The notes beneath the pieces are model-generated. The model did not search any database. It was not told the DNA's origin and saw nothing but the letters and a program-made list of their open reading frames with translations. This document shows positions 1 to 64,000 of a DNA stretch of 64,000 nt, piece by piece. Positions within the stretch are counted from its first letter, which is position 1, and every line of letters starts with the position of its first letter. Origin of the DNA: Oricola cellulosilytica (GTDB lineage: Bacteria > Pseudomonadota > Alphaproteobacteria > Rhizobiales > Rhizobiaceae); assembly GCF_019966575.1 (NCBI RefSeq), contig NZ_JAINFK010000004.1:62001-126000 (forward strand), in the 5' to 3' direction. Both the position numbers and the translations under genes were made by a program.

Positions 1-270
1 TTCGGCAAACCGTCGGACCTGCGCTTGCGCGAAGCGGATATCCTCCATCTCTCGCGCCGAGACCTTCTGCATCAGGGCTTCGATCTCGGACTCCGACAGG
101 CGAAACGAAGCCGGAGTGTACTTGTCGAACTTCTCCGACAGATCGCGCACGGCCGCATCGCCCCGCGCATCGATATCCTTTAATGTGCCCTCCACGACAG
201 TACGCACCTTCGCGTCGTCGTCGGACCGTTCGGCGTCGGGCTTTCCCCGTTTGAGATATTCGATTGCCAT
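1..270 (-). CDS. Histidinol dehydrogenase family protein (HisD/HpsN-like), partial
   Basis: Only the first 90 residues are present; the gene runs off the left edge. The ATG is at 270 and the protein opens MAIEYLKRGKPDAER, followed by the helical region ending SEKFDKYTP that is typical of HisD-family NAD-dependent zinc alcohol dehydrogenases. It is the last visible gene of a minus-strand ABC-importer operon, 7 nt after the SnoaL-like gene. Location in a sugar or polyol uptake operon rather than a his operon points to a catabolic HisD paralogue such as a sulfopropanediol dehydrogenase (HpsN) rather than histidine synthesis. This assignment is inference, because the catalytic domain is outside the window. 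Confidence 0.75.
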   Translation of the reverse strand, partial: MAIEYLKRGKPDAERSDDDAKVRTVVEGTLKDIDARGDAAVRDLSEKFDKYTPASFRLSESEIEALMQKVSAREMEDIRFAQAQVRRFAE

Positions 271-277
271 TGTTGCC

Positions 278-808
278 TCATTGAGCCGGTTGTGGCGGCG
301 TCTTTTCGCCGCGATCGAAGGCCTCCCAGCCTTCGCCGTTAAAAACATCGACGCCCAATTGCGCCATCACATGCGGGAAATCGACCATCACCCAGTTGTC
401 GGCGATCTTGCCGTCAACGACCTTCCAGAAGTCCATGTACCGGATTTCGACCCGCTTTCCGGTCGGCTCGATACCCATGAACGCGCCCGAGTGGGTCGCT
501 TCCTGCCGGCCAAAGGCCGCGGCCCATTCGCCCATGAACAGACGTGCCTCGTCGACGCAGGTCTTGTCCGAAAAGGCGGCCTGAAACGGTCGCTGCCAGT
601 TGTCCTGGAACTCCCTCAGACCGTTCTTCGTGCCGCAGCCGTAATTGCCCATCCAGCGAAAATTATCCGCAAAGAACTCGCCGATATCGCCGATGCGGTG
701 GTCGTTCAGGCCATCGACCATGCCCTCGATCACGCCGCGCGTTTCGCCGCTCTTCGAAAGATCGGTATCGCAGCTCAGCGCCGCCTGCTTCGGGCGAGAT
801 CCCTTCAT
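278..808 (-). CDS. SnoaL-like (NTF2-fold) protein
   Basis: 176 residues. The pattern of an N-terminal helix, an aromatic-rich middle (FADNFRWMGNYG) and a C-terminal strand pair, YMDFWKVVDGKIADNWVMVD, matches SnoaL/ester-cyclase-like NTF2-fold proteins. The closing MAQLGVDVF also resembles the divergent two-domain protein at 5568-6560. It lies 12 nt after the upstream permease gene and 7 nt before the HisD-family gene, so it is co-transcribed with the importer. SnoaL-like proteins in such operons are usually small-molecule isomerases, hydratases or binding proteins. No catalytic residue can be assigned here and the substrate is unknown. Confidence 0.75.
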   Translation of the reverse strand: MKGSRPKQAALSCDTDLSKSGETRGVIEGMVDGLNDHRIGDIGEFFADNFRWMGNYGCGTKNGLREFQDNWQRPFQAAFSDKTCVDEARLFMGEWAAAFGRQEATHSGAFMGIEPTGKRVEIRYMDFWKVVDGKIADNWVMVDFPHVMAQLGVDVFNGEGWEAFDRGEKTPPQPAQ

Positions 809-820
809 GTTTTCATTCCT

Positions 821-1978
821 TCATCCCTTCACCGCTCCGGCCGTCAGGCCCGAGACAATTTGCCGTTGGAAGACCATCACCAGCAGGAACAGCGGTGCGG
901 TGATCGAAACCGCCGCGGCCACCGCCTCGACCTGGTCTGTCGTTGTCGTCTCGCGATTGAAGTAGCCCGCGATCGCCGGAACCATCGTCTGGTTCTGGGC
1001 ATCAAGCAGAAGCGACGTGACCAGAAAGTCGTTATAGGCGAGCAGGAAGGAGAACAGCCCGGTGGTGATCACACCCGGCCACATGACGGGCATGATGACC
1101 CAGCGGAACGCCTGGAAGTGGGTGCATCCGTCGACGCGCGCCGCCTCGTCCAGTTCAGCCGGAATGTTCTGGAAGAACGACCGCAGCATCCAGATGGTGA
1201 ACGGCTGGTTGATCGACACCAGCACCGCAATCACCGCGAGCGGCTGGCCGTACAGCGTCGGCGCGTTTTCGCCGAGGATCGGGCGAAGCATCTCCGCCGA
1301 ATTGATGAACACCGGAAGATAGCCGGCGACCAGCACCGAATGCGGAAGCGCGCGGAAAATCAGCGCGACGATCAGAATCCAGAACGCAAGCGTGCTCCCC
1401 GACCGGGCCAGACCGTAGCCTGCGAGCGTACCGACCGTGAGCGATACGGTGACGACGCCGGTGGTGACGATCAGCGAATTGACGAAGTTTCGCCAGAAGT
1501 CGTTCTCGACCCAGACCGCCTCGTAGTGCTCGGCCGTGAGCCCGATGACGGGCGCTCCCAACGGCCCCGTCATGCCGTTCACAACATCGAGGATTGGCGG
1601 CAGGATGACGAAAAAGACAACGATGAAGCCGATCCCGAACGCGAGCGAGCCGATGATCCAGCCGACGACGCTCAAGCCGGGCGGGCTGTATCTCGCCACC
1701 ATCCTCGGCAGCCAACGCATGGCGAGGCGCGCCGCCAGGAACAGCATCGCCAGTCCCGCGAGGATGTCGATGACGGACAAGCCATTTCCGCGGGCGCGCG
1801 TTTCCGGTCCGAAGACCACGTCGAGCGGATTTGCGGCGAAGGCGTCGACCGGCGTCTTGAAGCTCATCACCGCGATCCAGAAGATCGGAAACGCCGCGAT
1901 GAAACACCAGGCCGCAAGAAAGGCCGCGGAACCGAAGCGCAGGCTCATCGGCTGACGGAGGGCTTTGGGCGTGACCAT
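821..1978 (-). CDS. Carbohydrate ABC transporter permease, MalG type, with extra membrane segments
   Basis: 385 residues from the ATG at 1978 (an earlier in-frame ATG at 2008 would overlap the upstream gene by 25 nt). The C-terminal two thirds is a normal MalG-family permease, with the EAA loop at EAARVDGCTHFQAFRWVIMP and the ending VSGLTAGAVKG. MalG proteins usually have about 270-300 residues. This one carries roughly 100 additional residues after the first membrane helix, including two more hydrophobic stretches (around DILAGLAMLFLAARLA and GWIIGSLAFGIGFIVVFFVI). It is paired with the MalF-type permease starting 25 nt upstream, and would form the importer channel with it. Confidence 0.9.
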   Translation of the reverse strand: MVTPKALRQPMSLRFGSAAFLAAWCFIAAFPIFWIAVMSFKTPVDAFAANPLDVVFGPETRARGNGLSVIDILAGLAMLFLAARLAMRWLPRMVARYSPPGLSVVGWIIGSLAFGIGFIVVFFVILPPILDVVNGMTGPLGAPVIGLTAEHYEAVWVENDFWRNFVNSLIVTTGVVTVSLTVGTLAGYGLARSGSTLAFWILIVALIFRALPHSVLVAGYLPVFINSAEMLRPILGENAPTLYGQPLAVIAVLVSINQPFTIWMLRSFFQNIPAELDEAARVDGCTHFQAFRWVIMPVMWPGVITTGLFSFLLAYNDFLVTSLLLDAQNQTMVPAIAGYFNRETTTTDQVEAVAAAVSITAPLFLLVMVFQRQIVSGLTAGAVKG

Positions 1979-1983
1979 CGAAA

Positions 1984-3003
1984 TCACCCTCCCCTGTGAT
2001 CGCGCCAACTCCGGCGCAACAACGGAATGAGCAGGATGACGATGCCAACCATGGTCAGCATGGCCGAAGCGGACGCCCGGCTGATCGAGCGGTTGCCGCT
2101 GTCGTCAGGCGTCAGGTAATCGTAGGTCAGCCACTGCAGCGTGATGCGATGCGCCTGCGAGGAGAAGCCGACGACTTCCTCGAATGCGCGATAGGCGTCC
2201 ATCAGATGGATCAGCGCGATGAACACAATCAGCGGCATCAGGTGGGGGATGATCACGTATCTGAGGCGCTCCCACCGGGACGCGCCATCGATGATTGCGC
2301 TTTCGAGCGTATCCTGATTGACGGTTTGGAGGCCCGCATAAAAGACAACGAAGGCGAACGGCGCGACGTGCCAGACCCGGTAGAACAGCATCATCGCTTC
2401 GATCGTCCAGCCCTGTGCGAACATCGAGATGTCGCGATCGAGCCAACTCTCCAGAAGCGAGGTCAGAATACCGTCGCCGATGAACAGCCAGCGGATCGAC
2501 AGCGCCCCGATGACCGGGGTGATGATGAAAGGCAGAAGCGACACGAAGATGATCTGGCCACGCAACGCCCTGGTGAGATTGTTGACAGCCAACGCAATGG
2601 CGAGCCCGACGCCGATCACCAGCGGAAGGGTCACCAGGGTGAAAGTCAGTGTGAACCGTAACGCTTTCCAGAAGTCGATGGTCAGAATGCGGCCTGGACG
2701 GCCGTCCGAGATCGCCTCTGCCACGCGGTCGAGCTGAAGCACATTGGCGTAGCTTTCGAAGCCGACCCATGTGGATGTCGTGCGCACATTGCCGTTTTCG
2801 TCGAGAAGCGGTTGCGTCTTCACTTCCGTCACGCATTTCTGGGCCGGAAATCCGGGAGTGCAGGTCTCGACCTCGACCCGCTCGACGATCGGTTGGTTCA
2901 ACTGAAAGCTCTGCAGGAAGACGGTGACGAGCGGAGCCGCGATGAACAGAACCATCAGAAAGATCGACGGCCCGACGAAGGCAGCGAAAGTTCTGAACTT
3001 CAT
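1984..3003 (-). CDS. Carbohydrate ABC transporter permease, MalF type
   Basis: 339 residues, ATG at 3003. The hydrophobic N-terminus (FVGPSIFLMVLFIAAPLVTVFLQSF) is followed by a polar periplasmic insert containing two cysteines (CTPGFPAQKC), which could form a disulfide. Six hydrophobic segments follow, with the EAA-type loop IDGASRWERLRYVIIPHLMP. The gene lies 78 nt after the binding-protein gene and 5 nt before the MalG-type partner. In the family this subunit forms the inner-membrane channel as a heterodimer with MalG. The substrate cannot be read from the sequence. Confidence 0.92.
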   Translation of the reverse strand: MKFRTFAAFVGPSIFLMVLFIAAPLVTVFLQSFQLNQPIVERVEVETCTPGFPAQKCVTEVKTQPLLDENGNVRTTSTWVGFESYANVLQLDRVAEAISDGRPGRILTIDFWKALRFTLTFTLVTLPLVIGVGLAIALAVNNLTRALRGQIIFVSLLPFIITPVIGALSIRWLFIGDGILTSLLESWLDRDISMFAQGWTIEAMMLFYRVWHVAPFAFVVFYAGLQTVNQDTLESAIIDGASRWERLRYVIIPHLMPLIVFIALIHLMDAYRAFEEVVGFSSQAHRITLQWLTYDYLTPDDSGNRSISRASASAMLTMVGIVILLIPLLRRSWRDHRGG

Positions 3004-3081
3004 GGCGCTCGGCCTTTCTCAGCGGATCTGCAAAATGGGGGTGATGACGGGGCAGCGGTCAGGCCGCCCCGCCGGGTGCGA

Positions 3082-4302
3082 CTATTCCAGGACGCCCGCT
3101 TCCTTGGCGGCTGTCACATAGGCCGCCTCGACTGCCTCCAGCGTCGCCTTTGCGTCGCGTTCTCCGGTGAAAAACGCCGGGAGTTCATTGCCGAGCGCCG
3201 TGTGCATCAGCCCCATCTGCGAGGTCGACGGGTAGGATGCAGGCGCGGGGCTCGCATTGACCGTTGCGATCGCGCCTTCGGCGAGACGGCTGGGCTCATA
3301 GCCCGGAATCAGCCAGATCGCGTCGTCGTTGTTCGCCTTCACCATTTCGGTATCCAAACCTTCGACGATGAGTTTCATCGCTGCTTCCGCTTCCTCGTCG
3401 GTAATGTTCTTGGCAATCACCATGCCGTCCCACCACAGGGTAGTGGCAGGCGCTCCGCCCTCCATTGCAAGAGGCGCGGCGGCCGCATGGACCTTACCAA
3501 CGACCTGGCTTTCGCTCTCGTCGTCCATTGCGCCCGCCCGGCTCGCCCAAAGGTTCGCCATTGCGATCTTGCCCTGCTGGAATTGCTGTTGGACGTAGGT
3601 CGAGTCCGAAACGAGATATTCCGGATCCATGAACTGCGTCAGTTTCTTCATGGTCTCCAGCGCCTTGACGCCAACTTCGGAATTGACGTTCGGAGTACTG
3701 TCGTCATTCACGAAGCTGCCGCCATAGCCGAGGAACATGTTGTTGAAATCCTGAGCCAGGTTCCATCCGGATTTCATCGTCGCGCCCAATGGATACTCGA
3801 CAACGCCTGCTTCTTCTATTTTCTGCGCGGCTGCGATCACCTCGTCCCAGGTCTTCGGAACTTCGATCCCGACCTCGTCGAAAATGTCCTTTCGGTACAT
3901 CAGGTGCTGCGTGTTCACCATCATCGCGACGGCCATCGTCTTACCGTCGATCTTGATCATCTGGTTTTCGCTGAGCCCCTGCCCGTGCTCTGCGATCAGG
4001 TCGTCCAGCGGTCGAATCAGCCCCTCATTCAGCAACGGCGTTACGGTGCCGTTGGAAACGCCCCCGATTTGATAGAGCGCGGGATTCGCCGCCAGCGCAC
4101 TTGGCTGCTTGGTACGGAATTCCTGGTCCAGTTCGGCTTCGAAATTCCCGCACTCCGCCATCGCGTCGGTCACGGATTTCCAGGCCTCAAAGCCAGCCGA
4201 AAGCGATTTGATGGGTGTGGTGTTTTCAAATGAGCAGGCGGCATACGCGCCTGAGCTCATGAGCGAGAGGGCAACGCCGATCGCGAGTGTCTTGAGTTTC
4301 AT
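3082..4302 (-). CDS. Extracellular solute-binding protein (family 1, sugar ABC importer)
   Basis: 406 residues from the ATG at 4302. That start is preferred over the upstream 4353 because it follows an AGGGAGA ribosome-binding site and begins a clean signal peptide (MKLKTLAIGVALSLMSSGAYA, cleavage after AYA). The mature protein shows features of family-1 binding proteins such as MYRKDIFDEVGIEVPKTWDE and FNNMFLGYGGSFVNDD. It delivers substrate to the two permeases downstream and lies between the ATPase gene (4392-5444) and the permeases. A 78-nt spacer with an imperfect GC hairpin follows it, a common arrangement for keeping the binding protein in excess. Confidence 0.93.
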   Translation of the reverse strand: MKLKTLAIGVALSLMSSGAYAACSFENTTPIKSLSAGFEAWKSVTDAMAECGNFEAELDQEFRTKQPSALAANPALYQIGGVSNGTVTPLLNEGLIRPLDDLIAEHGQGLSENQMIKIDGKTMAVAMMVNTQHLMYRKDIFDEVGIEVPKTWDEVIAAAQKIEEAGVVEYPLGATMKSGWNLAQDFNNMFLGYGGSFVNDDSTPNVNSEVGVKALETMKKLTQFMDPEYLVSDSTYVQQQFQQGKIAMANLWASRAGAMDDESESQVVGKVHAAAAPLAMEGGAPATTLWWDGMVIAKNITDEEAEAAMKLIVEGLDTEMVKANNDDAIWLIPGYEPSRLAEGAIATVNASPAPASYPSTSQMGLMHTALGNELPAFFTGERDAKATLEAVEAAYVTAAKEAGVLE

Positions 4303-4391
4303 CTGCTTCTCCCTGGTGGTTTGGCGCGATGTGCCTTCGAAACACACATCCACGCCGGCTTGCCCGTGTGCCGGGCGGTTGACGAAGAGAC

Positions 4392-5444
4392 CTACATCCC
4401 TCCCGTTCGCGCCCCTGTCCGACTGTCAAACAGGTGGCAAATCTGTGCCGGTACGGAGATCGATATCTCCTGGCCGATCTCGGCACGGTATTCCTTGTGA
4501 GCCTTGACGCTGACCAGCGCGCCGCCGGCGCGCACCGTGATCATCGTCGCGTCGCCAAGCAGTTCCATGGTGTAGACCTTCGCGTTGATCTCGCCGCCGC
4601 CCTCGCCGACGGCCGCATCCTCGGCGCGAAATCCGAGCGTGACCGGGCCGTCCGACCCCTGAAGTCCGCCGATTTGGGCATTGTTCGCAGTGAAGACGCC
4701 GCCCTGCAGCGTGCCTTCCATCAGATTCATGGCCGGACTGCCGATGAACCCGGCTACGAACGTGTTGGCGGGCCTGTCGTAGATATCGGTTGGCGTGCCG
4801 ACCTGCTGCACGACGCCTTGCGACATCACGACCACCCTGTCCGCAAGCGTCATCGCCTCGATCTGGTCATGCGTGACATAGATCGTCGTCACTTTGAGTT
4901 CGTGGCTGAGATTCTTGATTTGTGCGCGGGTGGACACCCGAAGCTTCGCATCCAGGTTGGACAAAGGCTCGTCCATAAGGAACACCTGCGGCTGCCGGAC
5001 GATCGCGCGTGCAAGGGCGACTCGCTGCCTCTGTCCGCCCGACAGTTCGGCGGGCTTGCGATGCAGGAACTCGTCAAGCTCGACCATCGCCGACGCCCGC
5101 CGAACACGGTCGTCGTGCTCGCCTTCCGGCACCTTGCGGACTTTCAGCGGAAAGCGGATGTTGTCGTAGACATTCATGTTCGGGTAGAGCCCGTAGGACT
5201 GGAACACCATCGCGATATCGCGATCCTTTGGGTCGAGATCATTGACGACCTTCCCGCCGATGACGATCTCGCCCTCGGTCGCCTCCTCGAGCCCCGCCAC
5301 CATCCGCATGGTCGTGGTCTTCCCGCACCCGGACGGTCCGAGAAGAACGAGAAACTCGCGATCGGCAATCGTCAGATCGAAATTGTCGACGCCGACGAAA
5401 TTCCCCCATCGCTTGGATACGCCGCGCAGTTGGATTTCAGCCAT
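4392..5444 (-). CDS. Sugar ABC transporter ATP-binding protein (UgpC/MalK-like)
   Basis: 350 residues from the ATG at 5444, preceded by a G-rich ribosome-binding site. All nucleotide-binding motifs are visible: Walker A GPSGCGKTT, Q-loop VFQSYGLYPNMNV, signature LSGGQRQR, Walker B VFLMDEP, D-loop SNLDAKL and the switch histidine in VTHDQIEAMTLADR. A TOBE-type regulatory domain follows GFIGSPAMNL. It is the first gene of the minus-strand importer operon, and its promoter region contains the two operators at 5477-5550 shared with the divergent gene at 5568. Confidence 0.95.
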   Translation of the reverse strand: MAEIQLRGVSKRWGNFVGVDNFDLTIADREFLVLLGPSGCGKTTTMRMVAGLEEATEGEIVIGGKVVNDLDPKDRDIAMVFQSYGLYPNMNVYDNIRFPLKVRKVPEGEHDDRVRRASAMVELDEFLHRKPAELSGGQRQRVALARAIVRQPQVFLMDEPLSNLDAKLRVSTRAQIKNLSHELKVTTIYVTHDQIEAMTLADRVVVMSQGVVQQVGTPTDIYDRPANTFVAGFIGSPAMNLMEGTLQGGVFTANNAQIGGLQGSDGPVTLGFRAEDAAVGEGGGEINAKVYTMELLGDATMITVRAGGALVSVKAHKEYRAEIGQEISISVPAQICHLFDSRTGARTGGM

Positions 5445-5476
5445 TCGCCCCCCCCGGAAAGCGGTCGCAAACATCA

Positions 5477-5496
5477 TTTTGCATACGAATGCAAAA
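5477..5496. promoter_or_regulatory. Palindromic operator, importer operon
   Basis: TTTTGCATACGAATGCAAAA has perfect 8-bp arms (TTTTGCAT / ATGCAAAA) around a 4-bp centre. It sits 33 bp upstream of the ATPase start at 5444. A related site at 5531-5550 keeps the same left arm. The shape is typical of GntR or LacI-family operators. No matching regulator gene is adjacent inside the window, and it may lie left of position 1. Confidence 0.65.
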
Positions 5497-5530
5497 CAGT
5501 AGACTCACAAGCAGGATTTTGGCAAGTTAT

Positions 5531-5550
5531 TTTTGCATACGTACCCAAAT
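5531..5550. promoter_or_regulatory. Second operator copy, divergent promoter
   Basis: TTTTGCATACGTACCCAAAT matches the palindrome at 5477-5496 through TTTTGCATACG, then has a degenerate right arm (CCCAAA). It ends 17 bp before the ATG at 5568, so a bound repressor would cover that promoter. Together the two sites suggest that both divergent operons answer to one regulator. Confidence 0.55.
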
Positions 5551-5567
5551 CACGGGACTCTCCCCTC

Positions 5568-6560
5568 ATGACTGACTATCGCGCTGTCGCGCACGACTTC
5601 CTGAACGCCCTACTCCGCGTTCCGGAATCTGACCTTTCCGCCTTTGCCCGGAAGACCCTTTCGCCAGAAACCTTTTGGGATGTGGCTTTTCCCGTTGGCA
5701 GGCTCCACGGAATCGATGCTGTCCTTGAAGAGTTCATCCTTCCCTTCCGGCGCGCCCTGCATCATGTCCACCGCCGCGACGAACTGTTCATCGGGGGGGC
5801 GAACCGCCGCTCCTATGGCGGAGACTGGGTGGCCTCGATCACCCATTATGTCGGCAACCACGCCGACGCGCTTTTCGGCATCGCGCCGAGTGACCGGCTG
5901 GCTTTCCTGCGATCCGGCGAGTTCTATCGGCTCGAGGGCGGCAAGATAGTTGAGGCGAAGCTGATCGTCGATTTCCTCGACCTGATGCGTCAGGCACGCC
6001 GGTTCCCTCTCCCTGAGATGCTTGGTACGGAAATGCTCTTTCCGGGACCCGCCAGCCATGACGGGGTGCTCCCGGACGACAGGCAGAACGGCGAAGCCTC
6101 TCTCGATATCATCGAGAGAATGCTGGCCGACCTTCACACATTCGACCCGTCGACCTTCAGTTCATCGGCACAGACCGGGGACGACGGCTACTGGGACGAG
6201 GACATGCTCTGGTACGGACCGGCGGGCATCGGCTCGAATTTCCGTTGGGAGGGTTTCGTCAAGGATCATCGCGAAGCTTTTCTGAGCGCCTTTCCGGACC
6301 GCAAGGGCGGAAACCATTATTGCCGGATCGGTGACGGAAACTTCGCCGCGATTTCCGGCTGGCCCTCCATGACGATGACGCATCAGGGCGACTATCTCGG
6401 TGCTCCCGCGTCCGGCAAGGCGCTGACGCTTCGGGTGATGGACTTCTACCGCTGCGCCGGCGGAAAGATCATGGAGAACTGGGTTTTCCTCGATTATCTT
6501 GATCTCTTCGATCAGATGGGAATCGACCTGATCGCCCGGTCGGCGCAAATGAACCCGTAG
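5568..6560 (+). CDS. Tandem SnoaL-like domain protein
   Basis: 330 residues from the ATG at 5568, the first start downstream of the operator pair. Two NTF2-fold units are visible: residues 1-150 (ending RSGEFYRLEGGKIVEAKLIVDFLDLMRQ) and about 180-330 (ending DFYRCAGGKIMENWVFLDYLDLFDQMGID). Both close with the same pattern, an aromatic strand, GGKI, a second strand, then D-LDL/M. The second half also resembles the SnoaL-like protein at 278-808, so three related domains occur in what looks like one regulon. Probable cytoplasmic small-molecule enzyme or binding protein; no substrate can be assigned. Confidence 0.75.
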   Translation: MTDYRAVAHDFLNALLRVPESDLSAFARKTLSPETFWDVAFPVGRLHGIDAVLEEFILPFRRALHHVHRRDELFIGGANRRSYGGDWVASITHYVGNHADALFGIAPSDRLAFLRSGEFYRLEGGKIVEAKLIVDFLDLMRQARRFPLPEMLGTEMLFPGPASHDGVLPDDRQNGEASLDIIERMLADLHTFDPSTFSSSAQTGDDGYWDEDMLWYGPAGIGSNFRWEGFVKDHREAFLSAFPDRKGGNHYCRIGDGNFAAISGWPSMTMTHQGDYLGAPASGKALTLRVMDFYRCAGGKIMENWVFLDYLDLFDQMGIDLIARSAQMNP

Positions 6561-6600
6561 CCGACGGCAACGATCGCCCAATCCCGGACCGGGGACCACG

Positions 6601-7425
6601 TTGAAAAGCATCGTCGCAACGTTCGATCTGGAAACCGGGACCAGCCAAACTGTGCTCGCGGTTGACCTGCACCTTGAGGCGCCGAATTGGACGCGCGACG
6701 GGACCGCGCTGATCGTCAATGGTGGCGGCCGGCTTTTCAGCCTGCCTCTCGCATCGCCTTCGCTGCAGGAAATCGACACCGGGTTCGCGTGCAGGCTCAA
6801 TAACGATCACGGCATTTCGCCGGATGGTACGATGCTCGTCATCAGTGACTCCACCCGCACCGAAGAAAGTTGCATCTACACGCTGCCCTTCACGGGCGGC
6901 GAGCCGAGGCGCATTACCGAAAAGGTTCCGTCCTATTGGCACGGCTGGTCGCCCGACGGACGCGACCTTGCCTATACGGCGAGGCGCGAAAAGACCTTCC
7001 AGATCTTCACCTGTCCGGCAGATAGCGGTTCTGAAACCCGCGTAACCCGCGATTTCGATCATTGTGACGGGCCGGATTACACGCCGGATGGCGAGTGGAT
7101 CTGGTTCAATGGCGAAACGGACGGATCGGTCCAGCTTTGGCGCATTCGCCCGGACGGCACGGACCTGGAGCGCATGACCGACGATGAGCGGGTCAACTGG
7201 TTCCCGCACCCCTCCCCGAACGGGAAATCGGTCGTATATCTCGCCTACGAAAACGGGACACGTGGGCACCCGGCCAACAGGCATGTCGAACTGCGGATGA
7301 TGCCCGCCGACGGCGGAACGTCACAGCTTTTGACCAAGCTCTTCGGCGGACAGGGCACGATCAATGTTCCCTCCTGGTCTCCCGATGGTAGACGGTTCGC
7401 CTTCGTGCGTTACGATGTCGTTTGA
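6601..7425 (+). CDS. TolB-like beta-propeller (PD40/WD40-like) protein
   Basis: 274 residues from a TTG start preceded by GGGGA; it lies 40 nt after the tandem SnoaL-like gene. Repeats of the PD40 pattern are clear: ISPDGTMLVISD, WSPDGRDLAYTA, YTPDGEWIWFN, PSPNGKSVVYLA and WSPDGRRFAFVRYD, at roughly 45-residue spacing, which predicts a five- or six-bladed propeller. There is no signal peptide, so it is unlikely to be the periplasmic Tol-Pal TolB. Its place next to a sugar-importer regulon suggests a role in sugar metabolism, such as a lyase-like or lactonase-like enzyme, but no catalytic residues are recognised. It ends convergently 20 bp from the next ABC ATPase gene. Confidence 0.8.
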   Translation: MKSIVATFDLETGTSQTVLAVDLHLEAPNWTRDGTALIVNGGGRLFSLPLASPSLQEIDTGFACRLNNDHGISPDGTMLVISDSTRTEESCIYTLPFTGGEPRRITEKVPSYWHGWSPDGRDLAYTARREKTFQIFTCPADSGSETRVTRDFDHCDGPDYTPDGEWIWFNGETDGSVQLWRIRPDGTDLERMTDDERVNWFPHPSPNGKSVVYLAYENGTRGHPANRHVELRMMPADGGTSQLLTKLFGGQGTINVPSWSPDGRRFAFVRYDVV

Positions 7426-7445
7426 GCAGTGGGAAACGCCCGAAT

Positions 7446-8450
7446 TCAGACCCCTGCCCGGCTTCCGTCCGCGGAAAAGGCGAATGTGCGCTCGGTGTCG
7501 AAACGTGCGTACTGACGGCTCCCCGGCTCCACCAGTTGTTCGCCGAAACCTCTTACCACAAGCAGACCCACCGCGGCGCAGTCGAGATAGATATTGGTAT
7601 CGGCACCCAAATGCTCGACATGCGTCACGCGGCCTTCGATGTCCCCGCCCTCGCTGTCGAGTGTAATGTGTTCCGGCCGGACGCCGAGCGTATGCACTCC
7701 GTCTCTTCCGACCACGCTTCCCTCGATGAAGTTCATCTTTGGCGAACCGATGAAGCCAGCGACGAAGATGTTTGCCGGGTCGTTGTAAAGCTCCATCGGC
7801 GATCCGACCTGCTGGATGACGCCGCCATGCAGGACAACGATGCGATCAGCAAGCGTCATCGCCTCGACCTGGTCATGGGTCACGTACACCATCGTAGTGC
7901 CGATCTCGTCGTGGAGGCGCGCGATTTCCAGCCGGGTCTGTACGCGCAGCGCTGCGTCAAGGTTGGACAATGGTTCGTCGAACAGAAAGAGGTCCGGTTC
8001 GCGCACGATCGCCCGGCCGATGGCGACACGTTGGCGCTGCCCCCCGGAAAGTTCAGCCGGACGCCGTTCGAGCAGCGCATCGAGCGACAACATGGCGGCA
8101 GCGGTTTTGACGCGAGCGGCTATGTCGGCCTTGGGCATTCCAGCCTGTTTCAGCCCCAGACCCATATTGTCGCGCACATTGAGGTGTGGATAGAGCGCGT
8201 AGGTCTGGAAGACCATGGCGATACCGCGTTTTGCCGGCGGCACCGCGGAAACATCACGCCCCCCGATGATGAGGCTTCCCTCGGTGGCATGCTCCAGCCC
8301 GGCGATGATCCGCAAAAGAGTCGACTTCCCGCATCCCGAAGGACCGACGAAAACGACAAACTCTCCATCGGCAACTTCGAGATTGATGCCGCGCAGCACG
8401 TCCACCGACCCGAAGGATTTGCGCACATTTCGCAGTTCGAGCGAACCCAC
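7446..8450 (-). CDS. Sugar ABC transporter ATP-binding protein (UgpC/MalK-like)
   Basis: 334 residues from a GTG start with AGGGGA upstream. Walker A GPSGCGKST, signature LSGGQRQR, Walker B LFLFDEP, SNLDAAL and the switch region VTHDQVEAMTLADR are intact, followed by GFIGSPKMNFIEG and a TOBE-type C-terminal domain. It is the last gene of the minus-strand amino-sugar operon (murQ, binding protein, two permeases, oxidoreductase, ATPase) and should energise the permeases encoded at 9523-11305. It is related to the ATPase at 4392-5444 but belongs to a separate operon. Confidence 0.94.
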   Translation of the reverse strand: MGSLELRNVRKSFGSVDVLRGINLEVADGEFVVFVGPSGCGKSTLLRIIAGLEHATEGSLIIGGRDVSAVPPAKRGIAMVFQTYALYPHLNVRDNMGLGLKQAGMPKADIAARVKTAAAMLSLDALLERRPAELSGGQRQRVAIGRAIVREPDLFLFDEPLSNLDAALRVQTRLEIARLHDEIGTTMVYVTHDQVEAMTLADRIVVLHGGVIQQVGSPMELYNDPANIFVAGFIGSPKMNFIEGSVVGRDGVHTLGVRPEHITLDSEGGDIEGRVTHVEHLGADTNIYLDCAAVGLLVVRGFGEQLVEPGSRQYARFDTERTFAFSADGSRAGV

Positions 8451-8464
8451 TGAGTTTTCCCCTC

Positions 8465-9526
8465 CTAAAGTGTCACGGCAGCGCCGGAGCGCACGCTTTC
8501 GTCTGCGGCAAGACAGATCCGCAGGGACTGGACCGCGTCGCGCATATGGCGGTCGAGGTCGAGGTCCTCGCGGATTGCCTTGAGCACGTAAGCCTGTTCA
8601 CGGGCGCAAAGCTCATAGTGCCCCGGTTCATCCTTCATCGACAGGTTCTTGTCGGCGTTCGCAAAATGCCCATCCGAATCCGTTTCCGCGCGGTGCACCC
8701 GCAGGACCGACGTCTTGGTGTGGGTATCGATGTCGTCAGACTTCGCGTTTTCGTCCATTACGATCGAGACGCACCCGTTTGGCGAAATCACGTCTTTCAC
8801 GAAAAACGCGGTCTCCGACATCATCGGTCCCCAACCGGCCTCGTACCAGCCGACCGAACCGTCGTCGAACAGCACCTGGAAGTGGCCGTAGTTGTACATG
8901 TCGGGCGCGATGTCCGTCGTCAGCCGAAGGCCCATGCCCCGCACCTCAACCGGTGCAGCATCGGTGATCTGACACATCACGTCGACATAGTGGACGCCGC
9001 AGTCCACGATGGGCGGCGTCGTGTCCATCAGCCGGCGGTGCGTTTCCCATGTCGGCCCGCTCGACTGCTGGTTGAGGTTCATTCGAAAGACGTATGGTCC
9101 GCCGAGCGATCGCGCCTCGGCGATGAGCCGTATCCACGACGGGTGATGCCGCAATATGTAGCCGACGATGAGCTTTCGGCCATTGGCCCGGGCGCAGGCA
9201 ACCACGCGTTCGGCATCGGCGACGGTTGTCGCGAGCGGCTTTTCAACGAACACGTGAGCCCCAGCTTCCATCGCCTCGATTGCGAACCTGGCATGGCTGT
9301 CGGAATAGGTGTTGATCGAGCAGAGACCGGGTTTCAGCTCCGCCAACGCATCCTCGAATGACGGCAGGACTTCGTGGCCGGCAAGTTCCGCAGGCAGCGT
9401 CGCCTGCGAGCGGTTAACCAGACCGGCGATCTCGAATCCCGGATTGGCGGCGTAGGCCTTGGCGTGGCTGAGGCCCATGTTTCCGAGACCGGCAACCAGC
9501 ACGCTTACAGGCTTTGCTGCGTTCAT
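8465..9526 (-). CDS. Gfo/Idh/MocA family NAD(P)-dependent oxidoreductase
   Basis: 353 residues, ATG at 9526 overlapping the stop of the upstream permease gene (ATGA). The Rossmann motif GLGNMGLSHAKA is near residue 12-20, the family EKPLATT motif near residue 95, and the catalytic-helix pattern DCGVHYVDVM near residue 175. Family members oxidise or reduce sugars and their derivatives. Placement inside the MurNAc/GlcNAc import operon suggests it modifies a sugar taken up by this transporter, perhaps an anhydro- or keto-derivative. That is inference, and the core MurQ-NagA-deaminase route does not need it. Confidence 0.88.
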   Translation of the reverse strand: MNAAKPVSVLVAGLGNMGLSHAKAYAANPGFEIAGLVNRSQATLPAELAGHEVLPSFEDALAELKPGLCSINTYSDSHARFAIEAMEAGAHVFVEKPLATTVADAERVVACARANGRKLIVGYILRHHPSWIRLIAEARSLGGPYVFRMNLNQQSSGPTWETHRRLMDTTPPIVDCGVHYVDVMCQITDAAPVEVRGMGLRLTTDIAPDMYNYGHFQVLFDDGSVGWYEAGWGPMMSETAFFVKDVISPNGCVSIVMDENAKSDDIDTHTKTSVLRVHRAETDSDGHFANADKNLSMKDEPGHYELCAREQAYVLKAIREDLDLDRHMRDAVQSLRICLAADESVRSGAAVTL

Positions 9527-10368
9527 TTGACGGCTCCCGCGGTGATTCCGGCGATCAACTGGCGCGAGAAGATGATGTAGAGAACCAGCACCGGAAGAAT
9601 AGCCAGCGACAACGCGGAAAGGACCGCGTTCCAGTTGGTCACGAACTGGCCGATGAAGACCTGCGCGCCCAGCGTCACGGTCTTGGTCTCCTCGGCCGGC
9701 GCGAGGATCAGCGGAAACCAGAGGTCGTTCCAGATCGGGATCATGGTGAAAACCGCCACCGTCGCCATCGCCGGCCGCACCAGCGGCAGGACAAGACGAA
9801 AGAAGATCGTGTATTCCGACAGTCCGTCGATCCGCCCGGCATTCTTCAGATCATCCGACACCTGCTTCATGAACTCCGAGAGAATGAAGACGGCGAGCGG
9901 CAGGCCCTGCGCCGTATAGACGAGAATGAGGGCGGTCAACGTGTTCACGAGGCCGCCGGCGACCATCAGCTGCAGGATCGCCACCGTCCCGAGGCGGATC
10001 GGAATCATGATCCCGAGCGCGAGGTACAGCCCCATGAGCGAATTGCCGCGGAAGCGGTACTCGGACAGCGCAAAGGCTGCCATGGCGCCGAACAGCAACA
10101 CGAAGAAAAGTGAAGCGACCGTGACGACCAGGCTGTTCTGGAAATAATGCAGGAAATCTCCCTGAGCCATGACGGTCTCATAGCCGACGAGGGAAAACGT
10201 CTCGGAATTCGGCAGCGAAAGCGGCGAGCGGAATATGGCGTTTCGCTGCTTGAAGGAGTTGACGACGATTACGAGAACCGGAAACAGCGCGATCACCGTG
10301 TAGGCGATCAGAATGGCATGCGAGGCAAGCGCGCGGCCGAAAGAATTTGTTGCCGGTCTTGGCGTCAT
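9523..10368 (-). CDS. Carbohydrate ABC transporter permease, MalG type
   Basis: 281 residues from the ATG at 10368; the longer frame to 10434 would overlap the upstream gene heavily and has no membrane-protein character. Six hydrophobic segments are present, and the EAA-type loop reads GRIDGLSEYTIFFRLVLPLVRP. The C-terminus RQLIAGITAGAVK is the usual MalG ending. The gene lies 10 nt after its MalF-type partner and overlaps the oxidoreductase start by 4 nt, which suggests translational coupling. Part of the predicted amino-sugar importer. Confidence 0.92.
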   Translation of the reverse strand: MTPRPATNSFGRALASHAILIAYTVIALFPVLVIVVNSFKQRNAIFRSPLSLPNSETFSLVGYETVMAQGDFLHYFQNSLVVTVASLFFVLLFGAMAAFALSEYRFRGNSLMGLYLALGIMIPIRLGTVAILQLMVAGGLVNTLTALILVYTAQGLPLAVFILSEFMKQVSDDLKNAGRIDGLSEYTIFFRLVLPLVRPAMATVAVFTMIPIWNDLWFPLILAPAEETKTVTLGAQVFIGQFVTNWNAVLSALSLAILPVLVLYIIFSRQLIAGITAGAVK

Positions 10369-10378
10369 CGCCGCGCCC

Positions 10379-11305
10379 TCAGAACTGATAGCGGCGAAGC
10401 CGCGTCTGGATACCGAATAGGTAGATACACACACCCATGAGAATGATCAGGAACATGATCGAAGCGATCGCCGAACCCATATTCGGATCGCCGATCTGGA
10501 GCTGGAAGCCGAAAAATGTGCGATAGAGGAAGGTCCCGAGAATATCGGTAGCGTAGTTCGGTCCGGCGAGCGCGCCCTGCGCTGCATAAATCAGGTCGAA
10601 CGCATTGAAGTTGCCGACGAAAGTCAGGATCGAGATGATCCCGATCGACGGCAGGATGAGCGGCAGCTTGATCTTCCAGAATTGCGACATGCCGGTGATT
10701 CCGTCGCACTCCGCCGCCTCCAGTATCTCGTCGGGAATGGAGAGAAGCGCCGCGTAGATCAGCATCATCGGAATCCCGACGAACTGCCACACCGAGATCA
10801 GTCCGAGCGTCGTCAGTGCGTATTCCTCCTTGCCAAGCCAAGGTGCGAACAACGATTTCAGACCGACCGCATCGAGAATGCTCGGCGCGACGCCCCAGAT
10901 CGGTGAGAGGATTAGCTTCCAGCCAAACCCGACGATGACGAAGGACAGGATGGTGGGCACAAAAATGGCTGTTCGGTAGAATGCGCGCATTCGCAGCCGC
11001 GGATTGGACAACAGGGCCGCCAGGAGAATTCCAATCGGGTTTTGAACCGCCATATGGATGAGAAAAAACCAGAAATTGTTGCCGAGCGCGTTCCAGAACG
11101 AAGCCGACCATCGCGGATCGCCGAGCAAGGTGCGGAAATTGTCCAGCCCAACAAATACGTCACGCCCGTCGACGACCCGAAAGAACGAAAGTTGCAGCGT
11201 ACCGAACAGGGGCAACACCATAATTGCGGTGTAGACCAGCACGGCAGGTGCGAGAAAAACGCCGATATGCCAGCGGACTGGCATGCGGGGTGAAGAAACG
11301 GTCAT
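10379..11305 (-). CDS. Carbohydrate ABC transporter permease, MalF type
   Basis: 308 residues, ATG at 11305. Hydrophobic segments start at VFLAPAVLVYTAIMVLPLF, and the cytoplasmic EAA loop reads EAAECDGITGMSQFWKIKLP. It follows the binding-protein gene after a 116-nt spacer that contains a strong hairpin (11383-11411), so it probably receives reduced read-through transcription. It pairs with the permease at 9523-10368 to form the importer channel. Confidence 0.92.
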   Translation of the reverse strand: MTVSSPRMPVRWHIGVFLAPAVLVYTAIMVLPLFGTLQLSFFRVVDGRDVFVGLDNFRTLLGDPRWSASFWNALGNNFWFFLIHMAVQNPIGILLAALLSNPRLRMRAFYRTAIFVPTILSFVIVGFGWKLILSPIWGVAPSILDAVGLKSLFAPWLGKEEYALTTLGLISVWQFVGIPMMLIYAALLSIPDEILEAAECDGITGMSQFWKIKLPLILPSIGIISILTFVGNFNAFDLIYAAQGALAGPNYATDILGTFLYRTFFGFQLQIGDPNMGSAIASIMFLIILMGVCIYLFGIQTRLRRYQF

Positions 11306-11382
11306 TCAAGCCTCTAGATTTCGGTCGCGGTTTCGTCTGCCCCCGCGGACCCGGCGCATTGCGATCAGCGGGGTGCGCAACC

Positions 11383-11411
11383 GCCGGCCCGACCATCGAG
11401 ATCGGGCCGGC
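11383..11411 (-). terminator. Intra-operon hairpin (attenuator) after the binding-protein gene
   Basis: GCCGGCCCGA at 11383-11392 pairs perfectly with TCGGGCCGGC at 11402-11411 around a 9-nt loop. It has no T-tract. It lies 11 bp downstream of the binding-protein stop codon. Such structures commonly protect the binding-protein mRNA 3' end or partly terminate transcription before the permease genes. Confidence 0.6.
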
Positions 11412-11421
11412 TTCGCAACGG

Positions 11422-12684
11422 TCAGTTCTTCTGCGGCTCGTACCAGCTCGTCAAACCGTCCTGCAGACGTTTGGCCGCGTCTTCAGGCGTTTCGCTTCCC
11501 CTTATGACATTGGCCGAGGCGTTCCATGTCTCGTTCTCGAGATTTGGCGTACCGCGCGACAGGATTTGATAGGTCGAACGGATCGTCGACTCACACTTCT
11601 CGCGCCATGAGATGAACTCCTGTGCCAATGGATCTTCCAATTCCACCGGTTCCTCGGACAACGGGAAGAAGCCAGGGAGAGCGTTGGCGTAAAGCGAGGC
11701 GAACTCCGGCGAAGCGACCCAATTGAGGAACGTTTTCGCCTCCTCGGGGTGCTCGGTATTGGCGTTCATGCCGATCGCGATATCGGTGTGGTCCGAAATG
11801 TAGCATGTGTCTCCCGCTTCCTTCACGGGCGGCGGAAAGGCGCCCATTTCGAAATCGGCCTGGGTGTTGAATCCGGAAATCTCCCAGGATCCTGCCGGAT
11901 AGATGGCGGCACGTCCGAGCGTGAACAGGTTCTGGCTGTCCGGATAGGTTTGCGCTTCGAAGCCGTCACCCAAATAGTCCTTCCACCGCGCAAGCGTCTT
12001 GTAAGGCTCCACCCACGCCGCGTCGGTGAGCGTCTGTTCGCCGGAGATTAAGGCTTTCCGGCCCTCTTCGCCCTTCCAGTAATTGGGACCAATGTTCTGG
12101 TAGCCCATCGTCGCGGCTTCCCATTGGTCATTGGTACCCATGGCCATCGGAATGTAGGTACCATCTTCCTTGATCTTCTCGAGCACGGCGAAAAACTCGT
12201 CCTCGGTCTCGGGTACCGACAGGCCGAGTTCCTCGAAGGCGTCCTTGTTGTAGATGAAGCCATGAATTACCGAGGCCATCGGAACACAGAACGGGTTCTC
12301 GCCATCGTCGGTGATCCATGCAGATTTCGCCACGTCGGAGAAGTTCTTCATGCCCTCGAGTTCGGCAAGCGACGCCAGATAGCCCTTGTCATACAACGCC
12401 AGCGAGGCGTCGAACGGGCGGCATGTGATGAGATCGCCGGCTGAACCTGCTTCGAGCTTGGAATTCAGCACGGCATTGTACTCGGCCGGAGCCGAAGGCG
12501 CGAAGTTGACCTTAATTCCGGGATTGGCGGCCTCGAATGCGGGAATGATCTTGTCCTGCCAGATGGACAGGTCGTCATTGCGCCAACTCTCGATCGTCAG
12601 CGTCACGTCCTGCGCCTGGGCGGCGCCCGCCAGTGACAAGACCGCGGCCGAGAGTAAAAGGCCCCTTGCAAGTTTCGAATTCAT
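11422..12684 (-). CDS. Extracellular solute-binding protein (family 1), predicted amino-sugar importer
   Basis: 420 residues from the ATG at 12684, which has AGGGAG upstream and starts the signal peptide MNSKLARGLLLSAAVLSLA with cleavage near AQA. The mature protein has family-1 features: IESWRNDDLSIWQDKIIPAFE, the hinge region GFIYNKDAFEELGLSVPET, and a C-terminal stretch rich in W and E. Its gene lies between murQ and the permeases, which suggests that the imported ligand is MurNAc, GlcNAc or a peptidoglycan disaccharide. Ligand identity is inferred only from context. Confidence 0.92.
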   Translation of the reverse strand: MNSKLARGLLLSAAVLSLAGAAQAQDVTLTIESWRNDDLSIWQDKIIPAFEAANPGIKVNFAPSAPAEYNAVLNSKLEAGSAGDLITCRPFDASLALYDKGYLASLAELEGMKNFSDVAKSAWITDDGENPFCVPMASVIHGFIYNKDAFEELGLSVPETEDEFFAVLEKIKEDGTYIPMAMGTNDQWEAATMGYQNIGPNYWKGEEGRKALISGEQTLTDAAWVEPYKTLARWKDYLGDGFEAQTYPDSQNLFTLGRAAIYPAGSWEISGFNTQADFEMGAFPPPVKEAGDTCYISDHTDIAIGMNANTEHPEEAKTFLNWVASPEFASLYANALPGFFPLSEEPVELEDPLAQEFISWREKCESTIRSTYQILSRGTPNLENETWNASANVIRGSETPEDAAKRLQDGLTSWYEPQKN

Positions 12685-12737
12685 GACAGTCTCCCTGATT
12701 TCGCCCCCTTCCGGAGCGGTTTGTTGGCAAAACCGCA

Positions 12738-13631
12738 TCAGCGGCTTTCCAATTGCATTGCGCGGCGCAGGTTCTGCCCCGCTTTTTCAAGTCTGGCAGT
12801 CGCCTCCTCCAGGCTCTCAGCACCACCGGCAACCAGAATGGCCTGCTTCACCGCGCCATTCGACACTGCAAGCGCCTCTTTCGCAACCGCCTCGTCCACC
12901 TTGGCGACAGTGCGCACCGTGCGCACCGCCCGGTCCCGCAGTTTCAGGTTGTCGGCGCGCAGGTTGACCATCATGCCGTCATGTACGTGTCCGAGCAGCA
13001 CGCCGACGAGCGTCGATATCGAGTTAAGTGCGATTTTTTGAGCGGTGCCTGCGCCAAGTCGTGTCGATCCGGCAACGAGTTCAGGCGGTGTCGCAAGCAA
13101 AATCGCTACATCGCCCATTCCAAGCAGCGGAGCACTGTCATTGTTCGCTATCGAAACCAGGATGGCGCCGGCACGACGCGCCCTTTCCGCTGCCCCGAGC
13201 GTGTAAGGCGTTTTGCCGCTTGCCGAGACGGCGATGACACAGTCGCCTTTCGAAACTCCGGCGTCGGTCAGGTCCGCCATGCCTGCATCGAAATCGTCTT
13301 CGTAGCCTCCCGGAAGCTCCGGAAGGCTTGCGGCACCACCGGCCAGGACGATCTTGATCCGTTCCGACCCAATACCGTACGTGCCCGGCAGTTCAACGGC
13401 GTCGGCAAGCGCCATCAGGCCGGAACTCCCCGCTCCGCAGTAAAAAAGGCGGTTGCCGCGGGTCAAAGCTCCGGCGGCCGCTTCCGCCGCCGCTGCGATT
13501 TCGGGCGCGGCCTGCACGACGGTTCGCACGGCATCGAGCTGCGCCCTCGCCAGAGCCTCGGCGGCGCGTACCGGGCTCAGCGTATCGATCGGCGCGTCGG
13601 TCTGATTGCGTGCTTCCGTCTGCTGTGGCAT
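12738..13631 (-). CDS. murQ: N-acetylmuramic acid 6-phosphate etherase
   Basis: 297 residues, matching the usual MurQ length (about 300). The ATG at 13631 has GGGAGG upstream; an in-frame start at 13685 would lie inside the operator. The single SIS domain shows the phosphosugar loop CGAGSSG (66-71) and SASGKTPY. The glutamate in DAVELPGTYG (E80) sits where the MurQ catalytic glutamate is expected, and the family block GAGTAQKIALNSIST is present. The enzyme cleaves the lactyl ether of MurNAc-6-phosphate to give GlcNAc-6-phosphate and D-lactate. It is the first gene of the importer operon and divergent from the kinase gene; the product feeds NagA (16520-17686). Confidence 0.88.
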   Translation of the reverse strand: MPQQTEARNQTDAPIDTLSPVRAAEALARAQLDAVRTVVQAAPEIAAAAEAAAGALTRGNRLFYCGAGSSGLMALADAVELPGTYGIGSERIKIVLAGGAASLPELPGGYEDDFDAGMADLTDAGVSKGDCVIAVSASGKTPYTLGAAERARRAGAILVSIANNDSAPLLGMGDVAILLATPPELVAGSTRLGAGTAQKIALNSISTLVGVLLGHVHDGMMVNLRADNLKLRDRAVRTVRTVAKVDEAVAKEALAVSNGAVKQAILVAGGAESLEEATARLEKAGQNLRRAMQLESR

Positions 13632-13652
13632 CTCCGCCTCCCTGTTAACAAT

Positions 13653-13675
13653 TAATGCCAAAATAATACCATTTG
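13653..13675 (-). promoter_or_regulatory. Operator, left arm of the divergent amino-sugar promoter
   Basis: Read on the minus strand this site has the half-sites TGGTATT and TGGCATT at 11-bp spacing (TGGTATTATTTTGGCATT). It matches the site at 13784-13806 at 18 of 23 positions. It lies 22 bp upstream of murQ. The likely ligand is the GntR/UTRA regulator encoded at 14704-15498. Confidence 0.65.
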
Positions 13676-13783
13676 TCCAGCCCAAACGGGAGAGAGCGGT
13701 AATCGATTGGTTTGAAACAATATTTTCTCCGTCACAATAGGCGACAAATTGGTATCGAGCAGTTCCGTGAAGATTTCACTTGG

Positions 13784-13806
13784 TAAATGGTATTTCTTTG
13801 GTATTG
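13784..13806 (+). promoter_or_regulatory. Operator, right arm of the divergent amino-sugar promoter
   Basis: Contains two direct half-sites at 11-bp spacing, TGGTATTTCTTTGGTATT, and ends 22 bp before the kinase ATG at 13829. A further lone half-site (TTGGTAT) occurs near 13749. The mirrored arrangement with 13653-13675 implies coordinate control of both arms by the adjacent GntR protein. Confidence 0.65.
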
Positions 13807-13828
13807 TTGATGCAGGAGACCGAGCGTC

Positions 13829-14707
13829 ATGGACTTTATGCTTGCATTCGACGGAGGGGGCACCAACTGCCGTGCCGCGCTTGCCGGTCCCGATGGCACG
13901 ATACTGGGCCGTGCAACGACCGGCCCGGCGAACATTTCGACCGACCCGGCAGGCGCCGCGCAGAACATCGTCGAAGCGGCACGGGGGGCGCTCGCAGATG
14001 CAGGCCGCGCAGATCTTCGAATGGAGAATATTCCGGCTTTCCTCGGATTGGCCGGTGCCAATGTTTCGTCCCACACCGAAGATTTGGCGGCCCACCTGCC
14101 GTTCCGCCAGACACGCTTTTCAGACGATGCCGTCATCGCACTACAGGGTGCGCTGGGAGATGCAGACGGCGTGATAGCGGTGCTCGGCACCGGCTCGGTC
14201 TATCTGGGCCGCAATGGTGATGTCTTCTCGCGCGCCGGCGGATGGGGCTTCGTCGTCGGCGACCTGGGGAGCGGAGCGCGCCTTGGCCGCGCTTTGCTGC
14301 AGGATACGCTACTGGCCTATGACCGTATCATGCCACGCTCCCCGCTTACCCGCCACGTTATGAGCCAGTTCGACGACGAACCAGCGCGGCTGGTGGCATT
14401 CGCGATCGACGAGAAGCCGGTAGGCTTCGCTCGTTTTGCGCCACTCGTGTTCGAATATGCCGAGCGGGGCGACATGGTGGGGACCGCCCTCGTTCGAGGC
14501 GCGGTTGCCCATGTGGATGCCGCCCTCGCTGCAGTTACCTGGCCTGGCTGCGAAACACTATGTCTGCTCGGCGGCCTCGCGCCGCTCTACGCTCAGCGTA
14601 TTGACGCCCAATTTCGCGGCATCCTGAAGACACCGCGAGGCGACGCCTTGTCGGGCGCGATCGAACTCGGCTTGCGCGTATTTTCTTCATCGCTGAAAAA
14701 AGAATGA
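13829..14707 (+). CDS. BadF/BadG-family amino-sugar kinase (GlcNAc/MurNAc kinase)
   Basis: 292 residues, ATG at 13829 with AGGAGA upstream. The ASKHA-fold phosphate motifs are visible: FDGGGTNCRAAL (7-18), GLAGANVSS, GTGSVYLGR in the middle and a C-terminal LLGGLAPLY. BadF/BadG-type members include eukaryote-like GlcNAc kinase and the bacterial MurK, which phosphorylates both MurNAc and GlcNAc at O6. Being divergent from murQ and co-transcribed with nagA, it probably supplies MurNAc-6-P and GlcNAc-6-P. Which sugar is preferred cannot be told. The 3' end overlaps the regulator start (ATGA). Confidence 0.85.
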   Translation: MDFMLAFDGGGTNCRAALAGPDGTILGRATTGPANISTDPAGAAQNIVEAARGALADAGRADLRMENIPAFLGLAGANVSSHTEDLAAHLPFRQTRFSDDAVIALQGALGDADGVIAVLGTGSVYLGRNGDVFSRAGGWGFVVGDLGSGARLGRALLQDTLLAYDRIMPRSPLTRHVMSQFDDEPARLVAFAIDEKPVGFARFAPLVFEYAERGDMVGTALVRGAVAHVDAALAAVTWPGCETLCLLGGLAPLYAQRIDAQFRGILKTPRGDALSGAIELGLRVFSSSLKKE

Positions 14708-15498
14708 TCGCGATGGATTTCACCACGTTGTTTTCGGAAAGCAATATCCGAGCCCGGGGGGCCGGACCTCTCTACGTCCGGCTGCGCAGAGTCCTCGACG
14801 ACCTTATTTCCAGCCGGAAGCTCGAACAAGGCCAGGCTTTGCCCACCGAACGCGACATCGCCGAGATGTCGGGACTGAGCCGGGTGACCGTGCGGCGCGC
14901 CGTTGACGATCTGGTGCGGGCGGGTACGCTCGTCCGGCGTCATGGCTCCGGCACATTCGTCGCACCGTCACCGACCAGGGTACAGCAGTCGCTGTCGACC
15001 CTCACCTCCTTTTCGGAGGACATGGCGCGCCGGGGGCTTGCGACGCGTTCGGTCTGGCTCGGCCGCGGTCTGTTCACCCCGTCGCCCGACGAGATGATGA
15101 GTCTTGGCCTGTCTGTTGAGGACAGGGTTGCCCGGTTTGAGCGTTTGCGCTTTGCCGCGGAGGTTCCCCTCGCGATCGAGAGAGCGGCAATCGCTTCTGA
15201 TGTCCTCCCCGATCCCGCTGCGGTTGACCAGTCCTTGTACGAAGCCCTGGAGCGGCTGAACGCCCGACCTTCAAAGGCCGTGCAACGGATTTCCGCCGCC
15301 CTCGTCGAACCGGCCGACGCTGAACTGCTCCAGATCGGCAGGTGCGATGCGGTGTTGAAGATCGAGCGGATTTCCTATCTCTCGTCGGGCCGCGCAATCG
15401 AGCTTACCCGCTCCATCTACCGCGGCGACGCCTATGATTTTGTTGCCGAATTGCGGCTCGGAGACAATCCCCCGAAGTCCGGAGATACGCCGATATGA
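14704..15498 (+). CDS. GntR family transcriptional regulator with UTRA domain (NagR/HutC-like)
   Basis: 264 residues. An N-terminal winged helix (PLYVRLRRVLDDLI, then LPTERDIAEMSGLSRVTVRRAVDDL, residues about 22-75) ends in the family sequence RRHGSGTFVA. A UTRA effector domain follows from about residue 100 (ERLRFAAEVPLAIERAAI, ALKIERISYLSSGR-like block). UTRA regulators of amino-sugar genes respond to phosphosugars such as GlcNAc-6-P. It is co-transcribed with the kinase (4-nt overlap) and the deaminase (4-nt overlap). The paired sites at 13653-13675 and 13784-13806 are the obvious targets. Confidence 0.92.
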   Translation: MIAMDFTTLFSESNIRARGAGPLYVRLRRVLDDLISSRKLEQGQALPTERDIAEMSGLSRVTVRRAVDDLVRAGTLVRRHGSGTFVAPSPTRVQQSLSTLTSFSEDMARRGLATRSVWLGRGLFTPSPDEMMSLGLSVEDRVARFERLRFAAEVPLAIERAAIASDVLPDPAAVDQSLYEALERLNARPSKAVQRISAALVEPADAELLQIGRCDAVLKIERISYLSSGRAIELTRSIYRGDAYDFVAELRLGDNPPKSGDTPI

Positions 15499-16520
15499 CC
15501 GCAAGCTTCATGAGTCGGGAAATTGCGGAGATACCCGAGGCGGCTGAAAGACTGCTCAGCACGTCCCATGCGGCAATCGACGAAATCGCCGACAGCTTCC
15601 ACCAACACGATCCCGCGGTGCTCCTCACTATCGCGCGCGGCTCATCCGACCACGCGGCGCTGTTTCTGAAATACGCCTTCGAGATTACGCTTGGCCTACC
15701 ATGCGCATCGCTGGGCCCGTCCCTCGCGTCCATTTACGGCGTGGTCCCCCATACCCGGCGCGCCGTCGCGCTTGCCATTTCCCAGTCCGGACAGAGCCCG
15801 GACATCGTCGCGATGATGCGCGCCGCGCGCGATGGCGGCGGGCTCACCGTGGCGCTGGTGAACACGATGCCCTCCCCCCTCGCGGAGGTCTCGGCTTTCG
15901 CGATCGATCTCGCAGCGGGGCCGGAGCGCAGCGTCGCCGCGACCAAATCGTTTGTCTCCTCGGTTCTTGCCGGACTGGCGTTGCTGGCCGCGATGGAACC
16001 GGAGAACGGGCTCGGCGACGGGCTGGCGGCGTTTCCCAAGCGTCTTTCCGAAGCATTGAATGCCGACTGGTCGCAAGTCGCGGACGGCCTAGAGAATGCG
16101 AATTCGCTATACGTGCTAGGCCGCGGCCCTTCGCTGGCCGTCGCCGCGGAGGTCGCGCTGAAGTTCAAGGAAACCTGTGGCCTGCATGCAGAGGCCTATT
16201 CGTCGGCAGAAGTCCTGCATGGCCCGGTCGAGCTTGTTGATCGCGGCTTTCCGGTCCTGGCACTTGCAGGATGCGACCGGGCGTCAAAATCGGTCCGTGA
16301 AGTGGCGGACAACCTCGCCGACGAGGGCGCCGCGGTTCACGTGGCGACCTCGCTAAAAGGGCGCGCTCCGCATCTCTCCGTTCCGGCGGCGGGACATCCT
16401 CTTCTCGACGCCCTGATCCAGATCGTCCCGTGCTACACATTCATCGAGGCGCTGGCCCGCCACCGCGGCCGCGATCCGGACCGGCCCGCACGGCTGGCCA
16501 AGGTCACGGAGACCCGGTGA
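15495..16520 (+). CDS. SIS-type glucosamine-6-phosphate deaminase (NagB-II, GlmS-like isomerase domain)
   Basis: 341 residues with two SIS domains and no glutamine amidotransferase domain, so this is not GlmS itself. Domain one has LTIARGSSDHAALF (about 36-49) and AISQSGQSPD; domain two has VLGRGPSLAVAAEVALKFKETCGLHAEAYSSAEVLHGPVELV, the hallmark of the GlmS/AgaS/NagB-II group. It is coupled to both neighbours by ATGA overlaps and lies directly before nagA. It most likely converts GlcN-6-P to fructose-6-P and ammonia, replacing classical NagB, which is absent from the window. Confidence 0.88.
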   Translation: MTASFMSREIAEIPEAAERLLSTSHAAIDEIADSFHQHDPAVLLTIARGSSDHAALFLKYAFEITLGLPCASLGPSLASIYGVVPHTRRAVALAISQSGQSPDIVAMMRAARDGGGLTVALVNTMPSPLAEVSAFAIDLAAGPERSVAATKSFVSSVLAGLALLAAMEPENGLGDGLAAFPKRLSEALNADWSQVADGLENANSLYVLGRGPSLAVAAEVALKFKETCGLHAEAYSSAEVLHGPVELVDRGFPVLALAGCDRASKSVREVADNLADEGAAVHVATSLKGRAPHLSVPAAGHPLLDALIQIVPCYTFIEALARHRGRDPDRPARLAKVTETR

Positions 16521-17686
16521 TGGCCGACCGGGCGATACGCTGCGCTCGCATATTCGACGGGCATGTCTGGCACGACGACGCTGTGCTGCTGATCGACGGC
16601 GCGCATTCTGCCGGCGTTGTGACAAGAGGCGATGTGCCGGCCGGAACGAGCATGGAAGACGCGCAGGGCAGTGTTCTCGCGCCGGGCTTCGTCGATCTGC
16701 AGGTCAATGGGGGAGGCGGTGTCCTGTTCAATGAACAGCCGACACTGGAGGGCATTCGCACCATTTGCCAAGCGCATGCGCGCTTCGGCACGACGGCGCT
16801 CCTCCCGACCCTCATCACTGACACGCCACAGATCACCGAAGCTGCGATCGGCGCTGCGGTGGACGCCGCCCGCGCATCGGTTCCCGGCTTCCTCGGCCTG
16901 CATCTCGAAGGCCCGCACCTGTCGTGGGCGCGCCGGGGCGCGCACCGCGAGGATCTGGTGCGCCCAATGGAGGAAAGTGACCTGCGGCGGCTCGTGGACG
17001 CGAGTGCCGCGTTGCCAGTCCTCCTGGTGACCATCGCGCCTGAAAACGTGACGCCGGATCAGGTCGCCCGGCTCGTGGCAGGTGGCGTGCGCGTGAGCCT
17101 GGGACACACAGAGTGCAGTCGGGAGACCGCCCTCGCCTATGTGGCCGCCGGCGCAGGCCTTGCTACCCATCTCTTCAATGCCATGAGCCCGCTCGGACAC
17201 CGCGAGCCTGGCCTCGTCGGAGCAGTGCTCGACGAGAGCGCTCTTTCCGCCGGGCTGATCGCGGACGGTTTCCACGTGGACCCGGCGGTAATCCGCATCG
17301 CGCTGCGCGCGAAAGCACCGCCTGGTCGCATCTTTCTGGTGACGGACGCCATGGCGACAATTGGCACCGATATGGAAGGCTTCATCCTCAACGGCAGGAA
17401 GGTCCACCGCAGCATGGGACGCCTGACGCTCGACGACGGCACGCTGGCCGGTGCCGATATCGACATGGCAGCTTCCGTTCGGTTTCTAGAAAACGAGGTT
17501 GGCCTCCCCTTCGAAACCTCATTGCTCATGACAAGCCGCTATCCGGCCGAGGCCATCGGAATCGGGGCCGCAAAGGGTATGCTCCGAAGAGGTGCGGACG
17601 CCGACTTCGTCGAACTCGATGACGCGTGCCGTGTCGTACGCAGCCACGTCGGCGGTGTCCACGCCTTCGATTGTCGGCACGGTTGA
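16520..17686 (+). CDS. nagA: N-acetylglucosamine-6-phosphate deacetylase
   Basis: 388 residues from the ATG at 16520, which overlaps the deaminase stop (ATGA). Amidohydrolase-fold NagA motifs are all visible: GFVDLQVNGGGGVLFN (about 53-68), metal-binding glutamate in LHLEGPHLS (about 127), metal histidines in SLGHTE and ATHLFNAMSPLGHREPG, and the catalytic aspartate in LVTDAMATIG. The enzyme removes acetate from GlcNAc-6-P in the cytoplasm, linking MurQ or kinase output to the SIS deaminase. It is the last gene of the right arm and ends convergently 15 bp from the PanE-like gene. Confidence 0.95.
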   Translation: MADRAIRCARIFDGHVWHDDAVLLIDGAHSAGVVTRGDVPAGTSMEDAQGSVLAPGFVDLQVNGGGGVLFNEQPTLEGIRTICQAHARFGTTALLPTLITDTPQITEAAIGAAVDAARASVPGFLGLHLEGPHLSWARRGAHREDLVRPMEESDLRRLVDASAALPVLLVTIAPENVTPDQVARLVAGGVRVSLGHTECSRETALAYVAAGAGLATHLFNAMSPLGHREPGLVGAVLDESALSAGLIADGFHVDPAVIRIALRAKAPPGRIFLVTDAMATIGTDMEGFILNGRKVHRSMGRLTLDDGTLAGADIDMAASVRFLENEVGLPFETSLLMTSRYPAEAIGIGAAKGMLRRGADADFVELDDACRVVRSHVGGVHAFDCRHG

Positions 17687-17701
17687 GCTGGAAAGCATGG
17701 C

Positions 17702-18682
17702 TCAGGAATAAAGCCCTGCAACACTTCCACGCAGTGCAATCAGCGCGAAGACCATATCGATCGCCGGCGTTGGCGTTGACGTGATGCGGCCGAGTTCACG
17801 TACAGATCCAACCAGCGCATCGATCTCCATCGGACGTCCACCCTCCAGATCCTGCAGCATGGACGTGCGATGGGCGCCGACGGCCGCTCCGCCGTCAATA
17901 CGGCGGTCGACATCGATGGGGAACTTGACGCCGAGCTTCTCGGCAATCTCTTGGGCCTCGACCATCATCTGCCGGGCGACGGCCCGCGTGCCGGGATCGG
18001 TGCACAGGACGTCCAGTGTGGCATGGGTCAGCGCGGAAATCGGATTGAACGACAGGTTACCCCAAAGTTTGACCCATATCTCGTCACGCAGACGAGGCCG
18101 GACGGGTGCCTTGAGGCCAGCTGCGGCAAGCGCGTTCGACAGGGCTACTGCCCGGTCGGATTTCGAGCCATCCGGCTCGCCCAGCGAAAACCGGTTGCCT
18201 TCGATATGACGAACGATTCCGGGCTCGCTCACCTCGGCGGCCGGGTAGACCACACACCCCAGGACGCGGTCCGGCCCGATCCCCTCCCACTGCACATTGC
18301 CGGGGTCGACGCTCTCGAGGCGCGTGCCCTCGAGCGGGCCCCCGATCCTGTGGAAATACCACCAGGGAACGCCGTTTACGCCACTGACGACCGTGGTCGC
18401 GGGACCGATCAGCGGTTGCATTGCCGGGACCACACCCGGTACGGAGTGAGCCTTGAGCGTGACGATCACGTAATCCTGCGGTCCGAGTTCGCCGGGGTCG
18501 TCGCTCGCGCGCACGCGAACCGTTGTGGGGTCCTTGTCTGCCTCAATCAGCGTCAGCCCCTTTTCGCGCATCGCGACAAGATGCGGACCGCGCGCCACCA
18601 GGCTCACATCCGCACCAGCCTGCGCAAGCTTTGCCCCGACATAGCCGCCGATCGCGCCCGCGCCGAAAATGCAGATCTTCAT
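17702..18682 (-). CDS. Ketopantoate reductase family (PanE/ApbA-like) dehydrogenase
   Basis: 326 residues, ATG at 18682. The N-terminal Rossmann motif GAGAIGGYVGAKLAQAGADV (7-26) is followed by VTLKAHSVP and, in the C-terminal helical domain, the family block KLWGNLSFNPISALTHAT with the conserved lysine, then RTSMLQDLEGGRPMEIDALVG. This is the PanE superfamily signature. It is the last gene of the NitT/TauT-importer operon and lies 27 nt after the CoA-ligase gene. A pantothenate role is therefore doubtful; it more likely reduces or oxidises a 2-keto or 2-hydroxy acid from the imported compound. Confidence 0.88.
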   Translation of the reverse strand: MKICIFGAGAIGGYVGAKLAQAGADVSLVARGPHLVAMREKGLTLIEADKDPTTVRVRASDDPGELGPQDYVIVTLKAHSVPGVVPAMQPLIGPATTVVSGVNGVPWWYFHRIGGPLEGTRLESVDPGNVQWEGIGPDRVLGCVVYPAAEVSEPGIVRHIEGNRFSLGEPDGSKSDRAVALSNALAAAGLKAPVRPRLRDEIWVKLWGNLSFNPISALTHATLDVLCTDPGTRAVARQMMVEAQEIAEKLGVKFPIDVDRRIDGGAAVGAHRTSMLQDLEGGRPMEIDALVGSVRELGRITSTPTPAIDMVFALIALRGSVAGLYS

Positions 18683-18709
18683 ATCCCGCTCCTCCGGCCG
18701 CGTTCGGCG

Positions 18710-20248
18710 TCAGGCCGTCTGCGTCAGCCCCAGTTTTTCGGCAAGATTGATGCGCTGCATCTTGCCCGTCGCGCCCTTCGGGATTTCATCGACGATCACG
18801 ATCTTGCGCGGGACCTTGAAATCGGCCAGCCGGGCAGCGACGAAATCGCGGATATCGCGCTCCGTCGACGTCGCGCCGTCCCGCAGCACAACCGCCGCGG
18901 CAACATCCTCGCCCAGCTTCGGATGCGGAAGCGCGAACGTCACCGCCTGAGCGATAGCCGGGTAGTCCAGCAACACGCCGTCAACCTCCAACGGGCTGAT
19001 CTTTTCCCCGCCGCGGTTGATGATTTCCTTCAACCGTCCGGTCAGATTCAAATAGCCGTCCGCATCGAACGCCCCCTGATCGCCAGTGCGAAACCACCGT
19101 AATCCATCGGCCATGAAAAAGCTCTTCTCGTTCGCCTCGGGATTGCCTTCATAGCCGGGCGTGACATTCGGCCCGGAGATCACGACTTCACCCGTCCCCT
19201 CGATCAGCCGGTTCTCGGTCTCGTGCGCGATGCGAACGACCGGACCGGCGGCAATCCCGACCGAGCCCGGCTTCTGCGGCAGCGGCGGAAGCGGATTGCT
19301 AGTCATCTGATGGGTCGCCTCCGTCATGCCGTAAGCTTCGATAACAGGGGCGGCGAACGTTTGCTGCAGCACCGTCATCACTTGAGCCGGCAACGAAGCG
19401 GAGGAGGACCGCACGAACCGCAGCGGTGTCGCGTCGATTACCTCCCGGTTGCGGTCTGCGCGAGCCAGGATAGCCTGATGCATGGTCGGAACGGCCGTGT
19501 ACCAGCTCGGTTGCGCCTCCTTCATCCAGCCGAAGAACCTCAGTGCGTCGAACCCGGGGGCGCACCAGATCGAGGCACCGGCCACAAGCGAAGCCGTGAC
19601 TGCGGCGATGAGCCCGTGAATATGGAATAGCGGCATGACGTTCAGACAGCGGTCTTCAGGCGTCAGCGCAAGCGTCGTGCTGATGTGACGAGCGGACGCG
19701 GCGACGTTCGTCTGCAAGAGCGGCACGATCTTCGGCCGCGATGTGGTCCCCGATGTGTGCAGGATCAGCGCGATATCGTCCGGGCCCGGTTCCGTCCTGT
19801 CGGAGGCGGCGGCATCGGCGCCATTCTCCGCAGTGATCGTGATCTGGCCTGCAGGATGATCCGTCGCGGTCTGCAGCCGAAAAATCGTCATGCCGAATTT
19901 GCGGGCCGCCGTCAGTGCCGGGCCGTCATAACCTTCTTCGACGACAAGCGCCTTCGCCTTCAGATCGTCCAAGTAGAATTCGTATTCCTCCTGCCGGTAG
20001 GCCGGGTTCAACGGCGCGGTGACGGCTACCTGTGCAATGGTCACGAACGCGGTCGCCATCTCCGGCCCGTTCGGAAGAACGATGGCGACCCGGTCTCCGG
20101 CGTCGATACCGGCCGCGCGTAATGTCTCTCCTACATCCTCTGAAAGCCGCCGCAGCGTACCGTAGCTGAGCCATGCGCGGTCCGGCGCCCCGATGGCGGG
20201 CAGATCATCATCGTGATGCGCGAATAGCGCTTTCATGGTGCCGGGCAT
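18710..20248 (-). CDS. Acyl-CoA synthetase (AMP-forming; oxalate-CoA ligase/PCS60-like)
   Basis: 512 residues from the ATG at 20248, which has GGAAGG upstream; the open frame continues to 20542 only as antisense to the permease. The AMP-binding motif LHTSGTTSRPKIVPL (about 167-181), the EAYGMTEATHQM core, FRTGDQGAFDADGYL and the C-terminal hinge and lysine GRLKEIINRGGEKISP and PKGATGKMQR are intact. The pattern is closest to PCS60/AAE3 oxalyl-CoA synthetases, though substrate choice cannot be proven. Cytoplasmic; it probably activates the imported acid or its breakdown product. Confidence 0.9.
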   Translation of the reverse strand: MPGTMKALFAHHDDDLPAIGAPDRAWLSYGTLRRLSEDVGETLRAAGIDAGDRVAIVLPNGPEMATAFVTIAQVAVTAPLNPAYRQEEYEFYLDDLKAKALVVEEGYDGPALTAARKFGMTIFRLQTATDHPAGQITITAENGADAAASDRTEPGPDDIALILHTSGTTSRPKIVPLLQTNVAASARHISTTLALTPEDRCLNVMPLFHIHGLIAAVTASLVAGASIWCAPGFDALRFFGWMKEAQPSWYTAVPTMHQAILARADRNREVIDATPLRFVRSSSASLPAQVMTVLQQTFAAPVIEAYGMTEATHQMTSNPLPPLPQKPGSVGIAAGPVVRIAHETENRLIEGTGEVVISGPNVTPGYEGNPEANEKSFFMADGLRWFRTGDQGAFDADGYLNLTGRLKEIINRGGEKISPLEVDGVLLDYPAIAQAVTFALPHPKLGEDVAAAVVLRDGATSTERDIRDFVAARLADFKVPRKIVIVDEIPKGATGKMQRINLAEKLGLTQTA

Positions 20249-20292
20249 TTCACCTTCCTTGTCGAAGATTTCATTTCTGTCTGGCGCCGGGG

Positions 20293-21045
20293 CTACCGCT
20301 TCGCCGCATAGTAGGAGACCCGGCGCTCCAGATAGGCCAGGAATTCCGAGATCGTGAAGGCAAGCGCGAAGAGGACGATCAGTACGGCCCAGAAGTGGCT
20401 CATCAGGAAATTGGCCGAGTAGAGCTCGAACAGCGCACCGAAGCCGACGATCGAAATCAGCAGCTGGCCGATGATCACGCCCTTGACTGCCCGGATAACG
20501 CCGATGCGCACGCCGCCGAGGATTTCGGGCAATGCCGCCCAAAAGTAGATTTTGGTGAAGGCATCAACAGGGCTTGCGCCAAAGCTGCGGGCCATCTCGA
20601 CCAAGGACCGGTTGATCTGCTTCACGCCGGCGCGTGCGTTCAGGATAATGATCCAGATCGCGAACAGCGTGGTGGTGATAATGATCGACTTCATTCCAAA
20701 TCCGAACAGTACCATCAGCACCGGCACCAGGGCGGTGAGCGGTGCGCTGAGGAACACGTTCACCCAAGGCAGGAGCATCTCGTCAATCAGGCGGTTCTTG
20801 CCCATCAGAATTCCAATGGGTATGCCGATCACAATGGCGAAGAACACGCCGGCCAGAAAGGCATAGGCCGTCTCTGCCAATGCAACCTGAAACGCGGAAG
20901 TCTGGATCACCGTGAACAGGGTGCTGATGACCTCCGACAACGCCGGAATGAAGAAGGTCAGGTCGAGTTGGCCGACGACCTCCCACAGAAGGCCCCAGAT
21001 CAGCAGCGACGACATGCCGGGCAGGCGGTATCCGAAAACGGTCAT
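20293..21045 (-). CDS. ABC transporter permease, NitT/TauT (SsuC) type
   Basis: 250 residues, ATG at 21045, 3 nt after the ATPase stop. It has about six hydrophobic segments, with the binding-protein-dependent loop EMARSFGASPVDAFTKIYFWAALPEILGG typical of SsuC/TauC. It is the second permease of the operon (the other is 21830-22663), so the importer probably has a heterodimeric channel. Confidence 0.9.
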   Translation of the reverse strand: MTVFGYRLPGMSSLLIWGLLWEVVGQLDLTFFIPALSEVISTLFTVIQTSAFQVALAETAYAFLAGVFFAIVIGIPIGILMGKNRLIDEMLLPWVNVFLSAPLTALVPVLMVLFGFGMKSIIITTTLFAIWIIILNARAGVKQINRSLVEMARSFGASPVDAFTKIYFWAALPEILGGVRIGVIRAVKGVIIGQLLISIVGFGALFELYSANFLMSHFWAVLIVLFALAFTISEFLAYLERRVSYYAAKR

Positions 21046-21048
21046 GGT

Positions 21049-21849
21049 CTATTCCACATAGGAACGCAATGAGCTCCAGATCTGGTCGACGATGTCGAGA
21101 TATTCCGGGTCACGGCGGATGTTGTCGACGCCCTTCTCGCGGAAATTGCTGGGACGGATGATCTCGGAGACGCGGCTCGGCCGCGGCAGAAGGATCGCGA
21201 TCTGATCGGAGACATAGACTGCCTCTTCGATCGAGTGGGTGACGAAGATGAAGGTCTTGTTTTCGTTTTGCACCAGCGAAAGCAGGTCTTCCTGAAACTT
21301 GCGCCGCGTCTGCTCGTCGACCGCCGAAAACGGCTCGTCCATCAGCAGCACCTGGGCATCCACCGAGAGCGCCCGGGCAAGGCCAACGCGCTGGCGCATG
21401 CCGCCCGACAATTGGTGCGGATAGGCCTTTTCGAACCCGGCGAGGCCGACCTCCTTGATGTAGCGCGCCGCGATGTCCTCGCGCTCGGAGCGCCCCACGC
21501 CGCGCATCTCCAGACCGAAGGCCACGTTGCGCATGACGCTCGCCCAGGGGAGCAAGGCAAAATCCTGGAAGACGAAGGCGCGGTCGGGACCCGGCCCGGT
21601 GACGGTCTGGCCATTTACCTCCACCTCGCCCGATGTCGGTTCAAGTAACCCCCCGATAATCTTTAGCAGCGTGGTCTTTCCACACCCCGAGGGCCCAAGA
21701 AGCGACGTCAGTTGTCCGCGTGGAAACTCCAACGAGAGATCACGAAGGGCTTCGACATAGCCATAGAATTTAGTGATATTACGGGTCGATACAGCGATGT
21801 CCGACCCGGGCACGGCCACCAGCGCTGGTTTAATCTGAGACATAGCCAC
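21049..21849 (-). CDS. ABC transporter ATP-binding protein, NitT/TauT type
   Basis: 266 residues from a GTG at 21849 (an ATG at 21843 is also possible), preceded by AAGGAAA. Walker A GPSGCGKTT, Q-loop VFQDFALLPWASV, signature LSGGMRQR, Walker B VLLMDEP, SAVDEQTR and switch VTHSIEEAVYVSD are present. The MRQR signature and SIEEA switch are typical of SsuB/TauB-like ATPases. The gene overlaps the upstream permease by 20 nt. Confidence 0.93.
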   Translation of the reverse strand: MAMSQIKPALVAVPGSDIAVSTRNITKFYGYVEALRDLSLEFPRGQLTSLLGPSGCGKTTLLKIIGGLLEPTSGEVEVNGQTVTGPGPDRAFVFQDFALLPWASVMRNVAFGLEMRGVGRSEREDIAARYIKEVGLAGFEKAYPHQLSGGMRQRVGLARALSVDAQVLLMDEPFSAVDEQTRRKFQEDLLSLVQNENKTFIFVTHSIEEAVYVSDQIAILLPRPSRVSEIIRPSNFREKGVDNIRRDPEYLDIVDQIWSSLRSYVE

Positions 21850-22663
21850 GTTGGTTTCCTTTGAAGAGCACCGCCTCGATCCATTCCAGAAGGTTCAGGA
21901 AAAGGACCGCAAGAAGGATGATCGAGAAGATGGCCGCATACATCGTCGGGTAGTCGGCGATGGAGCGACTGAAGGTAATGATGTCGCCCACACCGGTGGG
22001 TGTGATCTTCAATTCGGCCAGGATCGCGCCGATGAAGCCTGCCGAGATGCCGAGCCGCAGCCCGGCAAAGATCACCGGGGAGGCAGCGGGAATGATTATC
22101 TTCAGAAGGATCGTAAGATCGGTGGCCAAGTAGGCGCGCGCCATCTCCTTCATGGACTCGGGCGTGTTGCGCACCGCGCTGGCGGTGTTCAGCACGATGA
22201 CCGGCATCGCCATGATGCACACCACGAGCACTTTTGAGGTCAGCCCGATGCCATAGGCCAGCACCAGAAGCGGGATCAAGGCCGCCAGCGGCGCCGCCTG
22301 CATCACGATGAAGATTGGCGAGAACAGCCAATCGAAGAATTCGCTCAGTCCGACCCAGAGTCCGATGGCGATGCCGAGCAGAGCAGAGATCGTGACCCCG
22401 ACGACCAGCGGTTGAAGGGTTTCGGCATATGCCGTCCACAGCGTGCCATCTGCAGCCAGACGGAACAGCGCGGCCATCGATTCCACGAATGTCGGGAAAG
22501 CGTAGCTGACCGGTATGCGGCCAGCGATTTCCCAAGCGCCGAAAAGGATTGCAGCGGACAGGATCTTCAGCACGAGCGAACGGCTGGGCGCGATCGATCG
22601 TTTCCCTGCTGTGGGAGCGCCCGGAGGCGCCCCCGCTATGGATACAGGGGCGACCTGTCTCAT
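21830..22663 (-). CDS. ABC transporter permease, NitT/TauT type
   Basis: 277 residues from the ATG at 22663, overlapping the binding-protein stop codon (ATGA). Hydrophobic segments begin at VLKILSAAILFGAWEIAGRI. The permease loop reads EMARAYLATDLTILLKIIIPAASPVIFAGLRLG. It forms the channel with the 20293-21045 permease. Confidence 0.9.
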   Translation of the reverse strand: MRQVAPVSIAGAPPGAPTAGKRSIAPSRSLVLKILSAAILFGAWEIAGRIPVSYAFPTFVESMAALFRLAADGTLWTAYAETLQPLVVGVTISALLGIAIGLWVGLSEFFDWLFSPIFIVMQAAPLAALIPLLVLAYGIGLTSKVLVVCIMAMPVIVLNTASAVRNTPESMKEMARAYLATDLTILLKIIIPAASPVIFAGLRLGISAGFIGAILAELKITPTGVGDIITFSRSIADYPTMYAAIFSIILLAVLFLNLLEWIEAVLFKGNQRGYVSD

Positions 22664-23637
22664 TCGGTCGCCGCATCCAGAGGCTTCAGGTACCAGAAGT
22701 CCTCGATGTTCAGTTCGGAGGGGTCGCCATCGAGCTGACCAGCCGCAGAGTACCACTCCATGTCGGCCTGCGCGGCCTTCCGGCCGCCGCCATTCGGATC
22801 GTAAAGACCCGCCTCGACTGCATCGGTGTAGAATCCGTCGAGCTCGGCGAGAATCTCCTCGGGCAGTTGGCCGATCGGCCCGTCCGGGTTTGTCTCCCGC
22901 CGGACGAAAGTCGGATCGTCATGCATGTCCTTGTAGACGCTGACGAGCGCGTCGATCAGGATCTGCACGTCTTCCTCATTCTCCTGGATCCAGTTTAGGT
23001 TGGCGAAGAGCGCCTCGTCGCTGGCGTCCACGTCGAACATTTCGAGCACGTTGAAGTCCTTGCCGGCCTCGCTACGCATCAGCTTGTTCTTGTTCGACAG
23101 GTCGATGATCGTGGCATCCGCCCGACCACCGAGCAGAGCAGCAACTCGGTTCGAGGAGCCGGGCACGTAGGATCGTTCGCCAAACTCGATACCCAACCGG
23201 TCCTCGATCACGTTGGCAATGGAATCAGTGCCGCCGCCGCGCGAATGCAGGAGGATTGGCTCGCCATCAAGGTCCTCCAGCTTCTCGTATTTCTTCGTTG
23301 TCACGGGAAAGAACTTTAACTTGGAGAGCTGGAATACGATGCGGAGCGGCGCCTTCGAGCGTTGCATCGCGGCGTAGGGGGTCCCGAATCCGATGTCCAT
23401 CTGGCCGCTGAGCACAGCCTGGATCGCCAGTTCCTCATCCGAGAAGGCGGTCCATTCGTAATCGAGCCCGTTCGCCTTGGCCCGGTCCAGCGCCACGAAG
23501 AATGCTGCAAGCTCATCGGAAGGCGTCTCAGCCAGCGCGATCTTGATCGTGTCTGCATAAGTCGCGGACATCACCAGGCCTGCAACGACCGGCACGGCAA
23601 ATGCCAGTTGGGCGATTTTCCTCAAGAGTTTCATCAT
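22660..23637 (-). CDS. NitT/TauT-type ABC substrate-binding protein
   Basis: 325 residues with a signal peptide (MMKLLRKIAQLAFAVPVVAG, cleavage near TYA). The mature protein shows TIKIALAETPSDELAAFFVA, then AIQAVLSGQMDIGFGTPYAA and LHSRGGGTDSIANVIEDRLG, the two-lobed pattern of SsuA/NMT1-like proteins that bind sulfonates, nitrate, pyrimidine precursors or aromatic acids. It lies 86 nt after the GntR gene. The ligand is unknown; the following CoA ligase suggests an organic acid. Confidence 0.88.
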   Translation of the reverse strand: MMKLLRKIAQLAFAVPVVAGLVMSATYADTIKIALAETPSDELAAFFVALDRAKANGLDYEWTAFSDEELAIQAVLSGQMDIGFGTPYAAMQRSKAPLRIVFQLSKLKFFPVTTKKYEKLEDLDGEPILLHSRGGGTDSIANVIEDRLGIEFGERSYVPGSSNRVAALLGGRADATIIDLSNKNKLMRSEAGKDFNVLEMFDVDASDEALFANLNWIQENEEDVQILIDALVSVYKDMHDDPTFVRRETNPDGPIGQLPEEILAELDGFYTDAVEAGLYDPNGGGRKAAQADMEWYSAAGQLDGDPSELNIEDFWYLKPLDAATE

Positions 23638-23723
23638 TAGATTTCCTCCCAGAAACTAGAGTGACGTTGTTAGCGTTCAGGGCGCACTGGCACCCTATTT
23701 GACCCGCAGTTGTTTTCTCCGCG

Positions 23724-24407
23724 TCAAACCTCCTCGAACAGACGCCGGGCAACTGACCGCAAGTGACCCCGCATCGCATCGTGTGCGCCCTCCGGGTTAC
23801 GCTCCGCGATCGCGGAAGCGATGGCCTCGTGCTCGGCAAAACTCAAATGATCCGGCGCCGGCCGCGCGGTCTCGCGGCTGACACTACCCCACGTCACCGC
23901 GCGCCGGACCTGGTTCAACTGATCGAAAAGCGCCAGCAGCAGCAAATTGTCACTCGCCTCGGCGATCGAGCGATGGAAGATGTCGTCCTGAACCTCGTAA
24001 TCATTCCAACTCGACGCCGAATGGGCGCGCTCCATTGCCAGTTGCATCCGGGTCATTGCCGCGCCGGGCGCGTTGACCGCCGCTTCCCGGGCAAGCGCAG
24101 GCTCTATGGCAAGACGTGCGCGCATCATGCGAAAGGGCGTCAACTGACGGCCGAGTTCAATCAGCACGTTGTCCGGGCGGCCGGCGCCGCCACCAGCGAC
24201 GAAGGTTCCCTTCCCTACGTGCCGCCAAATCGCACCTTCGCGCTCCAGAACGTCCAGCGCCTTGCGGAGCACCGTTCGCTTCATTCCAAGCTTCTCGGTC
24301 AATTCGCGCTCTGCCGGCAATCGTGCACCCGTTTCCAACCTGTTATCGGCAATGTAGGCCCGCAGCCGGCCCACCTCAGCGTCTTCATTGATCGATTGTT
24401 GCAGCAT
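23724..24407 (-). CDS. GntR family transcriptional regulator, FCD (FadR) type
   Basis: 227 residues. The ATG at 24407 is chosen because the longer frame uses a TTG (24437) lying inside the palindrome at 24424-24439. The winged helix spans residues about 10-70 (LETGARLPAERELTEKLGMKRTVLRKALDVLEREGAIWRHVGKGTFV). The all-helical FCD effector domain follows, with metal or ligand residues expected in NDYEVQDDIFHRSIAEASDN and SFAEHEAIASAI. It heads the importer operon and is divergent from the hydrolase at 24580, so it is the likely repressor of both. Confidence 0.92.
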   Translation of the reverse strand: MLQQSINEDAEVGRLRAYIADNRLETGARLPAERELTEKLGMKRTVLRKALDVLEREGAIWRHVGKGTFVAGGGAGRPDNVLIELGRQLTPFRMMRARLAIEPALAREAAVNAPGAAMTRMQLAMERAHSASSWNDYEVQDDIFHRSIAEASDNLLLLALFDQLNQVRRAVTWGSVSRETARPAPDHLSFAEHEAIASAIAERNPEGAHDAMRGHLRSVARRLFEEV

Positions 24408-24423
24408 CAGCAAAAAACATCCG

Positions 24424-24439
24424 AATTGGTCAACCAATT
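24424..24439. promoter_or_regulatory. GntR/FCD operator palindrome
   Basis: AATTGGTCAACCAATT is an inverted repeat with 7-bp arms around a CA centre, carrying the TTGGT...ACCAA pattern known for FadR-subfamily sites. It lies 17 bp upstream of the regulator's ATG, consistent with autoregulation. A half-site AATTGGTC recurs at 24506-24513 on the side of the divergent hydrolase gene. Confidence 0.65.
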
Positions 24440-24579
24440 TTCGATATGGGCCTGGAATTCCTTAACATGTACCGATAGTTTCGACAAGCAATATACAAAT
24501 TTATGAATTGGTCGAGATTGATCTGTATCATGGTTTGACGTAAGAGAACCCGGATCTTTCAAGTCAGGGAGCCTCCAAC

Positions 24580-25263
24580 ATGTCCGAATATGTGATCCCC
24601 AAGCCGCCAATCGTGGCGGTACCCGTGGCTGGCGGGGGCCGGTTCCCTGTGCGGCGGATCTATTGCATCGGCCGAAATTACGCAGCCCACGCCGTGGAGA
24701 TGGGACACGATCCGGATCGCGAGGCCCCCTTTTTCTTCCAGAAGAATCCGGACAACCTCGATCCGTCCGGGGAGTTCCCCTACCCTCCGCACAGTTCGGA
24801 CGTTCATCACGAGGTGGAACTCATCGTCGCTCTGAAGTCGGGAGGCACGAACATCGCCACGACGGAGGCGCTCGATCACGTATGGGGCTACGCGGTTTCG
24901 CTGGATATGACCCGCCGCGATCGCCAGGCCGAGGCCAAGAAGCTCGGCCGCCCGTGGGAAATAGGGAAGGCTTTCGAGCGATCCGTGCCTGTCGGTCCGC
25001 TCCAGCCCGCGACCGAGGTTGGCCATCTCGCCGAGGGAAGAATCGAGCTCAAGGTCAATGGTGATCTCCGCCAGGAAGGCGACCTCAACCAAATGATCTG
25101 GAAGGTACCGGAAATGATTTCCTACCTTTCGGAGTATTTCGAGCTGGCGGCCGGCGACATCATCATGTCGGGCACTCCTTCAGGCGTCGCCGCCGTCGAA
25201 AAGGGCGACACGATGGAAGCGATTATCGAGGGGCTGGGAAGCCTGACGGTCAAAGTCGTCTGA
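24580..25263 (+). CDS. Fumarylacetoacetate hydrolase family protein
   Basis: 227 residues, ATG at 24580 with GGGAG upstream. The FAH catalytic and metal residues are visible: RRIYCIGRNYAAHAVEMG with the catalytic histidine, FFFQKNPDNL, the metal glutamate in HHEVELIVALKSG, YAVSLDMTRRDRQ and SGTPSGVAAVEKGD. The length fits fumarylpyruvate/maleylpyruvate hydrolase-like members. It is divergent from the GntR regulator and presumably acts on the same catabolic pathway as the CoA-ligase operon, but the substrate (an acylpyruvate or related diketo acid) is only inferred. Confidence 0.9.
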   Translation: MSEYVIPKPPIVAVPVAGGGRFPVRRIYCIGRNYAAHAVEMGHDPDREAPFFFQKNPDNLDPSGEFPYPPHSSDVHHEVELIVALKSGGTNIATTEALDHVWGYAVSLDMTRRDRQAEAKKLGRPWEIGKAFERSVPVGPLQPATEVGHLAEGRIELKVNGDLRQEGDLNQMIWKVPEMISYLSEYFELAAGDIIMSGTPSGVAAVEKGDTMEAIIEGLGSLTVKVV

Positions 25264-25632
25264 ACCGCCAATCCGCCTGAGACTGCAGCTTCAAGCTTAC
25301 TTCATCCCGCACCCTGGGCACGGCATTCAACCGCGTCAGCTTCAGACGTCGGCCTCGCCTCGATGTGCGCTGCATTGCGTGTCTGGCTCTCGAATGAGAT
25401 ATTATTTCGCACAACAGACGGATCCGGCTTGAGCCCGGCATGGAAAGGGAGCGGCCTTCGTAGTGCGCTTGCCCGTATCGGAACACGTATCGACGGATAA
25501 TCCGGAACACACGCCGGCCACCGGCAAGCCATGTCGGGGACGCCTGCCGGTCGACACCGCGCTAGATAAGTCCGCCCCCCCGTTCGTAAGTTCTGAAAGG
25601 CCAAGAACGGGATCGCGCAGCGGAATCCCCGG
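25264..25632. other. Intergenic region without a recognisable gene
   Basis: 369 bp between the hydrolase gene and the polysaccharide cluster. It contains only short open frames in both directions and no clear hairpin-T-tract terminator or RNA gene. The promoter of the polysaccharide operon should be here, but no convincing -35/-10 pair was recognised. Confidence 0.5.
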
Positions 25633-27162
25633 GTGAAAAATCCTGACAAGAAAAGAGAGCGGTACATCCTCGAAACCGACCATCTGATGGCCGACCTCGG
25701 ATACCGTGTTGCCAGCGGTAGCATTGTCGCCGTTGGTGGTCGGCTAATTCGCATCATCATCCAGCTCGCCTCGCTTGCCATTCTCGCTCGACTGCTTGCG
25801 CCGGAGGATTTCGGATTGGTGGCAATGGCGGCGACCGTCACGATTTTTGTTGGCCTGTTTACGGATCTCGGCCTGTCGGCAGCGACCGTCCAGCGCAAGG
25901 AAATTGACGACGGGACCGTTAGCGCCCTTTTTTATATCAACCTTGCGGCCGGGGTGGCGCTCATGACGATCACGATAGCGGTGGCGCCGCTCGTCGCCAT
26001 GTTTTTCGGCGATCCACGCGTCTCGGGCGTAGTCGTGGCGCTTGCGGCGCAGATTCCGCTCGTCGCAGCTGGGGCGCAGCACGGAGCGCTGCTCCAGCGT
26101 GGCATGCGCTGGGCCGCGATCCAGTGGACAGGCATTTCCGCTCAACTGGCGGGAGCGATCGTCGGGGTAGGTCTGGCCTGGAAAACCGATACCGGTTATT
26201 GGGCGTTGGTGGCTCAGGGCTGGACATCCGCGCTGCTCGGGACGAGCCTGGTCTGGGCCGTTTGCCCGTGGCGGCCGGGACGTATTTCCAGCTGGAAGAA
26301 AATTCGAACTGCGCTCACTTTCGGGATCCAATTCACCGGTTTCAATTTCGTCAATTACTTCCACCGTCAATTCGATGACGTGTTGATCGGCTGGCGCTGG
26401 GGGGCCATAGAACTCGGATTTTATAGCCGTGCCTACCAGTTGCTGACATTGCCACTGTCTCTGATCAACGCACCAGTAGGGTCGGCTGTCATTCCTGCCT
26501 TGAGCCGGCTGCAGACCGACCCCGTTCGCTGGAAGCAACTCTATCTGGACGCGCTCGCGACGGTGACGCTGGTTTCATCAGCTATTACGGCGCTCCTTAT
26601 CGCCACAGCGCGACCGCTGACGGCGCTAATTTTCGGTCCTGGCTGGGAACAAGTCGCCGACATTTTCGCACTTCTGTCCATCTCAATGTTCGCCACAACG
26701 CCACTGAATACGACCGGGTGGATCTTCATTTCACTAGGACGTACTGACCGGATGTTTATATGGGGATGTCTTGCTACCTCAGTGATCATAGTTTCCTTTT
26801 TGATGGGCCTGCCATTTGGCTCAGAGGGGATGGCATTGGCATATAGCGTCAGCGTGAGCCTCCTACTTTTCACCGGTATTCCATTCGCTACACAAAATAC
26901 GCACATAGAATCGAAGATGGTATTCTCAACTATCACCCCTAAAATAGTCGCAGGTGCAATAGCCGGGATTGCAGGTTATAAGATTTCAGAAATTTTGATC
27001 GATTTGAAAACATTTTATAACATAATAATAACAATAATATTATCACTTATATTATATATTACTTTTATAATATCAATAGAATACAAAAACGTGAATAACA
27101 CCTACAGAATTACAAATAAAATTTTTAGTATATTAAAAAAGGGGCAGGGCTGTGATAAATAA
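25633..27162 (+). CDS. Lipopolysaccharide/exopolysaccharide flippase (Wzx/RfbX, MOP family)
   Basis: 509 residues from a GTG at 25633; an ATG at 25687 gives a more typical Wzx N-terminus (MADLGYRVASGSIVAVGGRL), so that start is quite possible. There are about 12-14 hydrophobic segments, with RLLAPEDFGLVAMAATVTIFVGLFTDLGLSAATVQR characteristic of WzxC/MOP exporters, and the central INAPVGSAVIPALSRLQ. It would flip lipid-linked oligosaccharide across the inner membrane. Oddity: the first three quarters are GC-rich, but the last about 130 codons (from near 26750) are strongly AT-rich with poly-Ile stretches, unlike the rest of the gene. Confidence 0.88.
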   Translation: MKNPDKKRERYILETDHLMADLGYRVASGSIVAVGGRLIRIIIQLASLAILARLLAPEDFGLVAMAATVTIFVGLFTDLGLSAATVQRKEIDDGTVSALFYINLAAGVALMTITIAVAPLVAMFFGDPRVSGVVVALAAQIPLVAAGAQHGALLQRGMRWAAIQWTGISAQLAGAIVGVGLAWKTDTGYWALVAQGWTSALLGTSLVWAVCPWRPGRISSWKKIRTALTFGIQFTGFNFVNYFHRQFDDVLIGWRWGAIELGFYSRAYQLLTLPLSLINAPVGSAVIPALSRLQTDPVRWKQLYLDALATVTLVSSAITALLIATARPLTALIFGPGWEQVADIFALLSISMFATTPLNTTGWIFISLGRTDRMFIWGCLATSVIIVSFLMGLPFGSEGMALAYSVSVSLLLFTGIPFATQNTHIESKMVFSTITPKIVAGAIAGIAGYKISEILIDLKTFYNIIITIILSLILYITFIISIEYKNVNNTYRITNKIFSILKKGQGCDK

Positions 27163-27916
27163 AAATGTCGAGCATTACTACGATAAGTTCCTTGAAGACC
27201 GAATGATAAAATATAGGATAAAAGGGAACATCAGACTAGAACGAGCGAAGCAGCTTTTGCTCTCATGCATGAGAGATGGCGACGTGGTAGCAGACATAGG
27301 TTGTGGGATAGGGATGATATCAGAAGCGGCCGGTAAGCGCTATCCAAACGCTAGGGTCGTAGGAGTCGATATATCTCACAAAAATATAGCCTACGCAAAA
27401 AGAACAATAAAGTTAGGAAATGTCACTTTCTTCAGATCTGATATCACAGAGCAATTTTCGATATTAAAGTCATTTTCTCCCAACGGCTACAACATTATTG
27501 CACTTTTTGATGTCATAGAGCACATACCAGAAACAGACAGAAAAAATATTTTTTCCAAAATTAAAAAAATTTCTAAAAAAGATTCACTTTTAATAATTAC
27601 GTATCCAAATCCGGAATATATAAAATTTGTAAAGAGAAATCAGACAGAAGAATTACAAATTATTGACAACGTAATAGAAATCAATCAAATTTGTATTGAA
27701 GCTGGTGCCTATGGATGGGATCTTAGGGCTTTTGAAAAAAAAGATGCGTGGTACAAAGACCAGTATATACATTGTGTATTCGAAAGAATTTACGATTATC
27801 AATTAATAAAGATCTATGACAAATTTCTTACAAGATTAATCCGCGGAACATTGACAAGATTATACCGTCCATATAGAATATGGTACTATAAGACTCGCAT
27901 TTTGCGCAATAAATAA
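27152..27916 (+). CDS. Class I SAM-dependent methyltransferase (AT-rich)
   Basis: 254 residues from a GTG overlapping the flippase gene by 11 nt. SAM motif I is VADIGCGIGMISEAAGKRYP (about 46-65), motif II VVGVDISHKN, and the post-I acidic motif ALFDVIEHIPETDRKN. Lysine-, isoleucine- and asparagine-rich codons make this the most AT-rich gene in the window, a sign of recent transfer together with the flippase 3' end. In a polysaccharide cluster it probably methylates a sugar or a lipid-linked glycan; the acceptor is unknown. Confidence 0.82.
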   Translation: MINKNVEHYYDKFLEDRMIKYRIKGNIRLERAKQLLLSCMRDGDVVADIGCGIGMISEAAGKRYPNARVVGVDISHKNIAYAKRTIKLGNVTFFRSDITEQFSILKSFSPNGYNIIALFDVIEHIPETDRKNIFSKIKKISKKDSLLIITYPNPEYIKFVKRNQTEELQIIDNVIEINQICIEAGAYGWDLRAFEKKDAWYKDQYIHCVFERIYDYQLIKIYDKFLTRLIRGTLTRLYRPYRIWYYKTRILRNK

Positions 27917-27925
27917 CTGCTGAAA

Positions 27926-29077
27926 ATGCTCGTTATAGCCGCTCCGGATTTTACCAGACCATCGGAAACCTTCATCCGGAATCATGTGCGCACCATAGCA
28001 CCCGGCGAGACCGCAATCATGTGCCTTTCCGAAAATACGGTACCCGGCTTCAGCGGCCCCATGCTTGCCGGATTGCGCCCGAGCTGGTCCTCGCCTGGCC
28101 CGCTCCTTCGACGGTTCCTGATCGGCATTTACAACACCCTGAGCCTGCGTTTCGCTGCGGGGCTGTTTCCGCAACAATCTCGTCGCGTCATATCATTTCT
28201 AAATGGCCTGCCGTCTCCGGTCGTCCTGGCTGAATATGGTCCGACCGGGTGCTATCTTCTTGACAGCTGCCTGAGGACCGATACGCCGCTTTACGTGCAT
28301 TTTCATGGCTACGATGCCTCTCTTCTAATGGGTCGCGAATTGTGGCTGAGGCATTATCGACGGTTGTTCCAGCTCTGCGATGGCGTGATTGTTCCGTCCG
28401 TTTTTCTCAGGAGCAAATTGGTTGCAGCGGGCTGCGACAATACGAAGATCAGTGTTTGTCCGTGCGGCATAGATCCGGAGTTTTTTGCGACAGGCAGCCA
28501 ACGTCCGTCCGGCATTGTAGCAGTCGGGCGGCTGGTGCCCAAGAAAGCCCCGCTTAACACGATCAAGGCATTTGGATTGATTGCAGAACGGTTTCCGCAA
28601 ACGAGGCTGCATTTTATCGGCGACGGCCCGCTTTTGGAGGCCTGCCGCGATGGCATTGCCGCTTTAGGGCTACAAAGGCGGGTTTTGCTTTATGGCGCGC
28701 AGGACCACGAAAACGTCGCGCGCTTCATGAGCGAAGCGGCTATTTTCGTGCAGCACTCCGTGACCGCCGCGAACGGGGACACCGAGGGCTTGCCAGTCTC
28801 TATGCTTGAGGCCATGGCAGCCGGTTTGCCAGTCGTTTCCACACGCCATGCCGGCATATCTGAGGCTGTTGTCGGCGGCGTGACCGGCCTCTTGGTCGAA
28901 GAGCACGATATCGACGCCATGGCTGCGGCTATGGCCGAGTTGCTGAACGATCCGGCTCGCGCCGGAAAAATGGGAAAGGCAGGCCGCGAACGCGTTCTGA
29001 AGAACTTCACGCTGGAGAAATCGGCTATGTGTTTACGTTCGGCGATGAAACTTACGGTAGACTCAAGTCTGCGTTAA
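27926..29077 (+). CDS. Glycosyltransferase family 4 (GT-B fold)
   Basis: 383 residues. The C-terminal nucleotide-sugar domain is clear: VAVGRLVPKKAPLNTIKAF, LHFIGDGPLLEAC and the EX7E motif region in EGLPVSMLEAMAAGLPVVSTRHAGISEAV. The N-terminal acceptor domain has YVHFHGYDASLLM. Composition returns to GC-rich immediately after the AT-rich methyltransferase. Predicted cytoplasmic or membrane-associated retaining transferase building the surface polysaccharide; the sugar is not predictable. Confidence 0.9.
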   Translation: MLVIAAPDFTRPSETFIRNHVRTIAPGETAIMCLSENTVPGFSGPMLAGLRPSWSSPGPLLRRFLIGIYNTLSLRFAAGLFPQQSRRVISFLNGLPSPVVLAEYGPTGCYLLDSCLRTDTPLYVHFHGYDASLLMGRELWLRHYRRLFQLCDGVIVPSVFLRSKLVAAGCDNTKISVCPCGIDPEFFATGSQRPSGIVAVGRLVPKKAPLNTIKAFGLIAERFPQTRLHFIGDGPLLEACRDGIAALGLQRRVLLYGAQDHENVARFMSEAAIFVQHSVTAANGDTEGLPVSMLEAMAAGLPVVSTRHAGISEAVVGGVTGLLVEEHDIDAMAAAMAELLNDPARAGKMGKAGRERVLKNFTLEKSAMCLRSAMKLTVDSSLR

Positions 29078-29095
29078 AATACGCGGTGGCCGCTG

Positions 29096-29851
29096 ATGCG
29101 TAATGAGAGTGCTTGGACAGAAACAAAATTTTCGAAAGACAGTCGAGGCCGCTGGCGCTGCAACCGATCCGTTGTTCCCGCAACCTCTCATCTTTTTGTG
29201 GATTTGGTGGCGAAGGCCTATGCGCGCGCACTGGATACGCACGCGCATGGCCGTATTGCTGATCTCGGGTGCGGTACAGTTCCGCTCTACGGAATGTACA
29301 GGAGCCTTGCGTCAGAAGTTTTCTGTGTTGATTGGCCCAACAGTTTTCACAACTTGTCGCACATTGATCTCTTTGCCGATCTTAACGCGCCACTTGATAT
29401 GCCGCCCGGAAGTTTCGACACGGTGATTGCTACTGACGTGATTGAGCATTTGCACGACCCGTACGAGTTTCTTCGGAGCTCCGCGCGGATTTTGAAGGAA
29501 GATGGAAAATTGATTGTCGGCGTTCCCTTTCTTTATTGGGTACATGAGGCGCCGCACGACTATTTTCGCTATACCCGCTATGCGTTGGAAAAAATGACCA
29601 GTGACAGCGGCTTGCAACTTGTTGAACTTTACCCGTTCGGAGGCCCCCTCGAGGTATTGTTCGACCTCGTCGCCAAGATTGCGGGCTCGAAAATGAGGGC
29701 AACAGGAATCGTCAATTTTTTCGCGAGCTGGATTCTGTCTATCCCAGCCATTCGAAATGCCTCCGGATCGAAGGCAGATAAGGTACCCCTCGGCTACATT
29801 CTGGTGGCGGAAAAACCAAAGCTCGCAGACGGTGCGAGGGAGATGATATGA
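29096..29851 (+). CDS. Class I SAM-dependent methyltransferase
   Basis: 251 residues, ATG at 29096. Motif I GRIADLGCGTVPLYGMYRSL (about 52-71), an aspartate-ending strand VFCVDWPNSFHN, and the acidic motif VIATDVIEHLHDPYEFLRSSARILKEDG define a methyltransferase-11 type fold. HDYFRYTRYALEKM is common in polysaccharide-cluster members. It overlaps the next methyltransferase start by 4 nt (ATGA). Confidence 0.82.
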   Translation: MRNESAWTETKFSKDSRGRWRCNRSVVPATSHLFVDLVAKAYARALDTHAHGRIADLGCGTVPLYGMYRSLASEVFCVDWPNSFHNLSHIDLFADLNAPLDMPPGSFDTVIATDVIEHLHDPYEFLRSSARILKEDGKLIVGVPFLYWVHEAPHDYFRYTRYALEKMTSDSGLQLVELYPFGGPLEVLFDLVAKIAGSKMRATGIVNFFASWILSIPAIRNASGSKADKVPLGYILVAEKPKLADGAREMI

Positions 29852-30588
29852 GAACCGGGAGCCGGCGATCGAGATTAAATCTCCTAAGGCACAAATTCAG
29901 GTCTTGCGCAAAACTCTTGTTGCAATCGCCGGTTGCTTCGCGCGAATGCAACATATGTGGGTATTTTGGCCATTTCTATCCTTACGGCAGCCCGCCACGG
30001 TACGATGCAGGGTGTCCGTCATGCGAGAGTTTGGAACGGCACCGCTTCATGAAGCTTTGGATACAGGCGCACCACGACAGGATACAGGGACGCGAGATAT
30101 TACATTTCGCACCGGAAGCTGCGGTCACCGCGTTTATCGCACCAATGGCGGGAAAGTATGTAACTGCTGACATTGATGGAACAAAAGCCGATATATCAAT
30201 CGATCTCGAACAAATAAACCTCCCAGATTGCAGCTATGATGTAACTATTTGCTCCCATGTACTCGAGCATGTCGATGATACCAGAGCGTTCGCGGAACTT
30301 CACCGCATTTTGCGGCCCGGAGGTTTATTGCTCCTGATGACGCCCGTTATCTGGTCGTGGCCGGAGACGTACGAAAATCCGGGCATCTTGTCCGATACAG
30401 ACCGGAAGTTGCACTTCGGCCAGCGAGATCATGTCCGCTATTTCGGAGCCGATATCCGCGAAAGAATCGAACGATCCGGGTTTGACCCGACAATGGTCGT
30501 TGCGAAAGAACCCGATGTCAGTCGTCTCGCGCTCAAGCGCGGCGATGTGTTGTTTGTGTGCACTGAAAACGGCAGGGCGGCACTTTGA
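29848..30588 (+). CDS. SAM-dependent methyltransferase with N-terminal zinc-ribbon-like motif
   Basis: 246 residues. Four cysteines, two in CNIC (about 34-37) and two in CPSC about 22 residues later, form a C4 zinc-binding-like knuckle before the methyltransferase core. That core has the motif ILHFAPEAAVTAFI, the aspartates in VTADIDGTKADISID, and VTICSHVLEHVDDTRAFAELHRILRPGG. The C-terminal GQRDHVRYFGADIRERIERSGF block is typical of this family in glycan clusters. ATGA overlap with the previous gene and TTGA overlap with the next indicate one translation-coupled operon. Confidence 0.8.
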   Translation: MRTGSRRSRLNLLRHKFRSCAKLLLQSPVASRECNICGYFGHFYPYGSPPRYDAGCPSCESLERHRFMKLWIQAHHDRIQGREILHFAPEAAVTAFIAPMAGKYVTADIDGTKADISIDLEQINLPDCSYDVTICSHVLEHVDDTRAFAELHRILRPGGLLLLMTPVIWSWPETYENPGILSDTDRKLHFGQRDHVRYFGADIRERIERSGFDPTMVVAKEPDVSRLALKRGDVLFVCTENGRAAL

Positions 30589-31373
30589 GTGTTTCTGTTG
30601 TCATTCCGGCACATAAAAGAAGTGCTGAACTGCCGAGCGCCGTCGGCAGCGTGCTGCGCCAAACCCTTCCTCCCGATGAAATTATAATTGTCGATGATGG
30701 GTCCACTGACGGGACCTTTGACGTCGCCACGGAGTTGGCCCGTGGCAATGAACTGATATCCGTAATCAAACATTCAAAAAATCTGGGAGGCAGCGCTGCA
30801 CGAAATTCCGGATGGCACCAAGCGAAAGGCGATTGGATTGCATTTCTCGACTCGGACGATAGCTGGCATCCGAAGAAACTGGCCAAGCAATTTAAAATTA
30901 TTGAGACAAATCCGACAGCGGGAATGATATATTGCGGCTTCTTGAAAGTCGATTCAGCGACAAGAAGAGTACTGTTAGATCGCGCGGCGCCATCGAACGA
31001 GGATTGGGATCAATTTAAGTTCGACATCGCATCAAGAAATATTATCGGAACTACCTCTGTCGCAATAATTCGAAAATCATTTTTAATAATTGTCGACGGA
31101 TTTGACGATAACCTCCCAAGTTGTCAGGATTGGGATATTTACTACCGTCTTTCAAAGCACTGTAAATTCGACTTCGCGCAGGAATCTTTAGTATATTATA
31201 GCGCTTCAAATGTGGAAAGGATAAGTACCTGTTTTTCAAACGCGACGCGTGGCAGAAAGATGATTTTTGATAAAATAAAGACAGATTATTTTGGAGTAAA
31301 ATTGCTAATATTATATTATAGACATTATTCTTCGATCGGTTTGCTATATCGTAAAGAAAAAAAGTATTTATAA
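30585..31373 (+). CDS. Glycosyltransferase family 2 (GT-A fold)
   Basis: 262 residues from a TTG start overlapping the previous stop (TTGA). It has the GT2 N-terminal motif SVVIPAHKRSAELPSAVGSV, the first aspartate pair IVDDGSTDGT, the DXD-type motif FLDSDDSW, and a C-terminal CQDWDIYYRLSKH (acceptor/base region, WD). Composition drifts from GC-rich to AT-rich along the gene; the final 200 bp and the following spacer are strongly AT-rich. It probably adds a sugar to the nascent glycan. Confidence 0.88.
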   Translation: MSVSVVIPAHKRSAELPSAVGSVLRQTLPPDEIIIVDDGSTDGTFDVATELARGNELISVIKHSKNLGGSAARNSGWHQAKGDWIAFLDSDDSWHPKKLAKQFKIIETNPTAGMIYCGFLKVDSATRRVLLDRAAPSNEDWDQFKFDIASRNIIGTTSVAIIRKSFLIIVDGFDDNLPSCQDWDIYYRLSKHCKFDFAQESLVYYSASNVERISTCFSNATRGRKMIFDKIKTDYFGVKLLILYYRHYSSIGLLYRKEKKYL

Positions 31374-31477
31374 GCTTATATTATTACATTATGTCTTTTT
31401 TATGCTATCCAGACCGTCTATTTTTTAATAGATTATTTATTAATATTCGAAATATATTTATAGTAAAGAAATAAAAG

Positions 31478-32404
31478 CTAATAATAGCTTGAAATGTCAG
31501 TTCTCCGGCTTGCAAATGATTCAGCACTAAAACCGACGTTCCAGGCGATCAGACCCACCAGGATGCCGGGAAAGCAAGCAAGAAACTTAGCCAAAGGGGC
31601 GCCGGGGGCGGCGGCCCTTCTTGTCATCTGAAGCAGCCTTGCGGGCAAGAGTGCTATTGTAAGTACTGGATAATTAGCCGCTGAGGTGCCCGGCATCGCG
31701 AAATTCCGCCTGACTCTGCATCCCGATCGGCCCATATCGTATAGGTGGGATATCATCCTTCGAAGTCCGTGCAGGTTTACATGTCCGCTCTTAATCTGCG
31801 GGCTGAACACAATTTGTGCGCCGTTCTCTCGCAGCCTCATTTGGGCAATCGCGTCTTGTCCCCGTCTCCAGTGCTCGGGAAAGCCGCCTGCATTTACAAG
31901 GGCGGAACGCCGTATCGCTATATTGGCTGAGGGGCCGGCAATTATGTCCCTTGGCGGAAGATACGGATGGACGCTGCCGAACTCGATAAACCAAACGCAC
32001 ATGCCCCAGTAACCGCCGGTTTCTGCATATCCAACCGAACCGACGATGCAGTCTGCCTGCCCTTCGCCGATAGCCGCCAGCAGGCCGGCATGCCAACTCC
32101 GGTCTGCGATCACGTCCTCGTCGATGAATGCTACCCACTCGGTATCGGCGATGGCGAGTCCGCGATTGCGCGCGGCGCCCGCATAGAGTCGCTCGGCCGA
32201 ATGCAGCACTGTAACTTCGGGTACGTCCGAAAAACGCGTCGTCGGATCTCCAGGTCCGCTATGCGAGACAATGATTCGTTCGATCCTTGGCGTTTGTGCA
32301 AGCAGTGCCGTAACCACCCTCTCCAGATGCGGTCCTTCCCCGAAAACGGGAATGACGACCGTCACCGTGCCCAAGGAACTGGCTTCGTCACGCGGATGCA
32401 TCAT
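31478..32404 (-). CDS. Glycosyltransferase family 2 (GT-A fold), opposite strand
   Basis: About 308 residues from the ATG at 32404; 32401 or 32443 are also open and none has a strong ribosome-binding site. VTVVIPVFGEGPHLERVV, IVSHSGPGD (in place of the usual VDDGS), GAARNRGLAIADTEWVAFIDEDVIADRSW (DXD-like EDV) and GGFPEHWRRGQDAIAQMRLR identify a GT2 enzyme. Hydrophobic stretches near the C-terminus (PVLTIALLPARLLQM, FPGILVGLIAWNVGF) suggest membrane attachment. It is convergent with the GT2 gene at 30585, separated by about 100 bp of AT-rich DNA. Confidence 0.85.
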   Translation of the reverse strand: MMHPRDEASSLGTVTVVIPVFGEGPHLERVVTALLAQTPRIERIIVSHSGPGDPTTRFSDVPEVTVLHSAERLYAGAARNRGLAIADTEWVAFIDEDVIADRSWHAGLLAAIGEGQADCIVGSVGYAETGGYWGMCVWFIEFGSVHPYLPPRDIIAGPSANIAIRRSALVNAGGFPEHWRRGQDAIAQMRLRENGAQIVFSPQIKSGHVNLHGLRRMISHLYDMGRSGCRVRRNFAMPGTSAANYPVLTIALLPARLLQMTRRAAAPGAPLAKFLACFPGILVGLIAWNVGFSAESFASRRTDISSYY

Positions 32405-32536
32405 CAATCCGTATCTGCTTCTTCCTGATCCTCCATCCGGCATAGATCAGTGGAAATTTCGCTTCCAGCAGGAAAATTTCTGACTTCGAAAGGAAAAAGA
32501 CTTTCTTAAAACCAGAAGCTGACCCAGGAATTTCGA

Positions 32537-33655
32537 ATGAAAATCGCCATCATCGGCCCGGTTCTGCCGCTTCGCAGCGGCATCGCGCGCCATACGACCG
32601 CGCTTGCGCGCGAACTCGCGGGCAGGAACGGCATTACCGTGAGCATCATTTCCTTCGCCCGGCAATATCCCCGCTTTCTCTACCCCGGCGCGGATGACAC
32701 GCTAAGGGACGCGCGGCTCCCGCACGATCTTGATGCAAGTCGCGAACTGGATTCGATCAATCCGCTCACCTGGAGGAGGGTGATCGCCAGAGTTCTGAGT
32801 GACAGGCCCGACCTCGTCGTAATTCCGGCCTGGACATTCTTTCTCGCCCCATGCCTGGGGTTCATCGCGCGATCGCTGCGGCGCCAAGGCGTGCCGGTGG
32901 CGATGATCGTACACAATGCGGAAGATCACGAAGCAGCCGCCTGGAAGCGGGCGTTCTCTCGTTTTCAGCTCCGGCAAGCCGGCTTTTTCATGACACACAA
33001 TGCTTCGGTAAAGGCGTCTCTCGAGCGACTCGTCCCCGGCAGGCCTGTCAGCATTCGCCCCCATCCCGTCTTTGACGATTATCCGCCTCCGACCGGCACC
33101 CTTCCAAGACGGGCAGGATTGGAACTTTTGTATTTCGGACTAGTTCGCCCCTATAAGGGTCTCGACATTGCCCTCAGGGGGATCGCACGCAGCGGCCTGG
33201 AAGACGTGCGGTTCACGATCGCCGGCGAATTCTGGAGCGGCCTGAGAGAGACCGAAGACCTGGTTGCCAAACTCGATTTGAACGAGAAGGTTGAGATTGT
33301 CCCGCGATATGTTTCCGATGAAGTTGCCGCCGAGCTTTTTCATCGAAGCGACGCTGTGCTCTTGCCGTACCGCTCAGCAACCGGCTCCGGGGTTGCAGCC
33401 CTCGCACAATGGTACGGCCGCCCGGTTATCGCCAGCAACCTTCCGGGACTCTCCGACGTCGTTGTCGACGGCGAAACCGGCTGGCTTTTCGAGGCGGGAA
33501 ACGACGAACACCTCGCCGATCTGTTGCGTGAGAAAATTACTTCGCTTGCTGCGGGGGAACTGCGTCCGAACATCCAGTCATCCCTTCAGAAATACTCCTG
33601 GCAGAGCATGGCGGACGAACTGACAAGAAACTTTGCTCCTGCAAAGAACCAATGA
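32537..33655 (+). CDS. Glycosyltransferase family 4 (GT-B fold)
   Basis: 372 residues. The N-terminus MKIAIIGPVLPLRSGIARHT has the acceptor-domain glycine loop. The donor domain shows YFGLVRPYKGLDIALRGI, FTIAGEFWSG and, at the EX7E position, ATGSGVAALAQWYGRPVIASNLPGLSDVV, where the usual first glutamate appears to be replaced. It is the last host gene before the prophage and probably the final member of the polysaccharide cluster. Confidence 0.88.
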   Translation: MKIAIIGPVLPLRSGIARHTTALARELAGRNGITVSIISFARQYPRFLYPGADDTLRDARLPHDLDASRELDSINPLTWRRVIARVLSDRPDLVVIPAWTFFLAPCLGFIARSLRRQGVPVAMIVHNAEDHEAAAWKRAFSRFQLRQAGFFMTHNASVKASLERLVPGRPVSIRPHPVFDDYPPPTGTLPRRAGLELLYFGLVRPYKGLDIALRGIARSGLEDVRFTIAGEFWSGLRETEDLVAKLDLNEKVEIVPRYVSDEVAAELFHRSDAVLLPYRSATGSGVAALAQWYGRPVIASNLPGLSDVVVDGETGWLFEAGNDEHLADLLREKITSLAAGELRPNIQSSLQKYSWQSMADELTRNFAPAKNQ

Positions 33656-33690
33656 GGCGGCGAGGGAGAAACGTCGCCGTCGTCGTCATT

Positions 33691-33721
33691 CACCAAGCGG
33701 AACGCCGCCGCCCGCTTGGTG
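33691..33721. terminator. Hairpin after the last glycosyltransferase gene
   Basis: CACCAAGCGG (33691-33700) and CCGCTTGGTG (33712-33721) form a perfect 10-bp stem with an 11-nt loop. There is no T-tract on either side. It lies between the glycosyltransferase stop and the tRNA fragment and could end transcription from either direction. Confidence 0.5.
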
Positions 33722-33765
33722 GATCGGCTTAAGCCGCGGAAGCCGTTGCTACGATTGGAAATCCC

Positions 33766-33810
33766 TGGTGGGTGAGCAGGGACTCGAACCCTGGACCCGC
33801 TGATTAAGAG
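33766..33810 (-). repeat. attL: 3' fragment of tRNA-Lys(CTT), left prophage boundary
   Basis: On the minus strand this reads from the anticodon loop CTCTTAA through TCAGC, a variable loop, the T arm CAGGG-TTCGAGT-CCCTG, the acceptor strand CTCACCC, and ACCA. The sequence 5' of the loop does not pair with TCAGC, so only the 3' half is present. This is what remains when a phage integrates into a tRNA and supplies a replacement 3' end at its other boundary. The intact tRNA-Lys should lie beyond 64000. The repeat core is at least 45 bp. Confidence 0.85.
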
Positions 33811-33835
33811 TTTTCGCAGGATCGTTTGAAATCAG

Positions 33836-34300
33836 TCACTTGGCCGGAAGGCCCGTGTGATTTGGCGTGAGACTGCCCGGTTTCGGCAGTTCCCACGGGC
33901 CGAACACGCTCAAGCGCACGTCATCGCCGCACAGGTGCTGCATGGTCATCTTGACATACGTCGCGCCGGGATAGGCGGCGAGGTTCCAGCGCCACTTGCC
34001 GAAGGACTGCTTTTGCAGGGCGGACGGCTTCGAGGAGTTGGGCGAACGGTCGCCGGGAAAATCGAACGGCACGTCTTCCTGCCAGACACCGCCGGTGCGG
34101 GCGAAGCCGACGAAGCTGTCGGCGACGACGCTGCAGTCGCGCAGCTTGTAGCCGGCGACGGTGGCCGTCGCGGCGCCGCCGGCGAGGCTCCAGGCATGCG
34201 GCCGCATCAGCACGGTGACCGGCATCGTCGTCTGCCAGGCTGAGACGGCGGCGAAGGCGATCAGGAAGCCGATCGCCGGCCCGGCCAGCATGCGGATCAC
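33836..34300 (-). CDS. Phage protein with N-terminal membrane segment, unknown function
   Basis: 154 residues from the GTG at 34300, which overlaps the preceding stop (GTGA). The N-terminus MLAGPAIGFLIAFAAVSAWQ is a membrane anchor or uncleaved signal, followed by about 130 polar residues rich in aromatic and glycine residues (RDCSVVADSFVGFARTGG, GKWRWNLAAYPGATYVKM). No known family was recognised. It is the last phage gene before attL. The position after the lysis genes suggests either an accessory lysis protein or a lysogenic-conversion (moron) function. Confidence 0.6.
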   Translation of the reverse strand: MIRMLAGPAIGFLIAFAAVSAWQTTMPVTVLMRPHAWSLAGGAATATVAGYKLRDCSVVADSFVGFARTGGVWQEDVPFDFPGDRSPNSSKPSALQKQSFGKWRWNLAAYPGATYVKMTMQHLCGDDVRLSVFGPWELPKPGSLTPNHTGLPAK

Positions 34301-34593
34301 GGCCTTAGCTCCCCGCGAAGCCAGTCGAGAAGCCCGGCCTTGAACGCGATCCAGATCGCGACCAGGCCAGCAGCCCATTTCAACCCGCTCATAAGTAGGC
34401 CAGCAAGCCACGCAGATCCCTTCGCCGCGCGCCAGAATTTCGTGATCTCGCGCAGGGCCTCGCGGTCCTCGGCCGAGAGCGTCGCGATTTCCTTCAGCGC
34501 GCCCGCCTCGTCGCGCGAGAAAATCGTGATCTCGCGGCGATCCAGCGCCTCGACCAGCCGGTTGAGGTGTTCTTCCAGTTCGTCCGGTTTCAT
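34297..34593 (-). CDS. Small phage membrane protein, possible holin or lysis accessory
   Basis: 98 residues. A charged, helical N-terminal half (MKPDELEEHLNRLVEALDRR to EDREALREITKFWRA) is followed by one membrane segment, WLAGLLMSGLKWAAGLVAIWIAFKAG, and a short basic tail. Size, topology and its place beside the endolysin fit a lysis accessory or class III-like holin, but no signature decides this. It is coupled to the downstream gene by a 4-nt overlap. Confidence 0.55.
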   Translation of the reverse strand: MKPDELEEHLNRLVEALDRREITIFSRDEAGALKEIATLSAEDREALREITKFWRAAKGSAWLAGLLMSGLKWAAGLVAIWIAFKAGLLDWLRGELRP

Positions 34594-34647
34594 GCACTTC
34601 GCGCGACATCGCGGCCGCTCCCGTGGTTGGCGCCCGCCCCGGCCATG

Positions 34648-34992
34648 TCAGAAGCTCCTGGGCGACACGAACAGGCAGATCGTGTCGGTGTCGTCCCGGC
34701 CGTATTTCGAGCACCAGTGATACTGGCCGTCCGGCGACGCCTTGATGCGCGTGTCGGTGTAGGGGATCAATTCCCCCGTCGTCGGAATGACAAACGCGCC
34801 GCCACGCTCTTGGATCCATGCCGCAGACACAGGACGGCAATCATAACCGGAACAGCAAGCCAGGGGATATGCCCAGCCTTCGGGATGCGCGGCGGTCCCA
34901 GGCGCGTCGTGCGCCGCGGCCGCATAGCTCAGAAGCCCGATCGCGAGGACGGCGAGCGCGCACAGCGCGAAAAACAGGCGGTTGCCGGCCAC
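34648..34992 (-). CDS. Small secreted, cysteine-rich phage protein
   Basis: 114 residues with a signal peptide (MAGNRLFFALCALAVLAIGL, cleavage near AAA-H). The mature part has a compact conserved-looking core, WAYPLACCSGYDCRPVS, and two further cysteines (HWCSKYG, TICLFV), so disulfide bonding in the periplasm is likely. It lies 4 nt after the endolysin gene. The function is not recognised; a periplasmic lysis or superinfection role is possible. Confidence 0.6.
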   Translation of the reverse strand: MAGNRLFFALCALAVLAIGLLSYAAAAHDAPGTAAHPEGWAYPLACCSGYDCRPVSAAWIQERGGAFVIPTTGELIPYTDTRIKASPDGQYHWCSKYGRDDTDTICLFVSPRSF

Positions 34993-34996
34993 CGGC

Positions 34997-35242
34997 TCAT
35001 CCGATCCGGGTCTTTGCCGTCACGCGGCCCCAGATCGCCACCAGCGCGGCAGCGGCCGCCAGCAGGTCGTTCACCGCGACCGCGGTGTCGTTGATGTTGG
35101 TCTGGCCGAGGTCGAGGCCGATCGCCGGGCCGAGCAGCGCACCGATCGCGCCTATGCCGCCGAGAACGCCTTTCGACTGCCACCAAGGTTTTGCGGCCGG
35201 CGGCGGCGCCGGCGGAAACGGGCTTTGCGGAGTTTCGAACAT
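34997..35242 (-). CDS. Nested in-frame holin-like protein (internal start of the endolysin gene)
   Basis: The ATG at 35242 (codon 262 of the endolysin) is preceded by AGAAGGA at 9 nt spacing, an unusually good ribosome-binding site inside a gene. The product would be 81 residues: a Pro-rich start (MFETPQSPFPPAPPPAAKPW), then hydrophobic segments GVLGGIGAIGALLGPAIG and AVNDLLAAAAALVAIWGRV and a basic tail. Size and topology are those of a small two-segment holin. Whether both products are made needs experiment. Confidence 0.5.
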   Translation of the reverse strand: MFETPQSPFPPAPPPAAKPWWQSKGVLGGIGAIGALLGPAIGLDLGQTNINDTAVAVNDLLAAAAALVAIWGRVTAKTRIG

Positions 35243-36025
35243 GGCTGTCTTTCCTTCTTGCTGGAGGTTTGGAAGCAGCGGCGCAGCGCCCGGGCCGGTG
35301 ACGGCATAGCCGGCGCGCAGCGCCGTGGCGACGGCCAGCGCCGCGGCCAGCCGGGAAAACTCGGCGTCGGGCAGCGCCGCCAGGTGGCGGGCCGCCGCGA
35401 TGATCTCGGTTTCGCCCGGAGAAGGCGCAGGAGGCGCAGCGGGCAGGTCCGGCTCAGGATCGGGCGCGGCGGGCGGCCGCGTGGCGGCCCCGTGGCGCTG
35501 TCGCGTCGCGTCGAGCGCCTGGCGCATCTGGTCGACCGTCACCCGCGCTTTCTGGTCAGAGTAGTGACCCTTGCCGTTGGCGCGTGGCAGCGACGCCCAT
35601 TCTTTGGCGAGCGCGTTGATCAGCGCGTCCCGGCCCATCCGGCCGGCCAGCCAGCGGTCGATGCCGCGAGCGCCGAGCAGAAAGCAGGCCAGCCTGTCCT
35701 GCATGGCCGCGTCGAAAACGGCGTTGCCGGAGAGTTTCAGCGTGTTGCGGATCGAGCGCAACGTGGTGCGGACGATCTGATAGCGACCGGCGGCCGACGA
35801 GTTCTGCTCATTGCGGGGGTGCCGCAGCATGCGGGTTTGCAGCGCGTCCACCTCGTCCAGCGTCATAGACACCAGTTCGACCGGGCCGCCCGTATAAGCG
35901 CCATATGCCAGCGTTTCGTTATAGCCGCGCGCATGCGGCGGATTTGGCGGGTAGGGATCGGTCCCCTCGGCAAGGCCGATCAGGTTTAGCATCGGGCGAT
36001 AGACGTGGCGGGGATCTTTGGTCAT
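34997..36025 (-). CDS. Endolysin: GH104-like lytic transglycosylase with C-terminal hydrophobic domain
   Basis: 342 residues from the ATG at 36025, with GGAGGAG six bases upstream. Residues about 10-170 match the lambda R-type fold: LNLIGLAEGTD (catalytic glutamate E20), SAAGRYQIV and EWASLPRANGKG. This enzyme cleaves peptidoglycan to 1,6-anhydromuramic products. A Pro/Ala linker (about 180-205) leads to a helical region and a hydrophobic C-terminal domain, GVLGGIGAIGALLGPAIGLD and LLAAAAALVAIWG. An internal start with its own ribosome-binding site at 35242 (separate entry) could release that domain alone. Confidence 0.82.
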   Translation of the reverse strand: MTKDPRHVYRPMLNLIGLAEGTDPYPPNPPHARGYNETLAYGAYTGGPVELVSMTLDEVDALQTRMLRHPRNEQNSSAAGRYQIVRTTLRSIRNTLKLSGNAVFDAAMQDRLACFLLGARGIDRWLAGRMGRDALINALAKEWASLPRANGKGHYSDQKARVTVDQMRQALDATRQRHGAATRPPAAPDPEPDLPAAPPAPSPGETEIIAAARHLAALPDAEFSRLAAALAVATALRAGYAVTGPGAAPLLPNLQQEGKTAMFETPQSPFPPAPPPAAKPWWQSKGVLGGIGAIGALLGPAIGLDLGQTNINDTAVAVNDLLAAAAALVAIWGRVTAKTRIG

Positions 36026-36043
36026 GGCCAACTCCTCCAGAAC

Positions 36044-38539
36044 TTAGAAACCCGGATGGTGCGCGGTCCACGAGAAAGAGCGGTTCGCGCCGGCTGAAAC
36101 GGAATAGGTGATGGTGAATTGCGTGGCGGTGATGCTGCCCGGCGCGACATAGGCATGCGCGCCGGCGTCCTGCGGCCCTGCAAACGAGATCGAAATCCGT
36201 CCGGGCGCGGCGTTGCAGCCATGATTGACCACAAGCGTTGTAGTTCCTGAAAGAAGCGTCGAATAACTGCCATTGTCGGTGGTGTATCCGACGCAATTGC
36301 GAATGATCTTGTCTTTGGACAATCCCGCAGCATTGTTGACCGGCTGCGTTCCGGAGCCGCTGAAAACGCAGCCGGTGAAAGCAAAATTCGTTACGGGCGC
36401 GGCAATGCGCAGAGCTTCGCCCAAGGTGGCGTTGCCGCTGCGCAGGAACTTCGCGCCCGCTGCAACGACGCGATTAGCACCGGCATTCGGTAGCCACAGG
36501 TCGATGCCGCCGTTTGCGCCGGTGCCGTTGCCCGAAAACTCCGCGCCGGAAAAATTGGCGGTATCGCAGGCATTGATCACGACAGCACTGTTGACGTTGT
36601 TGTATGCGAGCATACCAGTGGCGATAATCTGCGGGAAAACTGTCGTGCAGGGATCAATCTGCATTGCTGGCAGATTATTCGCGACAGTGCCGCACGACGC
36701 CAGCCAGAGAGTTGGGATCTTGAGAATCGCAAGACTGTCTGCGGCCACATGAAGACCACTGCCCGTGGCGGCGTCGATCTCATTGTCGATAAAGACCTCG
36801 CGGTTGTATTCGCCGCTTTCCGCCTTGTCGATGCGGACACCGGTCAGCCCCTGGCTGATCTCGCAATAGCAGTAGACATTGGCCGAACCTGCGATGTGCA
36901 GGTTGTAATTCAGCGCTTTTCCAAGAGCCGCATCGACGGCTATGGTGAGTTCAGCGCCGAAAACCTGCCCGGCCAGTCCATTGGCTTTCAGGTTGTCGTT
37001 GCATCCCCAGATTTCGCCGTCGAAGACAACGCGGTCGTATCCGTCAAACCATATCCCGCCATATTGATTAGATGCGTTGCCGTTGGACGAATACCGAGTG
37101 AGAGACGACGGATCGACGCCGATGATCGAGGATCGCACGAGCTTCTGCGCGTATATCGCCCACCCTGCGGTTTTTTGCGAGAGCGCCCACATATCGAAAT
37201 CGCGCAGGTGCAGATCGAAGATTTCAGAAGCGCCGGTGCCGATGGTCAGGCCGTTCCCGGTCGAGGCGCTCTGGACAAGAACGGTCGCGGACTTCTGGCC
37301 GCGCAACCGCAGTCCGCCGCGCTCGATGAAGATGTTTGTGTAGTTTATATTTCCCGCCGGCAAATTGGCGCTCTTCACCTCATCGAGCGCGGTCATCGAA
37401 TTGAAGGCCGCCGCATTGTAGGGGGCAGAGGCACTGGCGGCGATGCCCCACCAGCTAGCTTCATGGTCCGATCCCACGACGCGGACAATGGCTCCGTTAG
37501 CGCCGCCGATGGCATCGCCGGTGGCGATCACGTAGACGCCCTCGAACGGATCGTTGTGCACGTAGGCGGTGAAGTTCGTCGTCCCGGTCAGGTCGATCGG
37601 CGTTCCGGCGAACGCGTCGGCAAAGTTGTCGGCCAGCTTGAAGTTGTTGGCGTCGACGACGATGAACCAGTAGAGCCGGTTTGGCGTCAGGCCGTTGACC
37701 GCCGCCGTGACGTAGCACGCCTGGCCCAGCCGCCGCCCGTGGCCGGCGCTGGTGACGGTGTCCGTGGCCGGGTCGACGGCGGTCGAGAGGATGGACGGGC
37801 CGGTCAGCACCGCGCTCAGATCGGTATTGTCTTTTGCGAACTGGCCTTCCCGGCCCGGCTCGAGCAGGTAGGCTGCGGTCGTCGTCGTCGCCCATGGCAG
37901 TCCCTTCATGGAGCTGCGCGTCAGAGGAAAGGCGTTCGGTACGGCGGCGAGTGCTTGGTCGCGCGCCGCATCGGCGGCCACCTTTGCGGTCTCCGCGTCT
38001 GTTTTTGACGACAACGCCTGGGCTGCATATGTCTGCGCGTTTTCAATTTCGCCGGCGCTTGGTCCCTCCACGAGATTTCCGACCTCATCGAATTTCGCCA
38101 CCGTTTCGGGGAGGCCGGCTAAGATGTTTTTGCCGGACGAGCCGTAATCCGACTTCCAACTGCGCTCGATGTCGCGGCGCTGCTCCTGGGCGATGATCGT
38201 CAGCACGTCGAGATCGGCGTTGATCTTCGCCGTGTCGAAGGCGCGCGACGCCAGGAAGTCGGACAGCCGGGCCGGCTCGATATCGCCAAACAGGATGTAG
38301 CGGTCGCCGGCGAGGCTGGAGACGCCGAGCTGAACCGAGCCGCCGCTGGCGTCTCCGATCCCTGTCGGGAACACGTAATCGACGCCGTTCACCAGGGTTT
38401 CGCGAACGCCGGCGCGGATCCGCGTCACCTTCAGGCCGGCCTCCGCGGTCAGCTCGAAGTCGTAGGCCAGAACGGTCGTTCCGGCGGCCGGCGAGAGATC
38501 GACAAAGCGATCGTTGAGGGGGAGCGGGGTCTCGGTCAT
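36044..38539 (-). CDS. Phage tail fibre/tailspike protein
   Basis: 831 residues. The N-terminal about 190 residues look like a virion-anchoring domain (LNDRFVDLSPAAGTTVLAYD, VNGVDYVFPTGIGDASGGSV, then a coiled stretch AKVAADAARDQALAAV). The centre, from about residue 340, is a Gly/Asn/Val-rich series of short strands (TVLVQSASTGNGLTIGTGAS, RVVAAGAKFLRSGNATLGEA) resembling a right-handed beta-helix of pectate-lyase type. The C-terminal about 75 residues form a separate beta domain with TTTLVVNHGCNAAPGRI. It probably binds, and may degrade, host surface polysaccharide. It lies 18 nt upstream of the endolysin gene. Confidence 0.85.
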   Translation of the reverse strand: MTETPLPLNDRFVDLSPAAGTTVLAYDFELTAEAGLKVTRIRAGVRETLVNGVDYVFPTGIGDASGGSVQLGVSSLAGDRYILFGDIEPARLSDFLASRAFDTAKINADLDVLTIIAQEQRRDIERSWKSDYGSSGKNILAGLPETVAKFDEVGNLVEGPSAGEIENAQTYAAQALSSKTDAETAKVAADAARDQALAAVPNAFPLTRSSMKGLPWATTTTAAYLLEPGREGQFAKDNTDLSAVLTGPSILSTAVDPATDTVTSAGHGRRLGQACYVTAAVNGLTPNRLYWFIVVDANNFKLADNFADAFAGTPIDLTGTTNFTAYVHNDPFEGVYVIATGDAIGGANGAIVRVVGSDHEASWWGIAASASAPYNAAAFNSMTALDEVKSANLPAGNINYTNIFIERGGLRLRGQKSATVLVQSASTGNGLTIGTGASEIFDLHLRDFDMWALSQKTAGWAIYAQKLVRSSIIGVDPSSLTRYSSNGNASNQYGGIWFDGYDRVVFDGEIWGCNDNLKANGLAGQVFGAELTIAVDAALGKALNYNLHIAGSANVYCYCEISQGLTGVRIDKAESGEYNREVFIDNEIDAATGSGLHVAADSLAILKIPTLWLASCGTVANNLPAMQIDPCTTVFPQIIATGMLAYNNVNSAVVINACDTANFSGAEFSGNGTGANGGIDLWLPNAGANRVVAAGAKFLRSGNATLGEALRIAAPVTNFAFTGCVFSGSGTQPVNNAAGLSKDKIIRNCVGYTTDNGSYSTLLSGTTTLVVNHGCNAAPGRISISFAGPQDAGAHAYVAPGSITATQFTITYSVSAGANRSFSWTAHHPGF

Positions 38540-38565
38540 GCGCGCCAGCCTATGCGCGCCGTAAC

Positions 38566-38578
38566 GCTGTTACCTTTT
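38566..38578 (-). promoter_or_regulatory. Phage motif AAAAGGTAACAGC, copy 1 (tail fibre)
   Basis: Exact copy on the minus strand, 27 bp upstream of the tail-fibre ATG. Its downstream flank makes GTAAC-GCT-GTTAC, a short palindrome. Candidate phage promoter or regulator site. Confidence 0.45.
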
Positions 38579-38589
38579 TGGCCCGGGGT

Positions 38590-38625
38590 CCCCGCCAGCG
38601 AGCGAAGCGAAGCTTAAGGGCGGGG
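38590..38625. repeat. Prophage hairpin repeat, copy 1
   Basis: CCCCGCC (38590-38596) and GGCGGGG (38619-38625) pair around AGCGAGCGAAGCGA and the tract GCTTAAG. It shares the exact 14-mer GCTTAAGGGCGGGG with copies ending at 49702, 49754 and 51557. A degenerate partial copy follows at about 38639-38660. Confidence 0.7.
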
Positions 38626-38718
38626 CAGAATGCCCGTCCCCGCCAGCGAACAAAGCGAAGCCCCGGACAGCGAGGCGAAGCCGACGCTTACGAACAGGAA
38701 ATGGCGGGGCAGGGAAAG

Positions 38719-38748
38719 CGGCCCCGGACAAGGAGAAAACCGGGGCCG
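38719..38748 (-). terminator. Strong hairpin between ejection-protein genes and tail fibre
   Basis: CGGCCCCGG (38719-38727) pairs perfectly with CCGGGGCCG (38740-38748). On the minus strand the stem is followed by CTTTCCCT, a weak pyrimidine tract. It lies 70 bp after the stop of the 38818 gene and could separate the tail operon from the tail-fibre and lysis transcript, which has its own motif at 38566. Confidence 0.55.
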
Positions 38749-38807
38749 CGGTAAGCGCCGGGGAACAGGACGGTCCGGGCGCGCATCAAGGCTATCCCCA
38801 CCAGCCC

Positions 38808-38820
38808 GCTGTTACCTTTA
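38808..38820 (-). promoter_or_regulatory. Phage motif, copy 2 (one mismatch)
   Basis: TAAAGGTAACAGC on the minus strand; its first three bases are the stop codon of the 38818 gene. It lies 270 bp upstream of the tail-fibre start. Confidence 0.35.
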
Positions 38821-41310
38821 ACTTCCTGCTATAGCGCCGATATCCGGCCCGCGCTGCGGGGCGGCCGTTCCCGGCTTCCACCAGAATTCCTGCCCGAACT
38901 CGCGCTGCCAGAAACGCTGCTGGCGCTTGAATGCCTTGTTGGCCTCCGGATCTGCGAGGAACTGCAGCTGGTCGAGCACGGTGCGTTCGAAGGCGAGCCG
39001 CAGATACCAGATATTGCCGCCCGGCACGTTGCCGCGAGCGAAGCGCACCAGCTCGCGGCCGAAATGGGTCTTTTCGCCGGTGGCGAGCTGGATGGCGTTG
39101 CCGGCGGTCAGGTTCCAGAAATCGTTGGCGCGCTGCACCAGCGGGCCGGCCAGCGTCGTCGAGAAGCCGCCGCCGTAGCGGTTGACATTGGAAAACAGGA
39201 AATCGCCGTAAATGCCGAGCCCGCCGCCTTGCAGCAGCGCCGCGCCCCAGCTTTCGGGGTCGGTCATGTCGCGCGGGTCGCGGCCGGCGGCCACCTGCTT
39301 TATCTGCAAAGCGGCGGCGCCGAACAGCGTCGTTGAGAGCAGCAGCGATCCGGCATAGGCCGCCGCGCTGCCGTATTCCCGCCCCGCGGCCATTGCATGG
39401 ATGCGCATGCCGTGAAGCAGGATGAACACCGCGCCGAAGCTCTTGAACTGGGTGAACGAGCGCACCACCTCGCCGAGGAACGTGCCTGGCCGGGTATTCT
39501 CGCGCATCACCGTCTTCGAACGGTGCGAGCCGTTGGGGACGGCGAATTCGGTTTCCGCCTGGATGATCTCCAGATAGCGCTCGGCGAGTTTCGGGTCGAT
39601 CCGGTCGGCGATCTCTGCGGGGCGCAGGAACGCCGCGCCATTGTTCCGGTGGAGCGGGGCCTTGCGCAGCATGTCCCATTGCCGGCTCGTCATGCCGTGG
39701 CGCTCGAGCGTTCCGCGCAGCGCCTTCGGCAGATCGGCGAAGGCGGATTTGGCGTGGTTGGCCAGTTCGTGCTGGAACGCCATGCCGAAGGCGTGGCGGG
39801 CCGCCTGCGTCCACGGCGTCAGGCCGGACAGAGTGAGCACCCGGTCGGCGAGGTAGCTTGCCCATTGCGGCCCCTGCAGCGTGCCGACATAGCGCGCCTG
39901 GGCGTGAAAGACGTGCTGGGCGCTATCGAGGATCAGCCCGGCCGCCACCGCCTCGCGCCGGTTCATCGATCCGAAATGCTTCATGATGTCGGCGATCGCG
40001 CCTTTCGACGAGATCCCGGCGAAGCGCCGCGCGATGATCGAGGTGCCGGCATCAGAGATCGACGAGATCGCCGCCGAGCCGAGCACGCTGGCGGTGATCA
40101 GCGACCGCGCCGCCGCGGCGACATTCGCCGACCTGCCCCCGACCGGCGTTTCCAGCGCACCGCGCAGCGAGGCCCAGACGTCGTCGATGCGCTTGTTGGC
40201 GCCCTTTGCCCGATCGAGCGCCCGCTGCGGTTTCGCGTCGATCCGGCTCTTGCGCCCTGCGGCCGCGTTCTGGGCCTCCTTGGTGATCGCCTGCTTGATC
40301 CACTCGATCGTGCCGTTAGGGTTGGGGCCGAGCACTTCCATCGCCGCGATGTCTCGCGCCAGCAGGTTGACATGCCCCATCATCGCCGCGAACGGGTCGG
40401 AGCCGCCGCCGAAGAACGTCTGGTATTGGAGCCATGTGTCGGGGTCGTGGAACACCAGGAAACGGTGTTCGGCCCGCTGGCCGGCGAGCGCGCCGCGGCC
40501 GGCGGCCAGGCGCGCCGGCTTCCGGTCGATCCAGCCCTCGGTCGTGATCGAATAGTAGATGTCGTCGAGGATCGCGTCGAGCTCTGCGGAGTCGACGCGG
40601 GCACCGGTCAGCGGATGGGTCATCCGCTCGACGTCCAGCATCGGTCGGATCGTCTCCTTCCAGGTGTCGATGCCGGCATTGCGCAGGGCGCGGGCGTCGT
40701 GATGCTGCGGCAGGCCCCAGTTTTCCAGTTCGCCGATCGCGCCGCCGGCGGCGTTGAAGCGGGCGCGGAGCCATTCGTGGGTTTCCCGCCATGCCTTCGC
40801 TAGCCCCTTGGCGGCCATGTCGCCGGTGTCCTCGCCGAACGCCTCGCGCAGAACGTTGCGAAGATCGGCGGCATTGTGGCGGGCGGCGTCCCCGGCGAGC
40901 GCCCCCCGGCGGAAATGATGGAGAACGCTTTCCATCTTGGCGTGTGCCATGCCGGTAATCGCACCCTGGCGTCCGGCGACCGAGGAAAAGGCGGCGTTGC
41001 CGAAATGCTCGAGCTTCAGCAGTCCGGCCTCGGCGATGTCGGCGTTGCCGGCGGCGTTGCGGTGGGTGAAGAAATCGTTCTCGATCTCGCGGATATTCTG
41101 AAGCGCGATCTTCGCCCGCCGGCGCTTCTGCGCCGTGTCGGCCTTCAGGCTTTGCAGAAGGTCGAGCCGCGCCTGCTCGTCTGCGAGCGCGTCGCCGCCG
41201 GCGGCGCGGTGCTTGCGGAACCGCTCGAAATCGCGCTTCAGCCGCTCGGCCTCCTGTTTCGACAGTTCGCCGCCGCGCACGGCCTCGTTGAGACAGTTCT
41301 GGATGCTCAT
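38818..41310 (-). CDS. Large phage virion protein, probable internal/ejection protein
   Basis: 830 residues, predominantly alpha-helical, beginning MSIQNCLNEAVRGGELSKQE followed by a charged coiled region (LKRDFERFRKHRAAGGDALA). The central section contains QAARHAFGMAFQHELANHAK, and a hydrophobic stretch, AAYAGSLLLSTTLFGAAALQ, lies near residue 660. No enzyme motif was recognised. Size, helix content and position after the transglycosylase-type ejection protein and before the tail fibre match the internal core proteins of T7-like phages, which are injected with the DNA. It overlaps the upstream stop by 4 nt. Confidence 0.7.
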   Translation of the reverse strand: MSIQNCLNEAVRGGELSKQEAERLKRDFERFRKHRAAGGDALADEQARLDLLQSLKADTAQKRRRAKIALQNIREIENDFFTHRNAAGNADIAEAGLLKLEHFGNAAFSSVAGRQGAITGMAHAKMESVLHHFRRGALAGDAARHNAADLRNVLREAFGEDTGDMAAKGLAKAWRETHEWLRARFNAAGGAIGELENWGLPQHHDARALRNAGIDTWKETIRPMLDVERMTHPLTGARVDSAELDAILDDIYYSITTEGWIDRKPARLAAGRGALAGQRAEHRFLVFHDPDTWLQYQTFFGGGSDPFAAMMGHVNLLARDIAAMEVLGPNPNGTIEWIKQAITKEAQNAAAGRKSRIDAKPQRALDRAKGANKRIDDVWASLRGALETPVGGRSANVAAAARSLITASVLGSAAISSISDAGTSIIARRFAGISSKGAIADIMKHFGSMNRREAVAAGLILDSAQHVFHAQARYVGTLQGPQWASYLADRVLTLSGLTPWTQAARHAFGMAFQHELANHAKSAFADLPKALRGTLERHGMTSRQWDMLRKAPLHRNNGAAFLRPAEIADRIDPKLAERYLEIIQAETEFAVPNGSHRSKTVMRENTRPGTFLGEVVRSFTQFKSFGAVFILLHGMRIHAMAAGREYGSAAAYAGSLLLSTTLFGAAALQIKQVAAGRDPRDMTDPESWGAALLQGGGLGIYGDFLFSNVNRYGGGFSTTLAGPLVQRANDFWNLTAGNAIQLATGEKTHFGRELVRFARGNVPGGNIWYLRLAFERTVLDQLQFLADPEANKAFKRQQRFWQREFGQEFWWKPGTAAPQRGPDIGAIAGS

Positions 41311-43169
41311 ACCCTGCAGGCCTCTAGAATGGCGGCGTAATCGTCCTCGCGCGCCAGTTGCTCCATTCGCTCGGAAAGCGGGATCAGCCGGTCCTCGTCA
41401 TCCGGCACCAGCGCCGCGCCGAATTCCTCGATGTCGAGATCCGTCACCGCATATTTCTCCGGATTGTCGAACGTGTCGGCGATGTCGCCGGCGAAGGGCT
41501 CGAGCCCGCGGTCCTCGCTGGCCGCCAGCAGCTCGGCGTCCGTCCAGCCGTCCGGGGCGGCGCCCGCCCGGCCGGGATCGTCCGGCAGCGCCCGCGTCAG
41601 CGCCTCGCCCGCCATTGCGCCCTCGTCCCTCATCAGCTCCATCGCGCGGATCACGATCACGTCGTCGAGCCCCGGTCCGCCTTCGGTCAGCACGGCATGG
41701 GCGTATTCCTCGACGAGCTGGCGGCCGCCGTCGAAATCGGCGTCGATTTCCATCTGGTCGAGCGTGACGATGCGCTCGCCGCGCGCCTCGCGCAGCAGCA
41801 GCTGGGTCAGATCGTCCGGCGTCGTCGTTGCGGTGGCTTGGTCGACCGGGCCGAATTCCCACATATAGCCGTTCTGCGCCGCCAGCTCGCGCGCCCTTTC
41901 CAGCTTCATGCCGCCCTCGCGCGCCAGCCGGCCCTTGAACGGGATCGAGATCCGCGCAAGGTCGCTTCGCCGGATCTCCGCGTCGCCGGCGTCGATGCCC
42001 CCGTGTTTTGCCAGGAACTCGGTCAGCGTTTGCGGCCGCGACGATTTCGGCCGCGACGCTTCCGGCATGATCGCCTCGACGATGCGCTCGATATGGCCGG
42101 CGTCGATCTCGAATTTCGGCGCTTCCTCCGGCGGGCTTTCGAGGATCCGGTGCGCGGCGGTCTGCGCCCTGTCGTGGGCCTCCCCGGCAATCGCCTTCGG
42201 CCGGCCGGCGTCGAAATGGCGGGTCGTTTGCGCCGCGTCGAGGGCGCCGCGCGCTTCGGGCGCCAGTGCCTCGCGGATCTGCGGCAGTTCCGCCTCCGCC
42301 GCCCGGGCGTCCCCGCCGATCGCCCGGCGCAACCGCTCGCGGATCCCCGTCTCGCCGGCGAGCGCTTCGGAAGCGCGGTCGACGGCCTCGGGCGGCGCGC
42401 GCCGCAGGGTGCGGACCGCCTCGGTTCCGCCCTGGACAATCGCGCCGAAGCCGGCGCCCATCCCGGCGGCAAACAGCACATTGCGCAGCGCCTCGTCGAT
42501 GCCGGCGTCGAGCCCGGCCTCCTTCCGCCAGGCCTGCACCATCGGCTGCAGCGCCGCCTCGACCGCGCCGTTGACAACTGCCTCGCGGGCCGCGGCAGTC
42601 AGGATCCTGCCGGCGACCGTGCGTGCCGCCCCTGGGCCGCCGCCGATCAGCAGCGTCGTCACCTGGATCGGGTCGCGCAGCGAACCGGCGACGCCGCCGC
42701 CGAGCACCGCCATCCATTTGCCGAAGCCGGGGCGCGACGACGAATAGAGCGCCAGCTGCTCGTCGGCCTCGCGGGCGATGGCGCGGGCGTCCTCCTCGAT
42801 CGGCCGGTGCGCGGCGATCGCGTTCTGGTCGCCGGGGAATTTCTCGACGAGCGCCGCCAGCTCGAGACCGAAGCGGCGGCGGGCAGCGGCGTAGCGGTTC
42901 TCGCCCGGCCGCATGAAGGCCAGTTCCTCGCGGTCCGGCATGCCGGAAAAGGCGGATCGGGCCGGATTGGCGAGCTTGGCGCCGGTCGCCTCGCGGATCG
43001 CGTCGATGCGGCGGTCGTAGGCCTCCTCGATCGCGCGCGAGCGCGCCATGGTGTTGTCGATATAGACCGCCGCGTCGCGGGCCGCCGACCAGATTTCGCC
43101 GAGCCCGGCCTCGCCGCCTGCGAATGTGTGCAGCGCGCTCGAGGACGGGGATCCGAAATAGAAGCTCAC
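41307..43169 (-). CDS. Phage virion protein, unknown (possible internal/ejection protein)
   Basis: 620 residues from the GTG at 43169, overlapping the previous stop (GTGA); the frame stays open far upstream (to 45260) only as antisense-like noise inside the neighbouring gene. The N-terminal half is helical, with a hydrophobic, glycine-rich region from GFGKWMAVLGGGVAGSLRDP to LLIGGGPGAARTVAG. The C-terminal half is acidic and low in hydrophobicity. No family was recognised. Its place between two large ejection-type proteins, with 4-nt overlaps on both sides, suggests a component of the same injected complex. Confidence 0.65.
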   Translation of the reverse strand: MSFYFGSPSSSALHTFAGGEAGLGEIWSAARDAAVYIDNTMARSRAIEEAYDRRIDAIREATGAKLANPARSAFSGMPDREELAFMRPGENRYAAARRRFGLELAALVEKFPGDQNAIAAHRPIEEDARAIAREADEQLALYSSSRPGFGKWMAVLGGGVAGSLRDPIQVTTLLIGGGPGAARTVAGRILTAAAREAVVNGAVEAALQPMVQAWRKEAGLDAGIDEALRNVLFAAGMGAGFGAIVQGGTEAVRTLRRAPPEAVDRASEALAGETGIRERLRRAIGGDARAAEAELPQIREALAPEARGALDAAQTTRHFDAGRPKAIAGEAHDRAQTAAHRILESPPEEAPKFEIDAGHIERIVEAIMPEASRPKSSRPQTLTEFLAKHGGIDAGDAEIRRSDLARISIPFKGRLAREGGMKLERARELAAQNGYMWEFGPVDQATATTTPDDLTQLLLREARGERIVTLDQMEIDADFDGGRQLVEEYAHAVLTEGGPGLDDVIVIRAMELMRDEGAMAGEALTRALPDDPGRAGAAPDGWTDAELLAASEDRGLEPFAGDIADTFDNPEKYAVTDLDIEEFGAALVPDDEDRLIPLSERMEQLAREDDYAAILEACRV

Positions 43170-45961
43170 GGCACGCCTTCCTGCAGGAGATCGAGGCGGC
43201 GGCCGAAGGGACGGCTGGGCTGGCGGGGCGCGATCAGCGACACGTCGAGCTCGAAATAGCCGCCGGCGGCGGCCGGTACGAAGCGCGGATCGCCGGAATA
43301 GGGGTCGCCGAGCGCCACCCGGTAGCGGCCCGGCCCGGTGTTGACCAGCACGCCGCCGCGGATCTGCGCCGCCGTGATCGGAACCCCGTTGGCCGTGCCG
43401 ATCGGCATCTGCGCGGCGAGATCGTCCTCGCTGATCGAGCCGACCAGGTCCTCGAGCGCATCGGCACGCATGCCGGGCGGCGCGATCGTCTCGACCCCGT
43501 TCACCGTGGCGATGCCGCCATGCTTGACGCCGTCCCGCCACGTCGCGCCGAGCACTTCCTCGACGGCCTGGCCATAGGCTTCGCGCGCGGCGTTGCCGGC
43601 CATGTCGAAATCCGTCGCGTCGATGCCGAGGGCCGCGATGCGGCGTTCGAACAGGATGTTGGCGGTGCGGCGGACCGGGTCGCGCAGCTGAGGCACGGCA
43701 TAAAAGGCCGCTCCGGCGGTCTCGGCGAGCGCCGCGTCGAGCTTGGCGTTGGACGGCAGCGGCGAGGAATAGCCGTCCATCGCGCGCAGGTGCAGCCCTT
43801 CGGCGATCTCGGCGGCAAGGCGGCCATTGCCGGTCGCGTGGTACAGCCCGCCGAGATGCGCCAGCACCGGCGCTTCCTTCGACACTTCGGCGAGCGCCGC
43901 CGGCGCCGCGTCGCCTAGCCCGGCGGTCAGCCCAGCGACCAGGCCGGGAAGCTGCATCGGATCGTCCTGGACGGCCTGTTTCAGCGCCTCGGCCTCCGCA
44001 GGCGTGAAATAACGCGGCGCGCGGCCGTAATGGCCGGCGATCGCTTCGGCGTCGTTGACGCGCTCGGCGAGCGACGCGGTCAGCGTGTCGGCCGAGGAGA
44101 AGTCGATCGGCTCGACCGCGGCGACGCCGGCGCGGCTGGCGAAGGTCAGCGGATCCTCGTCGAGACCGGCTTCCATTTCGCCGGCCAGGCCCTCCATCAC
44201 GTCGAGCGTGGTCAGTGCCGTATCGGTCGCGCCGTCCCTGGCGATCCGGTCCTCGAGGGCGGCGATCTGCGCGCGCACCACTTCCGGCCGTGCGGCGATG
44301 TGGGCCTTCTGCCAGTCGGCGAGGCCGTCGAGGAACTGCATCGTCGCCGAAAGGTCGGGATCGCCGGTCTCGGCCACGGCCCGGGCCAGCGCGTCGCGCC
44401 GTTCGGCCGGGATCGGCAGGCCCTTCTTCAGGATCTTGATCTGGCCGTCGATGTCCTTCTGCAGCGCCGTGTCGCGCTTGCGCGCGGCAACCTCGTCGGC
44501 CTGCAGGCGGCGCGTCATCTCGCCGGTCAGCTTGTCGTAGCTCTCCGGGGACAGCGCCTCGGACAGCCCCTCGCCCGCCTTCCATTCCTCCTGGAAGCGC
44601 TGCAGGAACGCGGCCCGGCCGGCGGCGTCCTGCTGCTGCTCGAAACCGCCGAGCAGCCGCGCCGAAATCACTTCCTGCGCGGTCTCGCGCTTCAGCCTCT
44701 CGCGCGCCAGCGGGGTCATCGGCGCGGCATCGATGTCGGCATTGATCGCGGCGAGCTCGGCGGCGATCGCCGCGTCGGCCGTCTCGTCGCTGCCGGCCTT
44801 CAGGGCGTTGCGCAGGATGGACGTGCGCCGGCTCTCGATCTGGGTCTCGAAGGAGGCCTTGACCTCCTCCTCGAACCGGTCGCGGTAGTCGCTGGCGGCG
44901 CCGATCATGATGCCGATCTTGTTGCGTTCGAAGGCCGCCCGGACGCGCGCCTTCGCCAGCGGCGGCAGTTCGCTTTCGATGCCGGACCAGGAAGCGTCGA
45001 GTGCTTCTTCGAGCCCGGCCGGATCGCCGGAATGGCGGATCGCGAGCGCGTCCATCTTTCCGCGCATCGCCGTTTCCAGCCGGTTCAGCGTGATGTCCGC
45101 CGCGGCCTGGTTGTAGGCATCCGCCGCGACCGAGACGCCCGGCATCTGCGGCACGCCGCCAAACGCGCCGGTCAGTTTCACCGTCACCGCGCCGCTGGTG
45201 CCGCCAGGGAGCGAATTGTCGAGCGCCGCGCCGGGGGCTCCGCCGGCCTTGGCAAGCCACAGGCCGGCGAACTGCCCGGCCGTCATTCCGGGCCGGCCGC
45301 CGTTGAGCGCCACGGCCTCGGCGCCGACGAGCGAGGCCGCCGGTACATTCGGGTTCGACAGCAGTTTGCTCGCTCCGCCTGCGCCCTGCTGGTGGGCGAG
45401 ATAGAGCTCGCCGCGGGTCGGCTCGCGGCCGAGCGCCTTCTTCAGCACCGCCCGGTTGTCCCGCATCAGCCGTGCGGCGGCGTCAGACGCCTCGACGGCG
45501 TCGAAACGGTTGGCGAGCCCGTAATCGGCGGCGGTGCCGTCGACGAACTGGAAAAGGCCGCCTGCCGACGATTTCGGGTTTTTCGCCCTGGTGTTGCCGC
45601 GGCTCTCCAGCCAGGCGATCGCCTTCAGGTCCTCCGGGTTCTGGCCATAGCGCAGCGCCGCGTTGGCGATGATGTTGCCTGTCGTCGCCGAAACCCGCCC
45701 GGTGCTCCCGGTGCCGCGCGGCACCGGCGCATCGGTGAATGCGAAGTCGACGCCCGGCATCTCGACCGCGGCGGCCGCCGCCGCGCCCTTTTCGGCGAAT
45801 TCGCGCCGCACCGTCTTTGCCGCCATGTCTGTCAGCCGGCCCGACAATTGCGCGGCGACCGATGCTACCGCGCCGGCGGCGGCGACGGCGCCCGTTTCGA
45901 GATCGACGGCGACACTGCCCTTGCGCGGCGCCCTGGCCGAAAATGTCGGGATCTGCGTCAT
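43166..45961 (-). CDS. Internal virion protein with lytic transglycosylase domain (T7 gp16-like role)
   Basis: 931 residues. Residues about 90-210 form an SLT-type domain: NAALRYGQNPEDLKAIAWLE with catalytic glutamate E119 in WLESRGN, SSAGGLFQFVDGTAADYGLA and GELYLAHQQGAGGASKLL. The remaining about 700 residues are mostly charged alpha-helix (for example EEEVKASFETQIESRRTSIL), as expected for a virion protein that unfolds during injection. It would locally open peptidoglycan so that the short tail can extend into the cell. ATGA and GTGA overlaps with both neighbours. Confidence 0.82.
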   Translation of the reverse strand: MTQIPTFSARAPRKGSVAVDLETGAVAAAGAVASVAAQLSGRLTDMAAKTVRREFAEKGAAAAAAVEMPGVDFAFTDAPVPRGTGSTGRVSATTGNIIANAALRYGQNPEDLKAIAWLESRGNTRAKNPKSSAGGLFQFVDGTAADYGLANRFDAVEASDAAARLMRDNRAVLKKALGREPTRGELYLAHQQGAGGASKLLSNPNVPAASLVGAEAVALNGGRPGMTAGQFAGLWLAKAGGAPGAALDNSLPGGTSGAVTVKLTGAFGGVPQMPGVSVAADAYNQAAADITLNRLETAMRGKMDALAIRHSGDPAGLEEALDASWSGIESELPPLAKARVRAAFERNKIGIMIGAASDYRDRFEEEVKASFETQIESRRTSILRNALKAGSDETADAAIAAELAAINADIDAAPMTPLARERLKRETAQEVISARLLGGFEQQQDAAGRAAFLQRFQEEWKAGEGLSEALSPESYDKLTGEMTRRLQADEVAARKRDTALQKDIDGQIKILKKGLPIPAERRDALARAVAETGDPDLSATMQFLDGLADWQKAHIAARPEVVRAQIAALEDRIARDGATDTALTTLDVMEGLAGEMEAGLDEDPLTFASRAGVAAVEPIDFSSADTLTASLAERVNDAEAIAGHYGRAPRYFTPAEAEALKQAVQDDPMQLPGLVAGLTAGLGDAAPAALAEVSKEAPVLAHLGGLYHATGNGRLAAEIAEGLHLRAMDGYSSPLPSNAKLDAALAETAGAAFYAVPQLRDPVRRTANILFERRIAALGIDATDFDMAGNAAREAYGQAVEEVLGATWRDGVKHGGIATVNGVETIAPPGMRADALEDLVGSISEDDLAAQMPIGTANGVPITAAQIRGGVLVNTGPGRYRVALGDPYSGDPRFVPAAAGGYFELDVSLIAPRQPSRPFGRRLDLLQEGVP

Positions 45962-46509
45962 GCGCCGATTTCCTTGCGGTCGAGCGCCGCATTGGCGAGC
46001 GTTCCGGCCGCGCCGGCGAAGCCCTGGAACAGCGCCGAGCGGCCGCGCGACCGGGCGTTGCGGGCGGCGCGGCGGCGCTGCAGCGACCGGGCAAGCGACT
46101 GGTTGGAACTGATCGAAAGTTCGCTCTCGGCGTCCTCGACCGCCTGTTTCTGCGCCTGTTCGACCGAGACCGAACCGAGATTGACCCCGCCCGACGCGAA
46201 CAGAACCTTCTGGTTGGCGATCGTGTTTGCCAGTTCCGCCTTCAGCGCGGCGCTCGTTTCCTTGGCGTCGACGAACTCCTCGCGGGCCTCGTACTGTTGC
46301 TGGCGGGCTTCCGCGTTCTGCTGCTGCTGCGCGGCGATGCCGCGGCCGATCTGGCTGACCACGCCGAACGTGGTGGAGATCGTCTTGAGCGTGAACAGGC
46401 CGCCCGATCCGGACGCACCCGCCGCCGCGCCGGCGGCACCCGTTGCGGCCTTGACGCCTGCGCCGATGCCGCCGATCAGTTTGGCCGCCAGGCCGCCTAC
46501 CAGTTCCAT
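45958..46509 (-). CDS. Small internal virion protein (T7 gp14-like)
   Basis: 183 residues. A glycine/alanine-rich amphipathic N-terminus (LIGGIGAGVKAATGAAGAAA) is followed by a long glutamine- and glutamate-rich coiled region (AAQQQQNAEARQQQYEAREE) and the core KVLFASGGVNLGSVSVEQAQ. This pattern is common in internal virion protein B of T7-like phages, which forms the outer-membrane part of the injection channel. It lies 10 nt after the tail tube B gene and overlaps the transglycosylase gene by 4 nt. Confidence 0.75.
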   Translation of the reverse strand: MELVGGLAAKLIGGIGAGVKAATGAAGAAAGASGSGGLFTLKTISTTFGVVSQIGRGIAAQQQQNAEARQQQYEAREEFVDAKETSAALKAELANTIANQKVLFASGGVNLGSVSVEQAQKQAVEDAESELSISSNQSLARSLQRRRAARNARSRGRSALFQGFAGAAGTLANAALDRKEIGA

Positions 46510-46519
46510 GTCGCCGCTC

Positions 46520-48997
46520 CTATGCCGCCACGTCCTTTTGCACCGCCCTGACCAGCAGCCGGCCGGGATGAAGCTGGGTCACTGTCAGCGTCCCGTCTTC
46601 GGTGAAGCCGTGCATGCCCTCGGCCTCGATGCGTCCGGTGACCGGCTGGTCGAGCGGTCCGGTATCGGTGGTGACGCTGTCGTTCGAATGCAGGGGGATG
46701 TCGACCGCCGCCGCGCCGTTGGCGGCGATCGCCAGCGACGTCGTGTCGAGAACGGAGATCACCGCCCGGCACACCCGCTTCAGACGCGCCTCGCGCTGCC
46801 CCGTTTCCGCCTCGAGCAGGATCTTGGGATCGGTGGCGGAGGGCGGCGTCCACGAGCCCGCGATCACCGTCCCCTCGAGCGCCCGGTCGCACTCGACCGC
46901 GCCACCGGCCACGGTGTAGGGGCCGAAGAACGAGCCGGCGTTCTGCAGCCATACCTGCCGGCCGTTGAAGCGTGACAGCCCGGAGATCGTCGCCGAGGCC
47001 GGCGCGACGGTCTGTTCCAGCGCCTCGTCGAGATAGCCGGCAGCGTCGTAGCGCTCGAGCCGGATCTCGGCGGCGCCGTCGACGGTCCGCTCGGCGGTCA
47101 GCCAAACCTCGTTGGAGCGCGAGACGGTCAGCGACTTGAAAAGCCCGTCGGTGTGCCAAGGCGCGAAGCCGCTCACCTCTTGCGTCCGCATCATCGTCAG
47201 CACGGTGATCGAGCCGTCGCCATTGACGATCATCAAAAGGTCGGCGTTGACATAGCCGGCGGCCCGCCTGCGGTTCATGTCGACGGGCGCGATGATCAGG
47301 TGCGAGGACAGGATCGAGGCGTTGTCGGAGACGTAGTTCTCCTCGAGCGCGGTGTAGTTGAGCAGGCGAAGCGTCGTTCCCCCGTCCTGGACGTAGAACA
47401 GCGCGTTGTCGGACGATGTCAGCGGCACGCCGGCCTTGATGCCGGGGCTGTCGGAAAACCCGAATTTCGGCGCTTCCGTCGCCGAAAGCGTGTCGTCGCG
47501 CAGGAACGCGACCTGCTTGTCGCCGATGATGACGAGCAAGGACGCCGGGGCGATGTCGCGGATCTCGTTGTTCTGCGGGAACTCGACCTCGTATGAGAAC
47601 GCCGCGGTGGCGATGTCGATCTCCGTGTTGAGGTCGAAGGGCGAACCCTGGACGCTGGCGATGATATCGTTCGGGCGCTTCCTCAACCCGCCCATGACGA
47701 GCCGCTGCCCGACGAAGCGCCCGACCGCCGGCCATCCGGCCGAGGCGGAAATCACCGGCTCGCCAGGCGCCTTGCCTTCCTGCTTGGTGCGCACCCGCAC
47801 GAAACCGTTGGCGTTCAGCGCCGTGCCGGCCATGATCAGCCAGTCCCGCTCGGCATTGTCGCCGCCCGTGAACTCGATCTGAAACGTGTTCCCGCCGATC
47901 GCCGTGACCGTCAGGCCGGCGTCGACGCCGCTCAAGTCCTCCAGGGCCGTCTTGATGGCGGTCGCCGTCACGGAGTCGGCCGCATCGCGAGTGATCGCGA
48001 CCGTCGTCTGGCCCTCGAGCGTCAGGTCGAACTGCTCGCTGCCGGCGATGGTGTAGAGCGTGACCTGCTGGATCTCGTTGACGCCGTTGGTGTAGATCCC
48101 GCCATAGTCGGCAAGCGGCACGTTCTCGAACGAGACACGCTCGAGCGACCATTCGCCGTCACCGCCCATGCGCACCAGTTTCAGTGTCTGCACGTCGCGG
48201 TGGAAGCCGAGCAGCGTGTCGTAGCGCTGTTCGGGCTTGACGATCCGCAGCTGCGCCTCGGTCACCGGCCAGTCGGCTGCGGCCTGCCACGCGCCGTTCT
48301 TGAAGATGTCGCAATTGCCCGCGGAAAACACCAGCTCGGTCGCGCTGCCGTCCTCGCCGGTGAAATCGCGGACGATCGCATCGGTCTTGGCCCCGCTTTC
48401 GGTCCAGGCGCCGATGTCCCGGACGGTGACCGCGCCGGACGCGCCCGTCGTGGCGTCGACGGCGAAGCGGAATTTCTGCGCGCTTATCCCGCCATCACCC
48501 GGCGCACCCGATGCGAAGCGGCGGCCCCGCGCCACGGTGTCGATCTTCAGCGCCGCGCCGAACGCCTGCCAGGCCGCACCGGTCCAGTATTCGGCGATCA
48601 GGGCGGCGGGCGCCCCGGCCGTCGCCATCATGACGCCGGTTATGTCGAGGAAGTGGATCGTTTTGACGGCGCCGAAATCGATCTCGGCGAGCACGAAGCG
48701 CGCGCCGGCGGCCGCCGACGTGACGATGTCGGTGTTGTCGTCGAGCAGGTTGGCGGCGGTTCCCCCGTTCGGCAGCGTCAGCATGCCGGCGGTGATCGGT
48801 TCCTCTGTCAGCGCCCTTCGCGCGCGGCCGAAATCCGTGGTGCCGCCGGCGTCGGCGTAGCCGCCCTGCGGCAGCATCACGATCCGCTCGCCCGCCGACA
48901 GCGACCCGGCGACGAATTTGGTGTCGCGCCGCTCGATCGTCAGCGGCGCTAGGACGCCGTAGGTGTGGGCGGCCTGGAAGGTGGTGACGTTCGGCAT
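46520..48997 (-). CDS. Tail tubular protein B / tail nozzle (T7 gp12-like)
   Basis: 825 residues, beta-rich. Features seen in nozzle proteins include the N-terminal IERRDTKFVAGSLSAGERIV, the RFVGQRLVMGGLRKRPNDIIASVQGSPFDLN block, LLVIIGDKQVAFLRDDTLSA and the beta-propeller-like C-terminal part with NYTALEENYVSDNASILSSH and VWLTAERTVDGAAEIRLERY. It lies 4 nt after the tail tube A gene. It should form the end of the short tail that contacts the host surface. Confidence 0.82.
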   Translation of the reverse strand: MPNVTTFQAAHTYGVLAPLTIERRDTKFVAGSLSAGERIVMLPQGGYADAGGTTDFGRARRALTEEPITAGMLTLPNGGTAANLLDDNTDIVTSAAAGARFVLAEIDFGAVKTIHFLDITGVMMATAGAPAALIAEYWTGAAWQAFGAALKIDTVARGRRFASGAPGDGGISAQKFRFAVDATTGASGAVTVRDIGAWTESGAKTDAIVRDFTGEDGSATELVFSAGNCDIFKNGAWQAAADWPVTEAQLRIVKPEQRYDTLLGFHRDVQTLKLVRMGGDGEWSLERVSFENVPLADYGGIYTNGVNEIQQVTLYTIAGSEQFDLTLEGQTTVAITRDAADSVTATAIKTALEDLSGVDAGLTVTAIGGNTFQIEFTGGDNAERDWLIMAGTALNANGFVRVRTKQEGKAPGEPVISASAGWPAVGRFVGQRLVMGGLRKRPNDIIASVQGSPFDLNTEIDIATAAFSYEVEFPQNNEIRDIAPASLLVIIGDKQVAFLRDDTLSATEAPKFGFSDSPGIKAGVPLTSSDNALFYVQDGGTTLRLLNYTALEENYVSDNASILSSHLIIAPVDMNRRRAAGYVNADLLMIVNGDGSITVLTMMRTQEVSGFAPWHTDGLFKSLTVSRSNEVWLTAERTVDGAAEIRLERYDAAGYLDEALEQTVAPASATISGLSRFNGRQVWLQNAGSFFGPYTVAGGAVECDRALEGTVIAGSWTPPSATDPKILLEAETGQREARLKRVCRAVISVLDTTSLAIAANGAAAVDIPLHSNDSVTTDTGPLDQPVTGRIEAEGMHGFTEDGTLTVTQLHPGRLLVRAVQKDVAA

Positions 48998-49001
48998 GGC
49001 G

Positions 49002-49643
49002 TCAGCCCCAGCCGTAGCGCGCGTCGTCGGCGTCGTAGCCGTCGCGGATGTCGGTCAGCGGGTTGCGGCCGTCCGCCGGCTGTTTCGACGGGGCGGCCTG
49101 CGCATCGAGGTCGCAGGCCACCTTGAACTGGCCGCCGTCGCCCTGGAAGTCGGGGGGGCCGTAGGCGTCGCGCCGCAGCGTGTTGCGCAGGGTCCGGTCC
49201 TCGCGGATCTCGAGCGCGTATTCGGCTGCGCAGCACAGCGTCATCAGCTCGCGGAAATAGCCCGGCCAGTGAGGCACGGGCGGTTTTGCCTGGTATTCGG
49301 CAAAGCAGGTCTCGCTTGCCGTGTACACCTCGTTGCCGGAAAGCTGGAACCGGCTCAAGGGCCGGTTGTCGGTCGCGCTCTCGTAATAGGCGCGCGGCTG
49401 CGCAAGCCGCTGCGGCGGCAGCTGGAAGGCCTTCGACCAGCCGAGCGGCGGCGATGCGGTCAGCGCCGTGAGCGCTGTGAAGAAGATCGTGAAATGCCAG
49501 GGGTATTTGGAAAGCACGTCCTCGAGCACCGCGTCATAGGTCAAAACGACGCCGATGCCGGCCGGGCCGGGCGAGGCCTCGCTCTGGATCGGCAGGCAGC
49601 CGATGCGGGAAAGCGCGCGGTTGATGATCGTGATCTTGTCCAT
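49002..49643 (-). CDS. Tail tubular protein A (T7 gp11-like adaptor)
   Basis: 213 residues. The N-terminus MDKITIINRALSRIGCLPIQ and then VLTYDAVLEDVLSKYPWHFT are the hallmark of the gp11/gp4-type head-to-tail adaptor, where a helical pair is followed by a beta insert; QLSGNEVYTA and FRELMTLCCAAEYALEIRED complete the pattern. A dodecamer of this protein would join the portal to the nozzle (46520-48997). Confidence 0.88.
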   Translation of the reverse strand: MDKITIINRALSRIGCLPIQSEASPGPAGIGVVLTYDAVLEDVLSKYPWHFTIFFTALTALTASPPLGWSKAFQLPPQRLAQPRAYYESATDNRPLSRFQLSGNEVYTASETCFAEYQAKPPVPHWPGYFRELMTLCCAAEYALEIREDRTLRNTLRRDAYGPPDFQGDGGQFKVACDLDAQAAPSKQPADGRNPLTDIRDGYDADDARYGWG

Positions 49644-49666
49644 GCGGGCAACCTGGTGTTCGGGGT

Positions 49667-49702
49667 CCCCGCCAGCGAGCGAAGCGACGCTTAAGGGCGG
49701 GG
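49667..49702. repeat. Prophage hairpin repeat, copy 2
   Basis: CCCCGCC at 49667-49673 pairs with GGCGGGG at 49696-49702. Its interior differs from copy 1 only around GAAGCGACGC. It lies 24 bp upstream of the tail tube A start. Confidence 0.7.
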
Positions 49703-49711
49703 TGGAAACTG

Positions 49712-49754
49712 CCCCGCCGGCGACGAGCCGCCGGCGAGGAGCTTAAGGGCGGGG
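49712..49754. repeat. Prophage hairpin repeat, copy 3 (variant loop)
   Basis: CCCCGCC (49712-49718) and GGCGGGG (49748-49754) keep the stem and the 14-mer GCTTAAGGGCGGGG, but the loop contains a different GCCGGCGACGAGCCGCCGGC sequence. It starts 4 bp after the stop of the decoration-protein gene, a position consistent with mRNA 3'-end function. Confidence 0.65.
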
Positions 49755-49758
49755 CTGG

Positions 49759-50223
49759 TTAAAGCCCCAGTGCGTTCTTGATCGCCAGGATGTCGGCGGT
49801 GTTGCGGTCGGTGGCCCGCGCCAGCGAGGCGACCGCGTTCGCCACCTCCGCCTGGCTATAGGCGCCGCCGATCGCGGCGATCGTGTCGGACGCGACGCCG
49901 CCGGAATTGTCGGTAAGGTCGACGCCGGTCAGGACCACGGCCGCGCCGATGCCCTCCCGCTTGACCGTGACGTTGGTTCCGTCGTTTGTCGCCACCATGT
50001 ATGTGCGGTAGAGCGGCGTGCCGTCGAGATCCATGCGGACGTCGATCAGCTCGCCGACCTGCAGCACGTCGGCAAGCGTGTTGAAGTGGCCGGCCGTCTC
50101 GACCGTCGCCGCGTCGTCGATGGTCGCATAGTCCCAGTCGCAAAGCTGCTTGATGTTGGCGCCCGAGCCGTAGGACACGCCCTCGCCCTTGCGCCTGATC
50201 TTTCCGTTTCCCAGGGTTCGCAT
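49759..50223 (-). CDS. Head fibre/decoration-like phage protein
   Basis: 154 residues. The N-terminal part (MRTLGNGKIRRKGEGVSYGS, SGANIKQLCDWDYATIDDAA) is beta-rich. The C-terminal SGGVASDTIAAIGGAYSQAE and VANAVASLARATDRNTADIL resemble a tail seen in head-fibre or decoration proteins of several short-tailed phages. It lies immediately downstream of the capsid gene, separated by a GC hairpin. Confidence 0.65.
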   Translation of the reverse strand: MRTLGNGKIRRKGEGVSYGSGANIKQLCDWDYATIDDAATVETAGHFNTLADVLQVGELIDVRMDLDGTPLYRTYMVATNDGTNVTVKREGIGAAVVLTGVDLTDNSGGVASDTIAAIGGAYSQAEVANAVASLARATDRNTADILAIKNALGL

Positions 50224-50253
50224 GTGCGTTTTCCTCTGTTGGGTGTGATGTCG

Positions 50254-50273
50254 GGGCGGCGCGGACGCCGCCC
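50254..50273 (-). terminator. GC hairpin after the major capsid gene
   Basis: GGGCGGC (50254-50260) pairs with GCCGCCC (50267-50273) around GCGGAC. It begins 17 bp after the capsid stop codon and may partially terminate transcription or stabilise the capsid message, raising capsid over tail protein output. Confidence 0.5.
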
Positions 50274-50289
50274 GGTTCGATGGAGCGCC

Positions 50290-51153
50290 TTAGGCGGCGG
50301 GCAGGACGATGTCGGCCGGCACGTATTTGGCCTGCAGCTTGACGGTGCCCTCCGGCAGCAGCAACTTGGAGCCGATGCGCATGCGCATGTTGTGGGTCCA
50401 GCAGTCCTTCCGGTTGTCCCAGACCACATTGCCCGTCAGCTGGCGGACATAGCCGAAGCCGATCGCCGAGCGGTGCCACATCAGGCAGGTCGCCTGGGCG
50501 GCGATGTCCTGCTCACGCAGCGTCTTGTCGGACAGCGAGAAGATGTGGATGCCGTTCCAGGTCTTGGCGAGGTTGCCGGTGACGAACGGAAGGTTCGGCC
50601 CGACATAATCGGAATTGGCGATGCGCTTGTCGCCGATCAGCATCGCCCAGCTCACGCTGTCGACCGCGCAGAAGACGTTGCCGTCCTGCACCTCGACATC
50701 GTCCTGCATCAGCGCCTGCTTGCCCTTCACCAGCGTCTCGACCGACATCAGGCTGGCATAGGCGCCGACCGTTTTGGTCGCCGCGCGCAGCGCCCGCACG
50801 ATCGTCTTGTCGTGCACCCGGCCGAGCGCCATGGCCGAGCGTTTCGCCACCGCCTGCTGGCGGTTGACGGTCATCTGGTCGAGATCGTCCTCGTACACCT
50901 CCTCGAAGGCGCGCGATTTCTTGGTGTCGACCGCGACCGTGGTGTCGTTCGGATTGGAGGGCTTGGCGATGTCGCCGCGCTTCACGTCCTCCTCCGCCTC
51001 GACGACGCCGAAGATCGGAAAATGCATTTTCTCGCCGGTGATCTTTTCCGGCGCGGTCGTGGTGTTGCGAAGCGCAAACCCGCCCGACTGGTATTCGTGC
51101 AGCGCGGTCGTTCGCCACTGCTGCACGTAATGATTGGGTGCCGTGTCTGACAT
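50290..51153 (-). CDS. Major capsid protein
   Basis: 287 residues. Identification rests on position (scaffold, then this gene, then decoration protein and tail tube A) and on capsid-like features: ALRNTTTAPEKITGEKMHFP, EDDLDQMTVNRQQAVAKRSA and a C-terminal WTHNMRMRIGSKLLLPEGTV beta region. It is shorter than T7 gp10 but similar in size to capsid proteins of other podovirus-like prophages. Flanking hairpin, spacer and the regulatory motif at 51289 suggest that it is expressed at a high level separately from its neighbours. Confidence 0.82.
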   Translation of the reverse strand: MSDTAPNHYVQQWRTTALHEYQSGGFALRNTTTAPEKITGEKMHFPIFGVVEAEEDVKRGDIAKPSNPNDTTVAVDTKKSRAFEEVYEDDLDQMTVNRQQAVAKRSAMALGRVHDKTIVRALRAATKTVGAYASLMSVETLVKGKQALMQDDVEVQDGNVFCAVDSVSWAMLIGDKRIANSDYVGPNLPFVTGNLAKTWNGIHIFSLSDKTLREQDIAAQATCLMWHRSAIGFGYVRQLTGNVVWDNRKDCWTHNMRMRIGSKLLLPEGTVKLQAKYVPADIVLPAA

Positions 51154-51288
51154 GATCGTTTCCCGTGATTGAGGTTTTCAAGCCGGGGGCCGAGTGCCAG
51201 ATGTTGCGCGGGCCTTTCGGTGTCGACGGGTGCCGCGCGCCGTCCGGGTCCATCCTCCGATAACGGGGCACGATAGAAGCGCCGGAAC

Positions 51289-51301
51289 GCTGTTACCTTT
51301 T
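51289..51301 (-). promoter_or_regulatory. Phage motif AAAAGGTAACAGC, copy 3 (capsid)
   Basis: Exact copy, 136 bp upstream of the capsid ATG. It contains the TAA of the small ORF at 51293-51472. Candidate promoter for the capsid transcript. Confidence 0.45.
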
Positions 51302-51472
51302 GGGGCGCAACTGGAGGCCTGCTGCCATGGCGGCAAGCAATGTCGCTGAAACGGTTGTCTGAAGAAGCGGGACTGGCCCTATATGTGGCGGGCGCTCTGC
51401 CTCGTCTCTCATGCGGGCTTTCTTTCTCGCGGCAGCCTTCTTCGCGGCTGGGCGGGCGTTCTTCCTTGGCAA
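51293..51472 (-). CDS. Small basic phage ORF between scaffold and capsid genes
   Basis: 59 residues from a TTG at 51472 with a near-ideal ribosome-binding site, AGGAGGAA, three bases upstream. The first 20 residues are strongly basic (MPRKNARPAAKKAAARKKAR), and the rest is neutral with a hydrophobic helix (TVSATLLAAMAAGL) ending RPKR. No homologue is recognised. A leader peptide, a small DNA-binding head protein or a fortuitous ORF are all possible. It fills most of the otherwise unexplained 412-bp gap between the scaffold and capsid genes. Confidence 0.4.
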   Translation of the reverse strand: MPRKNARPAAKKAAARKKARMRDEAERPPHIGPVPLLQTTVSATLLAAMAAGLQLRPKR

Positions 51473-51543
51473 TTGTTCCTCCTAGGGCCTTGGAACTATG
51501 CCCTTAAGCGCCGTGCCATGCTTGTTGACCGCGCGGCGCCGGA

Positions 51544-51557
51544 GCTTAAGGGCGGGG
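51544..51557. repeat. Prophage hairpin repeat, copy 4 (truncated)
   Basis: The 14-mer GCTTAAGGGCGGGG starts 8 bp after the scaffold stop. Instead of CCCCGCC its partner is GCCCTTAAGC near 51500, so a different, longer-range hairpin can form. Same orientation as the other copies. Confidence 0.6.
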
Positions 51558-51565
51558 CGCAAGGA

Positions 51566-52423
51566 TCAGTCCGGGAAAGCGCGCTTGAACAGCTCGCGCG
51601 TCTCCTTGGCGAAATCCTCGTCGAATTTCTCCGACGTGCTGTTGTTGCGCGGATCGGCGACGCGCGCGTTGAGTTGCGACTGGGTGACGCCGGACGCCTG
51701 CCGCTCTCCGCCGGGGGTCACCGTCTTGACGACGCCGGATCCCATATAGCGCTCGAGGACGCGGACGCCCGGCTCGGACGTCGTCAGCAGCCGCAGCTCC
51801 TCCTTCATGGCGTCGTCGTAGCCCTGATCCTTGGTGAGCTGCTTCACCCAGTTGTCGGCCGTCGTCAGGCGCTGCGCGCCCTTGGTGCGCTTTTCCTCGG
51901 CCGAGCCCTGGAAGCCCTCCGGGGCCAGGCTTTCCAGCAGGGCGTTGTTGTCCTGCGGCTTGTCGATCAGTCCCTTCTCGGCGGCCGCCTCGAAGAATTT
52001 CGGGATTGCGGCGATCTGCTTTTGCGTGAACTCCGCCTCGTGGGCGATCTCGCGGAACAGCGAAACCGCCTTGTCGTCCTCGGCGATCGAGCTCTTGATG
52101 CTGTCCGGCCACTCGAAACTGTAGGCCTCGGGTTTTTCCGGCTTGCCCTCCGGCTTGTTCTTGGCGAGCTCGTCGCGCGCGCCCCTGTAGGCGCCCCAAA
52201 CCTTGTCGATCGTCTCTTGATCGGACTGCCCCTTCAGGTGGTCGGGGATCCCGTCCGGCAAATGCAGGTCCGCGGCCGCGCCGTCGGCCCCGCCGATCGG
52301 GTCCGTCCTGCCGCCCTGCGTCGGGTCCTGCGACGAATTTTTTTGCTGGTTGCCGCCGGGGGTCTCCAGCGGCGGGGTGTCGGCGGCCGGGTCGAGGCCG
52401 TGATCGGTGTCCTGTTCGCTCAT
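51566..52423 (-). CDS. Capsid assembly scaffolding protein (T7 gp9-like)
   Basis: 285 residues from the ATG at 52423 (the longer open frame is antisense-like). It is highly charged and low in hydrophobic residues, with an acidic, disordered N-terminus (MSEQDTDHGLDPAADTPPLE) and helices such as AEDDKAVSLFREIAHEAEF, TADNWVKQLTKDQGYDDAMK and a basic C-terminus ending FAKETRELFKRAFPD. This is typical of scaffolds, whose C-terminal helix binds capsid subunits. It lies between the connector module and the capsid gene, as in T7. Confidence 0.82.
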   Translation of the reverse strand: MSEQDTDHGLDPAADTPPLETPGGNQQKNSSQDPTQGGRTDPIGGADGAAADLHLPDGIPDHLKGQSDQETIDKVWGAYRGARDELAKNKPEGKPEKPEAYSFEWPDSIKSSIAEDDKAVSLFREIAHEAEFTQKQIAAIPKFFEAAAEKGLIDKPQDNNALLESLAPEGFQGSAEEKRTKGAQRLTTADNWVKQLTKDQGYDDAMKEELRLLTTSEPGVRVLERYMGSGVVKTVTPGGERQASGVTQSQLNARVADPRNNSTSEKFDEDFAKETRELFKRAFPD

Positions 52424-52424
52424 G

Positions 52425-52880
52425 TCATGCGTCCTGTGCTTGCGGGGATTGCGGCCGGTTATCCGCCTGGGCGATGGCCGCGAGAATGGCCCTGACGAAA
52501 TTGCAGCGTGTCTGGTGCGCGATGCAAAGCGGCGTGATGGCCTCCATCGGAAGCTGCGCCTCCTCCGGATAGGCCTCGGCGCGCAGCGTCTGGTCGAGAA
52601 GCTGCTCGAGCACGCGCCGGCCGGCCGGCGTCGAGAAACAGTCACGGAAGTCGTTCGCCTTGCGCTTCATCGCCGCCTGCGACTGCCGCCGCTGCTCGGC
52701 GAGCGCCGCCGGCGCGCTGTCGATCGCGCCCCAGCCGGTTTCGTCGCCGCCGATCGCCCGGCTGAACGCGCCGAGAAGATCGTCGAGGGCCGGCTGGTCG
52801 ATATCGGGTCCGTCGACGAAACGCTCCTCGTCGCCGGGATCGATGCCGTGATCGTTCGATTTGTCGATTGCTTCGGTCAT
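52425..52880 (-). CDS. Bbp19-like phage protein
   Basis: 151 residues. The central block DFRDCFSTPAGRRVLEQLLD and the C-terminal HQTRCNFVRAILAAIAQAD match the small Bbp19-type protein found between portal and scaffold genes in many podoviruses. The N-terminal half is acidic and probably disordered. It lies 1 nt before the scaffold start. Function unknown; the conserved place suggests head assembly. Confidence 0.65.
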   Translation of the reverse strand: MTEAIDKSNDHGIDPGDEERFVDGPDIDQPALDDLLGAFSRAIGGDETGWGAIDSAPAALAEQRRQSQAAMKRKANDFRDCFSTPAGRRVLEQLLDQTLRAEAYPEEAQLPMEAITPLCIAHQTRCNFVRAILAAIAQADNRPQSPQAQDA

Positions 52881-52902
52881 GCGTGTCCTGTTCTCCGCTT
52901 GC

Positions 52903-54483
52903 CTAGGCCGCCGGCTGGGCCTGCGGCGGCGGTTGCTCCGGCTGCGCCGCCTGTTGCTGGCGGGCGATCATTTCGGCGATCATGTTCTGGATCTGCTTCT
53001 TCTCGGTTTCCGAGCGCATGAGCTTTTCCGGGATGCCGAGCTTGCGGCCGATATCGGTGAACACGTCCTCGATGCGCGCGGTCAGCATCATCATCTGCTG
53101 GCCGCCGAGGCCTGCGATGATCTGCAGCCATTCGACCAGGGACGAAACGTCCTGCGCCTGCTGCAGCTTGGCGATCGGCGAGACCACCTCGACCCGCGTG
53201 ATCAGCTGGTCGATGTCGAGATCGATCTCGATCAGGTTTCGGCGGTGCAGGATGTCCATCAGCCGCTGCACCAGAGGCCGGATGATCTCGAGGATCAGCC
53301 GCGCATAGGCGCCCGACAGGTCCTGGCTCAAGCGCTTCATCCGCTCGACGATCTCGGTCGCCGAGCGCACCGCCCCGCTGTCAGGCGGCAGCGTGTCGTC
53401 GAGCATGACCGTTTTCACGTTCTCGCGCAGATCCTGTAGGATCAGGTTGGACACGTCGAAGCGGCCGGGAACGTCGAGCTTCTGCAGCGAGGCGCCCATG
53501 CTTCCGCCGGTCGCGGACACCTGCCACATCGCGCCCGGCACCATCTTCGCCGTCTTCGGGTTGAACACCCGGTCGTTGCGGTAGGCCCACAGGCCGAGAA
53601 TGGCGAAGGCGGCCGCCTTGATCGTCAGCTCCGTGACCTTGTTCAGCGTCTTGGCGGTCGGCAGGCCCATCAGCCCCGGCCCGCGGCCCATCGCCTCGCC
53701 GGGCACCTTGTAGAAGCGCGGCGTCAGCCAGGGGCACGTCTTCTCGTCATGCGCGAAAATAGCCGCCTCGTCCTCCTGGTCGGCACACATCGCGGTGAAT
53801 TCCCACTTGCGGGACTTGTGGTTGAACTCGCTCGCCTGGATGATTGCGACCATGTGGTCGGGCTTGTCGCGGATTATCGACTGCAGGCGGTCGGAAAACA
53901 CCGGGTCCGGCCACAGCGTCGGCAGGTCGGACGCCCGGAATTCCTTTTTCCAGTAAACGCCGTTGACGCGGCCGGTGCCGTCCTCGCGCAGCGCGATCTC
54001 GGCCGCCGGAACGGACACGAAGCGGGCGATGTCGTGCTCGTCCTCGATGATCAGCATGGCGCCCGTTCCGGCGAAGAGATCGAGATACATCTCGCCGGAC
54101 GCGACGGCGAAATCGGCCCCTTCCAGCACCGCGGCGATCTTCTTCGTGATCACCTCGAGCTCTTCCTCGATCGCCTTCTTGCGGTCGCCGTCGATATTCA
54201 GATACGGCCCGACCTTGAGCTCGAAGAACCGTTGAAACGCGGGCGTCACGTCCTGCTGCATCCGGCCAGCGAAACGGAACGCGGCCTTGGTCGCTGTGCT
54301 GTCGAAGATGCGGTCGACCTTGCCCGAGGTGCTGCCGGACTTTCCGCCGGACGGCGTGCGGTAGGGCAGCACGTATTCGTGCAGCTCGTCGACGCGCTGC
54401 TTCTGCGGCCGGCAATCCTCATAGGCGGAAGCGCAGGCCTTGGCGACGGCTTTCGTGTTGCGGGCGGGCTTGTCTGCAGGCAC
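52903..54483 (-). CDS. Head-tail connector (portal) protein, T7 gp8-like
   Basis: 526 residues from the GTG at 54483, preferred because GGAGG lies just upstream and the longer frame overlaps the previous gene. KQRVDELHEYVLPYRTPSGG, FDSTATKAAFRFAGRMQQDV and TPAFQRFFELKVG are the N-terminal wing of Head-tail_con portals. ATEIVERMKRLSQDLSGAYA is the stem and clip region, and the tail is Gln/Pro-rich (ARQQQAAQPEQPPPQAQPAA). Twelve copies would form the DNA gate for packaging and ejection. Confidence 0.9.
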   Translation of the reverse strand: MPADKPARNTKAVAKACASAYEDCRPQKQRVDELHEYVLPYRTPSGGKSGSTSGKVDRIFDSTATKAAFRFAGRMQQDVTPAFQRFFELKVGPYLNIDGDRKKAIEEELEVITKKIAAVLEGADFAVASGEMYLDLFAGTGAMLIIEDEHDIARFVSVPAAEIALREDGTGRVNGVYWKKEFRASDLPTLWPDPVFSDRLQSIIRDKPDHMVAIIQASEFNHKSRKWEFTAMCADQEDEAAIFAHDEKTCPWLTPRFYKVPGEAMGRGPGLMGLPTAKTLNKVTELTIKAAAFAILGLWAYRNDRVFNPKTAKMVPGAMWQVSATGGSMGASLQKLDVPGRFDVSNLILQDLRENVKTVMLDDTLPPDSGAVRSATEIVERMKRLSQDLSGAYARLILEIIRPLVQRLMDILHRRNLIEIDLDIDQLITRVEVVSPIAKLQQAQDVSSLVEWLQIIAGLGGQQMMMLTARIEDVFTDIGRKLGIPEKLMRSETEKKQIQNMIAEMIARQQQAAQPEQPPPQAQPAA

Positions 54484-54490
54484 CTTCCGG

Positions 54491-54688
54491 TCAGCCTCCC
54501 AGCGCGGATTTCTTGCGGTCGTCGCGATAGGCGAGCGAACGCCGCAGGCTGGACGCGCGGGCGGCGAGCGCGACCTTCTGGTCGGCTTCGGCATCGGCCT
54601 TGCTGGCCTTCTCGTAGCGTTCCCGCTGCAGCGCCTTTTCGCCCGCGGACGGCCCCTCGGGGCGCTTGATGCCGAACAATGTCTCCAT
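54491..54688 (-). CDS. Small charged phage protein, unknown
   Basis: 65 residues from the ATG at 54688. Highly charged, mostly helical (GEKALQRERYEKASKADAEA and ASSLRRSLAYRDDRKKSALG). It lies 7 nt before the portal start, and a copy of the 13-bp phage motif lies 51 bp upstream of it. No function recognised. Confidence 0.6.
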   Translation of the reverse strand: METLFGIKRPEGPSAGEKALQRERYEKASKADAEADQKVALAARASSLRRSLAYRDDRKKSALGG

Positions 54689-54723
54689 GTCGGTTCTCCC
54701 GTGCGGTGGAATTGGCGGGCAGG

Positions 54724-55167
54724 TTACGGGCGGCATTCGGCTGTTACCTTTTGCGTTTCGCCAAACAGCGGCGGCCGGTGCCAGGTCCGGATGTCGGTGG
54801 AGCGAAGCGTTTCCGCGGTCGGCTGGAAACCGACAAGCGTCGCCATCCGCCGCCCAGCGGCATGGCCGTCGCGGATCCTGCAGATCAGGTGATCCCAGGG
54901 CATGATCTCGGCGGTTCGCATCAGAATGGCGCGGATGACGGTGACGCCGGCACGGCCGCGCAGGTCGGCCGAGACGGTCAGCCAGGCCTCGTATGTGTCC
55001 GGACCGGCCGGCGCCAGGCCACAGACCGCCACCGGCTTGCCGTCGAGGCACACGGTCCAGGCCGGGAAATCGGAAATCTGCCGGCAAAGCAGGTTGAAGC
55101 GGCGCGCCCCGCAATGCGGACGCACCGCGGCCAGGTCCCCGATCGCCGCCGGCCGCCATTCGATCAT
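54724..55167 (-). CDS. GNAT-fold phage protein (acetyltransferase-like)
   Basis: 147 residues, ATG overlapping the large-terminase stop (ATGA). The N-terminus MIEWRPAAIGDLAAVRPHCG and the C-terminal HAAGRRMATLVGFQPTAETL follow the GNAT pattern, where a helix precedes a final LGF-like strand. Similar small GNAT-like proteins occur near structural genes of T7-like phages. Catalysis is not certain because the acetyl-CoA loop is weak. A phage motif lies within the last codons. Confidence 0.6.
   Translation of the reverse strand: MIEWRPAAIGDLAAVRPHCGARRFNLLCRQISDFPAWTVCLDGKPVAVCGLAPAGPDTYEAWLTVSADLRGRAGVTVIRAILMRTAEIMPWDHLICRIRDGHAAGRRMATLVGFQPTAETLRSTDIRTWHRPPLFGETQKVTAECRP
54740..54752 (-). promoter_or_regulatory. 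Phage motif AAAAGGTAACAGC, copy 4 (connector operon)
   Basis: Exact copy in the last codons of the GNAT-like gene, 51 bp upstream of the small gene at 54491-54688 and the portal operon. Confidence 0.45.
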
Positions 55168-56744
55168 GTCCGGAACACGTCGAAATCGGACGAGGCGACA
55201 TGCGCGCTCCCCGAATTGCCGTCATCGTCATCGTCCTGCGGCCCCATCTTGTCGCCGCGGCCGCCCATCAGGTCGCCGCGCTCGATACCGGTCAGGCCGA
55301 CCAGATCCATGACGCCGTATTGCAGCGCATCGTGCGGGTTGGAAAATTCGTTCTTCTCCGGGAGCGGGTCCGTGCGCTCCTCGTTGCCGCGACGCTTGCG
55401 GTAGCGGTAGGCCGAGTTGAAGCCCTTGCGCAGCTTCGGGCATTTCCGCCCGTCGATCAGCAGCGCCGGCACCTTCGGGCGGATCGAGTAGCGCAGGAGC
55501 TGGCGCACCCCGTCCTGGCGGGGGCCGAGCTCGTTGGTCTCTGAAGGAAAGATCGGGATGTTGAGGATCACGGAACCGGTCTCGAAGAAGCTCTTGTCGC
55601 CGGTCTCGCTGTCACCTCCGGAAAATCCTGCGAGGTCGCCGGTCGCGCGCTCGATCCGGTATCCGCGGAATTCCGTCTGCAGGATCATCTTGCAGTTGCG
55701 GAAGAAGCCCGAAGGGCCGATCCGGCCGGGGCAGTATTCGCGAAGAACGCGCAGCTGCCCCTCCGGCGTGTACTGCTTCACCAGCATCGCCGGTCCCGTG
55801 ACGCCCTGGTCGAAGCTCAAGCGCAGCGGCAGGCCGGGGATCGGGTCGAATCCGTCATGCTCGCAATGGACGTCGTCGTCATATTCGGGATAGACCGGCT
55901 CGCCCTCGCGGGAATAACCCCATTGGCCGTCGATCATGCGGCGCACCCACCATGGCCTGTGCGCGTTCGTTTCCGCCAAATCTATGTATTCCTGCCGGGT
56001 AACGCCGATGCGGTTCTCGCCGTTTGGCCCCCTGCCGGACGGCTGGCGATACAGCTTGTGGTTTTTCGGCTTTTCCTCCTCGAACACGCGATAGACCCAG
56101 TTTTCCGGGTCCGGCGGATTGAGGTCTAGCGTGATGCCCGTGTAGTAGTCGGTAACGCCGCCGAAAAATGCTTTCGGCGGATAGCGACGAAGCTGCGACC
56201 GTCCGACCAGATAGGTCAGGACGTCGCCCGATTGCTGGTCGGCCTCGCCCATGTTGCCGGTGGTGAACTCGATGCCGCGAAGCGCCGCGTCGACGTCGGC
56301 ATCCTGGATCGCCTGGAACACCATCTCGAAGAACAGGTTTCCGCCGTCCGGCATCTCGAAAACCAGCGTGTGGGTTGCCTTGCGGTTTTCCCCGCCCGAC
56401 CAGTCGCCGACATCCGGGCCGAACCACCGCCACCAGGAGCGGATCGTAGATCCCCAAAGATTGGCGTAGGTGTCGCGGATCTCGAGGTGGCGGTGCAGCC
56501 GGTGCCCGGCATATTTGCCGGACGTGCATTTCGGTATCTGCCGGCCGCACACGAGCTTGTCGAAGAAGTTGACGTTGGTCTTTCCGGAGCCGACCGGTCC
56601 CATCAGCCCGCGAACGCTGTTCGTCCGGTCGAGCATGAAGTTGCGCGCCACCGGGCCGGGCGGCGTATAGCCGTTGATATCGATCTTCTCGAGCTGCAGC
56701 TTCTTGTAGAGCGCGATGACCTGGGCGGTTGTATCGGCGGTCAT
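55164..56744 (-). CDS. Terminase large subunit
   Basis: 526 residues from the ATG at 56744, which overlaps the preceding small gene's stop (ATGA). The ATPase domain has Walker A GPVGSGKT (49-56) and a following region with EMPDGGNLFFEMVFQAIQDA. The nuclease domain begins around LRLSFDQGVTGPAM with the first metal aspartate, and FSNPHDALQYGVMDLVG is the conserved C-terminal aspartate motif. It pumps DNA into the prohead through the portal and cuts concatemers. Confidence 0.93.
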   Translation of the reverse strand: MTADTTAQVIALYKKLQLEKIDINGYTPPGPVARNFMLDRTNSVRGLMGPVGSGKTNVNFFDKLVCGRQIPKCTSGKYAGHRLHRHLEIRDTYANLWGSTIRSWWRWFGPDVGDWSGGENRKATHTLVFEMPDGGNLFFEMVFQAIQDADVDAALRGIEFTTGNMGEADQQSGDVLTYLVGRSQLRRYPPKAFFGGVTDYYTGITLDLNPPDPENWVYRVFEEEKPKNHKLYRQPSGRGPNGENRIGVTRQEYIDLAETNAHRPWWVRRMIDGQWGYSREGEPVYPEYDDDVHCEHDGFDPIPGLPLRLSFDQGVTGPAMLVKQYTPEGQLRVLREYCPGRIGPSGFFRNCKMILQTEFRGYRIERATGDLAGFSGGDSETGDKSFFETGSVILNIPIFPSETNELGPRQDGVRQLLRYSIRPKVPALLIDGRKCPKLRKGFNSAYRYRKRRGNEERTDPLPEKNEFSNPHDALQYGVMDLVGLTGIERGDLMGGRGDKMGPQDDDDDGNSGSAHVASSDFDVFRT

Positions 56745-56998
56745 GGCTCGCCCCTTCGATGAACGAAGTCGAGACATTTCTCGAAGCGCCGCGCCGACGC
56801 GCCGACCCAGCCGATGCGGACAAAACCGAATGGCAAGTGGATCTCGACATTCGGATCGCGCAGGCTGGCGTGGAAGCCGAACGAGATCGCCCACCAGCCG
56901 ACGAACCAGAAATAGCACTGGAAGCGGTCGATCGGATCCCAGCCGAAGCAGCGCCGGCGCGTGAATTCGCGTTCGATGGAAGGATCGAGCTTGCTCAT
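56741..56998 (-). CDS. Small phage protein with aromatic hydrophobic core, unknown
   Basis: 85 residues from the ATG at 56998, which has GAGAGG upstream. FQCYFWFVGWWAISFGFHAS is very aromatic and probably membrane-interacting; the flanks are basic (EREFTRRRCFGWD, ARRFEKCLDFVHRRGEP). It is coupled to the large-terminase gene by ATGA. Function unknown. Confidence 0.6.
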   Translation of the reverse strand: MSKLDPSIEREFTRRRCFGWDPIDRFQCYFWFVGWWAISFGFHASLRDPNVEIHLPFGFVRIGWVGASARRFEKCLDFVHRRGEP

Positions 56999-57276
56999 CG
57001 CCTCTCTCCCCCCGACCCCCGGCCCACCGAGTTTGGTTTCCCGCACATACCCAAACCGGGACCTTCCGTTTTGAAGCCCGAAAATCGCACGGGCTTGCCC
57101 CTATCTCTGCGCGAAACCCGAATTCGGGGAATGGCCCGGCCTGCGCGGCCATGCGCGAGGCGGGTGGGGTGGCCGGACGGATCGCGCTTCTCCTGCCGTT
57201 TCAGCGGGCCGGCCATGTGGTCGGCCTGCTGAAACTCTATCAGCGGGCCGAAAGGCGATTTTGCCAATGATTTCAT
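56995..57276 (-). CDS. Possible small phage gene between terminase subunits
   Basis: 93 residues, strongly basic and Gly/Arg-rich (RLAHGRAGRAIPRIRVSRRD). Protein character is weak, but the arrangement is suggestive: its ATG directly follows the small-terminase stop (TAG-ATG, with GAGGG upstream), and its stop overlaps the next ATG (ATGA). It exactly fills the gap. It could equally be a non-coding leader. Confidence 0.35.
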   Translation of the reverse strand: MKSLAKSPFGPLIEFQQADHMAGPLKRQEKRDPSGHPTRLAHGRAGRAIPRIRVSRRDRGKPVRFSGFKTEGPGLGMCGKPNSVGRGSGGERR

Positions 57277-57879
57277 CTACTTGCCCTCATCGTGAGACGG
57301 CGCGCCGTGAGACGGCCCGGCGTCGTCGTCGCTAAGTGGTTGATTTTCCTCGGTTTCGGAATAGGCGATCTTCACGCCTTCGAGCAGCTTGCCGAACGCC
57401 TGGTCGATGTTCTCGCCGGTCTCGACCGGCGCGCCCAGGTTGATGAACAGCGCCCCGGCGTTCGCCCCCGGCAGCTCGATCGCGGTCGGCAGCTTCTGCG
57501 CCACGTAGGGCGCCAGATCGTTCATGACCTTGCGGTGATACTCGGCCGCCTCGATCTTCTTGCACCCCAGCGTCCGGGCGATCACGTCGATCGGCGTGGC
57601 GACGATCTCGGCCATCGCCAGGATTGGATGCCGCCCGGTCGCCTCGATCAGCTTCACCAGCTCTTTGGTCGACTTGCCGAGCGAGCCCTTCGGCCGGCCC
57701 GGCCCGGTGCGCGTCGTCTGGCCGTCCGGCGTCTTGATCTCGCCGAACACGCTGGATCCGGCGAACAGCTCGTTCTGGATCGGCGCGTCCGCCTCGCCGC
57801 GCAGCTCATCGGCCAGCTCGCCCGCCTTGCCGTCGAGATCGAGCGCCTTGCCGACGCCGGTCTGCTTCTCACCGGCCAT
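57277..57879 (-). CDS. Terminase small subunit
   Basis: 200 residues from the ATG at 57879 (a GTG at 57885 is possible; the ribosome-binding site GGGGGTGA favours the ATG). After a disordered acidic start comes GRPKGSLGKSTKELVKLIEA, a basic segment typical of TerS DNA-binding regions, then a helical domain (MAEIVATPIDVIARTLGCKK and IEAAEYHRKVMNDLAPYVAQ) usual for phage TerS. The same domain pattern recurs in the 60242-61030 protein. The GGAAC-box array begins 55 bp upstream and is its most likely cis-acting target. Confidence 0.8.
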   Translation of the reverse strand: MAGEKQTGVGKALDLDGKAGELADELRGEADAPIQNELFAGSSVFGEIKTPDGQTTRTGPGRPKGSLGKSTKELVKLIEATGRHPILAMAEIVATPIDVIARTLGCKKIEAAEYHRKVMNDLAPYVAQKLPTAIELPGANAGALFINLGAPVETGENIDQAFGKLLEGVKIAYSETEENQPLSDDDAGPSHGAPSHDEGK

Positions 57880-57933
57880 ATTCACCCCCTTTTTTATTCA
57901 AGTGGCTGAAATCGCGACGTTTTTTCGCGGTCT

Positions 57934-58164
57934 GGAACAATGGAACAAGCGCCGTTCCAAGGAAACCAAGGGATAACCCTTTGATATCTCTCTGATATTC
58001 AGAATGTGGAACAATGGAACAATGGAACACGCAATCCTTCATGCGCGCGCGCGTAGGCGAGGCATCAACGTTCCAGCGTTCCATTGTTCCACATCTCGAT
58101 TGCTGCATTGTTTTCAACGGCTTGCGCCATCGGCATATTGGAACGGGGCATGTTCCGCCGTTCC
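57934..58164. promoter_or_regulatory. Dyad-symmetric array of twelve GGAAC/GTTCC boxes (candidate packaging or replication site)
   Basis: Forward GGAAC boxes start at 57934, 57942, 58008, 58016, 58024 and 58140. Reverse GTTCC boxes start at 57954, 58070, 58078, 58086, 58152 and 58160. Within clusters the period is 8 bp, usually as TGGAACAA repeats. Reflected about 58049, every box falls exactly on another, so the 231-bp array is symmetric at single-base precision. It occupies the otherwise gene-free gap between the replicative ATPase gene and the small-terminase gene. A multi-subunit DNA-binding protein such as TerS (a pac/cos site) or a replication initiator is the obvious ligand; a repressor is possible. 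Confidence 0.75.
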
Positions 58165-58232
58165 ACCCCTGCCCGCTTGCCTCCCGAAAACCCGCGCGGT
58201 CAGTTTTCTGCAAACTATGGGTCGGGGTCGGG

Positions 58233-58245
58233 GCTGTTACCATTT
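58233..58245 (-). promoter_or_regulatory. Phage motif, copy 5 (one mismatch)
   Basis: AAATGGTAACAGC on the minus strand, in the spacer just downstream of the ATPase gene and upstream of the GGAAC array and the terminase operon. Confidence 0.35.
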
Positions 58246-58281
58246 GCCGCGCGATCCGGGTCGGGGCAGGACGCACCGCGT

Positions 58282-60225
58282 TCATTCCTCGATCTCCTCG
58301 GCCTTCACCAGAATTTCGCCAAGGATGAATGCCGTGCCGCGCTTCTTGATGCCGTCGATCCGCGCCGACGCATCGCGCCAGATATCCTCCGGCGCGCTCT
58401 GCAGGGCGTATTTCCAGCTCCCGGCCGACAGTTCGCCGGCCCACTTGCTGTCACGCATCAGGGCGTGCAGCAGCGGGTGCTGGTCGGGCACGAAAAGCTC
58501 GAAATGCTTGGAGCCGGCGCGCGGCTTCATCAGCGAAAGGCCGGTCTGCTCGAGGAGGCGGCGGGCCTCGTCGTAGCGGATCGGATCGGCATCGCCGCGA
58601 AGCCGCGAATTGGGGTCGTCGCGTTCCCAGAACTCGGTTATCACCTCGCCGACCGTGTGCCGCGTTCCGCCCTTCCAGGCCTCGATGCGCTGCGACAGGA
58701 CGTGGTTGAGGCACAACCGCCAGTTCTCGCTGGCGTCGTCGTGCTCGAACATCTGCGCCGCCTGGAAGTGCTCGCGCCAGGCCTCGCGGTCGTCGGCGGC
58801 CGGGCCGATCAGCAGGTTCAGCGCCTCGGCGTCGTAGCCGATCGCCAGGTCGGCCGCCGCCATCAGCGTTCCGAACGTGTCCTGCCCCCGGCCGTCATGG
58901 CCGCATGACGCCAGGAACTCGCGCCAGTTCGCATAAGTCTGCGGCCAGCGGTGCCACTCCTCGCGAAGCCGCGTGATCAGCTGCCGGCCGATTTCCCGCA
59001 ATTCGGGGTCGGGGATGATCGGCCGGACCGCGCCGTCCCGGTGCGGCCGCAAGCGCAGCAGTGCCAGGCGCGACAGGTCCTGCGGGTCGAGCGGCGGCGT
59101 GTTGATCGAGGAGAACAGGTAGCTTGAGCGGCCGAAGAACTTGGTGCCCTTGTGGTTGTCGCCGCCGCGCATCATCGGCGCGCCGGTGCACGACAGCCGG
59201 GCGAGCTCGATCACGGCCTTCATCTTGCGGGTGTCGGCCTTGCCCTCGAATTCGTCGATCGCCACCGGCAGGCTGTCGAAGCCGAGCTCCTGATAGATGC
59301 CGGCCGCCGTGGTGTCGCCGGTCTGGACGATCCCGTCGCCGAAAAGGGCCTTGGCATCGCGCTGCAGCGTCGACTTGCCGGTGCCCTTGTCGCCGAGGAT
59401 GAAGCATTCCGGCCGCCACTCGAGCGCGCCGCCGATCATGGCCGAGGCGATCCAGCCGAGAAGCAGCACCGGGTCGAGCCCCGGCCGCACCCAGTTCCAC
59501 GCCTGGAAGTGTGGCAGCAGGCGGCGCGCAGGCCCCGGCTTGTCGCGGATCGCCTGCGGCCAGGGCCGGTTGATCGGCGGGCGGGTCGGATAGACCGCGC
59601 CCTCGAACTCGCCGAGCGGTTCCTCGCCGCGCGCGGTGATCAGCCGGTCGCCGCAATGCAGCACCAGGTCGCCCTTGCGATCGGTCCAGAAGCCGCGCCC
59701 GCGAACCTTGTTGGCCGGCGACCAGGCGCCCTTTTTCGCGCAGGCCGCCATCAGGCATTCGCGCACCTTCTCGGCGCGCCATCCGGTCACCGCGCCGTCG
59801 GCGTTCTTCTTCGGAAACGCCCAGTAGAGCCACCAGTGCCGGCCCATGAACAGCGCGTTCAGCGGTCCCTGGCCGAACTCGCCCTCCTTGAGGACGCGCA
59901 GCTGCCCGATCGTGTCGAGGAAGAAGAACATGCCGTTGTCCGTGCCGAGCGGCATCACCGGGCAGTCGGGCGGCAGGCCGAATTCGTCCGGCTCCCAGCG
60001 CCCGGGATCCCTGCCGTCGAGCTTCTGGCCCGGCGGCGGGTCGTTGACCTGGTCGAACGGGCTGGACTCGCTCTCGGCGTCCATGACCGCGGCGCGCACG
60101 CGGTCGCGGCCCGCGCCCGGGCCGCCCGCCGCAGCGAGCGCCTTCTGCGATTTCAGCGGCCGGGCCGTGGCGAAGGGGTCGAACGCCCCCTCGCCCTGGC
60201 CGTCGCCGGGCGTTTCCTTGGCCAT
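58282..60225 (-). CDS. Phage replicative ATPase/helicase (D5/DUF927-like AAA+ type)
   Basis: 647 residues. The ATPase core has Walker A LGDKGTGKST (278-287) and a Walker B-like VAIDEFEGK (321-329). NHKGTKFFGRSSYLFSSINT with a polar sensor-like segment and LALLRLRPHRD (arginine-finger region) follow. The N-terminal 240 residues may hold a primase-associated fold (DNGMFFFLDTIGQLRVLKEG). It follows the toprim primase and TerS-like-domain genes, so it is the probable replicative helicase of the phage. Confidence 0.8.
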   Translation of the reverse strand: MAKETPGDGQGEGAFDPFATARPLKSQKALAAAGGPGAGRDRVRAAVMDAESESSPFDQVNDPPPGQKLDGRDPGRWEPDEFGLPPDCPVMPLGTDNGMFFFLDTIGQLRVLKEGEFGQGPLNALFMGRHWWLYWAFPKKNADGAVTGWRAEKVRECLMAACAKKGAWSPANKVRGRGFWTDRKGDLVLHCGDRLITARGEEPLGEFEGAVYPTRPPINRPWPQAIRDKPGPARRLLPHFQAWNWVRPGLDPVLLLGWIASAMIGGALEWRPECFILGDKGTGKSTLQRDAKALFGDGIVQTGDTTAAGIYQELGFDSLPVAIDEFEGKADTRKMKAVIELARLSCTGAPMMRGGDNHKGTKFFGRSSYLFSSINTPPLDPQDLSRLALLRLRPHRDGAVRPIIPDPELREIGRQLITRLREEWHRWPQTYANWREFLASCGHDGRGQDTFGTLMAAADLAIGYDAEALNLLIGPAADDREAWREHFQAAQMFEHDDASENWRLCLNHVLSQRIEAWKGGTRHTVGEVITEFWERDDPNSRLRGDADPIRYDEARRLLEQTGLSLMKPRAGSKHFELFVPDQHPLLHALMRDSKWAGELSAGSWKYALQSAPEDIWRDASARIDGIKKRGTAFILGEILVKAEEIEE

Positions 60226-60241
60226 GGATCGGATTTACGCT

Positions 60242-61030
60242 TTACTTGGTTGCGGCTTTTTTCGACTTAGCCCGTGCTTTGGCAGCCGGTTTTTTGACTT
60301 CAGGCTTTTCTTGCGGCTTGTTTTCCGGGCTGTCCTGCCGATCCCCATGGCCGCTCTTAGGCGAAGATGCGGCGGCGGGTTTTTCAGCGCCGGCCTTGCC
60401 GTCAGCGCCTTGATCCTGCTCGGCAGCATCGCCGGCCGGTTTTTCATCCCCGGGGTCCTTCGGTACTCCGGGATCTTTCGCTGCGGCCGCGCCGGCCCCA
60501 GAATGCTGATCAGGCTCGGCATCGGATTTCTCCATGATGAAGGGCGCCGCGACCCGTGCGGCGATGAGCTGTATGTTCGCGGCCTCGATCAGGCTGCATC
60601 CGAGCAGTTTGTGCGCCAGGTCATCCGTCGGGGTCGCAATGATCTTCGCCAGGTACTCGAGCGGCCCGTCATCATCATCGAGCAGGGCCGCAAGGATCTC
60701 CATCGATGCGTCCAGGGCGACCGGCTCGCCGTCGATCGACGGCAGCGGCGCGGCGTTCTCGTCGAGATACGGGTCGAGCAGCTTCACCATGCCGGCATAG
60801 ATCTCGAAGAACCGCCGCGCGGGCGGCGGCGCTTCGGCGAGCGACGTCCAGGGGAAGCGCCTGCCGGCGATCTCGCTGAACTTGCGCGCCACGGTTTCGG
60901 CCGGCGGGAACTGCCGGGCGCGGCAATAGGCAAGCAGTTCCTCGGGGGCGGGCTCGCCGGTTTGCCGGTCGAACTCGGCCACATGGGCCGCGACGCGGTC
61001 GGCGAGCGAATGGATGTCTCGGGATCTCAT
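60242..61030 (-). CDS. TerS-like-domain phage protein with histone H1-like basic tail
   Basis: 262 residues, ATG overlapping the primase stop (ATGA). An N-terminal helical domain (1-100) precedes LAKIIATPTDDLAHKLLGCS and IEAANIQLIAARVAAPFIME (about 122-162), which aligns with the small terminase at ATP-D, A-LGC, IEAA and AP-(F/Y). The last about 100 residues are low-complexity: an acidic Gly/Ala stretch, then a Lys/Ala/Pro tail (EKPEVKKPAAKARAKSKKAA) like histone H1 or bacterial HU-tail proteins. It probably binds DNA; the role, in replication or in packaging start, is unknown. Confidence 0.65.
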   Translation of the reverse strand: MRSRDIHSLADRVAAHVAEFDRQTGEPAPEELLAYCRARQFPPAETVARKFSEIAGRRFPWTSLAEAPPPARRFFEIYAGMVKLLDPYLDENAAPLPSIDGEPVALDASMEILAALLDDDDGPLEYLAKIIATPTDDLAHKLLGCSLIEAANIQLIAARVAAPFIMEKSDAEPDQHSGAGAAAAKDPGVPKDPGDEKPAGDAAEQDQGADGKAGAEKPAAASSPKSGHGDRQDSPENKPQEKPEVKKPAAKARAKSKKAATK

Positions 61031-62151
61031 ACGGGTTCTCCTTTCAAGAGGTCGTTCATGTCCTTGCCGATCGTCGAGCGCGCGATCGCGACGGGCCTGC
61101 CGTGGGCCTTCAGGGCGGCCACGGCTCTCCCCAGGGCTGCCGAGGCCTGCTTGTTGTGCCAGTCATTGTCGGCGGCGACGATCACGCGCGAAACGCACGG
61201 CAACACCGGGACATGGGCGATGTTGCCGAGCGTGCCTGCCGCCCAGACGCGGTGGTCCGGGCAGGAGATTGCGATGGAAAGTGCGTCCTCGATGCCTTCG
61301 GTGACGACGAGCGGGCCGGCGCGGCCCTGCCGCGCGGCTTCCTCGGGCGTCAGGTCGCCCTCGCCTTTCGAGATGCGGATCACCGCGCCGACCGGCGACG
61401 GCCAGATCTTGCGCGCCTTGTTGCGCTCGGGGTCGGGGAACGCCGCCTTGCCGCTTCCGTCCGGCGAAAGCCAGGTGCGGTGGATCGCCTGGTGGCGGCC
61501 GTTCGCGCCGGTCATCAGCGTCACCATGCAGGGCCGGTGCGTCCGGCCCCTGCCCTCCGCCAGGACGTAGGGCTCGCTGGCGGAAAAGCGGATCGCGCCC
61601 GGCAGCGGCCGGCCGGCGTCGATCAGCCAGCGCTTCAGGTCGAGCCCGCGGCTTTGCAGATACGTCTCGAGCAGCGAGCCGGGAAAGGTGTCCGGCGTGA
61701 GTTTTACGCATTTCAGCCACAGCGAGAACGCCCGCCCGGACTGTTTTGCCAGTTCCTCGGCCTCGCTCGCCTCGCGCTCGGCGCGCTGCTTCTCGCGCTG
61801 GCGCTCGACCGCGCGGCGGGCGGCGTCCGACATCGGCTTTTGCGGCCCGCTTTTCCAGCCGAGCCACCGCACGCACCAGTCGCGCGTCGCCCGGTAGTCC
61901 GGCAGCTGGCCGAGATACTGCACCAGGTTGATGACATCGCCGGTGTCGCCGGTCGCCTCGTCCTTCCACACGCCCGGATTGCGTTTCAGCAGGATCCAGA
62001 ACGATCCGGCGTGGCGGTCGTCGCGCAGCGGGTTGCGGCCGATCCAGTAGCCGCCATTGCGGTGGCCGTCCGGCAGCAGCTCGCGCGCCAGCGCCTCGAT
62101 GCGGTCCTGCAGGGCCTCCTTGATGTCGGCGAAATCGGACGGGCGGTTCAA
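61027..62151 (-). CDS. Phage primase with toprim domain
   Basis: 374 residues from a TTG at 62151 overlapping the previous stop (TTGA). RNGGYWIGRNPLRDDRHAGS and GVWKDEATGDTGDVINLVQY are the primase-type N-terminal region (zinc-finger-like position without cysteines). The toprim domain has LVVTEGIEDALS (281-292, catalytic glutamate) and VIVAADND (323-330, DxD aspartates). IGKDMNDLLKG closes the protein as in DnaG/P4-type primases. It should make primers for the ATPase at 58282-60225. Confidence 0.82.
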   Translation of the reverse strand: MNRPSDFADIKEALQDRIEALARELLPDGHRNGGYWIGRNPLRDDRHAGSFWILLKRNPGVWKDEATGDTGDVINLVQYLGQLPDYRATRDWCVRWLGWKSGPQKPMSDAARRAVERQREKQRAEREASEAEELAKQSGRAFSLWLKCVKLTPDTFPGSLLETYLQSRGLDLKRWLIDAGRPLPGAIRFSASEPYVLAEGRGRTHRPCMVTLMTGANGRHQAIHRTWLSPDGSGKAAFPDPERNKARKIWPSPVGAVIRISKGEGDLTPEEAARQGRAGPLVVTEGIEDALSIAISCPDHRVWAAGTLGNIAHVPVLPCVSRVIVAADNDWHNKQASAALGRAVAALKAHGRPVAIARSTIGKDMNDLLKGEPV

Positions 62152-62570
62152 AGCGTCGCCTCTGGGCACGAAAGCACCCGCTCCATCGTGCCGAGCAGGC
62201 GGTCGATCTCCGGGCAGTCGCGGCGGTCCTCGACGGCGTGGCAGATCGCGTGGATGCGCCGGCGCGGGCGGCCGAGCGCCAGCGCCAGGTAGTATTGGCG
62301 CGTGTCGAACACGGTGACCGCCAGATAGATCGCCGCGGACTGGGCGAAGGCGAGCCCGGCGATCCGCGGCTTGCCCGGCCGGCGCGCCTCGAGGATCCGG
62401 TCGAGCGGGTATCCGGAGAAGCGTGCGACCGTCTGCGCGGCTGTGCGCCATGCCGCCTCCGCGGCGGCGACCTGCATGCGCCGGCGGCGTCCCGGCACGC
62501 GCGGGCCGTAATGCTGGCCGGGCCGTATCGCCTCGGTTCTGCGCCGGTGCCGGGATGTCGTTCGCGCCAT
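62148..62570 (-). CDS. DnaA domain IV-like DNA-binding phage protein
   Basis: 140 residues from the ATG at 62570. The very basic N-terminus (MARTTSRHRRRTEAI and GPRVPGRRRRMQ) is followed by a region that aligns with the C-terminal DnaA-box-binding domain of DnaA: VARFSGYPLDRILEARRPGK (compare V-x-x-Y-x-V-x-x-x-x-L-x-x-x-RR), AFAQSAAIYLAV (ARQ-x-A-x-YLA), then LGRPRRRIHAICHAVEDRRD (GRDHTTV-x-HA) and PEIDRLLGTM. The AAA+ ATPase of DnaA is absent. A stand-alone initiator-like binder could recruit or compete with host DnaA at a phage origin. Confidence 0.65.
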   Translation of the reverse strand: MARTTSRHRRRTEAIRPGQHYGPRVPGRRRRMQVAAAEAAWRTAAQTVARFSGYPLDRILEARRPGKPRIAGLAFAQSAAIYLAVTVFDTRQYYLALALGRPRRRIHAICHAVEDRRDCPEIDRLLGTMERVLSCPEATL

Positions 62571-62651
62571 GAGACTTTTCTGCAGTCCGGTTAAAAGGGC
62601 CGGGCGCACGCGAGACTGGCTCGCCCGGCAGTTGGACGGGAGGTACGCAAA

Positions 62652-62969
62652 TTACGCTTTACTGACTGGAACGATGGCGACGGATCCCGCCGCGATGCAG
62701 AGCCGCACCTGCGCGGCCCGCAGCTGCATGGCGATCTCCGGGTCGCAATTGCCGAAGGCGTCGCGCCGAGCCGCGAGCGCCGCCAGGATCGCGTCGAGAT
62801 AGGCCTCGCCCTCCGCCATGGCGAGCGCGACGCACACTTTGCGGTACTGGCCCTGGAAGCGCTCGAGCACGGCCCAGGGCGTCGCCAGCATCAGCGCCGC
62901 GCGGACGGCATCGTCCTCGGCATGCAGGAACTGGTGAACGATCGGCTGGCTGACCGGATGGGATGTCAT
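62652..62969 (-). CDS. Small helical phage protein, unknown
   Basis: 105 residues, ATG overlapping the previous stop (ATGA). Helical, with VLERFQGQYRKVCVALAMAE and DPEIAMQLRAAQVRLCIAAG; no motif recognised. Early-gene position between the MazG-like and DnaA-like genes. Confidence 0.6.
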   Translation of the reverse strand: MTSHPVSQPIVHQFLHAEDDAVRAALMLATPWAVLERFQGQYRKVCVALAMAEGEAYLDAILAALAARRDAFGNCDPEIAMQLRAAQVRLCIAAGSVAIVPVSKA

Positions 62970-63355
62970 CTTTCGGATACGCCCTCATCTGACGCCGTGA
63001 GTTGAAGCAGGTACGGGAACCCGATCTCGCGCGACTTCCTGTCGAAGGTTGGAGGTACGATCTCGGCCAGTTCGAGCCCCATCCGCTGCGCAAGCAGGTC
63101 CAGATAGATGAACGTATCGGCAATCTCGGCGGCGAGTTTCGCCCGCAACTCGGCTTCCGTCTCGCGGTTGCCAACAACGCCGTCTCTCACGCGGTTCAGC
63201 TTCTTGGCTACATTGGCCGCCTCGCCGAGTTCCCCGACTGTCGCGGTGAACCAGTCGGAGAGCGTCCAGCTTTCCAGCTTATGATTGAACCCTTTCGAGT
63301 GCTCACACCGGAGCCGGTTGAGACCTGAAAACGCTTTGAAGGTTAGGTCGTTCAC
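62966..63355 (-). CDS. MazG-like nucleotide pyrophosphohydrolase
   Basis: 129 residues from a GTG overlapping the previous stop (GTGA). The all-alpha NTP-PPase pattern is clear: ELGEAANVAKKLNR with the first acidic cluster (E-x-x-E) and LAAEIADTFIYLDLLAQRMG with the second (E-x-x-D). Members hydrolyse NTPs or dNTPs to monophosphates, or act on (p)ppGpp. Phage versions probably alter nucleotide pools or the host stringent response during replication. Length fits a single-domain phage MazG. Confidence 0.8.
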   Translation of the reverse strand: MNDLTFKAFSGLNRLRCEHSKGFNHKLESWTLSDWFTATVGELGEAANVAKKLNRVRDGVVGNRETEAELRAKLAAEIADTFIYLDLLAQRMGLELAEIVPPTFDRKSREIGFPYLLQLTASDEGVSER

Positions 63356-63990
63356 GCCGCGGCCTCCTTCATGTCGTCGGGGATCGGCACCACATAGAAC
63401 GGGTCGATGCCGCGACCTCGGCTCTCGACGATGATGTAGCCCTTGCGTTCCAGCTCGCCGAGCAGCCAGGCGAGGCTGCCGCGGGCAACGCCGGCTTTCT
63501 CGGCCAGGCGGCCGCCGCCGAGTTGAAACCTCTCGCCATGCCGCAAGGCGCAGAGCTGCAGGTGATCGAGCACCCTTTGCTGCATTTCCGGCAGATCGTC
63601 CTTCTTCTCCGAAAGCTTGGGCGCTTCCCGCTTCGCGGGAGCCGCCGCTTCAGGATCGGGCGTGTCTGGCGGCCTGCTCGGCGTCGCTTCCGGCGCTGGG
63701 GTCGGCCGGTCCGGCTCGGTTTCGGTGGGGCGATCTTCGTCAATCCGTTTGAGCGCTTCCCGCACGTCCTTCATCTGCTCGCTGGTCGGTCGCTCCTCCT
63801 CGGCGATTTCCCGGTCCCACCAGAGACTGCTGTCTCCTGTCTCGATGCCCACGAGCTCCTCGCCCAGCGCCTCGGCGAGAAAGGTGACGAGATCGGCAAA
63901 ATTCGTCGCGCCGGCGATCTCCTCGCCACCGGTTTCGAGGATGTAACCTCGCCGCAGCCGCTTGACCTTGATCTGTTTCGTGTCGCTCAC
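63352..63990 (-). CDS. Phage protein with C-terminal winged-helix domain
   Basis: 212 residues, ATG at 63990 with GGAGAGGAAT just upstream. The N-terminal 65 residues form a small alpha/beta domain (IKVKRLRRGYILETGGEEIA). A Pro/Glu-rich linker (about 85-125, DRPTPAPEATPSRPPDTPDP) leads to a winged helix: MQQRVLDHLQLCALRHGERF, LGGGRLAEKAGVARGSLAWL and GELERKGYIIVESRGRGIDP. It is the first visible gene of the early leftward operon. It probably binds DNA, as a regulator or a replication accessory. Confidence 0.65.
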   Translation of the reverse strand: MSDTKQIKVKRLRRGYILETGGEEIAGATNFADLVTFLAEALGEELVGIETGDSSLWWDREIAEEERPTSEQMKDVREALKRIDEDRPTETEPDRPTPAPEATPSRPPDTPDPEAAAPAKREAPKLSEKKDDLPEMQQRVLDHLQLCALRHGERFQLGGGRLAEKAGVARGSLAWLLGELERKGYIIVESRGRGIDPFYVVPIPDDMKEAAA

Positions 63991-64000
63991 ATTCCTCTCC

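Follow-up and report, generated by a model that had tools for sequence, protein, structure and literature searches.

What would a phage do with twelve copies of a five-base word, set out as an exact mirror image between a replicative ATPase gene and a putative small terminase gene? A prophage of Oricola cellulosilytica raises this question in the 64,000-nucleotide stretch of DNA that we analysed as a whole and refer to as the window. The first-pass annotation of this DNA had left two functions side by side, a replication origin and a packaging site. We found the replication origin to be the better supported of the two, and we propose that the array is probably an origin bound by the phage's own D5-like self-loading helicase, of the kind known from P4 alpha and SaPI Rep.

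The box array and its surroundings

The array spans 231 bp (57934-58164) and consists of twelve boxes, six GGAAC and six GTTCC, in four clusters (Table 1). As the first-pass annotation had noticed, every box maps exactly onto a partner of opposite orientation about position 58049; when we reshuffled the array's own gaps and orientations, full exact symmetry arose in 1 of 5000 trials. The spaced pair GGAAC-N3-GGAAC occurs six times in the window, each time within the array (100 dinucleotide shuffles: mean 0.11, maximum 1). Across the host genome there are 18 such pairs, and the array's six are the only ones that are grouped, the others being scattered. As in origins of the P4/SaPI type, sets of iterons flank AT-rich DNA, here the two outer spacers, and the central spacer holds a 16-base run of alternating purines and pyrimidines that none of 100 shuffles reached; these spacer GC and tract statistics come partly from locus L002, which is the same phage.

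Table 1. The box array of the window with its spacers and neighbouring genes
Feature	Position	Strand	Remarks
Putative small terminase (TerS)	57277..57885	-	Named by position and by the first-pass annotation; start 48 bp from array
Box cluster 1	57934..57958	.	GGAAC at 57934 and 57942; GTTCC at 57954
Outer spacer 1	57959..58007	.	AT-rich; GC 0.37 versus 0.67 in flank
Box cluster 2	58008..58028	+	GGAAC at 58008, 58016 and 58024
Central spacer	58029..58069	.	GC 0.63
Alternating purine-pyrimidine tract CATGCGCGCGCGCGTA	58040-58055		16 bases, across dyad centre 58049
Box cluster 3	58070..58090	-	GTTCC at 58070, 58078 and 58086
Outer spacer 2	58091..58139	.	GC 0.47 versus 0.67 in flank
Box cluster 4	58140..58164	.	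GGAAC at 58140; GTTCC at 58152 and 58160
D5-like AAA+ helicase, proposed initiator	58282..60225	-	647 aa; array 117 bp 3' of gene
Winged-helix-like C-terminal domain of helicase, proposed box reader	58306..58584	-	Residues 548-640
Toprim primase	61027..62451	-	Same replication module; Toprim_3 PF13362, PHROG 510

The placement between the helicase and small terminase genes stands as first described. The putative TerS has no Pfam or NCBIfam match. Among the other phage genes, the large terminase is a relative of BcepC6B TerL and the connector gene belongs to PHROG 332. Directly upstream of the helicase gene, a gene at 60242-61030 (minus strand) encodes a basic-tailed protein related to the putative TerS, the relation consisting of iterated profile matches common to terS genes. 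A member of a small-protein family, with a C-terminal segment that looks DnaA domain IV-like by eye, is encoded at 62148-62609 (minus strand).

Two other accounts of the array were considered at the level of its letters. The alphaproteobacterial LexA box is GAAC-N7-GAAC; the array's 8-bp pitch gives N4, and LexA boxes are therefore ruled out as its elements. The first-pass annotation had also drawn attention to a minus-strand open frame under the array, which might itself have been the conserved object. Among 12 other arrays, four (L204, L215, L186 and L190) lack a stop-free frame in the terS direction and eight have at least one. A conserved protein frame over the array is thus not universal, by a test that the presence of such frames in 8 of 12 arrays makes weak.

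A layout kept with changing boxes

The array had been taken at first sight for a selected protein-binding architecture, and its relatives bear this out. Three IMG/VR relatives with about 62% helicase identity (L031-L033) keep a four-cluster array in the same place with different spacers; L030 is the same phage as the window's. To survey arrays more broadly, we performed pattern scans of IMG/VR. Convergent pairs were returned at 37 loci and divergent pairs at 78, and 113 of these loci are distinct. Arrays of 6 to 20 boxes were found in 110 of the 113, with at least eight boxes in 101. Thirty-four arrays from these loci have exactly twelve boxes and span 231-337 bp, all except one falling within 231-263 bp (33/34). 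Having been picked by box pattern, these loci show breadth and not rates, and their symmetry and GGAAC counts are biased. When GGAAC and control words were compared within one set of loci, arrays of at least eight boxes numbered 143 for GGAAC versus 0 to 28 for the control words (CAAGG 4, GACGA 28, GCAAG 0, GAACG 16, AGGAC 0, CGAAG 8), with overlapping loci counted apart.

The arrays share a grammar looser than that of the window: about twelve boxes in four clusters, a box pitch of mostly 8-13 bp, and gaps between clusters that differ in steps of roughly one turn of DNA. The outer spacers are AT-rich, and purines and pyrimidines alternate at the centre. Exact symmetry was seen in 1 of 71 distinct GGAAC layouts of at least eight boxes, that of the window array itself, so exact symmetry is not the conserved property; the mean mirror score is 0.63 versus 0.42 for shuffled layouts, mostly from pattern-selected loci. 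Distances of 20-80 bp between neighbouring clusters (252 gaps in 71 layouts) have a period of about 10.0 (R 0.39, jitter-null maximum 0.23), which is found both in convergent gaps (R 0.42 versus null 0.33) and in divergent gaps (0.55 versus 0.37), and no period was found in the 43 same-orientation gaps of 20-80 bp. When all box pairs were scanned for a period, the best was about 9.4; the helical step is confined to adjacent gaps of 20-80 bp. In central spacers the alternating purine-pyrimidine run has a mean of 13.9 versus 6.1 when shuffled. Its length is significant (p ≤ 0.05) for 42 of the 70 central gaps versus 16 of the 177 other gaps, and 12 of 15 central gaps in a further set of arrays also pass. 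The other long spacers average a GC of 0.49 versus 0.60 in the flanks.

The same layout is built from other boxes in other phages. Using a motif-free array search beside helicase homologues, we found it with GAGAC (L012/L186), GGGAC (L013, L014), TAGAC (L017-L019), GTAAC (L028, L155) and AGAAC (L154), and, read on the opposite strand, with ATAAC (L191) and GTAAC (L195). Wider samples contributed CTAAC, CCAAC, further GTAAC and one further TAGAC. In a register of our own choice, every box class can be written as NNRAC except the CTCAC of Synechococcus phage MinM1. For a sample free of box selection, we drew 32 helicase loci by protein search alone, and by our tally 22 of these have an array in the stretch read. 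The ten without an array, three of them on short contigs (L283, L289 and L298), include L198 (score 15) and L293 and L296 (palindromic words). In genome G119, two prophages share one layout but use different boxes, GGGAC (L014/L188) and GTAAC (L028/L189), which argues that specificity is phage-encoded; the two prophages may be able to replicate independently. A blastn search of the arrays against phage records gave nothing useful. The sequence GGAACNNNGGAAC is absent from 11 phage records that we reached through similar terminases or helicases, two of which, MT835534 and MT835930, carry arrays of other boxes.

We applied the motif-free search to eleven named phage records in which a helicase homologue occurs, and six of them have arrays: phi1422, MinM1, S-H1, Acjo_20, MQ-4 and ZRG1. 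The weakest is that of S-H1 (score 21 versus a shuffle maximum of 14), and no array was found in the stretch read, about 8 kb on each side, in PY223, Mwe-JY13, PHB04 and Touem01; the result for KLER1-1 was ambiguous. In S-H1, phi1422 and MinM1 the array follows the helicase gene directly on its 3' side. It is also 3' of this gene, at 1.7 kb in MQ-4 and at 4.6 kb in ZRG1, and it is 5' of it in Acjo_20. In Bdellovibrio phage phi1422, a 12-box GTAAC array (L306:9570-9900) lies directly 3' of a primase gene, and its spacing series (9,10,15,63,8,90,8,63,15,10,9) is the second that is exactly mirrored. In Synechococcus phage MinM1, a 12-box CTCAC array (L307:9697-9916) lies between helicase-like and terminase large subunit genes.

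Some phage contigs of one phage family have two arrays per genome. On contig IMGVR_UViG_3300020179_000002, for example, one array lies by the primase gene and the other near the large terminase gene (L228:5923-6188 and L229:7025-7276), and the two unequal spacers stand in opposite order in the two arrays.

The helicase C-terminal domain as candidate box reader

In the 647-residue protein encoded beside the array, residues 88-399 match the PHROG 35358 DNA primase profile, and the greater part of the chain matches an uncharacterised family. The predicted fold of the protein is D5-like. Specifically, Foldseek with the AlphaFold model (mean pLDDT 83.6) gave 251 matches in the PDB at E ≤ 0.001, and the 50 of these that were listed are all ASFV PrimPol, MPXV E5/D5, NrS-1, SaPI5 primase-helicase or PriRep1, at probability 1.00, though with a TM-score of only about 0.3 by query length. 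From this model, the proposed initiator is predicted to be a D5/SF3-type hexameric helicase, as at origins of the P4/SaPI type. The last 175 residues, modelled with a pLDDT of 83.8, appear winged-helix-like; at E ≤ 0.001 nothing in the PDB matches this model, and its weak matches include winged helices at probability ≤ 0.25. The domain also occurs outside the helicase. At locus L208, where the helicase gene is 4.2 kb from the array, a Bro-N protein (PF02498; 9354-10196, minus strand) with a second copy of it adjoins the array, and at L283 a second protein, of 328 residues, carries it.

To determine which protein changes together with the box, we compared pairs of phages matched on core similarity, a matching that is less than a full phylogenetic correction and that used hand-set 5-base registers. 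Helicase residues 548-640 were the one region in which sharing a box went with greater similarity (z 2.59 and p 0.007 for 41 proteins), with p 0.0025 in the 31 that have TerS and p 0.041 in a pruned set of 32. In the same matched test, no same-box excess was found in the N-terminal, AAA and lid/linker regions of the helicase or in TerS. An earlier column test of box tracking stood at 7 of 300 permutations. In a partial Mantel test, for which G150 and G158a still had their earlier box register, the C-terminal domain could not be told apart from the AAA core (0.01, p 0.47); the values were 0.04 for TerS given AAA and 0.45 for AAA given TerS.

The helicase is favoured as the reader of the boxes because its residues 548-640 track box type where TerS shows no excess, because a Bro-N protein with the same C-terminal domain sits beside the array at L208, and because arrays lie near replication-type genes in phages without a detected member of this TerS family. 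The best candidate for the binder is thus the helicase's own C-terminal domain, with its predicted winged-helix-like fold, which the first-pass annotation had not named among the possible binders. It had named TerS. TerS similarity does not follow box type (z -1.96), TerS has an invariant GRP-x-G motif with no obvious helix-turn-helix by eye, and together with the Mantel values these results do not favour it.

A proposed origin, its rivals and its known counterparts

The array was found 3' of the helicase gene in all 34 genomes with gene and array on one piece, and likewise in all nine further array loci of the wider sample. It was also found 5' of terS in all 29 genomes with this terS family, at 90 bp or less in 27 of them, so adjacency alone favours neither binder. 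More than 1 kb separates array and helicase gene in eight of these 34 genomes, and the six of the eight with a known terS (G147, G150, G158a, G210, G216 and W11) have the array within 90 bp of terS; at L288 and L297 the array is 5-8 kb from the helicase gene. Among 48 array genomes, a relative of the window helicase went undetected in 11, G215 being a fragment and the reading of several others falling just short of complete, and a member of the window terS family went undetected in 19. Arrays in unrelated phages lie by a primase, helicases or other replication-type genes. The repeats directly 3' of the initiator helicase, 117 bp away in the window and with Acjo_20 as the exception, resemble origins of the P4/SaPI type in this respect. 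Support from GC skew is negative: in 2 of 19 cases the skew extremes fell within 5% of the genome from the array, and 3.8 were expected.

We propose that the D5-like helicase binds the GGAAC boxes through its winged-helix-like C-terminal domain. The four helically phased clusters would hold helicase subunits, and two oppositely directed rings could form, one for each half of the dyad. The AT-rich outer spacers, the alternating purine-pyrimidine centre, or both could subsequently melt, with priming by the Toprim primase encoded nearby, so that replication would start at the array.

The main rival is a packaging recognition site, pac or cos-like, that is bound by TerS and cut nearby to start packaging. 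This would account for an array that is regularly 5' of terS and that stays by terS in the six genomes where it is apart from the helicase gene, and the two-array phages do have one array near the large terminase gene. A second array by the primase would be unexpected for such a site, however, and box type follows the C-terminal domain of the helicase and not TerS. The partial Mantel values, the TerS sequence itself, and arrays that adjoin helicases or primases in genomes with no detected member of this TerS family also speak against it, and we consider a packaging site unlikely.

Less likely again is a dual site, in which one array would serve as origin and packaging site and terminase recruitment would be coupled to origin DNA. 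It would suit an array that adjoins both the helicase gene and terS in most genomes having both, as well as the family with one array by the primase and another near the large terminase; against it, there is no sign of box type following TerS, and in 19 of 48 array genomes no member of this terS family was detected. An operator for a phage transcription factor, controlling late genes from the gap between the helicase and terS genes, seems very improbable. The intergenic place upstream of terS and the Bro-N protein beside the array at L208 are compatible with it, but it leaves the four phased clusters, the central alternating tract and the rule of lying 3' of the helicase unexplained, and the candidate binding domain sits on the helicase.

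The DnaA-domain-IV-like protein of 62148-62609, which the first-pass annotation had also offered as a binder, can practically be dismissed as initiator: its family was detected in 21 of 48 array genomes, so that by this gene the array genomes share no DnaA-type initiator, its gene was not found in G119a (about 19 kb read on each side) or in G212 and G216 (contigs read almost whole), nor in 23 further records by a search that was uninformative for want of a positive, and no Pfam DnaA domain was recognised in it.

If the array is a replication origin, the origins of many uncharacterised phages and prophages could be recognised by one shared grammar, among them those of the cultured phages phi1422 and MinM1. 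Pairs of box and C-terminal domain would then offer natural material for deciphering the recognition code of self-loading helicases, and the alternating tract at the dyad raises the testable question of where such origins melt. We are evenly divided over a wider reading, in which these arrays would belong to a large, hitherto unrecognised class of phage origins that all have four clusters in phase, AT-rich DNA in two spacers and a centre prone to form Z-DNA. The helicase C-terminal domain would change together with the box, which would give many mutually independent replicons able to coexist in one host, as in G119. Its boxes would be NNNAC-like (GGAAC, GAGAC, GGGAC, TAGAC, GTAAC, ATAAC, AGAAC, CTAAC, CCAAC and CTCAC). 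Compared with the parts of the literature that we examined, what is new is the arrangement of four clusters in a dyad, together with its alternating centre and the switching of boxes. A literature search conducted mostly outside subscription journals found no published description of these arrays.

The first-pass annotation did not recognise the design from a described system, and P4 crr and the PICI origins now answer this in part. In its annotated record, P4 crr is required in cis for replication and lies directly 3' of alpha. Its 12 GTGAA-type boxes, also writable as TGAAC, occupy 269 bp in four clusters that are 42, 96 and 42 bp apart; 10 repeats are annotated as type 1. As a positive control of our motif-free search, crr scored 33 (shuffles 9-12). 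It is like the window array in its short boxes (pitch 7-15 bp), its four clusters and its place 3' of a helicase-primase gene, and P4 has a second array at ori, just as one phage family of this set has two. P4 alpha is described as binding its repeats through a winged-helix domain (PMC4234260). Unlike the window array, crr is made of two direct 120-bp repeats with no inverted dyad, and an alternating tract is missing from its centre, where the longest run is 5 (p 0.96). Alpha also unites primase and helicase in one chain, whereas the window encodes a separate Toprim primase and helicase. A comparison of the helicase C-terminal domain with the single P4 alpha C-terminal sequence, which is a weak test, detected no relation.

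The origin of SV40, a eukaryotic virus, has four GAGGC pentamers. Like the window array, the origin of SV40 large T antigen has repeats in opposite orientations, and these load head-to-head hexamers. Large T antigen has an N-terminal DNA-binding domain (PMC7581432), and SaPI origins have been likened to the SV40 origin (PMC9894130).

SaPI Rep and Cch2 have iterons 3' of their genes that are read by their C-terminal domains, and in SCCmec the Cch2 helicase has 5-nt iterons (AAGTG) 3' of its gene, bound by its C-terminal domain (PMC7581432). The SCCmec Cch2 origin has three iterons only, versus the twelve boxes of the window array. In PICIs the origin directly follows rep on its 3' side and has two sets of iterons that enclose an AT-rich region, and some PICI elements carry terS (PMC6092414). 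The array phages have their own terminase and portal/connector genes, unlike PICIs, and the window prophage, with its large terminase and connector genes, does not look like a satellite lacking a full set of virion genes. The SaPI/PICI systems resemble that proposed for the window in the place of the origin 3' of rep and in the fold match of the window helicase to SaPI5 primase-helicase and PriRep1. Where PICI origins are described with two iteron sets and one AT-rich region, the window array is built of four clusters, with AT-rich DNA in two spacers and alternating purines and pyrimidines at the centre.
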